Assembly (NCBI RefSeq): GCF_000426345.1
Contig: NZ_AUFE01000001.1
Coordinates: 264,348 to 328,347, forward strand
Reading direction: 5' to 3'
Source of the DNA: Cupriavidus phytohabitans
GTDB taxonomy: Bacteria; Pseudomonadota; Gammaproteobacteria; Burkholderiales; Burkholderiaceae
Length of the DNA stretch: 64,000 nt
Part shown: positions 1 to 64,000 of the stretch, one piece after another
How the letters are laid out: each line of letters begins with the position of its first letter
Position numbering within the stretch: the first letter of the stretch is position 1
Translations under genes and position numbers: made by a program
The notes under the pieces: model-generated
What the model was told of the DNA's origin: nothing
What the model saw: the letters and a program-made list of their open reading frames with translations, nothing else
Databases searched by the model: none

Positions 1-111
1 GCACTGCGCAACGTACTGACGAAGTCCGTTCGCACGACTTATGACTGGAAGTCCGCCATGAACCAGTTTGCTATCCTGTATGGGGAGAGATTTACCGCGG
101 CCCGAGGCTAA
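1..111 (+). CDS. C-terminal fragment, possibly a glycosyltransferase
   Basis: An open frame runs from the first base of the window to a TAA at 109-111 and encodes 37 residues ending in ILYGERFTAARG. The start lies outside the window. The pattern TYDW, then an alpha-helical stretch, then LYGERF resembles the C-terminal tail of GT4-type glycosyltransferases, which often carry a Tyr-x-Trp motif shortly before the end. That resemblance is weak and is the only basis for the call. The ATG at 58 is internal to this frame and would give only 17 residues. Confidence 0.35.
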   Translation, partial: ALRNVLTKSVRTTYDWKSAMNQFAILYGERFTAARG

Positions 112-534
112 CAAAATTCAAAACCGCCTCGCACACAAAAATACGGACAGGTCCACGCACTCCGTGCCCGTGCCCCCGACCTACGATACTGAGCGCGCGC
201 AGCGCAGCCGTAGGCGTCCTCGCGTTGACGCCGGCAGCAGGCGGCCTACGCCCGACATGGGGATCGTTCAATAGTGGGTCGACGCAGCCACTATCCCTAA
301 CTCACCTGGCGTAGCAGCTTCGGACCACTAACCACATCGAACGGAAATCACCACCGTCCGAACCACCCACGCCGATAAATTGATTGCCAGCCGCTCAGGC
401 GACGCGCTTTTTGGTTACGTTTTGTCGCTCGGACAAAATGTGACCCGCCCAGCAGGGCGGAACCAGGCGCTTCAACGGCCGACAGCATGTCACAAACAGC
501 GACCACACTGGCAGCACGCGAAAACCGCCCCCCC
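112..534. other. gene-free stretch between a truncated gene and ggt
   Basis: These 423 bases hold no convincing gene. Open frames on both strands are short, Arg/Pro-rich and lack ribosome binding sites. Base composition looks less GC-rich than the coding DNA to the right. Both flanking genes converge on the stretch, so it must contain their 3' ends and any terminators, but I see no clear hairpin followed by a T-run. Confidence 0.5.
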
Positions 535-2418
535 TTAATCCCCCACCGCCACCCCCTCCCTCCGCGGATCCGCCCCACCCGCCCAAACCACCTTCCCGTC
601 CGGCCCCGGCCGCCGCACGATAGCCTGCGTCCCGCTGGTCATCTCAATCTCGGCAACCTGGTGCCCGCGCTGCTGCAGCGCCTGCACCAGCCCCGGCGAC
701 ACCAGCCCCTTCTCTACCTCGGTAGGTCCATTCCTGCTGCCGAAATTACCCATGCCGATCGCAGCCTGCGGATCCATGTTCCAGTCCAGCATGCCGACCA
801 GCGTCTTGGACACATACTCGATGATCTGCGAGCCGCCGGGCGAACCGACCGTGGCCACCAACTGCCCGGTCTGGCGGTCGAACACCAGCGTAGGCGCCAT
901 CGACGAACGCGGCCGCTTGCCCGGCTCGACGCGATTGGCCACCGGCTTGCCGTTCTCGCTCGGCACGAAGGAGAAGTCGGTCAGCTGGTTGTTCAGCATG
1001 AACCCGCGCACCATCAGATGCGAGCCGAAGTACGACTCGATCGTCGTGGTCATCGAGATCGCGCCGCCGCGGTCATCGACCGCGACGATCTGCGAGGTGG
1101 AGATGCGCGGTGGCGAGCGGTCCGGGGCGTACGCCACCGCAGGCCCCGGCGGCACGCCCGGCTGCGCCTTGCCCATGCTCTTGTCGCCGATCAGCTCGGC
1201 TCGGGACGCAAGATAGTTGGGATTGACCAGGCCGGCGACATCGATCTGCACGAAATCGGCATCCGCCACATACAGGCCGCGGTCGGCATAGGCCAGGCGG
1301 TCGGCTTCGGCGATAGCGTGGACCGCGTCCGGATTGGCTTCCACCTGCGCGGGCGTATTGACGTTTTGCGGTTTGAGCGCTGCCAGCGCGTACTTGGGAT
1401 TCTTTGTCTCCAGCGCCTGCAGCGTGCCCAGGATCTGCGCAATCGCGATACCGCCTGACGACGGCGGTGGCATGCCGCAGATCTTCCAGCGCTTGTAGTC
1501 GGTGCAGACCGGCACGCGCTGCTTGGCCCGGTAGCCGCGCAGGTCAGCCATCGACAGCGAGCCCCGGTTGGCGCTGCCGTTGACCTTGGCGACGATGTCC
1601 TGCGCGATCGGGCCGCCGTACAGCACGCCGGCGCCGCGCCGCGCGATATCGCGCAGCGTCTGCGCGAGCTTGGGGTTCTTCAGTACCGTGCCTGCCGGCT
1701 TGGGCTTGCCCTGCGCATCGAGGAAGTACGCGGCCATTTCCGGCGAGTTGGCCAGGAACTTGTCGGCGGCCACCTGCGTGTACAGGCGCTGCGAGATCGG
1801 GAAGCCCTTCTCCGCCAGCGAGATCGCCGGCTCGAACAGCTTGGCCCACGGCAGGCGCCCGTGCTGCCGATGCGCCATCTCCAGCGCGCGCATCACACCC
1901 GGCGTGCCGACCGAACGCCCGCCGATCTGTGCCTCGCTGAATTCCATCGGCTTGCCGTCGGCGCGCATGAACAGGTTCTCGGTGGCGCCGGCGGGAGCGG
2001 TTTCGCGGCCGTCGAAGGCCTGCACGCGCTTGCCGTCCCAGTACATGATGAAGGCGCCGCCACCGATGCCGGTGGCCTGCGGCTCGACCAGCGTCAGCAC
2101 GGCCTGCATGGCGATGGCGGCATCGATGGCCGAGCCGCCCTGGCGCAGCATGGCGCGCCCGGCCTCGCTGGCCAGCGGATTGGCCGCGGCGGCCATATGG
2201 CGCTGCGCATAGACCGTCGACATGCCGGCGCGGTAGCCGGAAGCGACCTCCGGGGCAGGCGGCATGGCCGCCGCAGGCGCCGCGGCAGCAGCTGGTGCCG
2301 CCGTTGCCGCGGGCGTCCCGGTCCCTCCGCCCTGCGTTCCACACGCGCCAAGCAGCGCGGCCGTAGTCAGGGCCAGCGTGCTGCGCCACACCACCGAATC
2401 AAGGTCAAAGCGGGCCAT
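535..2418 (-). CDS. ggt: gamma-glutamyltransferase, predicted lipoprotein
   Basis: This 627-residue protein is a member of the Ntn-hydrolase gamma-glutamyltranspeptidases, which cleave glutathione and other gamma-glutamyl compounds outside the cytoplasm. The family precursor cuts itself into large and small subunits. The new N-terminal nucleophile threonine is predicted near residue 441, in TSQIVAVDDRGG, and the substrate loop GSPGG lies near residue 525. The N-terminus has a hydrophobic segment ending in LLGAC, with Cys26 as a likely lipid attachment site. I start at 2418 because AGGAG lies about 8 bases upstream; the longer open frame to 2502 has no such site. It is divergent from the von Willebrand gene. 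Confidence 0.93.
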   Translation of the reverse strand: MARFDLDSVVWRSTLALTTAALLGACGTQGGGTGTPAATAAPAAAAAPAAAMPPAPEVASGYRAGMSTVYAQRHMAAAANPLASEAGRAMLRQGGSAIDAAIAMQAVLTLVEPQATGIGGGAFIMYWDGKRVQAFDGRETAPAGATENLFMRADGKPMEFSEAQIGGRSVGTPGVMRALEMAHRQHGRLPWAKLFEPAISLAEKGFPISQRLYTQVAADKFLANSPEMAAYFLDAQGKPKPAGTVLKNPKLAQTLRDIARRGAGVLYGGPIAQDIVAKVNGSANRGSLSMADLRGYRAKQRVPVCTDYKRWKICGMPPPSSGGIAIAQILGTLQALETKNPKYALAALKPQNVNTPAQVEANPDAVHAIAEADRLAYADRGLYVADADFVQIDVAGLVNPNYLASRAELIGDKSMGKAQPGVPPGPAVAYAPDRSPPRISTSQIVAVDDRGGAISMTTTIESYFGSHLMVRGFMLNNQLTDFSFVPSENGKPVANRVEPGKRPRSSMAPTLVFDRQTGQLVATVGSPGGSQIIEYVSKTLVGMLDWNMDPQAAIGMGNFGSRNGPTEVEKGLVSPGLVQALQQRGHQVAEIEMTSGTQAIVRRPGPDGKVVWAGGADPRREGVAVGD

Positions 2419-2615
2419 GCGATGTCTCCTGGGGGAAGGAATCAGGCGATTGTAGTGGCGATCGCCGCATGTGGGGGTCGGGCGAAGTCTGATTTCCGTC
2501 ACCTGATTGGGCGTGCAGCGAAAAAAACGTGGAGGATCTAACCCCTCCGGGAACCGTGCGCCGTTTCATGGACAGGCCACCTGGCGTCCCGCCTGCGGCC
2601 CACCAGGAGAACAAC

Positions 2616-4364
2616 ATGCAACTTCGCGCACCGGTCGTGTCCACCGTTGACGCCCGGCGGATCCGGGCCGCCGCTGCCTGCTGCGCCGCCGCGCTGGCCC
2701 TGGCGCTGTCGGCCTGCGGCGGGCATTCGCCTTCACTGACGCAGGCACCGCAATCCGATTCGCCGGCCCCGGCGCCCGCGCCGGTTTGGGACCGTGCCGC
2801 CGAAGCGGCCAAGGCCGCAAATTCCACTCCGGCCGCCGAGATGCGCGCTATCGCACCTCATGCCGCGCAGGCCATGTCGCCGCCCTACCACCTGCGGCCA
2901 CCCCCGGCCGCGGATCGCGAGCGCTACGGCCAGATCGAAGAAAACGGCGTCAAGCTCGTCGCGCAGGCCCCGGTGTCCACCTTCAGCATCGACGTCGATA
3001 CCGGCAGCTACAGCAATATGCGCCGCCTGCTCAATGCCGGCCGCCTGCCGCCCGCGGATGCCGTGCGCGTGGAAGAACTGCTGAACTACTTCCCGTACGA
3101 CTACGCCCAGCCCGCCGACGGCAGGCCCTTCGCCGTGCACACCGCGCTGGCGCCCGCGCCCTGGCATCCGTCCAACGTGCTGCTGCGCATCGGCATCAAG
3201 GGCAAGGACATCGCCAGCGGCGCGCTGCCGCCGGCCAACCTGGTGTTCCTGGTCGATGTGTCAGGGTCCATGGATTCGCCCGACAAGCTGCCGCTGCTCA
3301 AGTCATCGCTGAAGCTGCTGGTGAACAAGCTGCGCGCGCAGGACCGCATTACGCTGGTCACCTATGCCGGCGGCACCCGCGTGGCGCTGCCCCCCACGCC
3401 GGGCAGCGACAAGGCCGCGATCAGCGCCGCCATCGACCAGCTGGTGGCAGGCGGCAGCACCGCCGGCGCCAGCGGCATCGCACTGGCCTACCAGGCCGCG
3501 CAGCAGAGTTTTATTGCAGACGGGATCAACCGGGTGCTGCTCGCCACCGACGGCGACTTCAATGTCGGCGTCACAGATTTCCGGCAGCTCAAGGGCATGG
3601 TCGAAGAAAAGCGCAAGTCGGGCGTGTCGCTGTCGACACTGGGCTTCGGCACTGGCAACTACAACGAGCAGCTGATGGAGCAGCTGGCCGATGCCGGCGA
3701 CGGCGCGTACTCGTATATCGACAACCTGATGGAAGGCAACAAGGTGCTCGCGAGCGAGATCAGCTCGACGCTGGCCACCATCGCCCGCGACGTGAAGATC
3801 CAGGTGGAATTCAACCCGGCGACGGTGAAGGAATACCGGCTGATCGGCTATGAAAACCGCATGCTGGCGCGCGAGGATTTCAACAACGACAAGGTCGATG
3901 CCGGCGACATCGGCGCAGGCCATACGGTGACCGCGCTGTACGAGCTGACGCTGGCCGGCCAGCCCGGGCTGGTCGATCCGCTGCGCTACCAGCCGGCCAC
4001 GCCGGCACCCGCCCGCGACGGCGAACTGGCGCATGTGAAGCTGCGCTACAAGCTGCCTGCGGCCAGCACGAGCCAGCTGATGGATGTCACCGTGGCGCGG
4101 CAGGCGATCCGGACCCTGGCCCAGGGCGACGACGACTTCCGCTTCGCCGCCGCAGTGGCCGGCTTCGGCCAGGCGCTGCGCGGCGGCAAGCACACCGGAA
4201 GCTGGGGCTACGCCGAGGCGCACGCGCTGGCGCAAGCCGCGCGCGGCCCCGACCGTTTCGGCTACCGCGGCGAATTCCTCAAGCTGGTCGACCTGGCGCA
4301 AAGCCTCGCAACCAGCAAACCGGCGGATGCCGGTGGCGCGGTACCCGAGCGGGCGGCGCGCTGA
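2616..4364 (+). CDS. von Willebrand factor A domain lipoprotein, YfbK family
   Basis: This 582-residue protein has a signal sequence ending in the lipobox LSAC (Cys34), so it is probably membrane-anchored in the cell envelope. A YfbK-type N-terminal region (near FSIDVDTGSYSNMRR) precedes the VWA domain. That domain starts near residue 213 with an intact metal-ion-dependent adhesion motif, DVSGSMDS. The C-terminal region resembles DUF3520, which usually follows VWA in this family. The start at 2616 has AGGAG five bases upstream; the earlier in-frame start at 2529 would bury the signal peptide. The biochemical role of the family is unknown. An ECF sigma factor and its partner follow directly, suggesting a shared function. 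Confidence 0.88.
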   Translation: MQLRAPVVSTVDARRIRAAAACCAAALALALSACGGHSPSLTQAPQSDSPAPAPAPVWDRAAEAAKAANSTPAAEMRAIAPHAAQAMSPPYHLRPPPAADRERYGQIEENGVKLVAQAPVSTFSIDVDTGSYSNMRRLLNAGRLPPADAVRVEELLNYFPYDYAQPADGRPFAVHTALAPAPWHPSNVLLRIGIKGKDIASGALPPANLVFLVDVSGSMDSPDKLPLLKSSLKLLVNKLRAQDRITLVTYAGGTRVALPPTPGSDKAAISAAIDQLVAGGSTAGASGIALAYQAAQQSFIADGINRVLLATDGDFNVGVTDFRQLKGMVEEKRKSGVSLSTLGFGTGNYNEQLMEQLADAGDGAYSYIDNLMEGNKVLASEISSTLATIARDVKIQVEFNPATVKEYRLIGYENRMLAREDFNNDKVDAGDIGAGHTVTALYELTLAGQPGLVDPLRYQPATPAPARDGELAHVKLRYKLPAASTSQLMDVTVARQAIRTLAQGDDDFRFAAAVAGFGQALRGGKHTGSWGYAEAHALAQAARGPDRFGYRGEFLKLVDLAQSLATSKPADAGGAVPERAAR

Positions 4365-4394
4365 CAACGTCGCGGCACAGGGCGGCGCAGCGGT

Positions 4395-4424
4395 TTGTCG
4401 CCCCGCCCTGCGCCCTCTTATACT
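4395..4424 (+). promoter_or_regulatory. predicted sigma-70 promoter of the ECF sigma gene
   Basis: TTGTCG at 4395-4400 and TATACT at 4419-4424 are 18 bases apart. Seven bases then separate the -10 box from the ATG at 4432, which would place the transcription start on or next to the initiation codon. This is pattern recognition only. Confidence 0.45.
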
Positions 4425-4431
4425 CGGACGC

Positions 4432-5046
4432 ATGCAGGCTCCAGATCCCGTCCCGTCTCCCCCGTTGGCCGCACTGCCCGACCCGGACCTGATGCTGCTG
4501 GTCGCGTCCGGCATCATCGAGCAACCCATCGCCGAGCTGTTCCGCCGCCACAACGCCGGCCTCTACAACTACGTGGCGTGGCTGTGCCAGGGCAATACCG
4601 GCGAGGCCGAGGACATCGCGCAGAAGACGTGGATCAAACTGATGACCCGCTGCGGCGACTACCAGCCTGCCGCGGCGTTTCGCACCTTCCTGTACCAGAT
4701 CGCGCGCAATGCCTGGCTCGACCAGGTGCGCAGCGCGGATGCGCGCCAGCGCCGCGATACGGACGACGGCCAGCCGCCCGAGCTGCCCGTCGACGACCTG
4801 TCGCCGGAAGCCGAGCTGCAGTTGCGGCAGCATGCGCACCATGTCCACCTCGCGCTGCTGCAACTGCCGGCGGCACAGCGCGAGGTAGTGGTGCTGCGCT
4901 TCTTCAGCGACATGAGCGTCGAGGATATCGCGCAGATGCTGGGCGAGAAGTTCGAGACGGTGAAGAGCCGGCTGCGCTACGCCTTCGCGCGCTTGCGTGC
5001 CGAGCTGGCGGGCACCCTGCCGGGCGCGCGGGAGCCTCGGCCATGA
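4432..5046 (+). CDS. ECF-type RNA polymerase sigma factor
   Basis: This 204-residue protein is a group IV sigma-70 factor. Region 2 includes NYVAWLCQGNTGEAEDIAQ and FRTFLYQIARNAWLDQ. Region 4 includes LPAAQREVVVLRFFSDMSVE, a helix-turn-helix (DIAQMLGEKFETVKSRL) and a basic tail. Regions 1 and 3 are absent, as expected for ECF factors. The chosen ATG gives a normal length; the frame is open further upstream, but that part overlaps the VWA gene. No clear ribosome binding site precedes it, which fits the predicted leaderless start. The stop overlaps the next ATG by four bases (ATGA), so the two are translationally coupled. Confidence 0.9.
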   Translation: MQAPDPVPSPPLAALPDPDLMLLVASGIIEQPIAELFRRHNAGLYNYVAWLCQGNTGEAEDIAQKTWIKLMTRCGDYQPAAAFRTFLYQIARNAWLDQVRSADARQRRDTDDGQPPELPVDDLSPEAELQLRQHAHHVHLALLQLPAAQREVVVLRFFSDMSVEDIAQMLGEKFETVKSRLRYAFARLRAELAGTLPGAREPRP

Positions 5047-6260
5047 GCGCCGCCGACCGCTTCATCGACGGGCAGGACCGGCTTGCCGCGCTGCTGAAGG
5101 CATTGCCTGCCTACATGCCACCGGAGCGGCTGGCCGCTGCCGTGCAAGCCGCGGCGCACGCGGCCCAACAGGAAGCCGACGCACGCCGCGCCGGCGCCCT
5201 GCCATTCGGCCTGCCTTTCTCCGCGCCGCCGGGGCTGGCGTCCGCGGTGCTGGAAGAAGCCGCGCGGCTGCAGGCAGCGCAGGCGGGCCGGCGCGATGCG
5301 GTGCTGGCCAGCATTGAGGCGGGCCAGCCGGCGGCGCAAGCCCTGGGTGCGCCCGTCAGCGATGCCACGCGCGACTGGCTGGCGGCGCAGGCGCGCAGCA
5401 CGGCCATCGCGCAGGCCGCAGGGCGGACAGAACAGACACGCACGACACGCGCACGCCGTTGGTGGCGTTCGCTCGGCGCCGTGGCGAGCGTGGCGGCCGT
5501 GGCGGGGCTGACCACCAGCATCGTGCTGCGGCAGGTCGACGAAGGCGCCTTGCAACCGGGCGCGGTGCGCGAGTCGACCACACCACAGGCGGCCACACCG
5601 GCAACCGCGCCCGCGCCCGCGCCGACTGCGGCTCCGACGGCCGGGAACGCTCCCGCGCGCGTGCAGGACGCACCCGTCGCCGCGCCGGCAAACCCCACGC
5701 CGCCGGCACCCAAGGCCGCTCCGCCGGCATCGCGGGAGCTACGGCAAGAACGCGAAGCCACCCCGCGCCAGCGCGTGCAGCCGCCCGCCGAACGCAAGGC
5801 GACGCCACGCGGCGAAACACAGGCCATGCCCGCCCCTGCCACCGAAGGCTTGCTGCCACAGGCTCCCGCCGTCGCAGCAGCCCCGCCGATGCCTGCATAC
5901 TCCGCCATGGCGGAAGCCGCGCCTGCACCGGCACCAGCCGCCGCCCCAGGCGCCGATTTCGCGCGCAAGGCCGCCCCGCCGCTGGCAGCGGCACGCGCAC
6001 CCGCAGCGCTTGCCGCCGCAGCAATGGTCGTCTCGGTACAGGAAGATCCCGCGTCAGTCGCAGCGCGCATGCAGGCAACCCCGGCGCTCGGCCTGTGGGC
6101 GGCCGAACCGGACAGCGCGGATATCAGGGAATGGGTGGAACGGCTGTGGCAGTCGATGCCGGCGGGGCAGCGCCCGCCGTTGCCGTATGCCGTGCAGCCT
6201 GACCGCACGCTGGCGCCGGGCCAGGTGCGCATCGAGCTGCAGCACCGTGCGCCACAGTGA
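5043..6260 (+). CDS. single-span membrane protein, probable anti-sigma factor
   Basis: This 405-residue protein overlaps the ECF sigma gene by ATGA. Residues 1-140 are predicted cytoplasmic, alanine-rich and helical. One membrane segment follows at about 143-162 (SLGAVASVAAVAGLTTSIVL), then a long Pro/Ala linker and a folded C-terminal part with IREWVERLWQSMPAGQRPP, presumably periplasmic. That topology and the coupling to the sigma gene are typical of anti-sigma factors. I see no zinc-binding HxxxCxxC motif, so it would not be a ZAS-type anti-sigma. No sequence motif proves the function; the call rests on context and topology. Confidence 0.65.
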   Translation: MSAADRFIDGQDRLAALLKALPAYMPPERLAAAVQAAAHAAQQEADARRAGALPFGLPFSAPPGLASAVLEEAARLQAAQAGRRDAVLASIEAGQPAAQALGAPVSDATRDWLAAQARSTAIAQAAGRTEQTRTTRARRWWRSLGAVASVAAVAGLTTSIVLRQVDEGALQPGAVRESTTPQAATPATAPAPAPTAAPTAGNAPARVQDAPVAAPANPTPPAPKAAPPASRELRQEREATPRQRVQPPAERKATPRGETQAMPAPATEGLLPQAPAVAAAPPMPAYSAMAEAAPAPAPAAAPGADFARKAAPPLAAARAPAALAAAAMVVSVQEDPASVAARMQATPALGLWAAEPDSADIREWVERLWQSMPAGQRPPLPYAVQPDRTLAPGQVRIELQHRAPQ

Positions 6261-6293
6261 GCGCGGCGGTGCCTGGTAGCTGGTCGCGGAAGA

Positions 6294-7469
6294 TCAGCGC
6301 GTGGTGAAGGACCAGCTCAGGTCCACCGGCTGCGAACCCAGCCGGCCGGTCACGCGCACGTTGTAGCGCTGGCCGCTGGCCAGTGGTGCCACCGGCGTGC
6401 AGATCGCCAGTCCGCGCGCGGCGCTGGACAGGCCCGACGAACGGCTGTCGACCTTCAGGCAATTGACGCTGTTGCCCTGCGCGTCGGTGATGGCGAAGTT
6501 GTCGGCATCAAACTGCAGCGAGGTATTGATCGCCTGCAGCGAAACCGGGTAGCCCACGGTCTTGCCTTCGTAGCCCGGCGCCGGGTTCGGGCTTTCGGTG
6601 TTGACCCAGCTCGCCGGCACATCGGCCTGGCCATTGAACGGGTACGCCACCATCTGGTTGTCGCTGCCGCCCTTGGACGCATCGGCCAGGTCGATGGTCT
6701 GGTAGTAGCTCGCGGAAGTGCCGCTGCCGTTCGGGCCCACGCTTTCGGCAAAGCCGCTGCCGGCCGAGCCGTAGCTGCCCAGCAGCGCGGCGCGGTGGAA
6801 CGGCGCGTTGACCAGGTCGGAAACCAGCGCATCCTTGGGCGTCATCGACAGGTTGGCGTTGGCCACCGAGGTCCAGCGATTGGCGCCGGCCACCACTTCC
6901 GCGGTGGCATTGGTCGGGTAGGCTGCCTGGATGCGCTCGTTCGGCGTGGCACCGGTATAGCCGGTCCGGCCGCTGATTTCGTCGTGCGTCAGCGTGGCGT
7001 TGGCCAGCATGTACGCGGTGTGGTTCTGCGCCACGGTGTTGAGCGGGTCGCGCGCGGCCAGCGGCGGCAGGCCGACCTGCTCGCGGCGGTAGTTCGCGTA
7101 GCACAGGCCCGCAGTGCGCGGTTCCTCCAGCACGCGGTAGTTGCTGACCGCGCTGCCGCGCGCCGGCAACAGCGTGATGCCGCTGCCGGCCGCAGGCGCC
7201 GGTGCCGCACCGCTGACGGTGTAGCAGCCACCGGCAGTGGTCGGTGTGGAAGACGTCGAACCAGGACTCGCGCTGGACTGGGTGCCGGATTGCGAGGAGC
7301 CTTGCGGCGCGCCGGCCGACGTGGCGCCGTCGCCGCCGTCTCCACCGCCGCCACAGGCGGACAGGGCCAGCACGGCGGCAGCGCAGAGGCCGGTCAGGGT
7401 GAACGTGGTGTGCCGCGCGCGTCGCGGCAGCGTCGGTTGGCAATCAGCAAGCAAGCGTGTCCCGGTCAT
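6294..7469 (-). CDS. CAP (SCP/PR-1) domain lipoprotein
   Basis: This 391-residue protein has a signal peptide ending in LSACGG (Cys39 lipidation) and a Gly/Ser/Thr-rich linker. A CAP-superfamily domain of the bacterial YkwD type follows, with CYANYRREQVGLPPL, NHTAYML, LTHDE and FHRAALLGSYGSAGSGFAES. The last 100 residues form another extracytoplasmic module ending in SWSFTTR, possibly an Ig-like fold. Bacterial CAP proteins have no settled activity. I chose the ATG at 7469 because it puts the signal peptide at the N-terminus, although no strong ribosome binding site is visible. It converges on the anti-sigma gene 33 bases away. Confidence 0.8.
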   Translation of the reverse strand: MTGTRLLADCQPTLPRRARHTTFTLTGLCAAAVLALSACGGGGDGGDGATSAGAPQGSSQSGTQSSASPGSTSSTPTTAGGCYTVSGAAPAPAAGSGITLLPARGSAVSNYRVLEEPRTAGLCYANYRREQVGLPPLAARDPLNTVAQNHTAYMLANATLTHDEISGRTGYTGATPNERIQAAYPTNATAEVVAGANRWTSVANANLSMTPKDALVSDLVNAPFHRAALLGSYGSAGSGFAESVGPNGSGTSASYYQTIDLADASKGGSDNQMVAYPFNGQADVPASWVNTESPNPAPGYEGKTVGYPVSLQAINTSLQFDADNFAITDAQGNSVNCLKVDSRSSGLSSAARGLAICTPVAPLASGQRYNVRVTGRLGSQPVDLSWSFTTR

Positions 7470-7706
7470 CGGTCTGGATTGTCGTAGTCGTCGGAAGAAG
7501 GCATCCGCCTGAGGGATCCGCACGTGGCGAAGCAGCGGCGAACAACCGGCGCGGGAGGCGCCGGAGGCAGAAAGACCGGACGATGGTATGAGGGTGACCC
7601 CGCAGGGTCTAGCCTGCGAACAAATGCTTACGTGTGAACCGCGCGCGCGGCACAGTAGCCACGCCGGGCGCACGTTGACGCAACCGGCATGCGACGCGCA
7701 CAGCGC

Positions 7707-8645
7707 TTAGCCCGCCGGCGTCACATCGGCGGTGCCGCCACCGAGTGATGTCATCACCGCCAGCAACTGCTCGCGCAGCCACCGGTTGGCGCCATCGTTC
7801 TCGCCACCCGCGTGCCAGTACAGGTGCAGTTCCAGCGTCGGCACCTTGAACGGCAGGGACAGCAGCCGGTTGGCGTAAGGCTCGTTGGCGATGCGCGCAT
7901 AGCGCAGCGGCAGCGTGGCCAGAAGATCGGTGCAGCTGACCACGCGGCAGGCGGCGGCATAGTGCTGGCAGCGCAGCCGCACGCGCCGCGTCAGGCCCAT
8001 GCGGTGCAGCGCCTGGTCCTCCAGCCCGGCGCCACGCCGGCGCGACGACACGTGCACGTGCTCGGCCGCTAGGTAGCGCTCCAGCGTCAGCTCCTTCTTC
8101 ACCAGCGGATGGTCGCGGCGCGCCAGCACCACCATCGGGTCGTTCATGAACGGCGCGTGGTGGATAGCCGGCGAGACCGGCAGCAGGATGTCGATCGCGG
8201 TATCGATGGTGCCGGCCAGCAGCTCGGACTCCATCTCGCGCCGGTCAAAGCGGATCGCGGCGATTTCCACGTGCGGCGCCATCGCCGTCACCCGCGCCAT
8301 CAGCGGCGGCAGCAGCGTCGATTCCAGCGCGTCGCGCATGCCGATGGTGAAGCGCCGCACCGTATTGGTGGGATCGAAGTGCGGCGTGTCCTGCAGCGTC
8401 CGGGCAAACGACTGCAGCGCGCCGCGCACCTCGCCGGCCAGCGAACGGGCCAGCGGCGTGGGCGCCATGCCCTGCCCGCGGCGCTCGAACAGCGGGTCGT
8501 CGAACAGCGTGCGCAGCCGCCCCAGCGCATGGCTGACCGCCGGCTGCGTCAGGTTGAGCTGGCGCGCGGCCGCGGTGATGCTGCCTTCGCTGTAGATGGC
8601 GTCGAACACCACGAAGAGGTTGAGGTCGATGCGGGAGAGCTGCAT
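7707..8645 (-). CDS. LysR family transcriptional regulator
   Basis: This 312-residue protein begins with a classic LysR winged helix-turn-helix (residues 1-60: LNLFVVFDAIYSEGSITAAA and LTQPAVSHALGRLR). A periplasmic-binding-protein-like effector domain follows. It is divergent from the acyl-CoA dehydrogenase, with 179 bases between the start codons. By the usual LysR arrangement it probably controls that gene and its own promoter from the shared gap. The effector cannot be told from sequence. Confidence 0.93.
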   Translation of the reverse strand: MQLSRIDLNLFVVFDAIYSEGSITAAARQLNLTQPAVSHALGRLRTLFDDPLFERRGQGMAPTPLARSLAGEVRGALQSFARTLQDTPHFDPTNTVRRFTIGMRDALESTLLPPLMARVTAMAPHVEIAAIRFDRREMESELLAGTIDTAIDILLPVSPAIHHAPFMNDPMVVLARRDHPLVKKELTLERYLAAEHVHVSSRRRGAGLEDQALHRMGLTRRVRLRCQHYAAACRVVSCTDLLATLPLRYARIANEPYANRLLSLPFKVPTLELHLYWHAGGENDGANRWLREQLLAVMTSLGGGTADVTPAG

Positions 8646-8824
8646 GACGGAGATTCTGGCACGGAATGCAGGGAATTGATACTGGCAAATCCAGAAAATT
8701 CATTTTTCTTATTACCGTCTTTCAGATAGAGTGCATTGCATCGGCGATGTCTGCCTGATTGACGAAGCCCGTTGCCCGCCGTTGCCAATGCGCGGCGCCC
8801 ACCGATCCGTAGCGAGGAGACCAC

Positions 8825-10087
8825 ATGGATTTCGAGTACAGCCCGAAGGTCAAGGAAATGCAGGCCAAGCTGCTGGCCTTCTTCGACAAGCACATCTATC
8901 CGAACGAGAAGCGCTTCGCCGAAGAGATCGACGCCAACCGCCGCGCCGGCAACGCCTGGATCCCGACCAAGGTGATCGAGGAACTGAAGCCGCTGGCGCG
9001 CGAAGCCGGCCTGTGGAACCTGTTCCTGCCGCGCTCGCCGCGCGCGCCGCAGGGCCTGTCCAACCTGGAATACGCCACGCTGTGCGAGATCATGGGCCGT
9101 GTGCCCTGGTCGGCCGAGGTGTTCAACTGCGCCGCGCCCGACACCGGCAACATGGAGACGCTGGAGCGCTATGCCTCCGAGGAACTGAAGGACAAGTGGC
9201 TGGAGCCGCTGCTCGCCGGCGAGATCCGCTCCGCCTTCCTGATGACCGAGCCGGCGGTGGCCTCGTCAGACGCCACCAATATCGAATGCCGCATCGAGCG
9301 CGACGGCGATCACTACGTCATCAACGGCACCAAATGGTGGTCCTCGGGCGCCGGTGATCCGCGCTGCAAGGTCTACATCGTGATGGGCAAGACCAATCCC
9401 GACGCCGGCCGCCATGAGCAGCAGTCGATGATCGTGGTGCCGGCCGACACCCCGGGCATCACCATCAAGCGCTTCCTGCCGGTGTTCGGCTACGACGACG
9501 CGCCGCACGGCCACATGGAGATCGAGCTGAAGAACGTGCGCGTGCCGGCCTCGAACATCCTGCTGGGCGAAGGCCGCGGCTTCGAGATTGCGCAGGGCCG
9601 CCTCGGCCCGGGCCGTATCCACCACTGCATGCGCAGCATCGGCGTGGCCGAGCGCGCGCTGGAGCTGCTGTGCAAGCGCGCGCTGTCGCGCGTGGCCTTC
9701 GGCAAGCCGGTGGCCAGCCAGGGCGTCACCCAGGAACGCATCGCCGAAGCGCGGTGCGAGATCGAGATGGCGCGCCTGCTGACGCTCAAGGCCGCGTACA
9801 TGATGGACACCGTCGGCAACAAGGTGGCCAAGGCCGAGATCGCGATGATCAAGGTGGTGGCACCGAACGTGGCGCTGAAGGTGATCGACTGGGCCATCCA
9901 GGTGCATGGCGCCGCCGGTGTTTCCAGCGACTTCCCGCTGGCCAACTGGTGGGCGCACCAGCGCACGCTGCGCCTGGCCGACGGTCCGGACGAGGTGCAC
10001 CGCAACGCCATCGCCAAGCTGGAACTGGCCAAGCACATGAACGTGAACCCGGACAGCATCAAGATGCCGGTGGCGCGCGGCTTCTGA
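8825..10087 (+). CDS. acyl-CoA dehydrogenase family protein
   Basis: This 420-residue flavoprotein oxidises an acyl-CoA to the 2-enoyl-CoA, passing electrons to electron-transfer flavoprotein. The three parts of the family are present: N-terminal helical domain, central beta domain with [18 protein letters not shown] and the substrate/FAD stretch [14 protein letters not shown], and a C-terminal helical domain with [18 protein letters not shown]. The length and the GAGD motif resemble the ACAD10/11-like branch. A GAGGAG-like site lies just upstream of the ATG. It is divergent from the LysR gene and is followed by a terminator. The natural substrate is unknown. Confidence 0.9.
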
Positions 10088-10132
10088 GCGCCCGCCGCGG
10101 GGGGGCGCGCTCGCCCCTGACGCCAGCATGGA

Positions 10133-10160
10133 AACGCGCAGCCTGCCTGCGCGTTTTTTT
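10133..10160 (+). terminator. intrinsic terminator after the acyl-CoA dehydrogenase
   Basis: An 8-bp perfect stem (AACGCGCA with TGCGCGTT) and a 7-base loop are followed by a run of seven T. It lies 46 bases after the dehydrogenase stop. Confidence 0.85.
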
Positions 10161-10242
10161 CTTCTGTGCTTAAATCGCCCGGTTCGCCACGTCAGTGGTT
10201 GACGTGGCAGTCACCACGATCGCAGCCAGGGGAGCTTTTGCG

Positions 10243-10935
10243 ATGATCGACGTCTATACCTGGGCAACGCCCAACGGCCACAAAGTCCACATCATGCTGG
10301 AAGAATGTGGCCTGGAGTACAAGGTCCATCCGATCAACATCGGCGCCGGCGACCAGTTCGGCGAGGACTTCCTGAAGATCAGCCCCAACAACAAGATTCC
10401 CGCCATCGTCGACCCCGACGGCCCGGACGGCAAGCCGATCTCGCTGTTCGAATCGGGCGCCATCCTGCTGTACCTGGCCGGCAAGACCGGCAAGTTCCTG
10501 CCCGAGGACGTGCGCGGCAAGTACGACGCGCTGCAGTGGCTGATGTTCCAGATCGGCGGCGTCGGCCCGATGCTGGGCCAGGCGCACCACTTCCGCATCT
10601 ACGCCCCGGAGCAAATCGAGTACGCGGTCAACCGCTATACCAACGAGGCCAGGCGCTTGTACGGCGTGATCGACACGCAGCTGTCGAAGCACCAATGGCT
10701 GGCTGGCGACCAGTACACCATCGCCGACATCGCCACCTTCCCGTGGCTGCGCAGCTGGCAGAACCAGGGCGTCGAGCTTGACGAATATCCGAACCTGAAG
10801 CGCTGGTTCAACGAGATCGCCGAGCGCCCCGCGGTCAAGCGCGGCGTCGAGGTGCTGGCCAGCGCGCGCAAGGCGCTGCAGGACGACAAGGCGCGTGAGG
10901 TGCTGTTCGGCGCCACGCAGTACAAGCGCCACTGA
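10243..10935 (+). CDS. glutathione S-transferase, YfcG/Ure2p-like
   Basis: This 230-residue protein has an N-terminal thioredoxin-like domain (IDVYTWATPNGHKVHIMLEE, then NKIPAIVD and the glutathione-binding ESGAILLYLA) and an all-helical C-terminal domain with YTIADIATFPWLR. The TPNGHKV motif is that of the nu-class enzymes related to E. coli YfcG and YghU. These have disulfide-bond reductase activity with glutathione. I place the start at 10243 because GGGGAG lies about 10 bases before it; the in-frame GTG upstream at 10195 adds unconserved residues. It is probably transcribed alone. Confidence 0.9.
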   Translation: MIDVYTWATPNGHKVHIMLEECGLEYKVHPINIGAGDQFGEDFLKISPNNKIPAIVDPDGPDGKPISLFESGAILLYLAGKTGKFLPEDVRGKYDALQWLMFQIGGVGPMLGQAHHFRIYAPEQIEYAVNRYTNEARRLYGVIDTQLSKHQWLAGDQYTIADIATFPWLRSWQNQGVELDEYPNLKRWFNEIAERPAVKRGVEVLASARKALQDDKAREVLFGATQYKRH

Positions 10936-10975
10936 GGGCCGCCGGCCCGGGCATGATCCCGGGCCACCGCGGCGT

Positions 10976-11815
10976 TCACGCCGCCACCAATGCCTGCGTG
11001 TCGATGCGCTCCCTGGGCAACCGTCCGGGGCAGCGCGCGGCCTGGCCGGTTCCGCCTTCGTTTTCATTCCCGCGAGCACCGTGCCCGCCCGGCGGGCCGA
11101 AACAGCACAGCAGGGCCGTGCCGGGCATGAGCACGTCGAGACGACAGGTTTCATTCGCATCCGGCGCGTAAAGCGCGCCGGGCTGCAGGAACGCCGCCTC
11201 GTCCGCCGCTGGCGCCTCGGGCCCGTGCCAATACAAGCCTGCAGCACCGCGATAGCACAGCGCCCAGCGCAAGCCGCGCGCGCGCAGCCGCTGCGCCCAG
11301 TCGCCGCCCGAGTCACCAAGCTGGATGAATTCGGGCCGCATGCCTGCCGGGCTTTGCAGCGCGGACTCGTCCGATGATGCGCCGGCCATGCCGCCGGGGT
11401 CGTTCGCACCCAGCTGCCCCAGCGTGCAGCGACACGCGCCAGCGGGCAGTGACACCGGCGCCGCGGCCACATCCTGCGCCACGGCGCGCAGCAGGATCGT
11501 ATCGACCGTCGCGCGGACCTGCATCGACACGCCGGTGGCGGGAGCGAACAACTCACCGCCGCCGGTCAGCAGGCTGCCGCGCCCGGGCGCCGACATGCGC
11601 AGCCCGCCGCGAAGGCAGGCCCACCACTCGGGCCGCTGCGCCACGAATTCGGGCTGGGCCTCTCCCGCACGGAGAAATACGTAGTCGCAGGTTTCGCCCA
11701 GCCCTGCCGTGGAGGACAGCAAGCGCGACTGGAAACCGATGGTCAGATCCGCCACGGCATGGTGGCCGGATTGGAAGGCGCGCATCTGCGCCTCGAACAG
11801 CGTGAATATCTGCAT
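10976..11815 (-). CDS. hypothetical protein, unrecognised
   Basis: I do not recognise this 279-residue protein. It has no signal peptide or membrane segment. It begins MQIFTLFEAQMRAFQSGHHA, a helical stretch, continues with ETCDYVFLRAGEAQPEF, and ends in a low-complexity Gly/Arg-rich tail. It has several cysteines (CRCTLGQLG, CRLDV, LLCCFGPPGG) but no recognisable metal motif. The start at 11815 has AGGGA upstream. It is divergent from the small XRE regulator, which may control it. Confidence 0.6.
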   Translation of the reverse strand: MQIFTLFEAQMRAFQSGHHAVADLTIGFQSRLLSSTAGLGETCDYVFLRAGEAQPEFVAQRPEWWACLRGGLRMSAPGRGSLLTGGGELFAPATGVSMQVRATVDTILLRAVAQDVAAAPVSLPAGACRCTLGQLGANDPGGMAGASSDESALQSPAGMRPEFIQLGDSGGDWAQRLRARGLRWALCYRGAAGLYWHGPEAPAADEAAFLQPGALYAPDANETCRLDVLMPGTALLCCFGPPGGHGARGNENEGGTGQAARCPGRLPRERIDTQALVAA

Positions 11816-12082
11816 GGCAATTCCCTGAGCAGGGCGACAGGATGCGGTCATCCTGTCCGCGCAACGCGGCGCACGCGAAAGCATCGCGCTCCGGCATCGC
11901 ACAGTGGTCCCGTCTGGCGCGGCCATGCAAGCCGCCCGGTGTCATGCCATCGTGCCGCGCCATATGCACTGGCGCATCCCTTATTCCGCGGATCGGGCAT
12001 CGATAGTGAGGGGGAGAATAAGTTGTCGTGGCCTCAAGGTCAAACCCTTAGCCTCAGAACACTCCGAACTTCTTACGATCCC

Positions 12083-12523
12083 ATGACTACTCGACATCTC
12101 AGACTTTTCGGATTGCATCTCGCCTGGCTGCGCAAGCAGCGCGGCTGGTCCCAGGAGACGCTGTCGCTGGAAAGCGGTCTGGCGCGTTCCTACCTGAGCG
12201 GCATCGAAGGGGGCAAGCGCAACCTGGCGCTGATCAACATCTGCACGCTGGCCGAGACCCTTGCGGTCCCGCCGTCTGAAATGCTGGACTTCGCACGCCA
12301 CGATGTCAGCGAGCTGCAGGTGGAGCAGGCGCCGATGCCCTACGGCAACCGGCAGCAGGCAGCCATCGAGGCGACCATGCGTCATATGGCCGAGCTCAAC
12401 GAGCCCGAGCTGAACCTGGTGGCGGCGGTTGCCCGGGCGCTGGCGGGCAAGGGCAGCTTCCGCCCGCCGGTGAGCTACGTCAAACCCGGCGCCAGGGCTG
12501 CCGCGGGCGACATCGAGCCCTAG
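12083..12523 (+). CDS. small XRE family transcriptional regulator
   Basis: This 146-residue protein has a Cro/C1-type helix-turn-helix in residues 5-65: [20 protein letters not shown], then [18 protein letters not shown] and [13 protein letters not shown]. The C-terminal half is short and has no known sensor domain, so it probably acts as a simple repressor or activator. No ribosome binding site is obvious. Its TAG stop interlocks with that of ureG on the other strand in the shared CTAG at 12520-12523. It is divergent from the unrecognised gene ending at 10976. Confidence 0.87.
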
Positions 12524-13149
12524 ACGCCAAGCATGCCCTGCCGTTCGATGAAGCGGATGACTTCGTCAAGGCCCTGCCCGGACTTGACGCTGCCCATCAC
12601 GAACGGCCGGGTGCCGCGCATCTTGCGGGCATCGCTCTCCATCACTTCCAGGGACGCGCCGACGTATGGCGCGAGGTCTGTCTTGTTGATCACCAGCAGG
12701 TCGGACTTGGTAATTCCCGGGCCGCCTTTTCTCGGAATTTTCTCACCGCCGGCTACGTCGATCACGTAGATCGTCAGATCAGAAAGTTCTGGGCTGAACG
12801 TTGCCGCGAGGTTGTCGCCGCCGGACTCGATGAACACCACGTCGGCATCCGGGAACTTCGCCAGCATGCGGTCCACCGCTTCAAGGTTGATCGACGCATC
12901 CTCGCGGATCGCGGTGTGCGGGCAGCCGCCGGTTTCCACGCCCATGATGCGTTCCGCCGGCAACGCGCCGGAGATCGTCAGCAGACGCTGGTCTTCCTTG
13001 GTGTAGATGTCGTTGGTGATCGCGACCAGGTCATAGCGGTCGCGCATGGCCTTGCACAGCATCTCCAGCAGCGTGGTCTTGCCGGAGCCAACCGGGCCGC
13101 CGACGCCGACGCGCAGCGGAGGATTCTTCTTGGTACGGGCCTGGGTCAT
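12520..13149 (-). CDS. ureG: urease accessory GTPase UreG
   Basis: UreG is the SIMIBI-class GTPase that delivers nickel to apo-urease within the UreD/F/G complex. The 209-residue protein has the P-loop [12 protein letters not shown] near residue 19 and the conserved nickel-binding CPH motif in [13 protein letters not shown]. It also has the switch [16 protein letters not shown] and the base-recognition [10 protein letters not shown]. Upstream in-frame codons overlap ureF; the ATG at 13149 gives the family's usual length. It is the last gene of the urt-ure run, and no terminator separates it from the converging XRE gene. Confidence 0.97.
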
Positions 13150-13163
13150 GGTGGGGTGTGGAT

Positions 13164-13856
13164 TCAGGAACGGAACAGCCGGGAGTACTGCGTTTCGTGG
13201 CGTGCGCAAAGCAGGCCCAGCATCGGGGAAAAGGTCGACAGTTGCGGCGGCGTGGCATCGGCGCGGTGCGTGGCTTCGCCTACGGTTTCCAGCACCGCTG
13301 CGTGAAGACGGCGCAGCATGTGTTGCCCGGCGACCTGTCCCAGCGGCACCGCCTTGATCGCGGCGGCAACCTGGTTCTCGGCCCAGTTGAAGCAATAGGC
13401 GGCCAGGCCGTCACGGGCGTCGACGTCCAGCGCAACGCACGCTGCGGTAAAGGCGGATGGCAGGCAGACCGGCGATAGCGTTGCCAGCGCCTCGCGCAAT
13501 GCCGGCGTCCCCCACTCCATCTGGGCGATCAGCTTCGCCAGCGACCAGCCCATCTGCTCGGTTTCGAGACGAAGCTCCGAGGTTTCGCGGGTGGCGTGGA
13601 ACCAGTCATTCCACGCCTGCACTGCTGCCGTGTCACCGGCACGCCAGCAGCGATGCAACAGCAGCCACAGCGGTGCCTCGCATTGCGCCTGGACGTGCAG
13701 CAGGTTGTCGCGGATCCAGCGCTCGGCGGTCTGGGCGTCATGGATGACGCCGGCCTCGATCGCGGCTTCAAGCCCTTGCGAATAGCTGAAGCCGCCGATG
13801 GGCAAGGCGGGGGATGCGAGGTGCAGCAGGGAGATGAGTTGGTGGAGGGTGGTCAT
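13164..13856 (-). CDS. ureF: urease accessory protein UreF
   Basis: UreF is the all-helical maturation factor that bridges UreD and UreG and channels nickel. The 230-residue protein has the family hallmarks [20 protein letters not shown] at the N-terminus and [20 protein letters not shown] near residue 160. It starts 14 bases before ureG. The 131-base gap to ureE holds a short palindromic repeat. Confidence 0.96.
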
Positions 13857-13885
13857 GGCTACAGCACCCGCTTGTCATCGTCTTG

Positions 13886-13915
13886 CTCCCCTCTCCCGCA
13901 AGCGGGAGAGGGGAG
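13886..13915. repeat. 30-bp palindromic intergenic element, copy 1
   Basis: Two perfect 14-base arms (CTCCCCTCTCCCGC and its reverse complement) are separated by AA. It lies between ureE and ureF. An almost identical copy is at 23147-23176. This resembles REP-type intergenic elements. In RNA it would form a stem and could affect stability of the ure message. Confidence 0.75.
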
Positions 13916-13987
13916 CGCGGTGTCGGTATTGGTAAGGTTTTCCGGCTGATTCACAGCGCGCGCCCATTGTAGTCAGCACTAATGTAA

Positions 13988-14647
13988 TCAATGCTTATGC
14001 ACGCAATTTGCATCATGATCCGCGTCGCCATGTTCGTGATCATGAGCATGCCCGTGCGAGTGCGAGTGCGAGTGCGAGTGCGAGTGCGAGTGCGAGTGCG
14101 AGTGCGAGTGCGAGTGCGAGTGCGAGTGCCCATGATGCTCATGGAACACCGCCTGAGCCGCCGCATAGTCCTCCGCGAACGTGGCATCGTGCCCATGCTT
14201 GTGCCCGCCGCCATACGCCCCGGCTTCCGGCTCGAACGGCAGCGCCGCGCGCTCGGCACGCACGCCCAGGCGCTGCAGCATGTCGGCCAGCACCGGGTCG
14301 TACTCGAGCCGCAGATAGTCGCGCCCGATCTCCACCGGCGTGTGCCGGTTGCCAAGGTGATACGCCGCGCGCATCAGCCCATGCGGATCTTCCGAACGCA
14401 CATCAAGAACGGCCTCCGCCGCAGCCTGCACCTCGACAAGGCTGCCATCCTCGGCCACCAGCAAATCGCCACCCCGCAGCACCGTGCCGCGCGGCAGGAA
14501 CAGCGCGGCCTCGGTGCCGTTGTCGAGCACCGCGCGCAAGCGGCTCTTGCTGCGTTCGTTGAAAGGCAGGACCAGCTTGGGAGCACGGCGCACCAGCACC
14601 GGCGCGATGCCGTGCGGGGCGCTCAGGAATTTGTCGATCTTCAGCAT
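13988..14647 (-). CDS. ureE: urease nickel chaperone UreE with His-Ser tail
   Basis: UreE is the cytoplasmic nickel chaperone that supplies UreG. The 219-residue protein has the normal two domains ([18 protein letters not shown], then [14 protein letters not shown] and [16 protein letters not shown]). Its C-terminus is extended and very His-rich: [14 protein letters not shown], about twelve His-Ser pairs, then [13 protein letters not shown]. Such tails bind several nickel ions in Klebsiella UreE. Regular His-Ser alternation is unusual. I start at [13 protein letters not shown] (14647), the family N-terminus; upstream codons overlap ureC. Confidence 0.96.
14054..14125 (-). repeat. 12-copy perfect hexamer repeat encoding His-Ser pairs
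   Basis: Twelve uninterrupted copies of GTGCGA (plus strand), read on the minus strand as TCGCAC (Ser-His), lie in the ureE tail. The unit is six bases, so copy-number change keeps the reading frame and only alters tail length. Confidence 0.95.
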
Positions 14648-14676
14648 GCGCGATGCGGGGCGCGGGCCCCGGCGGT

Positions 14677-16391
<1,715 letters not shown>

Positions 16392-16392
<1 letters not shown>

Positions 16393-16697
16393 CACAGCGC
16401 TCCCATGATCTTGCCGTTGAAGCCGTAGACGATGCGGTCGCCATCCAGAGCCACCAGTTCGACGGTGCGGGTCTGTCCAGGTTCGAAACGTACCGCCGTA
16501 CCCGCCGCGATATTCAGCCGGAAGCCGCGCGTGGCCTCGCGATCGAATGACAGCGCGGGGTTGGTCTCGTAGAAGTGGAAGTGCGAGCCGACCTGGATCG
16601 GCCGGTCGCCGGTATTGGCCACCGTCACGCTGACCGTGGCGCGGCCGGCGTTGAGTTCGATCTCGCCATCGGCGGGCATCAGTTCACCGGGGATCAT
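16392..16697 (-). CDS. ureB: urease beta subunit UreB
   Basis: The 101-residue structural beta subunit of the three-subunit bacterial urease. It starts [19 protein letters not shown] and contains [19 protein letters not shown], both highly conserved. It overlaps ureC by one base and follows ureJ by 13 bases. Confidence 0.97.
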
Positions 16698-16710
16698 GGT
16701 GTGTGTCTCC

Positions 16711-17322
16711 TCAGGCCATCAGCAGGCCGGTGCCGTAGAGCGCCAGGCCGGCACCGGCCAGGCGGGCCAGCCAGCCGGCATGGCGGCGCAGCAGCGTGCC
16801 GGCGCCGATGCCGAGCAGGTGCAGCGCCATGGTCGCGACGGCAAAGCCGCCGACGTAGGCGAGCACGGCGGGCATCGCCTCGGCGGCAGCCGGCAGCTCG
16901 GCGCCATGCGCATAGCCGTGGAACACCGCAAAGCCCCCTACCAGCAGGGCACCGGCCCAGGCCGGCAGTTGGGCGCGCAGCGCCAGCATCAGGCCCACCA
17001 CCAGCAACGACACGGCGATCATCGGTTCAACCGCGGGCAGCGCCATGCCAGCCAGACCGAGCGCGGCACCGGCCAGCATCAGCGCAACGAAGACCAGCGG
17101 CAGGCGCAGCGTATCGGCAGCCGAGCGCGCCACCAGCGCGCTCCACACGCCCACCGCCGCCATTGCCAGCAGGTGGTCGGCACCGGTGAACGGGTGCGCC
17201 AGGCCGGCCCACAGGCTGGCGCCGACGGTGGCGGCGTCATGGCCGGGGTGCGCCAGCGCGGCGGTGGCGGCAGCGGTCAGGGTGGTGCCCAGGGCAAGGC
17301 GCAGGCAGGCGGAACGGTTCAT
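16711..17322 (-). CDS. ureJ: HupE/UreJ family membrane protein
   Basis: This 203-residue protein has a signal-like N-terminus and about six membrane helices. It carries the HupE/UreJ family motifs [18 protein letters not shown] near residue 37 and [14 protein letters not shown] near residue 130. Family members are thought to be nickel (or other metal) permeases, or to aid nickel supply. Its position between ureA and ureB supports nickel delivery to urease. The function is inferred from family and context. Confidence 0.88.
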
Positions 17323-17382
17323 GTCGGCTCTCGGTTGGCTTGGTTGTTCGAATCGATCGGAATCGGTCGTTCAGGCGCAGGC

Positions 17383-17685
17383 TCAGACGATGGGATGGTG
17401 CACCGTCACCAGCTTGGTGCCGTCGGGGAACGTCGCTTCGACCTGGATCTCGGGAATCATCTCGGCGACGCCGTCCATCACCTCGTCGCGCGTCAGCACG
17501 GTGGTGCCTTCGTGCATCAGGTCGGCCACGGTGCGGCCATCGCGCGCGCCTTCCATGATGGCCGCGGTGATCAGCGCCACGGCTTCCGGATAGTTGAGCC
17601 TGAGTCCCCGCGCCTTGCGCCGTTCAGCCAGCAGCGCAGCGGTGAAGATCAGCAGCTTGTCCTTCTCTCTCGGCGTCAGTTCCAT
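17383..17685 (-). CDS. ureA: urease gamma subunit UreA
   Basis: The 100-residue gamma subunit of urease. It starts [20 protein letters not shown] and has NYPEAVALI and [20 protein letters not shown], all conserved in this very uniform family. It lies between ureD and ureJ, the usual order in Cupriavidus and Ralstonia. Confidence 0.97.
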
Positions 17686-17733
17686 CTCTTGTTCCTTGTG
17701 TGTCTCGTTGTCCGATCGCGGCCCTACGTCGCC

Positions 17734-18603
17734 CTACGTCGCCCACAGGCGCAGCGGCCGCGCCACCACGCCGTGCATCGGCTCGCGCAATGCCTGCCAG
17801 CTGTCGACCATCACGTGGCGCACGGCTTCCATCTGCCGGCCAAGCACGCGCACCAGCAGCATCGACTGGCCCTGGGCTGCCAGGCAGGTCACGCCCGCGC
17901 GCAACTTTGGCCCGTAGGGCAATCGCTCGGCCAGCGATTCCGCCAGTTCCTGCGTGGCGCCCTCGCCCACCGCCCACAGCGTGCCGAGCACATTGAGGCC
18001 GTCGAGTCCCGCTACCGCGGCGCGCAGCGGCGATCCCGCATCGAGATGCGACTGTTCGATCCACAGCGCGCGCTCGCCAGCGCCGACGCGTGTATCAAGC
18101 CACAACGCGCCGCGCGCCCATTGCTCGCCCGACGCCTGCCGGCCCAGCACTACGGCATCCCAGCCGATCGCGCTGCCGCCCGGCGCTACGTCGAGCACCG
18201 TCGCGATGCGCGCGCGCGCATCGTCGAACACGATGTTCTCCTGCGGCAGCCAGTCCAGCCGCGCACCCGCCCCGACCGAGAGCCGCACCTGCTGCACCGC
18301 ATCGCGGCCGAGCGACTTGTACCACTTGGTGGCGCCGGGCGTGGCCAGCACCGCATGGGCGCCGGCTTCGAGCGTCACATCGATATCCAGGCTGTCGCCA
18401 CCCGCCACGCCTGCCGGCGGATGCAGGATGACGGCATGGCAGATGCCGCCTTCGGGATAAAGCGGCTTCTGCACCAGCAATGGCCCCTGGTGGCGGCGTT
18501 CGACCAGCGCGGAGCGTTCGCCGCGTTGCGCAAAACGCAGCCGCAGGCTGGCCTGCCATGCGGCAGGCACGGCGAGTGACGAAGGAAAATCGGGATGACG
18601 CAT
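17734..18603 (-). CDS. ureD: urease accessory protein UreD
   Basis: UreD (UreH) binds apo-urease and receives nickel through the UreF/UreG complex. The 289-residue protein has the family stretches GPLLVQKPLYPEGG, LHPPAGVAGGDSLDIDV, ATPGATKWYKS and WLPQENIVFDDARA. I use the ATG at 18603, since the upstream frame is poor in conserved sequence. It begins the urease part of the cluster, 109 bases after urtE. Confidence 0.96.
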   Translation of the reverse strand: MRHPDFPSSLAVPAAWQASLRLRFAQRGERSALVERRHQGPLLVQKPLYPEGGICHAVILHPPAGVAGGDSLDIDVTLEAGAHAVLATPGATKWYKSLGRDAVQQVRLSVGAGARLDWLPQENIVFDDARARIATVLDVAPGGSAIGWDAVVLGRQASGEQWARGALWLDTRVGAGERALWIEQSHLDAGSPLRAAVAGLDGLNVLGTLWAVGEGATQELAESLAERLPYGPKLRAGVTCLAAQGQSMLLVRVLGRQMEAVRHVMVDSWQALREPMHGVVARPLRLWAT

Positions 18604-18712
18604 GGCGTGGCAAGGCCGGCGGGGCGCGCGCGATGGCGGGGGTTGCAGGCAATCATAGCGCGCCCCCTGCCTGTGCGAAAGCGGCGTGCGATGCGCATTC
18701 CCCGCCCCGCGC

Positions 18713-19405
18713 TTACACGGCAATCAACTCCCGTACGCCGTCCTGTTCCATGCTGGCCCCGGCACCGCGGGCAACCACCTCGCCCCGGCTCATCACCACA
18801 TAGTGGTCGGCGATATGGCGCGCGAATTCATAGTACTGCTCGACCAGCAGCACCGTCATGCCGAACTCGTCTACCAGCAACCGCAGCGCACGGCCGATGT
18901 CCTGGATGATCGACGGCTGGATGCCCTCGGTCGGCTCGTCGAGGATCAGCAGTTGCGGCTCGCTCATCAGTGCCCGGCCGATCGCCAGTTGCTGCTGCTG
19001 GCCGCCGGACAGGTCGCCGCCGCGGCGCTGGCGCATGGTGCGCAGCACCGGGAACAATTGATAGATGCGATCCGGCACACCCGCTGGCCGCGCGCGGCTG
19101 GCGGCACCGATCAGCAGGTTCTCTTCGACCGTCAGCCGCGGGAAGATCTCGCGCCCCTGCGGCACATAAGCCAGTCCGGCCGAGACGCGCTCGTACGGCG
19201 CCTTCTTCTCCAGCGGCTTGCCGTCCCAGTGGATGCTGCCGCTGCGCGTCGGCACCACGCCCATCAGGCATTTCAGCAATGTGCTCTTGCCTACGCCATT
19301 GCGGCCGAGCAGCGTAGTCAGCTTGCCCGCCGGCACGTCGAAGGAGACGTTGCGCAGGATATGGCTGCCGCCGTAGAACTGGTTCAGTGCATGGACCTGC
19401 AGCAT
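18713..19405 (-). CDS. urtE: urea ABC transporter ATP-binding protein UrtE
   Basis: One of the two cytoplasmic ATPases of the urea importer, in the LivF-like branch. The 230-residue protein has Walker A GRNGVGKST near residue 35, signature LSGGQQQQLAIGRAL, Walker B LLILDEPTEGIQPS and the switch histidine in LLVEQYYEF (here Gln/Tyr follow, as in many LivF/UrtE proteins). It starts two bases after urtD. Confidence 0.95.
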   Translation of the reverse strand: MLQVHALNQFYGGSHILRNVSFDVPAGKLTTLLGRNGVGKSTLLKCLMGVVPTRSGSIHWDGKPLEKKAPYERVSAGLAYVPQGREIFPRLTVEENLLIGAASRARPAGVPDRIYQLFPVLRTMRQRRGGDLSGGQQQQLAIGRALMSEPQLLILDEPTEGIQPSIIQDIGRALRLLVDEFGMTVLLVEQYYEFARHIADHYVVMSRGEVVARGAGASMEQDGVRELIAV

Positions 19406-19407
19406 GC

Positions 19408-20256
19408 CTATCTCCCCAGGTAGGATTCGATCACGCGTTCGTCGCGCTTGACGCTGTCGAGCGTGCCTTCGGCCAGCACGCTGCCCTCGGCCAGCACCGT
19501 GACCTTGCCGGCATCGCCCGCCAGTGCCGCCACGAACTCCATGTCGTGCTCCACCACCATCATCGAGCAGCTGCCGCGCAGGCCGTTGAGCAGGCTGGCG
19601 AGCTGCATGGTTTCCTCATCGGTCATGCCGGCCACGGGTTCGTCGAGCAGCAACAGCTGTGGCTGCTGCATCAGCAGCATGCCGATCTCCAGCCGCTGCT
19701 TCTGCCCGTGCGACAGCAGGCCGGCGGGCCGGTACGCCTCGTCCTCCAGGCCGGTCAGCGCCAGCGTCTGTTCGATGCGGCGATGACCCTCGCCGGTGAG
19801 CCGCGCGCGCAGCGACGACCACCAGCGCTTGTCGGCCTTCATCGCCAGCTCCAGGTTCTCCCACACCGCATGCTGCTCGAACACGGTTGGCTTCTGGAAC
19901 TTGCGGCCGATGCCGACCTGCGCGATGCGCGGTTCGGTCATCCGCATCAGGTCGATGGTCTGGCCGAGGAACACGCGCCCGCTGACATTGGCGTTGCGCG
20001 GGCCGGTCTTGCCGGTGATGACATCCATCATCGTGGTCTTGCCAGCGCCGTTGGGGCCGATCACGCAGCGCAGTTCGCCATGGTCGATCGACAGGTTCAG
20101 CTTGTTGAGCGCGCGGAAGCCGTCGAACTGCACGGTGACGTCTTCCAGGTAGAGGATCGGGCCGTGCGACACATCGATGGTGCCCGGCTCCAGCACCCGG
20201 CCCAGCCCGGTGGCGTCGCCGCTTTCAGCCTGGCCATGTTCTAGTGCGGCGTTCAT
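19408..20256 (-). CDS. urtD: urea ABC transporter ATP-binding protein UrtD
   Basis: The LivG-like ATPase of the urea importer, 282 residues. Walker A is GPNGAGKTTMMDVITG near residue 70; the signature region is LSHGQKQRLEIGMLL; Walker B is LLLLDEPVAGMTDEE; the switch region is MVVEHDMEFV. An extra N-terminal stretch of about 35 residues precedes the ATPase domain and may come from an early start; SHGPILYLEDVTVQFDGF looks like the true domain start. It overlaps urtC by four bases. Confidence 0.95.
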   Translation of the reverse strand: MNAALEHGQAESGDATGLGRVLEPGTIDVSHGPILYLEDVTVQFDGFRALNKLNLSIDHGELRCVIGPNGAGKTTMMDVITGKTGPRNANVSGRVFLGQTIDLMRMTEPRIAQVGIGRKFQKPTVFEQHAVWENLELAMKADKRWWSSLRARLTGEGHRRIEQTLALTGLEDEAYRPAGLLSHGQKQRLEIGMLLMQQPQLLLLDEPVAGMTDEETMQLASLLNGLRGSCSMMVVEHDMEFVAALAGDAGKVTVLAEGSVLAEGTLDSVKRDERVIESYLGR

Positions 20257-21464
20257 GCTTCACCTCCGGTGCGGCCCGCGACCGCGGGCGTGGATACCGG
20301 CTCGGGCACGGATGGCGCCTCGGATGCAGCACGGCGCTCGTGCAGGCGCCTCCACAGGCCGGTCACGCCGTCGGGCAGGTAGAGCGTCACCAGCACGAAC
20401 ATCGCGCCCAGCAGGAACAGCCAGTACTCGGCGAAGTGGGCGGTGAAGAGCGTCTTGGCGCCGTTGACCAGGAACGCGCCGATGACCGGCCCGATCAGCG
20501 TGCCGCGCCCGCCCACGGCAACCCACACCGCCATTTCGATCGAGTTGCCGGGCGACATCTCGCCCGGGTTGATGATGCCGACCTGCGGCACGTACAGCGC
20601 GCCGGCGATGCCGCACAGCACGGCCGAGAAGGTCCACACGAACAGCTTGTAGCCGAGCGGGTTGTAGCCGGAGAACATGACGCGCATCTCGGCATCGCGC
20701 ACCGCTGTCACCACGCGGCCCAGCTTGGACGTGACGATGTAGCGGCAGGCAACAAAGCCGCCCAGCAGCGCCAGGAAGGTCAGCACGAACAGCGCCGTGC
20801 GCGTCTGCGGCGCGGCGATGGCAAACCCGGCGATGCGCTTGAAATCGGTAAAGCCGTTGTTGCCGCCGAAGCCGGTCTCGTTGCGGAAGAACAGCAGCAT
20901 CGCCGCATACGTCATCGCCTGCGTGATGATGGACAGGTACACGCCCTTGATGCGCGAGCGGAAGGCAAAGAAGCCGAACAGCCACGCCAGCACGCCCGGC
21001 ACCAGCACCACCAGCAGCAGCGCATAGCCCAGGTGATCGGTGCCGTGCCAGAACCATGGCAACTCCTTCCAGTCGAGGAACACCATGAAGTCCGGCAGGT
21101 CGCTCTTGTACACGCCTTCGCGCCCGATCGAACGCATCAGGTACATGCCCATGGCATAGCCGCCCAGCGCGAAGAACAGGCCATGGCCGAGGCTCAGGAT
21201 GCCGCAGTAGCCCCACACCAGGTCGAGCGCGATCGCCGCCAGCGCAAAGCACATGATCTTGCCGACCAGCGTCAGCGCATACGCCGACAGGTGCAACGGA
21301 TGGCCTTCCGGCACGAGCAGCGCGCACACCGGCACGCCGATGCCGACGATCACGGTCAGCACCGCCAGCGCCATCCAGCCGCGTGGCGAGAACAGCGACT
21401 GGCGTTCCGGCACGGCAAGCCGGAAAGGCATCGCGGAAGAATCAGGTTGGAATCGCTGCATCAT
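20253..21464 (-). CDS. urtC: urea ABC transporter permease UrtC
   Basis: The LivM-like inner-membrane permease of the urea importer, 403 residues with around ten membrane helices. Conserved parts include DLVWGYCGILSLGHGLFFAL, YAMGMYLMR and GGRGTLIGPVIGAFLVNGAK. Two ATG codons in a row (21464 and 21461) could start it. GGAGG sits closer to the ideal distance for the second, so the protein may be one residue shorter. ATGA overlap with urtB indicates coupling. Confidence 0.94.
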   Translation of the reverse strand: MMQRFQPDSSAMPFRLAVPERQSLFSPRGWMALAVLTVIVGIGVPVCALLVPEGHPLHLSAYALTLVGKIMCFALAAIALDLVWGYCGILSLGHGLFFALGGYAMGMYLMRSIGREGVYKSDLPDFMVFLDWKELPWFWHGTDHLGYALLLVVLVPGVLAWLFGFFAFRSRIKGVYLSIITQAMTYAAMLLFFRNETGFGGNNGFTDFKRIAGFAIAAPQTRTALFVLTFLALLGGFVACRYIVTSKLGRVVTAVRDAEMRVMFSGYNPLGYKLFVWTFSAVLCGIAGALYVPQVGIINPGEMSPGNSIEMAVWVAVGGRGTLIGPVIGAFLVNGAKTLFTAHFAEYWLFLLGAMFVLVTLYLPDGVTGLWRRLHERRAASEAPSVPEPVSTPAVAGRTGGEA

Positions 21465-23104
21465 GCCTCCGCGCTGCGCCCCTTGAGCGCGAAAAGTCCC
21501 TGCGGCCGTTTCTGGATAAAGAGCACGATCAGCACCAGGACAAGGATCTTGGCCAGCACCGCGCCATAGAACGGCTCGATGAACTTGTTGATGATGCCCA
21601 ACCCGAACGCACCCACGATGGTGCCGGCCAGCTGCCCCACCCCGCCCAGCACCACCACCATGAACGAATCGATGATGTAGGCCTGGCCCAGGTCCGGACC
21701 GACATTGCCGATCTGCGACAGCGCGCAGCCGCCGAGCCCGGCGATGCCGGCACCGAAGGCAAAGGCGTAGCTGTCGACCTTCCAGGTGCGCACGCCGACG
21801 CACGCCGCCATGGTGCGGTTCTGCGTGGTGGCGCGCACGAACAGCCCGAGCCGCGTGCGGTTGAGCACCGCCCATGCCACTGCCACCACCGCCAGCGCGA
21901 ACAGGATGATGACCACGCGGTTGTACGGGATCACCAGTCCCGGCATCCATTCGAAGCCGCCGCTCATCCATCCGGGGTTGGCCACTTCGACGTTCTGCGC
22001 GCCGAACAGCGTGCGCACCGCCTGCATCAGCAGCAGGCTGATGCCGAAGGTGGCCAGCAGCGTTTCGAGCGGGCGGCCGTACAGGTGGCGCAGCACCAGC
22101 CGCTCCAGCACGAAGCCCACCACCGCCGCCGCCAGGAACGACGCCGGCAGCGCTGCCGGCAGGTACCACGCGAACGCCTCAGGCGCATAGGTACGAAACA
22201 GCGACTGCACCACATAGGTGGCATAGGCGCCGATCATCAGGAACTCGCCGTGCGCCATGTTGATGACGCCGATCAGGCCATAGGTGATGGCCAGCCCAAG
22301 CGCCGCCAGCAGCAGCACGCTGCCCAGGCTCAGGCCGGCAAACAGGTTGCCGATCAGCTCGGCGCGGCGCTGGTCGCTGCGCAGCTGGTCCAGCGCCTGC
22401 TGCGCGGCCAGGCGCACGTCGGCATCGGCCTCGCGGTAGTTGCCGGCGCTGTCGCGCTCGACCAGCGGCGCCAGCTTCTGGCGGCTCTGCGGGTTGCTGT
22501 CGCTGGCGAGGATGCGGATCGCTTCGAGCCGCGCATCGTGCGCGGCGGCATCCGCAGGTTCTGCCAGCACGAGGTTCGCCCAGATCACGTCGAGGCTGGC
22601 ACGCAGGCCGGCATCGGCCTCGGTCTTGCGCGCGGCTTCCACGGCGGCAAGCGAGGCGCTTTCCGGCTGGTCGCGCAATGTGCCGATGGCCTGCGCGCGC
22701 GCCGCGATGTCGGGCGATTGCAGCAGCAGGCTGCTGGCGGCGCTGTCGACCAGCGCGCGCAGGCTGTTGTTCAGGGTCAGGGATTCGAGTTCGTCCGGCT
22801 TGACCTTGACCGGCTTGCCGGTGATCGCATCGACCGTATTGTCGCCGTCCTGGCGCACCATGCCGACCGACGGCGCATATTGCAGGGCGTCGTCCTGCAA
22901 GGCTTTCAGGATCGGTGCGGCTTCGGCGGGCGATGCCTTCGCCAACGCGGACAACGCCGCGGTCTTGGCATCGAAGTCGTCCTCGGCCAGCGGCTTCAGG
23001 TCAGCCTGCGTCAGCGCCATGGCCCAGGGCGCTGAGGCCAGTAGCAGCGCTGCCACCAGGACGCGCAGCCAGGGCGGAACGGGAAGGGATATCGAATAGC
23101 GCAT
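21461..23104 (-). CDS. urtB: urea ABC transporter permease UrtB with N-terminal extension
   Basis: The LivH-like permease of the urea importer, 547 residues. After a signal peptide (WLRVLVAALLLASAPWAMA) comes a roughly 220-residue extracytoplasmic, helical repeat-like region with several VDAITG/ALVDSAASSLLLQSPDIA stretches. The permease core follows (AALGLAITYGLIGVINMAHG, GAGIAGLGGCALSQIGNVGP, FVVVLGGVGQLAGTIVG-like). Such an extension is known for proteobacterial UrtB; its role is unclear. I start at the ATG at 23104, which puts the signal peptide at the N-terminus. Confidence 0.94.
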   Translation of the reverse strand: MRYSISLPVPPWLRVLVAALLLASAPWAMALTQADLKPLAEDDFDAKTAALSALAKASPAEAAPILKALQDDALQYAPSVGMVRQDGDNTVDAITGKPVKVKPDELESLTLNNSLRALVDSAASSLLLQSPDIAARAQAIGTLRDQPESASLAAVEAARKTEADAGLRASLDVIWANLVLAEPADAAAHDARLEAIRILASDSNPQSRQKLAPLVERDSAGNYREADADVRLAAQQALDQLRSDQRRAELIGNLFAGLSLGSVLLLAALGLAITYGLIGVINMAHGEFLMIGAYATYVVQSLFRTYAPEAFAWYLPAALPASFLAAAVVGFVLERLVLRHLYGRPLETLLATFGISLLLMQAVRTLFGAQNVEVANPGWMSGGFEWMPGLVIPYNRVVIILFALAVVAVAWAVLNRTRLGLFVRATTQNRTMAACVGVRTWKVDSYAFAFGAGIAGLGGCALSQIGNVGPDLGQAYIIDSFMVVVLGGVGQLAGTIVGAFGLGIINKFIEPFYGAVLAKILVLVLIVLFIQKRPQGLFALKGRSAEA

Positions 23105-23146
23105 AGCGGCTGGCAAGTGCGAAGGTGTTGGCAAGCTGAGTGCACA

Positions 23147-23176
23147 CTCCCCTCTCCCGCAAGCGAGAGAGGGGAG
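23147..23176. repeat. 30-bp palindromic intergenic element, copy 2
   Basis: The same element as at 13886-13915 with one base changed (G to A in the right arm). It sits between urtA and urtB. A hairpin here could lower downstream expression so that the binding protein is made in excess of the permeases, as often happens in ABC operons. Confidence 0.75.
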
Positions 23177-23200
23177 CCAAACAGAGGGAAGCCGACCGCC

Positions 23201-24457
23201 TTACATCACCTTGTCCGGCTTCCCTTCATTGCCCGAGATGAACGGGCTCCACGGCTGCGCGCGTACTGCCTTCGGCGTCTTCCACACCACCGAGAACTGC
23301 CCATCACCCTTTACCTCGCCGATCATCACCGGCTTGTACAGGTGATGGTTCTCGCCCATGGTCAGCGTGAAGCCGTCCGGCGCCTTGAAGGTCTGGCCGT
23401 ACATGGCCGCGCGCACCTTGTCGGTATCGGTGCTGCCGGCCTTCTTCACGGCCTGTGCCCACATATGAATGCCGACATAGGTGGCTTCCATCGGGTCATT
23501 GGTCACGCGCTTGTCGCCGCCCGGCAGATTGTTGGCCTTGACCCAGGCCGCCCACTGCTTCTTGAAGGCATCGTTCTGTGCGTTCTTGACCGACATGAAG
23601 TAGTTCCACGCCGCCAGGTGGCCGACCAGCGGCTTGGTGTCGATGCCGCGCAGTTCTTCCTCGCCCACCGAGAACGCCACCACCGGCACGTCCTTGGCCT
23701 TCAGGCCGGCATTGCCCAGTTCTTTATAGAAGGGCACGTTGGAATCGCCGTTGATGGTCGAGATCACCGCGGTCTTGCCGGCCTGCGAGAACTTCTTGAT
23801 GTTGGCGACGATGGTCTGGTAGTCGCTGTGGCCGAACGGGGTATAGACCTCTTCGATATCCTTGTCGGCAACGCCCTTGCTCTTCAGGAACGCGCGCAGG
23901 ATCTTGTTGGTGGTGCGCGGGTAGACGTAGTCCGTGCCCAGCAGGAAGAATCGCTTGGCGCCGCCGCCTTCCTTGCTCATCAGGTATTCCACCGCCGGGA
24001 TCGCCTGCTGGTTGGGCGCGGCGCCGGTGTAGAAGACGTTCTTGGACATTTCCTCGCCTTCATACTGCACCGGGTAGAACAGCAGCGAGTTCAGCTCTTC
24101 ATAGACCGGCAGCACCGACTTGCGCGACACCGAGGTCCAGCAGCCGAAGGTCACCGCGACCTTGTCCTTGCTGACCAATTGGCGCGCCTTCTCCGCGAAC
24201 AGCGGCCAGTTGGAGGCCGGGTCCACCACCACCGGCTCGAGCTTGCGGCCGAGCACGCCGCCGCTCTTGTTGATCTCGTCGATGGTCATCAGGGCCACGT
24301 CCTTCAGCGACGTTTCCGAGATGGCCATGGTGCCGGACAGCGAGTGCAGGATACCGACCTTGATCGGTTCCTTGGACTGCGCCATGGCCAGCGGGCTGGT
24401 ACCGATCATTGCCGCGGCGGCGATGGCCGACAGCTTCAGCATGTCACGTCGTTGCAT
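23201..24457 (-). CDS. urtA: urea ABC transporter substrate-binding protein UrtA
   Basis: The periplasmic urea-binding protein, 418 residues. The N-terminus MQRRDMLKLSAIAAAAMIG resembles a Tat-like signal peptide without the full twin-arginine consensus; cleavage is likely after PLAMA. The mature part has VGILHSLSGTMAISETSLKD, NWPLFAEKARQLV, GCWTSVSRKSVLPV and YPRTTNKILRAFLKSKG, all typical of UrtA rather than leucine-binding proteins. It is first in the urt-ure run, consistent with a promoter just upstream. Confidence 0.96.
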   Translation of the reverse strand: MQRRDMLKLSAIAAAAMIGTSPLAMAQSKEPIKVGILHSLSGTMAISETSLKDVALMTIDEINKSGGVLGRKLEPVVVDPASNWPLFAEKARQLVSKDKVAVTFGCWTSVSRKSVLPVYEELNSLLFYPVQYEGEEMSKNVFYTGAAPNQQAIPAVEYLMSKEGGGAKRFFLLGTDYVYPRTTNKILRAFLKSKGVADKDIEEVYTPFGHSDYQTIVANIKKFSQAGKTAVISTINGDSNVPFYKELGNAGLKAKDVPVVAFSVGEEELRGIDTKPLVGHLAAWNYFMSVKNAQNDAFKKQWAAWVKANNLPGGDKRVTNDPMEATYVGIHMWAQAVKKAGSTDTDKVRAAMYGQTFKAPDGFTLTMGENHHLYKPVMIGEVKGDGQFSVVWKTPKAVRAQPWSPFISGNEGKPDKVM

Positions 24458-24511
24458 TTGCAGCTCCCGTTTGTGGTGTTAGTAGGGACACGCTCCCCGA
24501 GGTGATGCATC

Positions 24512-24527
24512 TGCAACTAGCGTGCCA
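24512..24527 (-). promoter_or_regulatory. predicted sigma-54 promoter of urtA
   Basis: On the minus strand the 16 bases read TGGCACG-CTAG-TTGCA, which matches the sigma-54 consensus with the -24 GG and -12 GC at the required spacing. The predicted transcription start is near 24501, about 44 bases before the urtA ATG. Sigma-54 with NtrC is the known route for nitrogen-limited induction of urea uptake in many proteobacteria. Confidence 0.75.
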
Positions 24528-24597
24528 TCGGTTTTGAGCGGCAACCCGGCCGCTGCGCGCGGCGCGTATGGCTTCAGCGGGTCGCAGGAACCATCGC

Positions 24598-24612
24598 GCA
24601 CCACGAGCGTGC
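24598..24612. promoter_or_regulatory. possible NtrC binding site
   Basis: GCAC, seven bases, then GTGC forms a dyad of the NtrC type (GCAC-N7-GTGC). It lies about 100 bases upstream of the predicted urtA start, the normal distance for an enhancer-binding protein. Half-sites match but the centre is not the usual TGG/CCA form, so this is tentative. Confidence 0.4.
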
Positions 24613-24970
24613 AGCGTGAACCGGCACCGAGATAGTGCAACGGGAGAAATGGGAGCAGTGACGGTGCATGGTGCCCGCGAGCGGGTCGCGGCCATGCGCC
24701 AGAATCGGTCGTGTCGTCAGCGGCCGGCCGGCGCCGCACTGGGCAAGGGGAACCGGCGCCGAAGCGTACGGGGCTTGCCAATGGCGACAATCCACGCAGT
24801 CCGCGTCAGGGCGCGGCTCGTACCACATGACCAATGGCAATCGAGCGGCCTGAGCGCGATCACCCTCAACACCATCGGCGGCTCGGCGGTGCTGGTGGGC
24901 AGTGCCGACCCACGCTGCGAAGGCGTGGTGCTTGGCGATACGTTCAAGCCTTGATGAGGTAGCTGCAAAT

Positions 24971-25004
24971 AAAAAACGGGGCCCCTCGCGGGACCCCGTT
25001 TTTT
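24971..25004. terminator. bidirectional terminator after cyoD
   Basis: An 11-bp perfect stem (AAAAAACGGGG with CCCCGTTTTTT) surrounds an inner GC-rich loop. T-runs occur on both strands. It is 20 bases past the cyoD stop and ends the cyo operon. Confidence 0.9.
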
Positions 25005-25024
25005 CGATGCCAGGACAGCAGTCC

Positions 25025-25396
25025 TTACATCGGCATCATGTTGGCGTTCAGGTTGTACATGATCCACAGTGAACCGGCCACCACGATCACCAGGATCAGC
25101 GCCGTGAACAGCAGCGCGATCACGTTGCTGCGCTGCTCGGACGAGGTGTCCAGGTGCAGGAAGTACTTCAGGTGGACCAGGATCTGGACCGCGGCCATGC
25201 CGAGGATGATCCAGAGGATCGTGCCCTTGTCCATGGTGCCGTCCATCACGAGCTTGAACGGAATCACGGTCAGGACCACCGCCAGCACGAAGCCGATCAG
25301 GTACGACTTGAAACTGGCGTGGGTGCTGCCATGCGAATCGTGCGCGGCGTGCGAGTCGTGGGCGCCGTGCGCCGCGGGTGCGTTGTGTTGTGCCAT
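25025..25396 (-). CDS. cyoD: cytochrome o ubiquinol oxidase subunit IV CyoD
   Basis: The small accessory subunit of the bo-type quinol oxidase, 123 residues with three membrane helices (YLIGFVLAVVLTVIPF, ILWIILGMAAVQILVHL, NVIALLFTALILVIVVAGSL). The family motif VHLKYFLHLD is present. An unusual His-rich N-terminus (HGAHDSHAAHDSHGSTHAS) precedes the first helix. It overlaps cyoC by one base (TGATG). Confidence 0.94.
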   Translation of the reverse strand: MAQHNAPAAHGAHDSHAAHDSHGSTHASFKSYLIGFVLAVVLTVIPFKLVMDGTMDKGTILWIILGMAAVQILVHLKYFLHLDTSSEQRSNVIALLFTALILVIVVAGSLWIMYNLNANMMPM

Positions 25397-26040
25397 CACA
25401 GATGTCCCATCAGGTAGACCACGGTAAACACGCCGATCCAGACCACGTCCAGGAAGTGCCAGAACAGCGACAGGCACATCAGGCGCTTGCTGAGCGTCGG
25501 GGTGATGCCCTTCTTGCCCAGCTGCCACATCAGCACGATCATCCACAGCATGCCACTGGCGACGTGCAGGCCGTGGGTGCCGACCAGCGTGAAGAACGAC
25601 GACAGGAACGCGCTGCGGCCCGGGCCGGCGCCTTCGGCGATCAGGTGGTGGAACTCGTTGATTTCCATCGCCATGAACGCCGCGCCCAGCAGGAACGTGA
25701 CGCCGAGCCACGTCTGCACGTGCTTGAGGCTGCGGTTCTGCAGCGAGATCATCGCCATGCCGTACGTGATCGAGGAGAACAGCAGGATGAAGGTCTCCAC
25801 CAGCACGTAGTTGAGCTCGAACAGCTCCTTCGCCGACGGCCCGCCCGCCAGTTCGCCGCGCAGCACGGCGAAGGTGGCGAACAGCCCGGCGAAGATGATG
25901 CAGTCGCTCATCAGGTAGATCCAGAAGCCATACACCGTATTGGCACTGGTATCGTGGTGCGCATGGTCATGGCCATGCGCGTCAGCGTGGGCCTTGGCGC
26001 CGGCCTGCGCGGGGATGCGGTCTAGGACTTGAGTCGACAT
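25396..26040 (-). CDS. cyoC: cytochrome o ubiquinol oxidase subunit III CyoC
   Basis: The subunit III of the bo-type oxidase, 214 residues and five predicted membrane helices. Conserved parts: [55 protein letters not shown] and [17 protein letters not shown]. The N-terminus carries a His-rich run ([13 protein letters not shown]). I start at 26040, in [12 protein letters not shown]; upstream codons belong to the cyoB shadow. Confidence 0.96.
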
Positions 26041-26045
26041 GGTTC

Positions 26046-28022
26046 TTAGGCCTGCGAAGCAATGCGCTGCAGATGGCGCGTTTCGATCTGCTCGACCTCG
26101 GTGGCCGGCACGTAGTAATCGATATGGTCGTCGTTGCTGCGGTGGATAAACGCCCACACCATGCCCACCAGGCCAACGATGGCCATCCACCAGATATGCC
26201 AGGTCAGGGCAAAGCCGAGCACCAGGCTGAAGGCACCGATGATGAAGCCCGCGCCCGTGTTCTTGGGCATGTGGATCTTCTCGTAGCCTTCGGTCGGCAG
26301 GGTCTCGCCACGGGCCTTCATGTCGGCGAACGCGTCCAGGTCACGCACCACCGGAGTGTGCGCGAAGTTGTAGAACGGCGGCGGCGACGAGGTGGCCCAC
26401 TCCAGGGTACGGCCGCCCCACGGGTCGCCGGTCACGTCGGCCAGCTTCTTGCGGTCGCGGATCGAGACGACGATCTGCAACACCTGGAAGAAGATGCCCA
26501 GCGCCACGAACACCACGCCCACCACGGCCAGGTACAGCCACGGCGTCCAGGCCGGGTTGTCGGTGTGGTTCAGGCGGCGGGTCATGCCCATCAGGCCCAG
26601 CACGTACAGCGGCATGAAGGCGAAGTAGAAGCCGACCAGCCAGCACCAGAAGGCGCACTTGCCCAGGCGCTCGTTCAGCGTGAAGCCGAACGCCTTCGGC
26701 CACCAGTAGGTGATGCCGGCCAGGTAGCCGAACAGCACGCCGCCGATGATCACGTTGTGGAAGTGGGCGATCAGGAACAGGCTGTTGTGCAGCACGAAGT
26801 CAGCAGCAGGCACGGCCATCAGCACGCCGGTCATGCCGCCGATCACGAAGGTGATCATGAAGCCCAGCGTCCACAGCACGGGCGAGGTCATCTGGACCCG
26901 GCCGCGGTACATGGTGAACAGCCAGTTGAAGATCTTCACCCCGGTCGGGATGGAGATGATCATGGTCGTGATGCCGAAGAACGCGTTGACGTTGGCGCCC
27001 GAGCCCATCGTGAAGAAGTGGTGCAGCCACACGATGAACGACAGCACCATGATCGCGGCGGTCGCGTACACCATGCCCTTGTAGCCAAACAGCTTCTTGC
27101 CGGAGAACGTGGAAATCACTTCAGAGAAGATGCCGAACGCCGGCAGGATCAGGATGTACACCTCGGGGTGGCCCCAGATCCAGATCAGGTTCACGTACAT
27201 CATGGCGTTGCCGCCACCGTCGTTCGTGAAGAAGTGCATGCCGAAGTAGCGGTCCAGGCCCAGCAGCGCCAGGGTCACGGTCAGCACCGGGAAGGCGGCC
27301 ACGATCAGCACGTTGGTGCACAGCGCGGTCCAGGTGAACACCGGCATGCGCATCAGGGTCATGCCCGGGGCGCGCATGCGCAGGATCGTCACCAGGAAGT
27401 TCACGCCGGTCAGCAGCGTGCCCAGGCCCGAGATCTGCAAGCTCCAGAGGTAATAGTCCACCCCTACGCCAGGGCTGTAATCCAGGCCCGACAGTGGCGG
27501 GTAGGCCAGCCAGCCGGTCTTGGCGAACTCACCGACGCCCAGCGAGATGTTGACCAGCATGGCACCCGCCACGAACAGCCAGAACGACAGCGTGTTCAGG
27601 AACGGGAAGGCCACGTCGCGCGCGCCGATCTGCAGCGGCACGACCAGGTTCATCAGGCCGGTCATCAGCGGCATGGCCACGAAGAAGATCATGATCACGC
27701 CGTGGGCGGTGAAGATCTGGTCGTAGTGCTCGGGCGGCAGGACACCGGTGGCGCCATTGGTGGCGAGCGCCAGCTGGGTACGCATCATGACTGCGTCGGC
27801 AAAGCCGCGCAGCAGCATGATCAGGGCGACCAGGCAGTACATCACGCCGATCTTCTTGTGATCGACGGACGTGAACCACTCGTTCCAGAGATAGCCCCAC
27901 TTCTTGAAATACGTGATCGCGCCCAGTAGCGCGGCACCGCCCAGGGCGACGCCGGCCAGCACGACCATGATGATCGGCTCATGAAACGGAATCGCCGACA
28001 AACTCAACTTGCCAAACATCAT
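26046..28022 (-). CDS. cyoB: cytochrome o ubiquinol oxidase subunit I CyoB
   Basis: The catalytic, proton-pumping subunit of the bo-type quinol oxidase, 658 residues and about fifteen membrane helices. The heme-copper motifs are intact: [13 protein letters not shown] (low-spin heme ligand), [15 protein letters not shown] (copper-B His and cross-linked Tyr), [12 protein letters not shown] (two copper-B His) and [17 protein letters not shown] (heme ligands). Length matches E. coli CyoB (663). Two ATGs start the frame (28022 and 28019); GGGAG precedes them. Confidence 0.97.
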
Positions 28023-28033
28023 TGCTCCCAGGA

Positions 28034-28996
28034 TTACGCGCCCGCCGCCAGCTTGGCCGGCGTGGTCATCGACAACTGCTCTTCACCGAGGGTGTTGCGC
28101 GACGTGCAGATCGGGCCGCCCTTGAACCTGTCCGCGGCGACAGCCGTGCTGCTGTGGTCCATGTACTTGTGCAGGATGTTGTGGAAGAGCTGGTCTTCCA
28201 CCTTGCCGTAGTACGTGACCGGCTCCTTCTCGCTGGGCTGTGCCAGCGTCTTGTAGCCTGCAACGCCCAGTTCGGTCGACGAGGCGCGAACCTTGGCGAC
28301 CCACTCGTCGAACTCGTAATTCGACATGGCGACCGCCGTGAACTTCATGCCCGAGAAGCCGCCGCCACTGTAGTTGGCGGACACGCCGTCATACGAGCCG
28401 GCATGGTTGGCGATCAGGTGCAGCTTGGTCTCCATCCCTGCCATGGCGTACACCTGGCTGCCCAGTTGCGGGATGAAGAACGAATTCATGATCGAATCCG
28501 AGGTGATCTTGAAGTTCACCGGGGTGTCGACCGGGAAGGCGATCTGGTTGACCGTGGCGATCTTCAGTTCCGGATAGATGAACAGCCACTTCCAGTTCAG
28601 CGCGACCACCTCGACGGTGACCGGCTTCTTGTTCGATTCCAGCGGCTTGTACGGGTCCAGGTCGTGCGAGGACTTCCAGGTGATGATGCCCAGCGCGATG
28701 ATGATCAGGCACGGGATCAGCCACACCACCACTTCGATCGCGGTCGAGTGGGACCAGTCCGGCTCATAGCGCGCCTTGGTATTGGACGCGCGGTACTTCC
28801 AGGCGAACACCAGCGTGAGCACGATCACCGGCACCACCACCAGCAGCATGAGCCAGGTGGCGATCAGGATGATGTTCTTGATGTCGACGCCGACCTGCCC
28901 TTTCGGGTCGAGCAGCGTCATGTTGCAACCGGCCAGCAGGAGCAGGCCGAGGCAGGGCAGGAACCGCGTCCAACGCGGCAGTATGGGTTTCTTCAT
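28034..28996 (-). CDS. cyoA: cytochrome o ubiquinol oxidase subunit II CyoA
   Basis: The membrane-anchored subunit II, 320 residues. It has a lipoprotein signal (LLLLAGC, Cys24), two membrane helices and a cupredoxin domain with [20 protein letters not shown]. The copper-A ligands of cytochrome c oxidases are absent, as expected for a quinol oxidase. The start at 28996 places the lipobox properly. It is the first gene of cyoABCD; no heme O synthase gene (cyoE) follows. Confidence 0.95.
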
Positions 28997-29638
28997 GTCA
29001 CGACTGGTTTGGTTGCACCGCGCTTTGGGCAAAAGCGTGGCTAAACCGCCTGATGCTCGCGCAAGAGGCGTGGGGCTATGGGAAAACCGGAAGGACGTGT
29101 CCTTAGCTGGCGTTGCGGTCGGGCGGCGGATCTAACGCCGGGGGACCATGCGGCCTTGCAACGCCATGAACACGGAAGGACAACTGACTGCGCGCGCTGC
29201 AGGCCCTGTGGGACCTTGCCGGCGCTGCGGCACCTGGTGGCCGAAACCGCGAACGGTCCCGGCTCAGTACAGCGGCCGGGTAGCGTTGGAATACGAGGTT
29301 TTTGCACTTCCCGACGGACTTGCCATCAGAAGCCTGGCAGCAAGCGCGGTTTTCGGCCGGGGAGCGCAACACGTAAAACATCGTGGGCGCGAATGTACCG
29401 CAACGCAACATTGAGGGTAAACCCAACGCCACAGAACACAGCGTTCAGATAAACGGACAATCACGTGCCGTCGTCGCATCGCAGCACTTGCTTGCCGTCA
29501 AGATCACAATTTCGATCATAAATATGCACAAAGCCGCGCATTGGCGCGGCTTTGCAGGTGCGACATTTCTGTGTGGCATATTGTCGCAGCGCATCAAAAG
29601 CTTTGTCGCAGCTCAACTGCGACTCGGTCGTTTTCCGC
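28997..29638. other. long region upstream of cyoA
   Basis: These 642 bases lie between two minus-strand genes and must carry the cyo promoter and the 3' end of the MaoC unit. I see no complete sigma-70 or sigma-54 pattern. A minus-strand frame at 29461-29673 (70 codons, starts MSRSRFPAATDERK) has no ribosome binding site or known family and is probably not a gene. Confidence 0.5.
29529..29554 (-). terminator. hairpin downstream of the MaoC genes
   Basis: An 11-bp perfect stem (CAAAGCCGCGC) with a four-base loop lies 85 bases past the stop of the MaoC gene at 29639. It has only a weak T-rich tail, so it is a possible rather than strong terminator. Confidence 0.45.
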
Positions 29639-30115
29639 TCATCCGTAGCGGCGGGAAATCGACTCCGCGACACATACCGGACGCTCGCTGCCTTCGCGCT
29701 CGATCGTCACCTCCCACGTGGACTGGGCACCCAGCAGTTCGGGCGACTTCGGCAGCGGATCGAGCCGTTCGACCTTGAGGAGCTTGATTCGTGCCCGTAA
29801 CTTGCTGCCCACCGGCACGGGTGCGGTGAAACGCACGCGGTTCAGGCCATAGTTGACGCCGATCTTCGACGGCATGTGCAGCGCGTTGTGCATGAACCTG
29901 GGCAGCAGCGACAGCGTCAGGAAGCCGTGGGCGATCGGGCCGCCATAGGGCGATTCCTTCCTGGCGCGCTCCACGTCGACGTGGATCCACTGGTGGTCGC
30001 CGGTGGCCTCGGCGAACTGGTTGACCTGCTGCTGGGTCACCTCCATCCAGTCGCTGACCGCGACTTCCTGCCCTTGCAGGCCTTCCAGCTCTTCCAGCGT
30101 TGCGATGGTACGCAT
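29639..30115 (-). CDS. MaoC family (R)-specific dehydratase
   Basis: A single hot-dog domain of 158 residues, starting MRTIATLEELEGLQGQEVAV. The catalytic Asp/His signature of (R)-enoyl-CoA hydratases is visible in FAEATGDHQWIHVD, with IAHGFLTLSLLP on the following helix. It probably hydrates a 2-enoyl-CoA made by the neighbouring acyl-CoA dehydrogenases. It is the last gene of the local minus-strand group. Confidence 0.9.
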   Translation of the reverse strand: MRTIATLEELEGLQGQEVAVSDWMEVTQQQVNQFAEATGDHQWIHVDVERARKESPYGGPIAHGFLTLSLLPRFMHNALHMPSKIGVNYGLNRVRFTAPVPVGSKLRARIKLLKVERLDPLPKSPELLGAQSTWEVTIEREGSERPVCVAESISRRYG

Positions 30116-30151
30116 TTCGGTTGTCTCCTCGATGGGTGGGTGGATGTGTCG

Positions 30152-30595
30152 TTATGCGGGGCGGCGGCCGTACATGCCCATGCCCTTGACCGTGCAGACC
30201 AGTTCTCCGCGCTGGTTGGTGGCTTCCCACTGCGTATGCACGATGCCGCGGTCGGGCTTCGATTGCGAGGGGCGCGTGTCCAGCACGTTGAGCACCACGG
30301 TCAACGTGTCGCCGGCATAGACCGGCTTGATCCAGCGGATCTCGTCCACGCCGGGCGAGCCCATGCTGGCCGATTTGCCGGTGGTGCTCAGCACCAGCAG
30401 GCGCATCATGATCGAGCACGTCATCCAGCCGCTCGAGATCAGCCCGCCGTAGATGCTGCTGGCGGCGGCTTCCTTGTCGATATGGAACGGCTGCGGGTCG
30501 TACTGGCGGGCAAAGGCGAGCAGCTCTTCCTCGGTGACGACGTAGGAACCCAGTTCACGGCGGCTGCCGACCTCAAAATCCTCGAAATACAGCAT
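30152..30595 (-). CDS. MaoC family dehydratase
   Basis: A second hot-dog protein of 147 residues. It has [12 protein letters not shown] and [16 protein letters not shown], the family's hydratase 2 motif in slightly altered form. The start at 30595 has GGAGA upstream. It lies 36 bases before the other MaoC gene; the two may form a heterodimer or act on different substrates. Confidence 0.88.
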
Positions 30596-30710
30596 TGATT
30601 GTCTCTCCGTTGTGGATGGCAATGGGGATGGCCTTGTCTTGACGATGATCGCACGCAGGCTGGGGCGGAGCGTCCGTATTTGCCGAACCCGCCCCTAACA
30701 GCGCGCAAAG

Positions 30711-30744
30711 AAAAAAACCGCGCCTGGGACTACGGCGCGGTTTT
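30711..30744 (-). terminator. intrinsic terminator after the acyl-CoA dehydrogenase pair
   Basis: An 11-bp perfect stem (AAAACCGCGCC) with a nine-base loop and a run of seven T on the minus strand. It is 24 bases past the dehydrogenase stop and separates that pair from the MaoC genes. Confidence 0.88.
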
Positions 30745-30767
30745 GACTGGCATGGCAGACGCGAGGA

Positions 30768-31886
30768 TCAGGCTGCTTCCTGGAACCCCGGCTGGGCAGC
30801 GAACCGGCCCAGGTGGTGATCAACGTCGCCGAAGGTGGTGTTGATCAGCGTCAGCCGCTTGAACATGTGCGCGGCCGGCAATTCGTTGGTCACGCCCATG
30901 CCGCCGTGGATCTGCACCGCTTCCTGGCCGACCGTGCGCGCAGCCTGTCCCACGCGCGCCTTGGCGGCGGAGACGTAGCGGCGGCGCTCTTCCGGCGTAG
31001 CCTCTTCAAAGCGGGCCGCGGCCAGCAGCGTGATCGAGCGCGACTGCTCGGCATGGATGAACATCTCGACCATGCGGTGCTGCAGCGCCTGGAAGCGCGC
31101 GATCGGCTGGCCGAACTGCTGGCGCGTCTTGGCATATTCCAGCGTGGCGGCGTTGAGGGTGTCCATCACGCCCACGGCCTCGGCGCACAGCAGCACCGCG
31201 GCATAGTCGGCCACTTGCTCGATCACCGGGAAGGCCTTGCCGGCCTCGCCCAGCAACTGGGCGGGCGCATCCTGGAAGGTGATGTCGGCCGCGCGCAGGT
31301 TATCGATGGTGCGGTAGTCCTTGATGCTGACACCGGCGCCCTTGGCGTCGACCAGGAACAGCGAGATGCCATCCTGGTCGGCATCGCCGCCGCTGCTGCG
31401 CGCCGACACGATCAGCTTGTCGGCCTGCGCGCCATGCAGCACCACGGTCTTGCGGCCGTTGAGCTTGCCGTCGCGGGCGGTGACGCGCACGTTGTTCAGT
31501 TCATAGCGCGCCTGCGGCTCGTTGAAGGCCACGGCCAGCTTCAGTTCGCCGCCGGCGACCTGCTCCAGCAGCGCATCCTGGCCGCCGGCCAGGCCGAGTG
31601 CGTAGGCACCCACCACGGTGGCCAGGTACGGCTCCACCACCAGCCCGCGGCCCAGCTCCTGCTGCACCACCATCATGTCGAGCGCCTTGCCCGAGAAACC
31701 GCCCTGCGCTTCCGGCACCGGCAGCGCGGTCAGGCCGAGCTCGACCAGCGAGCCCCAGGCGGATTCGCCGTAGCCGGCGGCGCTTTCGTAGTTCTTCTTG
31801 CGATCCTCGAAGCCGTAGTCTTTCTCGACAAAACGGCGGACGGCGTCGGCCAGTTGCTTCTGTTCGTCGCTGAGATTGAAGTTCAT
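30768..31886 (-). CDS. acyl-CoA dehydrogenase family protein
   Basis: A 372-residue flavoprotein of the acyl-CoA dehydrogenase superfamily. It has MNFNLSDEQKQLADAVRRF at the start, LGLTALPVPEAQGGFSG, a shortened central domain and the C-terminal ARVGQAARTVGQEAVQIHGG. The central FAD/substrate motif is less regular than in the neighbour. Paired genes like this often encode heteromeric dehydrogenases for large ring or branched CoA esters. It starts 13 bases after the other dehydrogenase ends. Confidence 0.9.
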   Translation of the reverse strand: MNFNLSDEQKQLADAVRRFVEKDYGFEDRKKNYESAAGYGESAWGSLVELGLTALPVPEAQGGFSGKALDMMVVQQELGRGLVVEPYLATVVGAYALGLAGGQDALLEQVAGGELKLAVAFNEPQARYELNNVRVTARDGKLNGRKTVVLHGAQADKLIVSARSSGGDADQDGISLFLVDAKGAGVSIKDYRTIDNLRAADITFQDAPAQLLGEAGKAFPVIEQVADYAAVLLCAEAVGVMDTLNAATLEYAKTRQQFGQPIARFQALQHRMVEMFIHAEQSRSITLLAAARFEEATPEERRRYVSAAKARVGQAARTVGQEAVQIHGGMGVTNELPAAHMFKRLTLINTTFGDVDHHLGRFAAQPGFQEAA

Positions 31887-31899
31887 GTTACGTGTCTCC

Positions 31900-33102
31900 T
31901 CACAGCCCCAGAATCATCTGGCTGATGATGTTCTTCTGAATTTCGTTGGACCCGCCGTAGATGGAGGTCTTGCGATAGTTGAAGTAGTACGCGGCCAGCG
32001 GCGCGGCGTCGTCGTTGCCGGTCACCGCGTGCTCGGTCTCGCACTCCAGGTAGGCCGTGTCAAACGGCTGGGCATATGGGCCGACGGCCTCGACCATCAG
32101 CTCGGTCAGCAACTGCTGGATCTCGGTGCCCTTGATCTTCAGCATCGAGGCTTCGGGGCCAGGGCCCTTGCCGGCGGCTTCGCTCGACACCACGCGCAGC
32201 ACGGTGATCTCCAGCGCCATCAGTTCGATTTCCAGCGCGGCCACCTTGGCGCCGAACACCGGATCCTCCAGCAGCGGCTTGCCATTCTTCTGCTGCTGGC
32301 GCGCCACGCGCTTCAGGAAGCCCAGCTCGCGCTTGGAGTTGCCCACGCGCGCAATGCCGGTACGCTCATGGCCAAGCAGGTACTTGGCGTAGGTCCAGCC
32401 CTTGTTCTCGTCGCCGACGCGGTTCTCCACCGGCACCTTGACGTTATCAAAGAAGACTTCATTCACCTCATGCTCTTCGTCGAGCATGATGATCGGACGC
32501 ACTGTGATGCCAGGCGTCTTCATGTCGATCAGCAGGAAGGAGATGCCCTCCTGCTTCTTGGCTTCCGGATCGGTGCGCACCAGGCAGAAAATCATGTCGG
32601 CGTGCTGGCCGAGCGTGGTCCAGGTCTTCTGGCCGTTGACGATGTAGTGCTTGCCGTCCGAGGTCAGCTCGGCGCGGGTCTTGACCGAAGCCAGGTCCGA
32701 ACCCGAGCCCGGCTCCGAATAGCCCTGGCACCACCAGTCGGTGCAGTCCAGAATGCGCGGCAGGTAGTACGACTTCTGCTGCTCGTTGCCGTACTTCATG
32801 ATCACGGGCGCCACCATGGCCACGCCGAACGGCAGCACGCCGGGCGCGCCGACGCGGGCGTTCTCTTCGTCCCAGATATGGCGCTGGGTGGCGTTCCAGC
32901 CGGTGCCGCCGAATTGGACGGGCCAGTGCGGCGCCGACCAGCCCTTGCCGGCGAGGATCTTGTGCCAGCGCACCAGGTCGTCGCGGTTCGGACGGCGGTG
33001 GTTGAGAATCTTGCTGCGGATATCCGCCGGCAAGTTGGCTTCGAGCCAGCTACGCACTTCCTCGCGGAAGGCGTTGTCGGACGCCGAGTAGTTGAGATCC
33101 AT
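31900..33102 (-). CDS. acyl-CoA dehydrogenase family protein
   Basis: A 400-residue member of the superfamily with all three domains. Motifs: YSEPGSGSDLASVKTRAELT (FAD/substrate), VNGQKTWTTLGQHAD, and YRKTSIYGGSNEIQKNIISQ near the C-terminus. I use MDLNYSASDNAFREE at 33102, since GGAG lies 6 bases upstream; the ATG at 33114 has no such site. With the next gene it likely forms one enzyme acting before the MaoC hydratases. Confidence 0.92.
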   Translation of the reverse strand: MDLNYSASDNAFREEVRSWLEANLPADIRSKILNHRRPNRDDLVRWHKILAGKGWSAPHWPVQFGGTGWNATQRHIWDEENARVGAPGVLPFGVAMVAPVIMKYGNEQQKSYYLPRILDCTDWWCQGYSEPGSGSDLASVKTRAELTSDGKHYIVNGQKTWTTLGQHADMIFCLVRTDPEAKKQEGISFLLIDMKTPGITVRPIIMLDEEHEVNEVFFDNVKVPVENRVGDENKGWTYAKYLLGHERTGIARVGNSKRELGFLKRVARQQQKNGKPLLEDPVFGAKVAALEIELMALEITVLRVVSSEAAGKGPGPEASMLKIKGTEIQQLLTELMVEAVGPYAQPFDTAYLECETEHAVTGNDDAAPLAAYYFNYRKTSIYGGSNEIQKNIISQMILGL

Positions 33103-33199
33103 GCCCGTCTCCATGATGGTGCCGGCATCGTCTCAGGCTGCCGGCGGTTTGTTCTGCCTTGCGCGTCATGCGCCGACAGCAACGGGCACAGGACGCAAT

Positions 33200-33655
33200 T
33201 CAGTGAGCCGTCTGCTTCAGCGCATCCGGCACGATAAGCGGGAAAGTCTCGATGCCCTCCTCGGCCAGCGCCTGCACTTCCTCTGGCGAAGCGGAGCCGC
33301 GGATGCCGCGTTCCGGCGCTTCGTCATAGTGCATGCGCCTTGCCTCCTCGGCAAAGCGCTCGCCAACGTCCTCGGTCTGGGCCAGCACCTGCTTCACTGC
33401 CTTCATGTACAGCGCTTGCAGTGTCGCCGGCGCCGCGGCGGTTGCCGCTTGTTGCGCCGGCTTGGCGGCACCCTTCGGCGCGGTCGCGCCTGACAGGTTC
33501 AGGCGCGGCGCGCTGGGTAGCCGCGTCACGGCGTGGTCGCCACAGACCGGGCATTGGACGAGGTCGCGCGCGATTTGCGACTGCGCTTCTTCCTCCGAGG
33601 CAAACCAGCCCTCGAAACGATGGTCATGCGCGCAGCGCAGGTCGAGCACCTTCAT
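33200..33655 (-). CDS. DUF1178 family protein
   Basis: A 151-residue cytoplasmic protein of a conserved family without assigned function. The N-terminus has the hallmark pattern of a possible zinc ribbon: MKVLDLRCAHDHRFEGWF, then QCPVCGDHAVTRLPSAP. The middle is Ala/Pro-rich. The 171-base gap upstream probably holds its promoter. Confidence 0.85.
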   Translation of the reverse strand: MKVLDLRCAHDHRFEGWFASEEEAQSQIARDLVQCPVCGDHAVTRLPSAPRLNLSGATAPKGAAKPAQQAATAAAPATLQALYMKAVKQVLAQTEDVGERFAEEARRMHYDEAPERGIRGSASPEEVQALAEEGIETFPLIVPDALKQTAH

Positions 33656-33826
33656 GATCTTTCCAGCCCGTCAAAAGCTATATTATCCGCGAATCGAAAT
33701 TTTGTGAACGGTCGTGCTAAATTTTCTCGAACGACCGCTCGGAGAACGAACATGCAGTGTTAGGCACATGCGCTCACCACCTTTACACCCAGCTTAGCGC
33801 AGTGCGCGCCCCGCTGCCGAAGCGAG

Positions 33827-34462
33827 TCAGCGCGGCATTGTCTGCTCGCCCGGCTGCCATGCACCGGAAACGACTTTCTCGAGCCAGAACGCGCCGATGA
33901 TGGTCTTCACATCCGTGATGCGGCCGCTGCGCACCCAGTCAATCACCTGCCCCACTGGCGTGATGAACGTCTCCAGGAATTCGCCGTCGTCCAGCTGCGC
34001 CTCGCCATGCGTCAGGTCGCGCGCCAGGAAGATGTCGATGAACTCGGTCGAGTAAGAGATGACCGGATGGATGCGCGTCAGGTAGTCCCAGCGTTTGGCC
34101 GTATAGCCGGTCTCTTCCTGCAACTCGCGTTCGCCGCAGCGTTGCGCGCCCTCTTGCGGATCGAGCTTGCCGGCGGGGAATTCCAGCATGACTTCGCCGA
34201 CCGGATAACGGAACTGCCGCTCCATCAGCACGGTGCCGTCGTCGAACAACGGGATCATCATCACGGCGCCCGGATGCACGATGTACTCGCGCCCGGTCTG
34301 CTTGCCGTCGGGCAGGCGGACGATGTCTTGCTTCAGGGTGAGGAATTTGCCGCGATGGACCGTGGCCGAGGCGACGCAGACTTCTTTCAGTGCGTCGTCG
34401 TTTCCGGCGGGGTCGGCGGAATCGGCGAGCGAATGGGTGCCGCGTTGGATCTTGTCGGTCAT
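33827..34462 (-). CDS. Nudix hydrolase, probable ADP-ribose pyrophosphatase
   Basis: A 211-residue Nudix protein with an intact box at residues 98-120 (G-x5-E-x7-REL-x-EE-x-G: GKLDPQEGAQRC followed by GERELQEETGY). GAVMMIPLF and LMERQFRYPVGE upstream and EFIDIFLARDL downstream match ADP-ribose pyrophosphatases (NudF type). It begins with MTDKIQRGTH; GGAG lies seven bases before the ATG. It follows DUF2818, the usual tail of the nuo operon in this group. Confidence 0.88.
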   Translation of the reverse strand: MTDKIQRGTHSLADSADPAGNDDALKEVCVASATVHRGKFLTLKQDIVRLPDGKQTGREYIVHPGAVMMIPLFDDGTVLMERQFRYPVGEVMLEFPAGKLDPQEGAQRCGERELQEETGYTAKRWDYLTRIHPVISYSTEFIDIFLARDLTHGEAQLDDGEFLETFITPVGQVIDWVRSGRITDVKTIIGAFWLEKVVSGAWQPGEQTMPR

Positions 34463-34505
34463 GGACGCTCCGGAGCAGGCAGGCCCGGCGCCGACAAGAC
34501 CGGCT

Positions 34506-34814
34506 TCAGGCCGTGCGGTGTTTGACGAGGTATTGCCAGGTGAAGCCCGGAAAGGCGAACACCAGCATCATGCAGGCGGTGATGGCGTAGAACTGCCAGC
34601 CCTGCGGGAAGGCATTGCCGAGGCCGGCCTCCACCGCGAAACCGGTGGCACCGGCCACCGCATACCAGGCGATCAGCTCCAGCAGGCGCAGCCACAGCGG
34701 CTTGTGCGCCCACCGGAGCGGGATCACCATGAACAGGCGCTGGTTCACAAACGGCAGGTTCGCACTGACGAGTGCCAGCAGGATGACAAACCAGCCGCTT
34801 GCGGATGCGCTCAT
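34506..34814 (-). CDS. DUF2818 family membrane protein
   Basis: A 102-residue integral membrane protein with three or four helices (GWFVILLALVSANLPFVNQR, LLELIAWYAVAGATGFAVEA, FYAITACMMLVFAFPGF). DUF2818 proteins follow nuoN in many betaproteobacteria and may be complex I related, but no role has been shown that I know of. It starts 13 bases after nuoN ends. Confidence 0.87.
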   Translation of the reverse strand: MSASASGWFVILLALVSANLPFVNQRLFMVIPLRWAHKPLWLRLLELIAWYAVAGATGFAVEAGLGNAFPQGWQFYAITACMMLVFAFPGFTWQYLVKHRTA

Positions 34815-34827
34815 GGATATTGGCGGA

Positions 34828-36303
34828 TCAGGAGCCCAGGGTCGAGCGGATGGCCTGGTAGCACAGGTTCATCAGCGCGGCCGGGAAAATGCCCAGCACG
34901 ATCACAGCGGCGCCGTTCAGGCTCAGCACCGAGCGCAGGCCGGCAGTCGCTTCCAGCTGCTCTTCGCCAACCGGCTCATCGAAGTACATCAGCTTGACGA
35001 TGCGCAGATAGTAGAAGGCGCCGATCAGCGAGAACATCACCGCGACCACGGCCAGCCAGCTCATGCCGGCCTTGATCACCGCATCCAGCACCGCCAGCTT
35101 GGCGTAGAAGCCCACGGTCGGCGGAATGCCGGCCAGCGAGAACATCATCACCAGCATCAGGAAGGCGAACCACGGGTTGCGGCGCGACATGCCCTTCAGG
35201 TCTTCCAGCGTCTCGGCCTCGAAGCCCTTGCTGGTACGAAGCAGGATGATGCCGAAGGTGCCCAGCGTGGTCAGCAGGTAGGTCACCGAGTAGAACATCG
35301 CCGAACTGTACGCATCGGCGGCGCCATCAGCCTTGCTGGCCACCACGCCCGACAGCAGGCCCAGCAGCACGAAGCCCATGTGCGAAATGGTCGAGTACGC
35401 CAGCATCCGCTTCAGGTTGGACTGGACGATGGCGGTCAGGTTGCCGATCGCCAGCGAGATGATCGACAGCACCACCAGCATCATCTGCCAATCGTTGGCC
35501 AGCGGCAGCAGGCCTTCCACCAGCACGCGGATGAACAGCGCGAACGCGGCAACCTTCGGGCCGCCCGCGATCAGCAGCGTCACCGCGGTCGGCGAACCCT
35601 GGTAGATGTCCGGGATCCACATGTGGAACGGCGCGGCACCCAGCTTGAACGACAGGCCGGCGACGATGAACACCACGCCGAAGGCCAGCATGGTGGTGTT
35701 GACGCGGCCCGACTCGACCACGCGGAACACCTCGCCCAGGTTCAGCGAACCGGTGGCGCCGTACATCATCGAGATGCCGTACAGCAGGAAACCCGAAGCC
35801 AGCGCGCCCAGCACGAAATACTTCATCGCCGATTCAGACGTCACGCGCGACTCGCGGCGCAGCGCCACCAGCGCATACGACGACAGCGACAGCAGTTCCA
35901 GGCCCAGGTACAGGGTCAGGAAGTTGTTGCCGGTGATCATCACGATCTGGCCGCCCAGCGTGAACAGCGCCAGCATGTAGAACTCGCCGGCGAACATGTC
36001 GCGATCGGCCAGGTAGCTGCGCGTATAGACCAGCGTGATGAACAGGCCGGCCGCGCAGAACGCGGACAGCACGTTGGCCATCGGGTCGATCACCACCAGG
36101 TTGGAGAACGCATAGTGCGTCTCGCCGGCGGCGGCGTTCATGCCGAACCAGACGGTCAGCACCGCCGTGGTCAGCAGCGACAGCGGATAGGCCACGCTCT
36201 GCTTGCCCTTGCCCCGGGCCAGGTCGATCCAGTTGATCGCGGCGATGGCGATCGCCAGGAAGATGATCGGCGCCACGGGGGCGAGTGTCGAGGACGGTTG
36301 CAT
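34828..36303 (-). CDS. nuoN: NADH-quinone oxidoreductase subunit N
   Basis: An antiporter-like proton-channel subunit of the membrane arm, 491 residues and about fourteen helices. Conserved parts: LYLGLELLSLSSYALVAL, ESAMKYFVLGALASGFLLYG, FKLGAAPFHMWIPDIYQGSP and LKRMLAYSTISHMGFVLLG. The key glutamate and lysine residues lie in the first and later of these. Last nuo gene. Confidence 0.97.
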   Translation of the reverse strand: MQPSSTLAPVAPIIFLAIAIAAINWIDLARGKGKQSVAYPLSLLTTAVLTVWFGMNAAAGETHYAFSNLVVIDPMANVLSAFCAAGLFITLVYTRSYLADRDMFAGEFYMLALFTLGGQIVMITGNNFLTLYLGLELLSLSSYALVALRRESRVTSESAMKYFVLGALASGFLLYGISMMYGATGSLNLGEVFRVVESGRVNTTMLAFGVVFIVAGLSFKLGAAPFHMWIPDIYQGSPTAVTLLIAGGPKVAAFALFIRVLVEGLLPLANDWQMMLVVLSIISLAIGNLTAIVQSNLKRMLAYSTISHMGFVLLGLLSGVVASKADGAADAYSSAMFYSVTYLLTTLGTFGIILLRTSKGFEAETLEDLKGMSRRNPWFAFLMLVMMFSLAGIPPTVGFYAKLAVLDAVIKAGMSWLAVVAVMFSLIGAFYYLRIVKLMYFDEPVGEEQLEATAGLRSVLSLNGAAVIVLGIFPAALMNLCYQAIRSTLGS

Positions 36304-36321
36304 ATTGATATCTCTCCCCGA

Positions 36322-37788
36322 TTACAGCTTCGACTGCGCCGCGTGCTGCAGCAGGTTGACCACGGACGGGTGCATCACGTCGGTAAAGGGCTTCGGGTGC
36401 AGGCCCATGTACAGGGTCATGATGGCCAGCAGGCCGAGCATGACGAATTCACGCTTGTTCAGGTCGGCCAGCTCGCGCACATGCTGGTGCACAACGTCGC
36501 CGAAGATCACGCGCTTGACCATCCACAGCGAGTAGGCGGCGCCGAAGATCAGGGCGGTGGCTGCCAGCACGCCGATCCAGAAGTCGAACTTGACCGCACC
36601 CAGGATCACCATGAATTCGCCGACGAAGCCCGAGGTGGCCGGCAGGCCGCAGTTGGCCATCGCAAAGAACACCACCAGCGCCGCGAACTTGGGCATGGTG
36701 TTGACCACGCCGCCGTAGTCGGCGATCTGGCGCGAGTGCACGCGGTCGTACAGTACGCCGATGCAAAGGAACATCGCGCCCGAGATAAAGCCGTGCGAGA
36801 TCATCTGCACGATGCCGCCCTCGATGCCGATGTCGCTGAAGATGAAGAAGCCCAGCGTGACGAAGCCCATGTGGGCGATCGACGAGTACGCCACCAGCTT
36901 CTTCATGTCAGCCTGCACCAGCGCGACCAGGCCGATGTAGATCACCGCGATCAGCGAGATGGTGATGATGAACGGGGCCAGGTAGTGGCTGGCGTCGGGC
37001 GCGATCGGCAGCGAGAACCGCAGGAAGCCGTAGGCGCCCAGCTTCAGCATGATGGCGGCCAGCACCACCGAACCGCCGGTCGGCGCTTCCACGTGGGCGT
37101 CAGGCAGCCAGGTGTGCACCGGCCACATCGGCACCTTGACCGAGAACGCGGCGAAGAAGGCAATGAACAGCACGATCTGCTCGTTCATCGACAGCTTGGC
37201 CTGGTGCCATTCCAGGATCTGGAAGGTGCCGGTCTTGTTGTACAGGTACAGCAGCGCGACCAGCGTCAGCAGCGAGCCCAGCAGCGTGTACAGGAAGAAC
37301 TTGAAGGCCGCGTAGACGCGGTTCGCGCCGCCCCACACGCCGATGATGATGTACATCGGGATCAGCGTGGCCTCGAAGAACACGTAGAACAGCATGCCGT
37401 CCAGCGCGCAGAAGACGCCGATCATCAGGCCCGACAGGATCAGGAACGAGGCCATGTATTCAGCCACGCGCTCGGTGATCACTTCCCAGGCCGAGATCAC
37501 CACGATCACCGTGATGAAGGCGGTCAGCACCACGAACCACATCGAGATGCCGTCAACGCCCAGCAGGTACTGGATATTGAAGCGCTCGATCCAGTTCGCT
37601 TTTTCCATGAACTGCATCGCCGCGGTGGCGCGGTCGAAGTGGAATACCAGCGGCAGCGTGACGATAAAGCTGACGATCGAGCCGAACAGCGACATCCACC
37701 GCACGAAGCCAGGGCTACGGTCCGAGCCGAAGGCGAGGATCAGCAGGCCAAAAAAGACAGGCAGCCAGATTGAGAAAGACAGAACCAT
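36322..37788 (-). CDS. nuoM: NADH-quinone oxidoreductase subunit M
   Basis: A second antiporter-like proton-channel subunit, 488 residues. Motifs: GVDGISMWFVVLTAFITVIV, YVFFEATLIPMYIIIGVWGG, VPMWPVHTWLPDAHVEAPTG and MKKLVAYSSIAHMGFVTLGF. It lies between nuoL and nuoN with short gaps. Confidence 0.97.
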   Translation of the reverse strand: MVLSFSIWLPVFFGLLILAFGSDRSPGFVRWMSLFGSIVSFIVTLPLVFHFDRATAAMQFMEKANWIERFNIQYLLGVDGISMWFVVLTAFITVIVVISAWEVITERVAEYMASFLILSGLMIGVFCALDGMLFYVFFEATLIPMYIIIGVWGGANRVYAAFKFFLYTLLGSLLTLVALLYLYNKTGTFQILEWHQAKLSMNEQIVLFIAFFAAFSVKVPMWPVHTWLPDAHVEAPTGGSVVLAAIMLKLGAYGFLRFSLPIAPDASHYLAPFIITISLIAVIYIGLVALVQADMKKLVAYSSIAHMGFVTLGFFIFSDIGIEGGIVQMISHGFISGAMFLCIGVLYDRVHSRQIADYGGVVNTMPKFAALVVFFAMANCGLPATSGFVGEFMVILGAVKFDFWIGVLAATALIFGAAYSLWMVKRVIFGDVVHQHVRELADLNKREFVMLGLLAIMTLYMGLHPKPFTDVMHPSVVNLLQHAAQSKL

Positions 37789-37815
37789 TTCTATGTTTTC
37801 CTTACTTGGTGCCTA

Positions 37816-39903
37816 TCACTTGGTGCCGATCACGCCCGTGATCGTCAGCGTCAGCAGCACCAGCATGCCGACGATCATCGCGAACGCGTAGTGGTAGATG
37901 TAGCCCGACTGCAGGTAGCGGCTGGCCGAAGCGAACGATGCCACCACACGCGCCGCGCCGTTGACGAACAGGCCGTCGATCAGGCTCTGGTCGCCGCCCT
38001 TCCACAGGCCGGTACCGAGCAGGCGTGCACCGCGGGCGAACACGGCCTGGTTGATGGCGTCCATGTAGTACTTGTTGTCCAGCAGCTTGTACAGGCCCGA
38101 GAAGCGGTTCGCGATGGCCTCGGGGATATCCGGGCGCTTCATGTAGAAGAACCACGACAGCACGACACCGGCGACGGCCAGCCACAGCACGGGCGTCGTC
38201 AGCGAGTGGATCGCCATCGGCACCCAGCCGTGGAACGCTTCCTTCAGTTCGGCCATGGCGTGGTGGTTCTCACCGACGAAGATCACGTCCTTGAAGGCGA
38301 TGCCCATCTTGAAGAAGTTGCCGAACAGCATCGGCTCGATCGCGATGGCGCCGACAATCACCGACGGGATCGCCAGCAGCACCAGCGGCAGGGTCACCAC
38401 CCACGGCGACTCGTGCGGCTTCTCGCCGGCGGCCAGGCCATGGTGGTGGTCGTGCGAGACTTCCTCGTCCTCGTGGTCGCCCTCATGGTGCTGGTGCGCA
38501 TGGTTCTGGCCCCAGCGCTCCTTGCCGTGGAAGACCAGGAAGTACATGCGGAACGAGTAGAACGCGGTCACGAACACGCCGGCCAGCACGGCGTAGTAGG
38601 CAAAGCCCGAACCGGCGATATGCGACTCGGCCACGGCCTCGATGATCGAGTCCTTGGAATAGAAGCCCGCGAAGAACGGTGTGCCGATCAGCGCCAGCGA
38701 ACCCACCAGCGACGTGATCCAGGTGATCGGCATGTACTTGCGCAGGCCGCCCATGTTGCGGATGTCCTGGTCGTGGTGCATGCCGATGATGACCGAGCCC
38801 GCGCCCAGGAACAGCAGCGCCTTGAAGAAGGCGTGCGTCATCAGGTGGAACACGGCCACCGAGTAGGCCGAGGCGCCCAGCGCCACGGTCATGTAGCCCA
38901 GCTGCGACAGCGTCGAGTACGCGACCACGCGCTTGATGTCGTTCTGGATGATGCCCAGGAAGCCCATGAACAGCGCGGTGATGGCGCCGATCACCAGCAC
39001 GAACGACAGCGCGGCATCCGACAGCTCGAACAGCGGCGACATGCGCGCGACCATGAAGATGCCCGCGGTCACCATCGTTGCCGCGTGGATCAGCGCGGAG
39101 ATCGGGGTGGGACCTTCCATCGAGTCAGGCAGCCAGACGTGCAGCGGGAACTGTGCCGACTTGCCCATCGCGCCGATGAACAGGCAGATGCACGCGACCG
39201 TGATCATCATCCAGTCGGTGCCCGGGAAAACCACGGTAGCCAGCTGGTCGCGCGCGGCGAATACTTCGGTGTAGTTCATGCTGCCGCTGTAGGCCAGCAG
39301 CAGGCCGATGCCCAGGATAAAGCCGAAGTCACCCACGCGGTTGACCAGGAACGCCTTCAGGTTGGCGAAGATCGCCGTCGGGCGCGTGTACCAGAAGCCG
39401 ATCAGCAGGTACGACACCAGGCCCACCGCTTCCCAGCCGAAGAACAGCTGCAGGAAGTTGTTGCTCATCACCAGCATCAGCATCGAGAAGGTGAAGAGCG
39501 AGATGTAGGCAAAGAAGCGGTTGTAGCCGGGATCCCCGTCCATGTAGCCGACGGTGTAGATATGCACCATCAGCGAGACGAAGGTCACCACGACCATCAT
39601 CATCGCGGTCAGCGAGTCGACCAGGAAGCCGACCTCCATCTTCAGGCTGCCGATGGCCATCCACTCGTAGACGGTGCCGTTGTAGCCGGCGCCGTTCATC
39701 ACGTCGAGCAGCACCATCACAGACAGCACGAAGGAAATAGCCACGCCCAGGATGGTCGCGGAATGCGCCACCATCCGGCCGCCGCGCGACTCCGAGGAAA
39801 ACAGGTCGAAGAACTTGGTACCGAACAGGCCGGCGATTGCTGAGCCGACTAGCGGCGCCAGCGCAATCGCGAGCAGCAGGTTGGGGTTGAGCGTGGTTGC
39901 CAT
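37816..39903 (-). CDS. nuoL: NADH-quinone oxidoreductase subunit L
   Basis: The distal proton-channel subunit, 695 residues, with the long C-terminal lateral helix that ties the membrane arm together. Motifs: FFGWEAVGLVSYLLIGFWYT, GKSAQFPLHVWLPDSMEGPT, MVTAGIFMVARMSPLF and IKRVVAYSTLSQLGYM. A His/Glu/Asp-rich loop at about residues 460-490 (HAHQHHEGDHEDEEVSHDHH) is unusual for the family. Confidence 0.97.
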   Translation of the reverse strand: MATTLNPNLLLAIALAPLVGSAIAGLFGTKFFDLFSSESRGGRMVAHSATILGVAISFVLSVMVLLDVMNGAGYNGTVYEWMAIGSLKMEVGFLVDSLTAMMMVVVTFVSLMVHIYTVGYMDGDPGYNRFFAYISLFTFSMLMLVMSNNFLQLFFGWEAVGLVSYLLIGFWYTRPTAIFANLKAFLVNRVGDFGFILGIGLLLAYSGSMNYTEVFAARDQLATVVFPGTDWMMITVACICLFIGAMGKSAQFPLHVWLPDSMEGPTPISALIHAATMVTAGIFMVARMSPLFELSDAALSFVLVIGAITALFMGFLGIIQNDIKRVVAYSTLSQLGYMTVALGASAYSVAVFHLMTHAFFKALLFLGAGSVIIGMHHDQDIRNMGGLRKYMPITWITSLVGSLALIGTPFFAGFYSKDSIIEAVAESHIAGSGFAYYAVLAGVFVTAFYSFRMYFLVFHGKERWGQNHAHQHHEGDHEDEEVSHDHHHGLAAGEKPHESPWVVTLPLVLLAIPSVIVGAIAIEPMLFGNFFKMGIAFKDVIFVGENHHAMAELKEAFHGWVPMAIHSLTTPVLWLAVAGVVLSWFFYMKRPDIPEAIANRFSGLYKLLDNKYYMDAINQAVFARGARLLGTGLWKGGDQSLIDGLFVNGAARVVASFASASRYLQSGYIYHYAFAMIVGMLVLLTLTITGVIGTK

Positions 39904-39961
39904 AGGACGCTTATTGGTGTGCGGTCGGTGAGTCTTGGTTATCTGCGTAGTGCGGCACGGA

Positions 39962-40267
39962 TCAGTACTTCAGGGTGTCCATGTCGTCCACGTTGATCGT
40001 ATCCAGGTTGCGGAACAGCACGACCAGGATTGCCAGACCGATTGCCGACTCGGCGGCGGCCACCGTAAGGATGAAGAAAACGAAAACCTGACCAGCCAGG
40101 TCGCCCAGGTAATGCGAGAAGGCGACGAAGTTGATGTTCACTGCAAGCAGCATCAGTTCGATCGCCATCAGCAGCACGATCACGTTCTTGCGGTTCAGGA
40201 AGATGCCGACGATGCTGATCGCGAACAGGATCGCACCGAGCACGAGGAAGTGGGCGAGAGAGAGCAC
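39962..40267 (-). CDS. nuoK: NADH-quinone oxidoreductase subunit K
   Basis: A 101-residue subunit with three helices. [16 protein letters not shown] carries one conserved membrane glutamate (MrpC-like); the second is in [15 protein letters not shown]. It lies between nuoJ and nuoL. Confidence 0.96.
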
Positions 40268-40283
40268 AGCGTTTCTCCGGGCT

Positions 40284-40928
40284 TTAGTTCTTATTGGCGG
40301 CAGCCGCGGCTTCCGTCTGCGGGTTCTGGACTTCGGCCTGCATCGGCACCAGGCGCACGCGCTCGTCGCGGCGGGTACGCAGCTGCGCCGACACGTCCTG
40401 GGCCTTGGTGTCCTTGCGGCGGCGCAGGGTCAGCGCCACGGCGGCGATGATGGCCACCAGCAGGATGATGCCGGCCACTTCGAAGGCGTAGATGTAGTCG
40501 GTGTAGATCAGCTTGCCGAGCGCGCCGGTGTTCGTGTAGCCCGGCTCCTGCGACCCGCTGGCGGCCACCGGCGTGGTGGTGCCGATGAAGTTGCGCACCA
40601 GCACGATCGCCATCTCGGCAATGATCAGCGCGCCCACCACCGAGGCCATCGGCACGTAGGTCCAGAAATCGCGGCGCAGGTGCTCGATATCGATATCGAT
40701 CATCATCACCACGAACAGGAACAGCACCATCACCGCGCCGACATAGACCAGCACCAGCAGGATGGCGAGGAATTCCGCCTTGAGCAGCATCCAGATCGCG
40801 GCCGCCGTAAAGAACGACAGCACGAGGAACAGTGCGGAGTGCACCGGGTTCTTCGCAGTGATGACTTTCAGTGCGGAGAGCACCAGCACCAGCGCAAAGA
40901 CGTAGAAGATGGTGGTCGTGAGTTCCAT
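40284..40928 (-). CDS. nuoJ: NADH-quinone oxidoreductase subunit J
   Basis: A 214-residue membrane subunit with five helices. [20 protein letters not shown] holds the pi-bulge region important for coupling. The C-terminal tail is charged, [20 protein letters not shown]. It starts 175 bases after nuoI, a long gap for this operon. Confidence 0.96.
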
Positions 40929-41103
40929 GGTTCCTATCGGATCCTCTCAGGGCCGTCCGGCACAAGCCATCCCCTTCGGGTGGCCCGCTCCTGCGGCATC
41001 CTTGCTTTGGCCCTCACATTGGAGGGACCGTATTCAAATTCGGTGGCAGCGGCCGCTACGTCTGATACTTTCGGCAGCCCTGCCGTTTGGCGCCTGGCGC
41101 CGG
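40929..41103. other. 175-base gap inside the nuo operon (nuoI-nuoJ)
   Basis: No gene is visible. The stretch can form short stems (for example GCCATCC with GGGTGGC near 40967-40985). It could carry an internal promoter or a processing site. Confidence 0.45.
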
Positions 41104-41595
41104 TCAGCGATACTTGGCGTCGGCAGCCTTGGCCGCCGCGATCTGCGGCTCGTAGCGGTCGCCCACTGCCAGCAGCATGTCCTTGGTGAAGTACAGGTCG
41201 CCGCGCTTCTCGCCGTGGTACTCCAGGATCTGCGTTTCCACGATGGCGTCGACCGGGCAAGCCTCTTCGCAGAAACCGCAGAAAATGCACTTGGTCAGGT
41301 CGATGTCGTAGCGGGTGGTACGGCGCGTGCCGTCGTTGCGCACGTCCGACTCGATGGTGATGGCCAGCGCCGGGCACACCGCTTCGCACAGCTTGCAGGC
41401 AATGCAGCGCTCTTCGCCGTTCGGATAGCGGCGCAGCGCGTGCAGGCCACGGAAGCGCGGCGAGATCGGCGTTTTCTCTTCCGGAAACTGGACGGTGACC
41501 TTGCGCGCGAAGAGATAGCGGCCGGTCAGCGCCATGCCCTTGAAGAGTTCCTTCAGGAGCAGGCTGTTGAAGAAGTCCTTGATGGCGAGCAGCAT
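41104..41595 (-). CDS. nuoI: NADH-quinone oxidoreductase subunit I
   Basis: A peripheral-arm subunit of 163 residues with two 4Fe-4S clusters (N6a and N6b). The two ferredoxin motifs are [13 protein letters not shown] and [15 protein letters not shown]. It carries electrons toward NuoB. Start [17 protein letters not shown] is conserved. Confidence 0.97.
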
Positions 41596-41669
41596 GACGA
41601 TTGCTTCCTAGTATTTCCACGCGGTGCGCGCTCTGCCGTGTTGCAGGCGGCGCACCGTCGCTTGGCTGT

Positions 41670-42734
41670 TCAGGGCCAGATGTTCCACGGCGACTTGATC
41701 CAGATCGCCACGATGATCAGCCACACCACGGTCAGCGGAATGAACACCTTCCAGCCCAGGCGCATGATCTGGTCATAGCGGTAGCGCGGGAACGATGCAC
41801 GGATCCAGATAAAGACCGACAGCAGCAGGAAAACCTTGATCAGCAGCCAGAAGAAACCGGGGACCGCATTGGTGACCACGCTCGAGAACGGAGGTGCCCA
41901 GCCACCCAGGAACATCAGCGCGGTCATCGCCGAGATGATGATCATGTTGATGTACTCGGCCAGGAAGAACAGCGCGAAGCCCATGCCCGAATATTCGATC
42001 ATGTGGCCGGCCACGATTTCCGACTCGCCTTCCACCACGTCGAACGGGTGGCGGTTGGTTTCGGCCACGCCCGAGATGAAGTAGACGCCGAACATCGGCA
42101 GCAGCGGCAGCCAGTTCCACGACAGGATGTTGATGCCCATGTCGGCGAAGTAGCCGGTGTTCTGGCCGTTGACGATGGCCGACAGGTTCAGGCTACCGGC
42201 GACCATCAGCACCGTCACCAGCGCGAAGCCCATGGCGATTTCATACGACACCATCTGTGCCGCGGCGCGCATGGCGCCGATGAAGGCGTACTTGGAGTTC
42301 GAGGCCCAGCCGGCCAGGATCACGCCGTAGACGCCGACCGAGCTGATCGCCATCACGTACAGCAGGCCGGCATTGACGTCCGCCATCACCACTTCGGCCT
42401 GGAACGGAATCACCGCCCAGACCGCGACAGCAGGCATCAGCACCATCAGCGGCGCGATCAGGTACATGCCGCGGCTGACCTGCGTCGGCATCATGACTTC
42501 CTTGAGCAGCAGCTTCAGCACGTCGGCGATCGGCTGCAGCAGGCCGAGCGGGCCGACGCGGTTCGGGCCCAGACGGACGTGCATCCAGCCGATCAGCTTG
42601 CGCTCCCACAGGATCAGGTAAGCCACGCACAGCAGCAGGGGCACCACGATCAGCACGGCGCGGATCAGGATCCACAGCGGCGTCCAGTACGCGCCCAGTA
42701 CGCCCTGCCCTTGCGAGGTAATCCAGTCAATCAT
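41670..42734 (-). CDS. nuoH: NADH-quinone oxidoreductase subunit H
   Basis: A 354-residue membrane subunit at the quinone site, eight or nine helices. Conserved: [59 protein letters not shown] and [18 protein letters not shown]. Confidence 0.97.
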
Positions 42735-42755
42735 GTCTTCTTCTCGCTCTTGTTC

Positions 42756-45122
42756 TTACGCCGTGGCCACGGCGCCGGTGTTGGCCGGCGCCAGGTCGAT
42801 GGCCTTCTCTACGGTGACCGTGCCGAACATGCCGCCCAGGCCCACGGCCGCCGGCGTTGCCGCCGGCACGCGCACGGTGTTGGCCGGCAGCGTGGCTTCG
42901 AGCACGGCCGGCAGCACCACGCTGCCCTGCCCTTGCGTGACGCGGACCGGGTCGCCCGACTGGATGCCCAGGCGGGCAAACATGTCGGCCGGCAGCGCGA
43001 TCTGCATGGCGCGGCGCGCGGCAGCGGTCAGCTGCAGCGAGTCGGCGCGGCGCACGATCGGGTCGGCGTGGTAGATAGGCACGTCGGCGATGCGTTCGAT
43101 GCCGTTGGCGGCAGCGGCGGCAACGCGGATCGGCGCATCGGTGGCGTTGTCCAGCTGTGCCTCGACCGGGGCCGACAACACTTCAGCACGGACCGACTCG
43201 GCAGTTTCGTAGTCGAAACCCGCCACGTCCAGCAGATTGCCCAGCACGCGCAGCACCTTCCAGCCCGGACGCGACTCGCCCAGCGCGCGAACCACGCCGT
43301 TGAAACTCTGTGCCTTGCCTTCGCAGTTGACGAAAGTGCCGGAGGTTTCCGTGAACGGCGCGACCGGCAGGATCACGTCAGCGTACTGCATGGCCGCTTC
43401 CGAACGGAACGGCGACAGCACCACCACCGTGTTGGCCTGCGCCAGCGCGGCCAGGGCCTTGCCCGGATCGGCGGTGTCGAATTCCGGCTCGGTGTTCAGC
43501 AGGATGTAGGCCTTGCGCGGCGCGTCCAGCATCGCCTGCGCGTTGGCGCCGCCTTGCTTCGGCAGCGCGCCGGCGACGTAGCCGCCGACGGTGTTGGCCG
43601 CTTCGGTCAGGAAACCCAGCGTCGCACCCGTTTCCGTCGCGATCCACTGTGCCAGCGCATGCAGCGCCGAGAACTGCGGATGACGCACCGCTTCGTTGCC
43701 GAGGAACACGGCACGGCGCTCGCCCTGCAGCAGCGCTTCTGCCGTCTTGGCGGCGGCGTCGCCACCATCGATGCCCTCGGTGCCGGCCGGGGCCGCGACG
43801 CCCTTGGCGGCGGCGACGGCTCGGGCCACGCCGGCCAGTGCGGCGGTCCAGCCGGACGGCGCCACGTCGATGCGGGTCGCCGGCATCAGCAGGTCTTCAC
43901 CGCCGGCACCCAGCACGGCCACGCGGGCGCCCTTCTTGGTCGCCTGGCGCAGGCGCGAGGCCAGCAGCGGATGATCCTTGCGCAGCGACGAGCCGATCAC
44001 CAGCACGCGTTGCAGCGCGGTGACGTCGGCAACCGGCAGGCCGAGCCACGGCGCGCCCTTGAGCGCGGCCGAGAAGTCGGACTGGCGCAGGCGGAAGTCA
44101 ACGTTGTCGCTGCCCAGGCCACGCACCAGCTTGCCCAGCAGGAACAGTTCTTCCAGTGTGCTGTGCGGGCTGGCCAGCGCGGCGATCTGGTCGGCGCCAT
44201 GCTCGCGCTTGATGCCGGCCAGGCCGTTGGCCACGTATTCGAGCGCGGTCTGCCAGTCGGTTTCCATCCATTCGCCGCCCTGCTTGAGCAGCGGGCGGGT
44301 CAGGCGGTCGGCACTGTTCAGGCCTTCATACGAGAAGCGGTCCTTGTCGGAGATCCAGCACTCGTTGATGTCTTCGTTTTCCAGCGGCAGCACGCGCATC
44401 ACGCGCTGGTTCTTGGTCTGCACCACCAGGTTCGCGCCCAGGCCGTCGTGCGGGGACACCGACTTGCGGCGGGCCAGTTCCCAGGTACGGGCCGAGTAGC
44501 GGAACGGCTTGCTGGTCAGCGCGCCGACCGGGCACAGGTCGATCATGTTGCCCGACAGTTCCGAGTCGACCGTCTTGCCGACGAAGGTGGTGATTTCCGA
44601 GTGCTCGCCGCGGTTGAGCATGCCCAGCTCCATCACGCCGGCCACTTCCTGGCCGAAGCGCACGCAGCGGGTGCAGTGGATGCAGCGGGTCATCTCCTCC
44701 ATGGAGATCAGCGGGCCCACGTTCTTGTGGAACACCACGCGCTTCTCTTCCTTATAGCGCGACTCCGAGGCACCGTAGCCCACGGCCAGATCCTGCAGCT
44801 GGCACTCGCCGCCCTGATCGCAGATCGGGCAATCCAGCGGGTGGTTGATCAGCAGGAATTCCATCACGGACTTCTGCGCCTTGACTGCCTTCTCCGAATT
44901 GGTGAAGACCTTCATGCCGGGGGTCACCGGCGTGGCGCACGCAGGCAGCGCCTTGGGGGCCTTCTCGACCTCGACCAGGCACATGCGGCAGTTGGCCGCG
45001 ATGGACAGTTTGCGGTGGTAGCAGAAGTGCGGGATGTAGGTGCCCAGCTTGCGGGCCGCTTCCATCACCAGGCTGCCCTCAGCAACCTCAACCTTCTTGC
45101 CGTCGATCTCTAGTTCAACCAT
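42756..45122 (-). CDS. nuoG: NADH-quinone oxidoreductase subunit G
   Basis: The 788-residue largest subunit of the peripheral arm. The N-terminal 2Fe-2S domain has CYHRKLSIAANCRMCLVEVE and CATPV. The His-ligated cluster uses HCTRCVRFGQEVAG with CPICDQGGECQLQD. A further 4Fe-4S cluster follows near ELSGNMIDLCPVGAL. The rest is a molybdopterin-oxidoreductase-like domain without cofactor. The C-terminal part is Ala-rich. Confidence 0.96.
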   Translation of the reverse strand: MVELEIDGKKVEVAEGSLVMEAARKLGTYIPHFCYHRKLSIAANCRMCLVEVEKAPKALPACATPVTPGMKVFTNSEKAVKAQKSVMEFLLINHPLDCPICDQGGECQLQDLAVGYGASESRYKEEKRVVFHKNVGPLISMEEMTRCIHCTRCVRFGQEVAGVMELGMLNRGEHSEITTFVGKTVDSELSGNMIDLCPVGALTSKPFRYSARTWELARRKSVSPHDGLGANLVVQTKNQRVMRVLPLENEDINECWISDKDRFSYEGLNSADRLTRPLLKQGGEWMETDWQTALEYVANGLAGIKREHGADQIAALASPHSTLEELFLLGKLVRGLGSDNVDFRLRQSDFSAALKGAPWLGLPVADVTALQRVLVIGSSLRKDHPLLASRLRQATKKGARVAVLGAGGEDLLMPATRIDVAPSGWTAALAGVARAVAAAKGVAAPAGTEGIDGGDAAAKTAEALLQGERRAVFLGNEAVRHPQFSALHALAQWIATETGATLGFLTEAANTVGGYVAGALPKQGGANAQAMLDAPRKAYILLNTEPEFDTADPGKALAALAQANTVVVLSPFRSEAAMQYADVILPVAPFTETSGTFVNCEGKAQSFNGVVRALGESRPGWKVLRVLGNLLDVAGFDYETAESVRAEVLSAPVEAQLDNATDAPIRVAAAAANGIERIADVPIYHADPIVRRADSLQLTAAARRAMQIALPADMFARLGIQSGDPVRVTQGQGSVVLPAVLEATLPANTVRVPAATPAAVGLGGMFGTVTVEKAIDLAPANTGAVATA

Positions 45123-45134
45123 GTTCTGCCACGC

Positions 45135-46430
45135 TTAGATGTAGGCCGGAACCATGCACTGCTTGTGTTCGACGTGATATTCGAACTCTTTCCAGTAGTG
45201 CTTGAGCATGCCGCGGACCGGCATCGCCGCGGCATCGCCGAGCGCGCAGATGGTGCGGCCCATGATGTTTTCCGCGACGTTGTTGAGCAGGTCCAGGTCT
45301 TCCTGGCGCCCTTCTCCGTGTTCGATGCGATTGACCATGCGATACAGCCAGCCGGTGCCTTCGCGGCAAGGCGTGCACTGGCCGCACGATTCCTCAAAAT
45401 AGAAGTACGACAGGCGCAGCAGCGAGCGGACCATGCAGCGCGTCTCGTCCATCACGATCACCGCGCCCGAGCCCAGCATCGAGCCGGCCTTGGCGATCGA
45501 GTCGTAGTCCATGTCGGACGCCATCATCAGGTCGCCCGGCACCACCGGCGCGGACGAACCGCCCGGGATCACCGCCTTGATGCGCTTGCCGCCGCGCATG
45601 CCGCCGGCAAGTTCCAGCAGCTTGGCGAACGGCGTACCCAGCGGGATCTCGTAGTTGCCGGGACGCTCGACGTCGCCCGAAACCGAGAAGATCTTGGTGC
45701 CGCCGTTGTTCGGCTTGCCCAGCTTCAGGTAGTTTTCCGGGCCGACGGCCAGCAGGAACGGCACCGCGGCGAAGGTCTCGGTGTTGTTGATGGTGGTCGG
45801 CTTGCCATACAGGCCGAAGCTGGCCGGGAACGGCGGCTTGAAGCGCGGCTGGCCCTTCTTGCCTTCCAGCGATTCGAGCAGCGCGGTTTCCTCGCCGCAG
45901 ATGTAGGCGCCATAGCCGTGGTGGGCGTGCAGCTGGAAGCTGAAGCCCGAGCCCAGGATGTTGTCGCCCAGGAAGCCTGCCGCACGCGCCTCTTCGAGGG
46001 CTTCCTCGAAGATCTTGTACTCGTTCCAGATCTCGCCGTGGATGTAGTTGTAGCCCACGGTGATGCCCATCGCATACGCGCCGATGGCCATGCCCTCGAT
46101 CAGCGCATGCGGGTTGTAGCGGATGATGTCGCGGTCCTTGAACGTGCCCGGCTCGCCCTCATCGGTGTTACAGACCAGGTATTTCTGACCCGGGAACGTG
46201 CGCGGCATGAAGCTCCACTTCAGGCCGGTCGGGAAACCCGCGCCGCCGCGGCCACGCAGGCCCGATGTCTTGACGTCGGCGATCACCTGCTCGGGCGGGA
46301 TCTTCTCGGTCAGGATGCGCTTCAGTTGCTGGTAGCCGCCACGCTTGACGTAGTCTTCCAGATGCCAATTCTTGCCGTCCAGGCCGGCCAGGATCAGCGG
46401 CTGGATATGGCGGTCGTGCAGACTGGTCAT
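45135..46430 (-). CDS. nuoF: NADH-quinone oxidoreductase subunit F
   Basis: The NADH-oxidising flavoprotein subunit, 431 residues. Motifs: [17 protein letters not shown] (FMN/NADH), [29 protein letters not shown] and [15 protein letters not shown] (4Fe-4S cluster N3). I start at [16 protein letters not shown] (46430), one base after nuoE ends; the longer frame to 46475 overlaps nuoE. Confidence 0.97.
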
Positions 46431-46431
46431 A

Positions 46432-46935
46432 TTACTTGCCCCCCTTGGCGGCTTCGCTCTTGAGCTCGTCGACAAGCGCGTCGAGTTTGTCGTCGCTCAT
46501 GAAGCTGCACATGCGGGTGTTGTTGACGATCATCACCGGCGCGTCGCCGCAAGCGCCCATGCACTCGCCCTCTTTCAGGGTGAAGCAGCCATCAGCGGTG
46601 GTCTCGTTGTAGTCGATCCCGAGCTTGCGCTTCAGGTACTCGCCAGCCCGCTCGCCGCCCGACAGGGCGCACGGCAGGTTGGTGCACACGGCGAGCTTGA
46701 ATTTGCCCACCGGCTTGGTGTCGTACATGTTGTAGAAGGTCGCCACCTCTTCCACCCACACGGGCGGCATCTCGAGGTAGTTGGCGACGAACTGCATGAC
46801 TTCGGGGGAAACCCAGCCCACCTCGCCCTGTGCCACGGCAAGCGCCGCCATCACGGCCGACTGCTTCTGGTCGGCCGGATACTTCGCGATCGCGCGATCG
46901 ATTTCCTTGAGAGCTTCTGCTGATAGCATGGTCAT
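46432..46935 (-). CDS. nuoE: NADH-quinone oxidoreductase subunit E
   Basis: A 167-residue 2Fe-2S subunit (cluster N1a) paired with NuoF. The ligands are in [12 protein letters not shown] and [32 protein letters not shown] is the conserved N-terminal helix. Confidence 0.97.
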
Positions 46936-47113
46936 TGCAGTAAAACGGCGGAGTCAGCGCCACTGGGCGTCCATCCGCAGGTTTGCAGCCGTCGCTGCCG
47001 TTCCGCCGGCGGGCCTTAGGCCTTGCCGGTCCGCCGCGGGTCTTCCGGGCCGCTCCGCTCGGCGGAGCACCTCGGAAAGCGCCCGGATCGTCGTCCGGGC
47101 CGGCGGTCCGTGA
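46936..47113. other. 178-base hairpin-rich gap inside the nuo operon (nuoD-nuoE)
   Basis: No gene is visible. Two perfect 7-bp hairpins are present: 47052-47068 (GCTCCGC/GCGGAGC, loop TCG) and 47081-47100 (GCCCGGA/TCCGGGC, loop TCGTCG). Neither has a T-run on the minus strand, so they look more like RNA-stability elements than terminators. Confidence 0.55.
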
Positions 47114-48367
47114 TTAGCGGTCGATCTCGCCGAAGACGATGTCTTGCGTGCCGATGATCGTTACCGCGTCAGCAATCATGTGTCCCTTGGCCATTTCGTC
47201 CAGCGCGGCCAGGTGCGGGAAGCCAGGCGCACGGATCTTCAGGCGGTACGGCTTGTTCGCGCCGTCCGAGATCGCGTAGATGCCGAACTCGCCCTTCGGG
47301 TGCTCCACCGCTGCGTACGCTTCGCCTTCGGGCACGTGGATGCCCTCGGTGAACAGCTTGAAGTGGTGAATCAGTTCTTCCATGTTGGACTTCATGTCCA
47401 CGCGCGAGGGCGGCGCCACCTTGTGGTTATCGGTGATCACCGGGCCCGGGTTGCGGCGCAGCCACTCGATGCACTGCCTGATGATGCGGTTGGACTGGCG
47501 CATCTCTTCCACGCGCACCAGGTAGCGCGCGTAGCAGTCGCCGCCCACGCCCACCGGCACATCGAAGTCCATCTTGTCGTACACCTCGTACGGCTGCTTC
47601 TTGCGCAGGTCCCACTCGATGCCCGAGCCGCGCAGCATCGGGCCGGTAAAGCCCATCTGCATCGCACGTTCCGGACTGACGACACCGATGTCCACCAGCC
47701 GCTGCTTCCAGATCCGGTTGTCGGTCAGCAGCGTCTCGTACTCGTCGACATACTTCGGGAAGCGGTTGGTGAAGTCCTCGATGAAGTCCAGCAGCGAGCC
47801 CGAACGCGCTTCGTTCATCGCCTTGATGGCACGCTCGTTGTGGATCTTCGAGGCACGATATTGCGGCATCGTGTCAGGCAGGTCGCGGTAGACGCCGCCG
47901 GGGCGATAGTAGGCCGCGTGCATGCGCGCGCCCGACACCGCCTCGTACATGTCGAACAGGTCTTCGCGCTCGCGGAAGGCGTACAGGAACACCGCCATCG
48001 CGCCCACGTCGAGGGCGTGCGCACCGATCCACATCAGGTGGTTCATGATGCGGGTGATCTCGTCGAACATCACGCGGATATACTGCGCGCGGACCGGCAC
48101 TTCCAGGCCCAGCAGGCGCTCGATCGCCATCACGTATGCGTGCTCGTTGGACATCATCGACACGTAGTCGAGACGGTCCATGTAGGGCACGCTCTGGATC
48201 CAGGACTTCTGTTCGGCCAGTTTCTCGGTGGCACGGTGCAGCAGGCCGATATGCGGGTCGGCGCGCTGGATGACTTCACCGTCCAGCTCGAGCACCAGGC
48301 GCAGCACGCCGTGCGCGGCCGGGTGCTGCGGGCCGAAGTTCAGGGTGTAATTCTTGATGTCTGCCAT
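47114..48367 (-). CDS. nuoD: NADH-quinone oxidoreductase subunit D
   Basis: The 49-kDa-type quinone-site subunit, 417 residues, related to the large subunit of NiFe hydrogenases. Conserved: [20 protein letters not shown] (quinone-site His), [33 protein letters not shown] and the C-terminal [12 protein letters not shown]. Confidence 0.97.
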
Positions 48368-48376
48368 GGCGCGTTC

Positions 48377-48976
48377 TCAGTGCTCCAAACCGCCGTACTT
48401 GTCCTCGCGGATCACGCGCGGCGTGATTTCGCGCGGCTCGATCGTGACCGGCTGGTAGATGACCCGCTTCTGCTCGGGGTCGTAGCGCATCTCGACGTAG
48501 CCGGAGACCGGGAAATCCTTGCGGAACGGATGGCCGACGAAGCCGTAGTCGGTCAGGATGCGACGCAGGTCCGGGTGACCGTCGAACACGATGCCGTAGA
48601 AATCGAAGGCTTCGCGCTCGAACCAGTTCACCGAGTTCCACACGTCGATCAGGCTGGCCACCACCGGGAAATCGTCATCCGGAGCGAACACGCGCAGGCG
48701 CAGGCGCCAGTTGTTGGTAATCGACAGCAGGTGCGAGACGGCGGCAAAGCGCGGGCCTTCCCAGGCGCCGTCGCCGAACTCGGAGTAGTCCACGCCGCAC
48801 AGGTCGATCAGCTGCTCGAAGCGCAGCGAGGGATCGTCGCGCAGGATGCGGGCGGCTTCCAGGTAGTCGTCGGCCTTGACGATCAGCGTCAGTTCGCCGG
48901 TCGCCTCGATCAGTTTCTGCACGCGCTTGCCGAGAGCCTTCTCGAGCGCGGCCTTCAGGGTGTCGAGCTTCGCCAT
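48377..48976 (-). CDS. nuoC: NADH-quinone oxidoreductase subunit C
   Basis: A 199-residue 30-kDa-type subunit of the peripheral arm. It has the conserved signature ERETFDxxGIxFxGHPDLRR in the form [20 protein letters not shown], then GHPFRKDFP. It is separate from nuoD here, unlike the nuoCD fusion of enterobacteria. Confidence 0.96.
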
Positions 48977-48977
48977 T

Positions 48978-49460
48978 TCAGCCCTTGCGCGCGATGGTGT
49001 TGGTACGCTTGATCTTGTTCTGCAGCTGGATCACGCCGTAGATCAGCGCCTCGGCCGTCGGCGGGCAGCCCGGCACGTAGATATCCACCGGCACGATGCG
49101 GTCGCAGCCACGCACCACCGAGTACGAATAGTGGTAGTAGCCACCGCCGTTGGCGCACGAGCCCATCGAGATCACCCAGCGCGGTTCGGCCATCTGGTCG
49201 TAGACCTTGCGCAGCGCGGGGGCCATCTTGTTGCACAGCGTGCCGGCCACGATCATCACGTCCGACTGGCGCGGCGACGGGCGGAACACCACGCCGAAGC
49301 GGTCCAGATCGTAGCGCGCGGCGCCGGCATGCATCATTTCCACGGCACAGCAGGCCAGGCCGAAAGTCATCGGCCACAGCGACCCGGTGCGGGTCCAATT
49401 GATCAGCTTGTCAGCGGTAGTCGTGACAAAGCCTTCGTTGAGAACGCCTTCGATTGCCAT
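48978..49460 (-). CDS. nuoB: NADH-quinone oxidoreductase subunit B
   Basis: The 160-residue subunit that carries the terminal 4Fe-4S cluster N2, next to the quinone site. The ligands are the tandem cysteines in [12 protein letters not shown], one in [15 protein letters not shown] and one in [13 protein letters not shown]. It ends one base before nuoC begins. Confidence 0.97.
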
Positions 49461-49466
49461 TTCACA

Positions 49467-49826
49467 TCACTCCCAATCGAGCGCGCCCTTTTTCCAGATG
49501 TAGACGAAGCCCACGATGAATTCCAGCAGAAACACGCCCATGGCGATGAAACCCGGCCAGCCGATATCCCTCAGGGCAACACCCCAGGGAAACAGGAAGG
49601 CGGTTTCGAGATCGAACAGGATAAAAAGGATGGCGATGAGGTAGTAGCGCACGTCGAACTTCATGCGCGCATCCTCGAACGCTTCGAAGCCGCACTCGTA
49701 CGGCGACAGCTTCGCGGGATCGGGCTTGTTCGGACCAAGGATCCGACCAATCGACATCAGTGCCACGCCGAGCACGACACCGAAGATGATGAAGATGAGA
49801 ACGGGGAAGTAGGCTTCGAGATTCAA
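49467..49826 (-). CDS. nuoA: NADH-quinone oxidoreductase subunit A
   Basis: A 119-residue membrane subunit with three helices. [20 protein letters not shown] carries the conserved loop cysteine, followed by [20 protein letters not shown]. First gene of the fourteen-gene nuoA-N operon; tRNA-Leu lies 166 bases upstream on the same strand. Confidence 0.96.
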
Positions 49827-49992
49827 GGTACGGCCAGCCTTATCTGGAATGTTGTCAACAGCACCAGCTGAAGCGGCGTCCTGTTGCCCACCCCAGGCGC
49901 TAAGCCACGAGAATCATGGCGCGCCGCCTTGCGGACTGCCGGAGCCCCACGCTCGGGTGCATTGCCCGGCCAGGGACTCCGATCAAGTTGTT

Positions 49993-50077
49993 TGGTGCCG
50001 ACGGCGAGACTCGAACTCGCACAGCTTTCGCCACTACCCCCTCAAGATAGCGTGTCTACCAATTTCACCACGTCGGC
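49993..50077 (-). tRNA. tRNA-Leu (anticodon GAG)
   Basis: The 85-base minus-strand sequence folds as a class II tRNA. The acceptor stem pairs GCCGACG with CGTCGGC, followed by an encoded ACCA end. The anticodon arm is CTATC-TTGAGGG-GGTAG with anticodon GAG (reads CUC/CUU). The variable arm is long, as in leucine tRNAs, and the T-arm contains GTTCGAGTC. Confidence 0.97.
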
Positions 50078-50189
50078 TGGGGGAGAAACAATATTGCCTG
50101 GCGCCGGGTTTTCAGGCCCTTCGGGACTCTCGCCGGGGCGTTCCGCCTTCGCTCAAGACCCATCGCTGGGGAATCGTTTCAAGCCTTGC

Positions 50190-50219
50190 ATTCTAACCTA
50201 AATTTCTTGCTTTGTTCAA
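50190..50219 (-). promoter_or_regulatory. predicted sigma-70 promoter of tRNA-Leu
   Basis: TTGAAC (50219-50214), 18 bases, then TAGAAT (50195-50190) on the minus strand. It lies between secG and the tRNA, about 110 bases before the mature tRNA end. It could also drive nuo transcription. Confidence 0.55.
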
Positions 50220-50265
50220 CGCACAACTGCAAAAAAACTCAGGAATCCGCCGCAAGGCAATCGGA

Positions 50266-50640
50266 TTATTTCGGTACAGCGGGGCCTGCGGGCGCCGAAG
50301 CGCCGGCCGCGGCGGCCGGGGCTGCGGCCGGTGCCGATGCGCCTGCCGTGGCCGGTGCCGAGGCCGGAGCGGCGCCCATCACGCCCAGCGATGCAGCGGG
50401 CTTGTAGTTGCCCAGCAACGTCAACGCCAGCGTGGACACGAAGAACAGCGTGGCCAGCACGGCGGTGGTGCGCGACAGGAAGTTTGCCGAGCCGGTGGCA
50501 CCGAACAGGCTGCCCGAGGCGCCCGAGCCGAATGCCGCGCCCACATCGGCGCCCTTGCCATGCTGGATCAGCACCAGACCAATCACGCCCAGGGCCGACA
50601 GCACCTGCAACACCACCAACAAAGTCTTGAAGATTGCCAT
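50266..50640 (-). CDS. secG: preprotein translocase subunit SecG
   Basis: The small SecYEG channel subunit, 124 residues. Two membrane helices (LLVVLQVLSALGVIGLVLIQ; TAVLATLFFVSTLALTLLG) flank the conserved loop GKGADVGAAFGSGASGSLFG. An Ala/Pro-rich C-terminal tail follows, common in this group. It lies after tpiA and before tRNA-Leu, the usual order in Burkholderiaceae. Confidence 0.96.
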   Translation of the reverse strand: MAIFKTLLVVLQVLSALGVIGLVLIQHGKGADVGAAFGSGASGSLFGATGSANFLSRTTAVLATLFFVSTLALTLLGNYKPAASLGVMGAAPASAPATAGASAPAAAPAAAAGASAPAGPAVPK

Positions 50641-50714
50641 TTGATTTAAATAAGCGTTACTTGCCTGGTTACTTCCTGATCGAAACCATCGAAACGACCC
50701 GGAACGGCCGGCAT

Positions 50715-51452
50715 TCAGGCGTTGCCGATCGCGAGAAAATCTTCCGATTTCAGCGAGGCGCCGCCAATCAGCCCCCCGTCGATATCGGCCATGGAAAACA
50801 GTTCGGCCGCGTTGTCCGGCTTTACGCTGCCGCCGTACAGGATGGCCATGCGCCCGGCCACGCCGGCGTCGCGGGCCGCCACCTTGCCGCGCAGGAAAGC
50901 ATGCACGGCTTGCGCCTGGGCGCTGGTCGCGGTCTTGCCGGTGCCGATCGCCCAGACCGGCTCGTAGGCCAGCACCACGCGGCTCAGCTGCTCCACCGAC
51001 AGCGCGTCCAGCACTGCCTGCAGCTGGCGGCCGACAACGGCCTCGGTCTGGCCTGCCTCGCGCTCGGCCAGCGTTTCGCCGACGCAGACCACCGGGACGA
51101 TGCCGAACTCCAGCGCGCGCAGCGCCTTGGCGGCGACGGCCTGGTCGGTTTCGCCATGGTAGGTGCGACGCTCCGAGTGGCCAACCAGCGCATAAGTGCA
51201 GCCGAACTCACCCAACATCGATGCAGCCACCTCGCCGGTAAAAGCGCCGCGCGCCTCCGCCGAGACATCCTGTGCACCCCAGGCCACTTGCGAGCCGTTC
51301 AGCACCGCCTGGCATTGTGCAAGATAGGGGAACGGTGCGCACACCGCCAGCGACGCATGCGCCACGCCGGCCTTGATTTCCTCCAGCAGCGCCGCGTTTG
51401 CAGCCAGGCTGCCATGCATCTTCCAGTTGCCGATGACGAGCTTTTGTCTCAC
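50715..51452 (-). CDS. tpiA: triose-phosphate isomerase
   Basis: The glycolytic/gluconeogenic TIM-barrel enzyme that interconverts dihydroxyacetone phosphate and glyceraldehyde 3-phosphate. Active-site residues are visible: Lys in VIGNWKMHG, His in VGHSERR and Glu in [12 protein letters not shown]. The phosphate-binding loop is [11 protein letters not shown] choose a GTG start at 51452 (reads (M)RQKLVIGN), which has a strong GGAGGGG upstream and gives the normal 245 residues; the ATG at 51524 adds 24 unconserved residues. Confidence 0.96.
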
Positions 51453-51508
51453 GAGGTGCCCCTCCCAAATCAAACCCGCTATTGTAGCGTGTGGCAGGGG
51501 CGGGACGC

Positions 51509-51539
51509 TACCGCCGCCCGACAACGGCGGGCGGCGGTA
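51509..51539. repeat. strong inverted repeat between qor-like gene and tpiA
   Basis: A perfect 12-bp stem (TACCGCCGCCCG with its complement) and a seven-base loop. Four T follow on the plus strand only, so on the coding (minus) strand it is a hairpin without a T-run. Confidence 0.6.
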
Positions 51540-51580
51540 TTTTGTCGCGTGGATTCAGCGCCGGCACACGGCGCACGGCA

Positions 51581-52585
51581 TCACCAGGTCAGCACGATCT
51601 TGCCGATATGCTCGCTCGACTCCATCAGGCGGTGCGCGTCGGCGGCCTGCGCGGCGGGGAAGACCTGGTGGATCACCGGCTTGATCTTGCCCGCAGCCAG
51701 CAGCGGCCACACCTGCTCGTGCAGCGCCGCGGCAATCTTGCCCTTGAACGACGCCGGACGCGGTCGCAGCGTCGAGCCGGTCACGGTGATGCGGCGGCGC
51801 AGGATATCGCCCAGCGGGATCTCGGCCTTGGCGCCACCCAGCAGCGCGATGATGACGATGCGGCCATCGTCGGCGATGCACTTCAGCTCGCGCGCCAGGT
51901 ACGGGCCGGCGACCATGTCGAGGATCACGTCGACGCCCTTGCCGCCGGTCAGCGCGGCTACCTCGGCAACGAAGTCCTGCGTCTTGTAGTTGATCGCGCG
52001 ATCGGCGCCCAGGTCCTCGCACGCCTTGCACTTTTCATCGGTGCCGGCGGTGACGAACACCGTGAAGCCCAGCGCCTTCGCAATCTGGATCGCGGTGGTG
52101 CCAATGCCGCTGGAGCCGCCCTGGATCAGCAGCGTTTCGTCCTTGCCGCGCGGGCCCTGGCCCAGGTAACCGCGGTCGAATACATTGCTCCACACCGTGA
52201 AAAAGGTTTCCGGCAGCGCGGCGGCTTCGATATCGCTGAGACCGTCAGGCGCCGGCAATACCTGCGCCAGCGGCGCGGTGCAAAGCTGCGCGTAGCCGCC
52301 GCCCTGCACCAGCGCGCAGACGCGATCGCCAACCTTCAAGCCGAAGCGGTTGTCGGCATGCGACAGGTCGCCGCCGACCACCACGCCTGCCACTTCGAGG
52401 CCAGGCAGGTCCGACGCACCCGGCGGCACCGGATAGTTGCCGGTGCGCTGGAACACGTCCGGGCGGTTCACGCCGGCTGCCGCCACGCGGATCAGCACCT
52501 CGCCTGCGGCGGGCACGGGATCGGGCCGCTCGGTCAGCTGGAGGACTTCGGGGGCGCCGTATTCGCGGATCTCGATGGCTTGCAT
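51581..52585 (-). CDS. NAD(P)H-quinone oxidoreductase, zeta-crystallin type
   Basis: A 334-residue medium-chain dehydrogenase without catalytic zinc. It has AAGVNRPDVFQRTGNYPVPP, LPGLEVAGVVVG, the Rossmann motif GGSSGIGTTAIQIAKALGF and GADRAINYKTQDF. The PIG3/Qor-like family reduces quinones with NADPH. The start at 52585 has AGGAG nine bases upstream. It lies between pnp and tpiA, as in related genomes. Confidence 0.92.
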   Translation of the reverse strand: MQAIEIREYGAPEVLQLTERPDPVPAAGEVLIRVAAAGVNRPDVFQRTGNYPVPPGASDLPGLEVAGVVVGGDLSHADNRFGLKVGDRVCALVQGGGYAQLCTAPLAQVLPAPDGLSDIEAAALPETFFTVWSNVFDRGYLGQGPRGKDETLLIQGGSSGIGTTAIQIAKALGFTVFVTAGTDEKCKACEDLGADRAINYKTQDFVAEVAALTGGKGVDVILDMVAGPYLARELKCIADDGRIVIIALLGGAKAEIPLGDILRRRITVTGSTLRPRPASFKGKIAAALHEQVWPLLAAGKIKPVIHQVFPAAQAADAHRLMESSEHIGKIVLTW

Positions 52586-52650
52586 GCTTCTTTGCTCCTT
52601 GTCTTTGCTCGGTGTGAGGCTTTGCTCGATGGGTTGCCGCAGTGTAAACA

Positions 52651-52683
52651 AAAAAACGGCCGGGCATCGCCCGGCCGTTTTTT
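52651..52683 (-). terminator. intrinsic terminator after pnp
   Basis: A 15-bp perfect stem (AAAAAACGGCCGGGC) with a three-base loop and flanking A/T runs. It is 49 bases past the pnp stop and works in either direction by sequence. Confidence 0.9.
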
Positions 52684-52731
52684 CCGCGGCACCGCCTTAC
52701 GGCGGCACCGTTGGGACAGCGACTGCCCCGC

Positions 52732-54906
<2,175 letters not shown>

Positions 54907-55245
54907 GTGCATTCCTTGTCTTGCGTGCACGCCGCAATCGTTGCGCAGCGTGCCACGCCTGCGTTCTCAGCCGCAGGCTAACTGCCGGAGACAGCTGCAG
55001 TCGCAGGGAAGTGCTATGCCATTCCAGCGCGGCACTGTTGCCGATGCCGCGCTGGAATGACACAAAGCCCTGTTTCCTTGGCCGATCCGGATACTAAACC
55101 CAGAAAAAAGAACAACTTACTCCGTTGCGCGCCTTGCCGCAACGGGGTTCCGGCGAATCCAGATCCTCGCCGGAAGCAGTGAAGCGAAAATCACTCCAAC
55201 AATCTGCAGCATTACCGGCCGGCGCGGAATCGCCCGGCCAGAAAT

Positions 55246-55281
55246 GCAAAATGCCTGCCCCAGCAATGCTGAAGCAGGCAT
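55246..55281 (-). terminator. terminator between rpsO and pnp
   Basis: On the minus strand an 8-bp outer stem (ATGCCTGC with GCAGGCAT) with an inner CAGCA/TGCTG stem is followed by TTTT. It lies about 70 bases past rpsO and would limit read-through into pnp. The other 440 bases of this gap hold no gene; the pnp promoter and its 5' leader must lie here. Confidence 0.7.
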
Positions 55282-55350
55282 CCAGGCCTCACGCGAAACC
55301 GTGCAAACCCAGGAATCGCGCTGCCATCGTACGCAACCTCTTGCGCGAGC

Positions 55351-55620
55351 TTATTTGCGCAGGCCCAGCTTTTCGATCAGGGCGCGGTAGCGGTCGGCAT
55401 CGTTGGACTTGAGGTAGTCCAGCAGGCGGCGGCGGCGGCTCACCATGCGCAGCAGGCCGCGGCGGCTGTGGTGATCCTTCATGTTGGCCTTGAAGTGCGG
55501 GGTCAGTTCGTTGATGCGGGTGGTCAGCAGGGCCACTTGCACTTCGGGGCTGCCGGTGTCGTTGGCGCCACGGGCGAACTGCTTGATGACTTCGGACTTG
55601 TTGATATCGGCGACTGCCAT
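55351..55620 (-). CDS. rpsO: 30S ribosomal protein S15
   Basis: S15 (uS15) binds 16S rRNA early in small-subunit assembly. The 89-residue protein has the conserved [39 protein letters not shown] and [14 protein letters not shown]15 commonly represses its own translation through the 5' leader; about 100 bases of leader are available. Confidence 0.98.
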
Positions 55621-55725
55621 GATGATTTCCTTTCACTTGCGACCGCCACAGCGCGGGATGCGCCGCATGCGTCGTGTCACGGATTTGCCGCCATCCGGCC
55701 AGGAGCCAGGCGACGACAGCCGCGC

Positions 55726-55731
55726 ATTATA
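55726..55731 (-). promoter_or_regulatory. predicted -10 box of the rpsO promoter
   Basis: A perfect TATAAT on the minus strand about 106 bases before the rpsO ATG. The -35 region is weak (TTCTCC at 17 bases). Confidence 0.45.
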
Positions 55732-55797
55732 GCCGAAAAGGCGCGCGAGGAGAATCGGAACTCCCGCGCGGCCTTCCGGCGCTCAGGGGGCGCTCTA

Positions 55798-57054
55798 TCA
55801 AGGACGCTCCATCCGGCACGTGGTCGGCAGCGTGGTCTGCGCCGCCTTCAGCTTGCGCACGGTGCGGAAGCCGTAGCCCGAGCCCTCGTTGTCGAACCGC
55901 ACCGCACCGCCCTGCTTGTCCATCACGGACACATAGAGCGGCTGCAGCACCTGGTGGTCCTCCGCGCGGATTGTAGCTTCATGGAAGTCGTTGACGTAGC
56001 GCATGTTCTCCAGCGTCCGCGCCACCCTGACCGCGTCGGTGGTGCCCGCCTTCTCGATGGCGCGTGCCAGCATTTCCACCATCATCTGCATGCGCAGATG
56101 CACGTAATCGTCCTTCGGCTCGGGGTAACGCGCCCGGAACTGCTGGTAAAACGCATCCGAGGCAGCGCCGCCCACGTTCGGGTGCCATTCGGCCACGGCC
56201 AGCACGCGGCCAACGCCAGCATCGCCCATTGCCGCCGGGGCGCCCAGGCCGTTGCCGTAGAACGTGTAGAACTTGGCCTGCAGCCCGCCCTCGCGTGCCG
56301 CCTTGACCATCAGGGTCAGGTCGTTGCCCCAGTTGCCGGTGATGACCGCATCGGCGCCGCTCGCCTTGATCTTGGCGATATAGGGGGCAAAATCCTTGAT
56401 CTTGCCGATAGGATGGAATTCGTCGCCGACAATCTGTATGTCCGGGCGGCGCGCGGCCAGCATCTCGCGCGCCGAACGCGCCACCTGATGGCCGAAGCTG
56501 TAGTCCTGGTCGATCAGATAGACCTTGCGCACGGACTGGTCCTGCCTGATCACCTCGGTCAGCGCCTGCATGCGCATGTCGGCGCTGGCGTCGAAACGGA
56601 AATGCCAGAAGCTGCAGTTCTCGTTGGTCAGGCTGGGATCGACCGCCGAATAGTTCAGGAACAGCACGCGCGCATCGGGCTGGCGCGCATTGTGCCGGTT
56701 GATGGCAGAGACCAGTGCCCCGGCCACGGCCGAACTGTTGCCCTGCAGGACGAAGGGAATGCGCCGGTCGGTCAGGGCGCGGAACTGGATCAGGCTCTCA
56801 TCGACATTGCCCTTGCTGTCGAACGTCACCAGCTCGAAGGGTCGCGCGCCCTCGGCGGTCTTGACGCCGCCGCGGGCATTGACGCGTTCGATCGCCAGGC
56901 GCAGGTTGCGCGCCACGGCATCGCCCGCGTTGGCGAACGGGCCGGAAAGTCCGTCGATCATCCCCAGGCGGATCGGCTCCTGAGCGGACGCGCCCGCTGC
57001 CACTGCCAACAACAAGCCGCCCAGCCAACCTCGCAACCGCGCCACACCCTGCAT
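55798..57054 (-). CDS. branched-chain amino acid type ABC transporter binding protein
   Basis: A 418-residue periplasmic binding protein of the Leu/Ile/Val-binding (PBP type 1) family. The signal peptide ends near AVAAGASA. The mature part begins EPIRLGMIDGLSGPFANAGD and has SLTNENCSFWHFRFDASADM, YLIDQDYSFGHQVARSAREM and ADAVITGNWGNDLTLMVKAA. No permease or ATPase genes are adjacent, so its transporter is elsewhere or unknown. The start at 57054 has GGGAGA upstream. The ligand cannot be told. Confidence 0.88.
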   Translation of the reverse strand: MQGVARLRGWLGGLLLAVAAGASAQEPIRLGMIDGLSGPFANAGDAVARNLRLAIERVNARGGVKTAEGARPFELVTFDSKGNVDESLIQFRALTDRRIPFVLQGNSSAVAGALVSAINRHNARQPDARVLFLNYSAVDPSLTNENCSFWHFRFDASADMRMQALTEVIRQDQSVRKVYLIDQDYSFGHQVARSAREMLAARRPDIQIVGDEFHPIGKIKDFAPYIAKIKASGADAVITGNWGNDLTLMVKAAREGGLQAKFYTFYGNGLGAPAAMGDAGVGRVLAVAEWHPNVGGAASDAFYQQFRARYPEPKDDYVHLRMQMMVEMLARAIEKAGTTDAVRVARTLENMRYVNDFHEATIRAEDHQVLQPLYVSVMDKQGGAVRFDNEGSGYGFRTVRKLKAAQTTLPTTCRMERP

Positions 57055-57254
57055 AGTCTCTCCCGGAAAGCGGTGGATGGTACGGCAGCACGCCGGTCCG
57101 GTGCAAATGACGCCCGCGTGCACCGCCTCCGCCGGGATTTGGCGCGGATCCCATCATATTGCGCGAAGAAGCGGCAGAAAGCAGCGCCAAGGCCACACAA
57201 TGGCAGGCGTGGGACTACACTCTCGATATCAGCAAAGCATTGACCGAGGCCGTC

Positions 57255-57788
57255 ATGAACCCTGCAATTGCCGGCGGTGCCCGCCGGCTCACCCTGGCGC
57301 TTGCCGCAGCCCTGCTCTGTGCCTGCACCACGCTGATGCCGGTCCAGGAAGGCACCAAGCTGGTCGGCCAACCCAAGGCTGCGGTCCAGGCGAGGTTCGG
57401 GCCGCCCACGGACATCTACAACTTGCCCGACGGCACCTCGCGCTGGATCTATTCCCAGCAGCCGATGGGCCAGTACGCCTATGGCGCCGAATTCGACCGC
57501 AACGGCAACCTCACGAGCTTCCGCAACATGCTGTCGACGCTGGAGCTGTATAAGGCGCAGGTCGGCACCTGGACCCGGGAGGACGTCGCCGAGCACTTCG
57601 GCGTGACGCGGCTGCCGGTCGAGTATTTTCCGCGGATGCGCAATGAGGTCTGGTCCTACCGCTTCCGCCATGAAGACGTATGGCCGTCGCTGTTCCACTT
57701 CTATTTCGACGATGCCGGCGTGCTGCGCCGGACCCAGATCACGCCCGACCCGCTCTACGACCCCGATGAAAGATTCCGCCGATGGTAG
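57255..57788 (+). CDS. small BamE/OmlA-like lipoprotein
   Basis: A 177-residue predicted lipoprotein. The N-terminus after the ATG at 57255 ends in the lipobox-like LLCAC. The mature part has TLMPVQEGTKLVGQPKAAV and RFGPPTDIYNLPDGTSRWIY, the pattern of the SmpA/OmlA fold, in which a short motif of Pro/Thr is followed by a Trp/Tyr beta-strand. BamE itself is shorter, so this is probably a paralog. I start at 57255; the frame is open upstream but without a signal peptide at its N-terminus. Confidence 0.78.
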   Translation: MNPAIAGGARRLTLALAAALLCACTTLMPVQEGTKLVGQPKAAVQARFGPPTDIYNLPDGTSRWIYSQQPMGQYAYGAEFDRNGNLTSFRNMLSTLELYKAQVGTWTREDVAEHFGVTRLPVEYFPRMRNEVWSYRFRHEDVWPSLFHFYFDDAGVLRRTQITPDPLYDPDERFRRW

Positions 57789-57797
57789 GCGCACATG

Positions 57798-57836
57798 AAA
57801 AAGCCCGCCATCCCCGGGTCGGGAATGGCGGGCTTG
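57798..57836 (-). terminator. terminator after leuA
   Basis: A 11-bp stem (AAGCCCGCCAT with ATGGCGGGCTT) extended by a GGG/CCC pairing past a mismatch, with TTTTT on the minus strand. It lies 54 bases past the leuA stop and also shields the converging lipoprotein gene. Confidence 0.8.
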
Positions 57837-57889
57837 GTCCGTACGCTCAGGCCGGGTAAGCCATCCGCCGCCTAACGCAGAAGCCTTGG

Positions 57890-59431
57890 TCAGATCTGCG
57901 GGTTGATCTTCTGCACGGCCTTGTCGTGCAGCTTGTTCAGCGCGGCCAGGTAGGCCTTGGCCGATGCGGCGACGATATCCGGGTCGGTGCCCACGCCGTT
58001 GACGATGCGGCCGGCCTTGGACAGGCGCACGGTCACTTCGCCCTGGGCCTCGGTACCACCGGTGATCGCGTTCACCGAGTACAGCACCATCTCGGCGCCG
58101 CTGGACACGCGCGACTCGATCGCATGCAGCGTGGCGTCCACGGGGCCGTTGCCCTCGCCTTCGCCGCTCTGCTCCTGGCCGTCCATGCTGAACACCACGC
58201 GTGCATGCGGGCGCTCGCCGGTCTCGGAACGCTGCGACAGCGAAATGAAGCGGAAGTGCTCGTTCGCGTCATGCTGCGCCTCGTTCGAGACGATCGCCAT
58301 GATGTCTTCGTCGAAGATCTCGGCCTTCTGGTCGGCCAGCTCCTTGAAGCGGGTGAAGGCGGCGTTGACTTCGCTCTCGCTGTCGAGCTCGATGCCGAGC
58401 TCCTGCAGGCGCTGCTTGAAGGCATTGCGGCCCGACAGCTTGCCCAGCACGATCTTGTTGGCGGTCCAGCCCACGTCCTCCGCGCGCATGATCTCGTAGG
58501 TGTCGCGCGCCTTGAGCACGCCATCCTGGTGGATGCCCGAGGCATGCGCAAAGGCGTTGGCGCCGACCACAGCCTTGTTCGGCTGCACCACGAAACCGGT
58601 GATCTGCGATACCAGCTTGGAGGCCGGCACGATCTGCGTGGTGTCCACGCCGACGTCCATGTTGAAGTAGTCGCGGCGGGTCTTCACCGCCATCACCACC
58701 TCTTCCAGGCTGGTGTTGCCAGCGCGTTCGCCCAGGCCGTTGATGGTGCACTCGACCTGGCGCGCGCCGCCCAGCTTGACCGCGGCCAGCGAGTTGGCCA
58801 CAGCCATGCCGAGGTCGTTATGGCAGTGCACCGACCAGATCGCCTTGTCCGAATTCGGAATGCGCTCGCGCACCGAGCGGATCAGCTCCGCGTAGCCTTC
58901 CGGCACGGCATAGCCCACGGTGTCCGGGAGGTTGATGGTGGTCGCGCCCTCTGCGATCACGCCTTCGAGCACGCGGCACAGGAAGTCCATGTCCGAGCGG
59001 CTGCCGTCTTCGGGCGAGAACTCGATATCGTCGGTGAACTGGCGCGCAAAGCGCACTGCCAGGCGGGCCTGCTCGTACACCTGGTCCGGCGTCATGCGCA
59101 GCTTCTTCTCCATGTGCAGCGCAGACGTAGCGATAAAGGTGTGGATGCGGAACGAGTTGGCGGGCTTGAGCGCCTCGGCCGCGCGGGCGATGTCCTTGTC
59201 GTTGGCGCGGGCCAGCGAGCAGATGGTCGAGTCCTTCACCACCTGGGCGATCGCGCGGATGGCTTCGAAGTCGCCATTGGAGCTGGCCGCAAAGCCGGCC
59301 TCGATCACATCGACCCTCAGGCGTTCCAGCTGGCGCGCGATGCGGATCTTTTCCTCGCGGGTCATGGAAGCGCCGGGCGACTGCTCGCCGTCACGCAAGG
59401 TGGTGTCGAAAATGATGAGTTTGTCAGACAT
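57890..59431 (-). CDS. leuA: 2-isopropylmalate synthase
   Basis: LeuA catalyses the first committed step of leucine synthesis, condensing acetyl-CoA and 2-ketoisovalerate. The 513-residue protein begins [20 protein letters not shown] (metal Asp and catalytic Arg), has [20 protein letters not shown] (metal His pair) and the catalytic region [13 protein letters not shown]. The C-terminal regulatory domain, which binds leucine for feedback inhibition, includes [18 protein letters not shown]. The upstream leader looks like a leucine attenuator. Confidence 0.97.
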
Positions 59432-59526
59432 TTTGTGGAGCTCCTGAGTAGCTTCTGGTGTGCTGTCCCCGGCCTGCCGTGTCCGGGCTTACCGCCTGTT
59501 CCGCGCTCCACGGCTGTGGAATGCAA

Positions 59527-59560
59527 AACGCCCCGGCGTGCACGAGCAGGCCGGGGCGTT
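59527..59560 (-). terminator. predicted leuA attenuator terminator
   Basis: A 10-bp perfect stem (AACGCCCCGG with CCGGGGCGTT) and a 14-base loop, ending in TTTT on the minus strand. It lies between the leader peptide and leuA, about 95 bases before the leuA ATG. Placed there, it would block leuA transcription unless the leader fold changes. Confidence 0.7.
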
Positions 59561-59578
59561 GGTGTTCCTTACGGATTC

Positions 59579-59608
59579 CGCGCTAAGGGTAGCGTTGTCC
59601 TCAGCGCG
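59579..59608 (-). promoter_or_regulatory. hairpin overlapping the leader peptide stop codon
   Basis: CGCGCTGAGG pairs with CCTTAGCGCG (one G-T pair) across a 10-base loop; the TGA stop of the leader is inside the 5' arm. A ribosome on the leader would control whether it forms, as for pause or antiterminator hairpins in attenuators. Confidence 0.5.
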
Positions 59609-59681
59609 CGCGCGTCCCGACCTGATGGCCTAGTAGGCCACCTAGGGTGGTGCGGGCGAGTAGGACTTGGCGCGAAATCAT
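59601..59681 (-). CDS. leucine-rich leader peptide of leuA (leuL-like)
   Basis: A 26-codon frame on the minus strand that starts MISRQVLLARTT and continues LGGLLGHQ before a TGA. It has five leucines, four of them CTA, a codon expected to be very rare in this GC-rich genome. The stop is followed by a terminator-like hairpin and then leuA. This is the standard plan of an amino acid attenuator. No ribosome binding site precedes the ATG; the predicted transcription start is on the ATG itself. Too short for most gene callers. Confidence 0.7.
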   Translation of the reverse strand: MISRQVLLARTTLGGLLGHQVGTRAR

Positions 59682-59688
59682 GGGAGCG

Positions 59689-59717
59689 ACTATAGCTGGT
59701 TTGGCGCGCAGGTGCAA
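59689..59717 (-). promoter_or_regulatory. predicted sigma-70 promoter of the leuA leader
   Basis: TTGCAC (59717-59712), 17 bases, then TATAGT (59694-59689) on the minus strand. This is a near-consensus promoter at ideal spacing. Seven bases follow before the leader ATG at 59681. The -35 box lies just 42 bases past the stop of the BON-LysM gene. Confidence 0.7.
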
Positions 59718-59758
59718 TACAGGGTTTTGCCGAACGCGCCCGCTTGCCGCCGCGCTTT

Positions 59759-60262
59759 TCAGCCCTTGGGCGGGATGCGCAACTTCTGGCCCGGGTAGAT
59801 CTTGTCCGGATGCGACAACATCGGCTTGTTGGCTTCAAAGATCCTGTTGTACTCGGCGCCGTTGCCGTAGGCGGCCTGTGCGATGGCCCACAGCGTGTCG
59901 CCCTTGACCACGGTATGCCATTGCGATTCGGTCGATTCGACGTTGACCGACATCTTGTCCTCGACCTTGTCCACGCCTTCGACGTTGCCAGCGCAAAGGA
60001 TGATCTTCTCGCGCGTGGCCTGGTCCGGCGCCACGCCGAACACCGTCACCAGGCCCTGCGAGCCATCCACCTGCACCATCAGACCGGTGGCATCGAGCCC
60101 CATCTTCTTGATGTACGCCTCGATCGCATCGCCCGCGGCACGGTTGGCGGCATCGACCTTCTCGGCCGATGCATCCGCCGCCACGGCCTGCTGCGCCGCC
60201 TTGGCCTCGCCGGTGCCGAACAGCTTTTCCCCCGCTTCCTTGATGAAGTCGAACATGCCCAT
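59759..60262 (-). CDS. kbp: BON and LysM domain protein, Kbp/YgaU homolog
   Basis: A 167-residue protein closely like E. coli Kbp (YgaU), a cytoplasmic potassium-binding protein. It begins MGMFDFIKEAGEKLFG, has a BON domain (VTVFGVAPDQATREKIILCA and NVEGVDKVED) and ends in a LysM domain (WHTVVKGDTLWAIAQAAYGN and IYPGQKLRIPPKG). It lacks a signal peptide, like Kbp. The start at 60262 has GGAGG upstream. Confidence 0.92.
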   Translation of the reverse strand: MGMFDFIKEAGEKLFGTGEAKAAQQAVAADASAEKVDAANRAAGDAIEAYIKKMGLDATGLMVQVDGSQGLVTVFGVAPDQATREKIILCAGNVEGVDKVEDKMSVNVESTESQWHTVVKGDTLWAIAQAAYGNGAEYNRIFEANKPMLSHPDKIYPGQKLRIPPKG

Positions 60263-60388
60263 GACATCCTCCTGACGGTAAGTGGAAAACACTGCAGAGT
60301 GCCACGGCCCGGTGGCCGCGGCGTGAAAACAATGGTGAAACCGGGAAAGCACGAAGGGCGCCGTAGCGCCCTTCCCTGCCTGCAACCT

Positions 60389-61309
60389 TCAAGCGTTGCC
60401 GCCGTTTCCGTTGCCGCCGTTGCCGCTTTCGCGCACCTTGCGGACCCCGCCCGGCTGCCCATGAATGGCACGCCAGCCCCACAGCACGTAGCCCGAGATC
60501 GCGTAGGCGACGAACAGCCCGAACAGCGCCACCGGCGGATCGGTCGACACCACCACGAACAGCACCAGGACCAGCACCATCATGCCGAACGGCACGCGGT
60601 AGCGCACATCCAGCGCCTTGCCGCTGTAGAACGGCGCGTTGGACACCATCGACAGCCCCGCATACAGCGTGATGCCGAACGCCACCCACGGCATCCACAG
60701 TTCCTTGACCGGCAGCTTGTTGTCGATCACCAGCCAGACAAAGCCGGCGACCAATGCCGCGGCAGCCGGGCTGGGCAAACCCTGGAAGAAGCGCTTGTCG
60801 ACCACGCCGATATTGGCGTTGAAGCGCGCGAGCCGCAGCGCCGCGCAGGTGCAATAGACAAAGGCCGCTATCCAGCCCCACTTGCCGAGGTCATGCAGGA
60901 TCCATTCATACATCACCAGCGCCGGCGCGACGCCGAACGAGGTCATGTCCGACAGCGAGTCATACTGCTCGCCGAACGCGCTCTGCGTATTGGTGATGCG
61001 CGCCACGCGCCCGTCCATGCCATCGAGCACCATGGCCGCGAAGATCGCGATGGCGGCCACGTCGAAGCGCATGTTCATCGCTTGCACGATGGCAAAGAAG
61101 CCGGCGAACAATGCCGCGGTGGTGAACGCGTTGGGCAGCAGGTAGATGCCGCGGCGGCGCGGCCGCTGGCGTTCGTAGGCGATGTCGTGGTCGTCTGCGG
61201 CATCGTCGTCATAGTCCTCGGCACCGCGCAGCTGGTTGTGGCGGAACGGCCGCAGGTGCGTCACGTTGCCGCTGCTGCCCCGCTTGTTACGTCGATGGAA
61301 GGCAACCAT
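60389..61309 (-). CDS. pssA: CDP-diacylglycerol-serine O-phosphatidyltransferase
   Basis: Phosphatidylserine synthase, the integral-membrane type of the CDP-alcohol phosphatidyltransferases, 306 residues. The family catalytic motif DG-x2-AR-x8-G-x3-D-x3-D is present in DGMDGRVARITN followed by SAFGEQYDSLSD. About eight membrane helices and a charged N-terminal tail. The start at 61309 has AGGAGG upstream. It sits next to psd, which decarboxylates its product. Confidence 0.93.
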   Translation of the reverse strand: MVAFHRRNKRGSSGNVTHLRPFRHNQLRGAEDYDDDAADDHDIAYERQRPRRRGIYLLPNAFTTAALFAGFFAIVQAMNMRFDVAAIAIFAAMVLDGMDGRVARITNTQSAFGEQYDSLSDMTSFGVAPALVMYEWILHDLGKWGWIAAFVYCTCAALRLARFNANIGVVDKRFFQGLPSPAAAALVAGFVWLVIDNKLPVKELWMPWVAFGITLYAGLSMVSNAPFYSGKALDVRYRVPFGMMVLVLVLFVVVSTDPPVALFGLFVAYAISGYVLWGWRAIHGQPGGVRKVRESGNGGNGNGGNA

Positions 61310-61356
61310 CGCAGTCCTCCTGTCTTGTCGTCCTGTCGCGCTGGTCAGGCCTTCGC

Positions 61357-62007
61357 TCACTTCACGTCGAGTTCGGCGAGGATGGTCGACGACGCCGACA
61401 CCTTCTCGCCAATGGTCACGCGCGGACGCGCGTCGAGCGGCAGGTACACGTCCACGCGCGAACCAAAGCGGATGAAACCGTAGCGCTGGCCGCGCGCGAG
61501 CTTGTCGCCCACCTTGGTGTAGCAGAGGATACGGCGCGCCACCAGGCCGGCCACCTGCACCAGCGTCACCACCTGGCCATCGGCCGCGCGGCGGATGACC
61601 ACGGCGTTGCGCTCGTTCTCGACCGAGGCCTTGTCCAGGTCCGCGTTGACGAACTTGCCCGGAAAATATTCGACCTTCTCCACCGCGCCGTCGACCGAAA
61701 CGCGGTTCGAATGCACGTTGAAGACGTTCATGAAGACGCTGATCTTCAGCGCCTCGCGGTTGGCATACGGATCCTGCGTCTTCTCGACCACGACGATGCG
61801 GCCGTCCGCGGGCGCCAGCACCGCATTGGGCGCCGAGGGAATCGGGCGCGGCGGGTCGCGGAAGAACTGCAGCACGAACACCGTGATGATCCACAGCGGC
61901 AGCGCCCACCAGAAGCCCGCGCTGGCGTGCACCAGCAGCGAGATGACAAAGGCGCCGGCCAGGAACGGCCAGCCTTCACGGGCGATCAGCGGATGAGGAT
62001 AGTTCAT
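61357..62007 (-). CDS. psd: phosphatidylserine decarboxylase proenzyme
   Basis: Converts phosphatidylserine to phosphatidylethanolamine. The 216-residue proenzyme cuts itself between Gly182 and Ser183 in [11 protein letters not shown], making the pyruvoyl cofactor. Other conserved parts: [12 protein letters not shown] and [15 protein letters not shown]. This is the short proenzyme form. A hydrophobic N-terminal pair of helices anchors it to the membrane. Confidence 0.95.
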
Positions 62008-62263
62008 GCAGTACGAGTTTCGATGGAATCAACACCAAGGCCACGACGTCGCGGCGGCAGCCATGTGCGCCGGGACGGTGCCAGCCGGCCCGTCGTCGCG
62101 AGCGACGCATCCGGCACGCCTTGCCTGAAAAGTTCGACAAGGATAACAAAAAGCCGTCCAGGTTCCCGCGTATCCCCTTTCGATGATAGAAGGGCATGGC
62201 GCGGAACGCTGAACGGCCCAGGCCCGCCGCCGTGCGGCGCGGGCCATCAGACAGCGATGCTGC

Positions 62264-63304
<1,041 letters not shown>

Positions 63305-63410
63305 TTATATGAGGGGGGCGGCGTCCTCGTGCGCATTGTGTGCGCACGGATCGCGCCGCCCGGGGGATACTGCTTGAACCTGTTCAGCTGGCTGTGCGAG
63401 CGGCTGTGAA

Positions 63411-63902
63411 TCAGACCTTCAGGATGCGCTCGCCGCGGCCGATGCCCGAACCGCCGGTACGGACGGTCTCCAGGATGGCGGTACGGTCGATTGCGTCCAG
63501 GAACGCATCGAGCTTCACGCCGTTGCCGGTCAGCTCGATGGTGTAGGTCTTCTCGGTGACATCGATGATGCGGCCGCGGAAGATGTCGGCAGTGCGCTTC
63601 ATTTCCTCGCGCTCCTTGCCGACCGCGCGCACCTTGACGAGCATCAGCTCGCGCTCGATGTGCGCGCCCTCGGTCAGGTCGACCACCTTGACCACTTCCA
63701 CCAGCCGGTTCAGGTGCTTGGTGATCTGCTCGATCACGTCATCCGAACCGGTGGTGACGATGGTCATGCGCGACAGCGAGGCGTCCTCGGTCGGCGCCAC
63801 GGTCAGCGTTTCGATGTTGTACCCGCGGGCCGAGAACAGGCCCACCACGCGCGACAGCGCACCGGCTTCGTTTTCCAGCAGGACCGAAATGATGTGTCGC
63901 AT
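63411..63902 (-). CDS. ilvH: acetolactate synthase small subunit
   Basis: The regulatory subunit that confers valine feedback inhibition, 163 residues. An N-terminal ACT domain (MRHIISVLLENEAGALSRVV, FSARGYNIETLTVAPTED) is followed by the smaller C-terminal domain (ILETVRTGGSGIGRGERILK). It overlaps the large-subunit gene by one base (TAATG). Confidence 0.96.
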   Translation of the reverse strand: MRHIISVLLENEAGALSRVVGLFSARGYNIETLTVAPTEDASLSRMTIVTTGSDDVIEQITKHLNRLVEVVKVVDLTEGAHIERELMLVKVRAVGKEREEMKRTADIFRGRIIDVTEKTYTIELTGNGVKLDAFLDAIDRTAILETVRTGGSGIGRGERILKV

Positions 63903-64000
63903 TACAGGTCCTCCGCGCCGAGCAGCATTTCGGAAATGCCCTTGCCCGCCTGGACCATCGGCCAGACGTTTTCGGTGGGATCGGTCTGGAAGTCCAGGAA
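63902..64000 (-). CDS. acetolactate synthase large subunit, C-terminal fragment
   Basis: The last 32 codons of the catalytic subunit reach the window edge. They read NVWPMVQAGKGISEMLLG and end EDL, typical of IlvB/IlvI C-termini. It is the first of three visible genes in the order ilvB-ilvH-ilvC. Confidence 0.93.
   Translation of the reverse strand, partial: FLDFQTDPTENVWPMVQAGKGISEMLLGAEDL

Follow-up and report, generated by a model that had tools for sequence, protein, structure and literature searches.

The window, the 64,000-nucleotide stretch of Cupriavidus phytohabitans DNA that we analyzed, carries on its minus strand a gene that we take to be leuA, for 2-isopropylmalate synthase. Inspection of the sequence placed the parts of its leader at 59717-59525 (-), in the order promoter, open reading frame (ORF), hairpin across the stop codon, terminator and leuA (Table 1). 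All the parts named in a preliminary description of this DNA were found in the order it gave, and its reading of the promoter as TTGCAC-N17-TATAGT, of a 26-codon peptide with four CTA codons and one CTC codon, and of a hairpin across the stop was confirmed in the sequence. The peptide is MISRQVLLARTTLGGLLGHQVGTRAR, with leucine at 5 of the 26 codons (CTA at 7, 13, 16 and 17; CTC at 8). The term "near-consensus promoter" in the preliminary description suits the -10 element but not the -35 element, and a consensus scan of the region reported no promoter and no terminator at its thresholds. The terminator had been described as a 10-bp hairpin ending in TTTT; the hairpin and the TTTT are present, but the stem has 11 bp (59560-59550 paired to 59537-59527), and inside it there is an additional stem of 3 bp. 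The U-run is short, consisting of four T, two of which lie inside the stem. The 162-nt leader RNA, from the ATG to past the terminator, had a predicted folding energy of -76.7 kcal/mol (z -4.5), and 0/200 shuffles were equally low. A small gene at 59759-60262 (-), with an end that looks LysM-like by eye, immediately precedes the leader on this strand, and its transcription may therefore run on into the leader.

Table 1. Features of the leuA leader and leuA in the window, listed in the direction of transcription.
Feature	Position	Strand	Remarks
-35 element TTGCAC	59712..59717	-	17-nt spacer to -10; 3/6 consensus
-10 element TATAGT	59689..59694	-	5/6 consensus; 7 nt before ATG
Leader ORF (leuL-like)	59601..59681	-	ATG at 59681; 26 codons and TGA at 59603-59601
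Leu codons 7-8 (CTA CTC)	59658..59663	-	Sequence; relatives also have I, F or T at codon 8
Leu codon 13 (CTA)	59643..59645	-	Sequence and relatives
Leu codons 16-17 (CTA CTA)	59631..59636	-	Likely point of the presumed stalling
Antiterminator 5' arm CAGGTCGGG	59616..59624	-	Predicted; codons 20-22, two codons past last CTA
Hairpin across stop codon	59579..59608	-	10 bp, 59608-59599 with 59588-59579
Antiterminator 3' arm CCCGGCCTG	59547..59555	-	Predicted; overlaps terminator 5' arm
Intrinsic terminator AACGCCCCGGC...GCCGGGGCGTT and TTTT	59525..59560	-	Predicted, -28.2 kcal/mol
Likely leuA ribosome-binding site AGGAG	59441..59445	-	By eye
leuA, 2-isopropylmalate synthase	57890..59431	-	513 aa; start at 59431; putative regulated gene

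Leucine leaders upstream of leuA in relatives

Regions upstream of leuA were collected in three draws. The genus/family draw held 55 regions (L001, L037-L090), with matches in 39/40 and 59/80 genomes, the 30 best matches of each search supplying the loci; the named-contig draw held the best 80 of at least 583 relatives; and in the order draw leuA was found at E 1e-120 in 106/120 genomes, 100 being fetched and six left out (two duplicates, one contig edge, one inner stop, two partial), with the leuA start recognized by motif in 82/100. An earlier listing rule that required CTA codons proved too restrictive for distant relatives; in its place we used a rule blind to codon choice: a -10-like TAnnnT (at least 4/6), 5-10 nt, and an ATG followed by 10-60 codons with at least four leucines and at least 15% leucine. 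A leucine-rich ORF behind a -10 element preceded leuA in 49/55 genus/family regions, 56/80 named regions (best 80 of at least 583) and 41/82 order regions, although a few of the order matches may instead be fragments of the gene upstream. The same rule gave 0, 1 and 2 matches on the respective reverse complements and means of 0.1, 0.55 and 1.2 matches on 20 shuffles (maximum 1, 2 and 3). No leader was found by the rule in 24 of the 80 named regions, again the best 80 of at least 583, including those of Collimonas (3), Massilia, Pseudoduganella, Pandoraea (2), Diaphorobacter, Pararobbsia and Rhodoferax (3); one Cupriavidus region (U2) misses the rule by leucine count alone.

A looser leucine threshold yielded candidates in 154/217 regions, and 148 leaders were left after six spurious ORFs (L222, L229, L240, L244, L252 and L260) had been dropped by eye. 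Of these, 69 possess an intrinsic terminator and 79 lack one, an assignment that depends on a loose terminator finder: L087, L197, L203, L207, L212, L221 and L227 were moved by eye to the no-terminator set, which still holds the doubtful members L074, L075, L085, L100, L111, L135 and L246. The 69 terminator leaders (45 distinct) are of Cupriavidus/Ralstonia type (46, including L072 from another genus), Comamonadaceae type (20) or Polynucleobacter type (3).

The distance from promoter to start codon varied little. TATAGT or TATATT lay 6-7 nt before the ATG in 49/49 rule-positive genus/family regions, and the gap was 6-7 nt in 49/49 genus/family, 55/56 named and 28/41 order matches where the rule permits 5-10 nt. 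TTGC was found at exactly 17 nt spacing in 118/148 leaders; with a spacing of 16-18 nt allowed, TTG was found in 124/148, compared with 4.7% of random positions. Judging from its own spacing, the window ORF is probably leaderless; in B. cenocepacia, leaderless genes have been described that are immediately preceded by a promoter motif (PMC4603805).

In a LeuA tree of 135 rows (FastTree, with many weak forks and some doubtful labels), the window's row falls among named Cupriavidus, and at least three switches between having and lacking a terminator are required. A leader with a terminator is present in all 46/46 rows of the clade formed by the window and named Cupriavidus/Ralstonia; in 26/135 leuA regions the rule finds no leucine leader. 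Outside the leucine run the peptide differs widely between families; the position before leuA is kept. The comparison with relatives suggested in the preliminary description held in the Cupriavidus/Ralstonia clade (46/46), where the leucine codons and their frame are retained along with the promoter spacing and the terminator, but the conserved stems that it predicted fail in Burkholderia, because a leucine leader is kept there but no U-tract terminator was found.

The upstream parts of two regions (L149:24-91 and L151:105-173) match Rfam ilvH RNA (RF02993); second leuA-like genes, 72-81% identical over ~385 residues, occur at G203:C50, G218:C1, G200:C172, G221:C1 and G078:C45; and the -10 rule found no leaderless ORF of 8-80 codons in a 7-kb stretch around ilvB in the window's genome.

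CTA had been expected to be rare in the genome and clustered in the leader, and the counts agree: it makes up 0/144 leucine codons in six window genes and 4/5 in the window leader. Across 66 terminator-class leaders, 211/309 leucine codons are CTA, compared with 6/2314 in their leuA genes, and its share is higher in the leader than in leuA at 66/66 loci, the window's included. At 43 no-terminator loci the counts are 128/310 for the leaders and 9/1603 for leuA, the leader being higher in 41/43. Comamonadaceae-type leaders have CTA at 43/91 leucine codons, and CTG prevails near the stop in more distant leaders. The Salmonella leu leader reportedly uses rare CUA codons as well (Carter, Bartkus and Calvo, 1986).

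Predicted antiterminator pairing and ribosome position

Beyond the preliminary description, we add the probable leaderless start and a candidate antiterminator, in which CAGGTCGGG pairs with CCCGGCCTG over 9 bp (59624-59616 with 59555-59547; duplex -16.4 kcal/mol). Terminator sequences differ between the Cupriavidus/Ralstonia and Comamonadaceae types, and each is matched by an arm just past the leucine codons; the predicted regulatory pairing is preserved between these two groups despite their different terminators. The antiterminator arm pairs are CAGGUCGGG/CCCGGCCUG, ACGGGC/GCCCGU and CUGGGGU/ACCCCAG, and the arm starts 6 nt (22) or 7 nt (12) past the last upstream leucine codon in 34/45, with the other 11 at -3 to 13.

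Cupriavidus/Ralstonia leaders scored 22.9 with their own arms, compared with 13.9 and 10.0 with swapped arms and a recoding mean of 17.1. The corresponding values were 17.3 compared with 15.4 and 12.2, and a recoding mean of 12.5, for Comamonadaceae, where the swapped arms were longer; the Polynucleobacter own-arm score was 18.0, compared with 18.0 on Cupriavidus arms and 13.3. The own mean was reached by 8, 6 and 53 of 200 recodings and by 8, 21 and 9 of 200 codon-order shuffles for the Cupriavidus/Ralstonia, Comamonadaceae and Polynucleobacter types, respectively. By these own-versus-swap scores, which compare arms of different lengths, arm specificity is therefore shown for Cupriavidus/Ralstonia, modest for Comamonadaceae and absent for Polynucleobacter, whose three leaders fit the scheme without it. 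Weak antiterminators were seen in L072, with only 4 contiguous pairs, and L164, with a score of 12.5.

The effect of ribosome position was modeled in a folding walk, in which the RNA between the 5' end and the position 11 nt beyond the first base of the A-site codon was masked. The remaining RNA made before the terminator 3' arm was then folded. At the window, the 9-nt arms formed 8 pairs with the A-site at codons 1-10, 9 pairs at codons 11-16, 6 at codon 17 and 0 from codon 18. Between A-site codons 16 and 21, any ORF pairing with the terminator 5' arm amounted to 12, 9, 6, 3, 2 and 0 pairs, and a narrower-arm count to 9, 6, 0, 0, 0 and 0. With the ribosome at the leucine codons the modeled antiterminator arm was paired, and this pairing was lost within a few further codons in 10/10 hand-picked leaders, falling to at most 4 pairs within three codons past the leucine run (with the alternating leucine codons of L177 and L179 counted as a run). 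Helix, walk, swaps and recodings together point to an antiterminator that would exclude the terminator depending on where the ribosome stands.

In the model, the stop-codon hairpin is enclosed by the loop of the antiterminator helix. The window's antiterminator also forms without a ribosome or with a ribosome at the first codons, so this leader would have no clear protector hairpin enforcing termination when it is untranslated; in L098, L072, L149 and L147, a ribosome at the first codons left 0 to 2 antiterminator pairs. As soon as the terminator 3' arm has been made, the model favors the terminator wherever the ribosome stands, and the switch would therefore have to be kinetic, as in classical cases.

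Leaders lacking a U-tract terminator, and a putative arginine counterpart

Examples of the no-terminator class are L173, L180, L183 and L190 and the Burkholderia-type L076-L090 and L101-L133. Order-level leaders often end CTG CTG CTG CGC nnn GCG CGC stop (LLLRxAR). Burkholderia, Paraburkholderia and Caballeronia have another leucine leader, of LLAGAPLRALALARLPR type, in which a hairpin is conserved and the bases past the stop are 38% C and 22% G; a U-tract terminator was not found in the leaders examined from these three genera. In 34 selected sequences, five others (L184, L202, L227, L241 and L246) having been dropped by eye, the 40 nt past the stop contained 38% C and 15% G compared with 29% and 27% just before leuA, and the C-G excess was higher past the stop than before leuA in 29/34. 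A strong excess (at least 0.3) in the first 25 nt past the stop was seen in only 16/34, and an excess of at least 0.2 in 31/78 of the no-terminator class compared with 10/69 of the terminator class. RNAalifold found no conserved fold past the stop in a gappy alignment of 34 no-terminator sequences (-0.8 kcal/mol). From their base composition, these leaders perhaps attenuate through Rho; they may also exert translational control.

A weak full-length match of the window leader to Rfam RF02884, BcKCsr7 (15.6 bits, E 0.76), had raised the suspicion that this RNA is a leuA leader. This was rejected, as its loci precede argD, and the window leader is not a member of the family because 15.6 bits is far below the cut-off of 59. 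RF02884 has matches in 120/200 family genomes at E <=0.001, 81 of them above the cut-off, and the loci upstream of argD are L007-L036 and L272-L278. At the 30 best-scoring loci, both a downstream argD start motif and an ORF with at least four consecutive arginines were found in 30/30, the L009 leader being read by eye where the script chose an unrelated ORF. A strict argD motif, matching 1/6 further, weaker loci, proved too strict, as an argD start was readable downstream in 5/6, L275 being the exception; an arginine-codon ORF lies 7-8 nt downstream of a -10-like box in 6/6, with just two adjacent arginines in the window's genus. In the window's own genome, argD is preceded (L278) by TTGACA, 17 nt, TATATT, 7 nt, an ATG, MHTTFNRRRSFRTSLPTGVPRG and then a terminator, with an Rfam score of 28.4 bits (E 0.028) against BcKCsr7; a similar argD leader lies in g24 (L276). 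Like the window leader, BcKCsr7 combines a -10 element, ~7 nt, an ATG, a codon run and a terminator, but it lies before argD and encodes arginine codons rather than lying before leuA with leucine codons. A review gives Bc_KC_sr7 as nc5U30, an expressed RNA of B. cenocepacia, 147 nt by its coordinates (PMC10987360). These sequence features suggest that BcKCsr7, filed as an sRNA, is an arginine leader-peptide attenuator of argD; no arginine leader at argD was apparent by title or abstract start in the literature searched.

Proposed mechanism, alternatives and known systems

Given its candidate antiterminator, we consider it highly probable that the window leader is a leucine-responsive, ribosome-mediated transcription attenuator of leuA. 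The relatives, the antiterminator pairing and the folding model support the leucine attenuator that the preliminary description had placed before leuA, and we count in its favor the argD leader of similar design, with arginine codons, in the same genome. From the parts, their conservation and their pairing geometry, we infer the start site, stalling, termination and leucine response as follows. Transcription would begin with the A of the leader ATG or an adjacent nucleotide, and a ribosome would load on the leaderless RNA. With leucyl-tRNA charged, the ribosome would pass CTA17 and cover codons 20-22, blocking the antiterminator, such that the terminator would fold and transcription would end ~95 nt upstream of the leuA start. 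With leucyl-tRNA short, the ribosome would stall at the rare CTA codons and leave CAGGUCGGG free to pair with CCCGGCCUG of the terminator 5' arm once made, and RNA polymerase would read into leuA.

The preference of the full-length RNA for the terminator at every modeled ribosome position is also what a constitutive early terminator behind an accidental short ORF would give, which would set the leuA level and sense nothing; however, the frame, the leucine codons and the excess of CTA persist from family to family, and in separate clades the end of the ORF is complementary to the terminator arm, which makes this very unlikely. We see as little chance that termination in Cupriavidus, too, depends on Rho rather than on an intrinsic terminator: many relatives that have the ORF lack a U-tract terminator and show a C-rich stretch past the stop, but a strong hairpin with a T-run stands in 46/46 rows of the Cupriavidus/Ralstonia clade, including the window's stable one.

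The CTA codons could be a by-product of CTAG palindromes (CCTAGG, CCTACTAGG) serving as a DNA operator or a structural RNA hairpin. CTAGGTGGCCTACTAGG is common to most Cupriavidus leaders examined and lies within a -14.9 kcal/mol hairpin, but Comamonadaceae-type CTA occurs in contexts like CTA CTG CTA, free of that palindrome, leaving this reading extremely improbable. Somewhat less remote, though still improbable, is action in trans, with the terminated RNA being an sRNA or the peptide a regulator and attenuation being secondary. In its combination of a leaderless ORF with a terminated RNA, the leader is laid out like rnTrpL of Sinorhizobium, for which a trans-acting sRNA and a regulatory peptide (peTrpL) are reported (PMC7298713); against this, the peptide outside the leucine run varies widely between families while its place before leuA is kept. 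An extra trans role may exist in one clade.

Beyond the leucine-responsive attenuator at the window, we propose, tentatively and at somewhat less than even odds, that one ancestral leaderless leucine leader before leuA spread across much of the window's GTDB order (beta-proteobacteria) while its termination module was exchanged. Intrinsic terminators with matching antiterminators would serve Cupriavidus/Ralstonia, Comamonadaceae and Polynucleobacter, and elsewhere Rho would act via a C-rich site right past the stop of an ORF often ending LLLRxxR; leaderless leader-peptide attenuation would be general there, with arginine (argD), now filed as an sRNA, as a second case. The leuA of Cupriavidus and many relatives would gain a testable leucine switch missing from the family libraries searched, the existence of similar leaders that have an intrinsic terminator and others that lack one makes the exchange of termination modules in evolution directly testable, and, in light of the argD parallel, an RNA published as a Burkholderia "sRNA" seems in fact to be an attenuated leader.

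The element had been said to lie outside standard annotation, and this agrees with the family libraries. Rfam gave no match at the window leader at its cut-offs; with E values up to 5 allowed, two matches below threshold appeared, neither a leucine leader, and Pfam and NCBIfam gave none up to E 5 for the window leader and five other leader peptides. Homology to enterobacterial leuL was not detected in Pfam, NCBIfam or Rfam up to E 5, short sequences being hard to detect. Elsewhere in the window, 15957-16240 (+) matches Rfam 5_ureB_sRNA at 123.8 bits, perhaps only through urease coding similarity. By title or abstract start, none of the matches listed from the open-licence literature concerned a beta-proteobacterial leu leader; a survey of proteobacterial attenuators (Vitreschak, 2004) is the most likely to cover one. 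The term leuA has 0 occurrences in PMC2965389 and in PMC6321483.

Among known systems, the leu operon attenuator of Escherichia coli has a leader peptide with leucine codons and a terminator and antiterminator that compete according to amino acid supply (PMC6123439), and Salmonella is named as having a leu attenuator (PMC7298713). The window leader resembles these leuL elements in its leucine-codon leader peptide before leuA and in opposing a terminator to an antiterminator; it differs in that its ORF is probably leaderless, precedes a single leuA rather than leuABCD and matches no leucine-leader family in Pfam, NCBIfam or Rfam. The LEU element of Actinobacteria is likewise a leucine-codon ORF before leuA, but there a pseudoknot or hairpin base pairs leucine codons with the leuA Shine-Dalgarno sequence (PMC1262725), whereas the window has an intrinsic terminator and antiterminator instead. 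Sinorhizobium meliloti trpL (rnTrpL) shares the leaderless leader-peptide ORF and the attenuated transcript (PMC7298713); it concerns tryptophan in alpha-proteobacteria, and the likeness drawn here is one of layout. Since leu leader attenuation is established and a leaderless leader is known from S. meliloti trpL, the mechanism proposed for the window leader is one already known.
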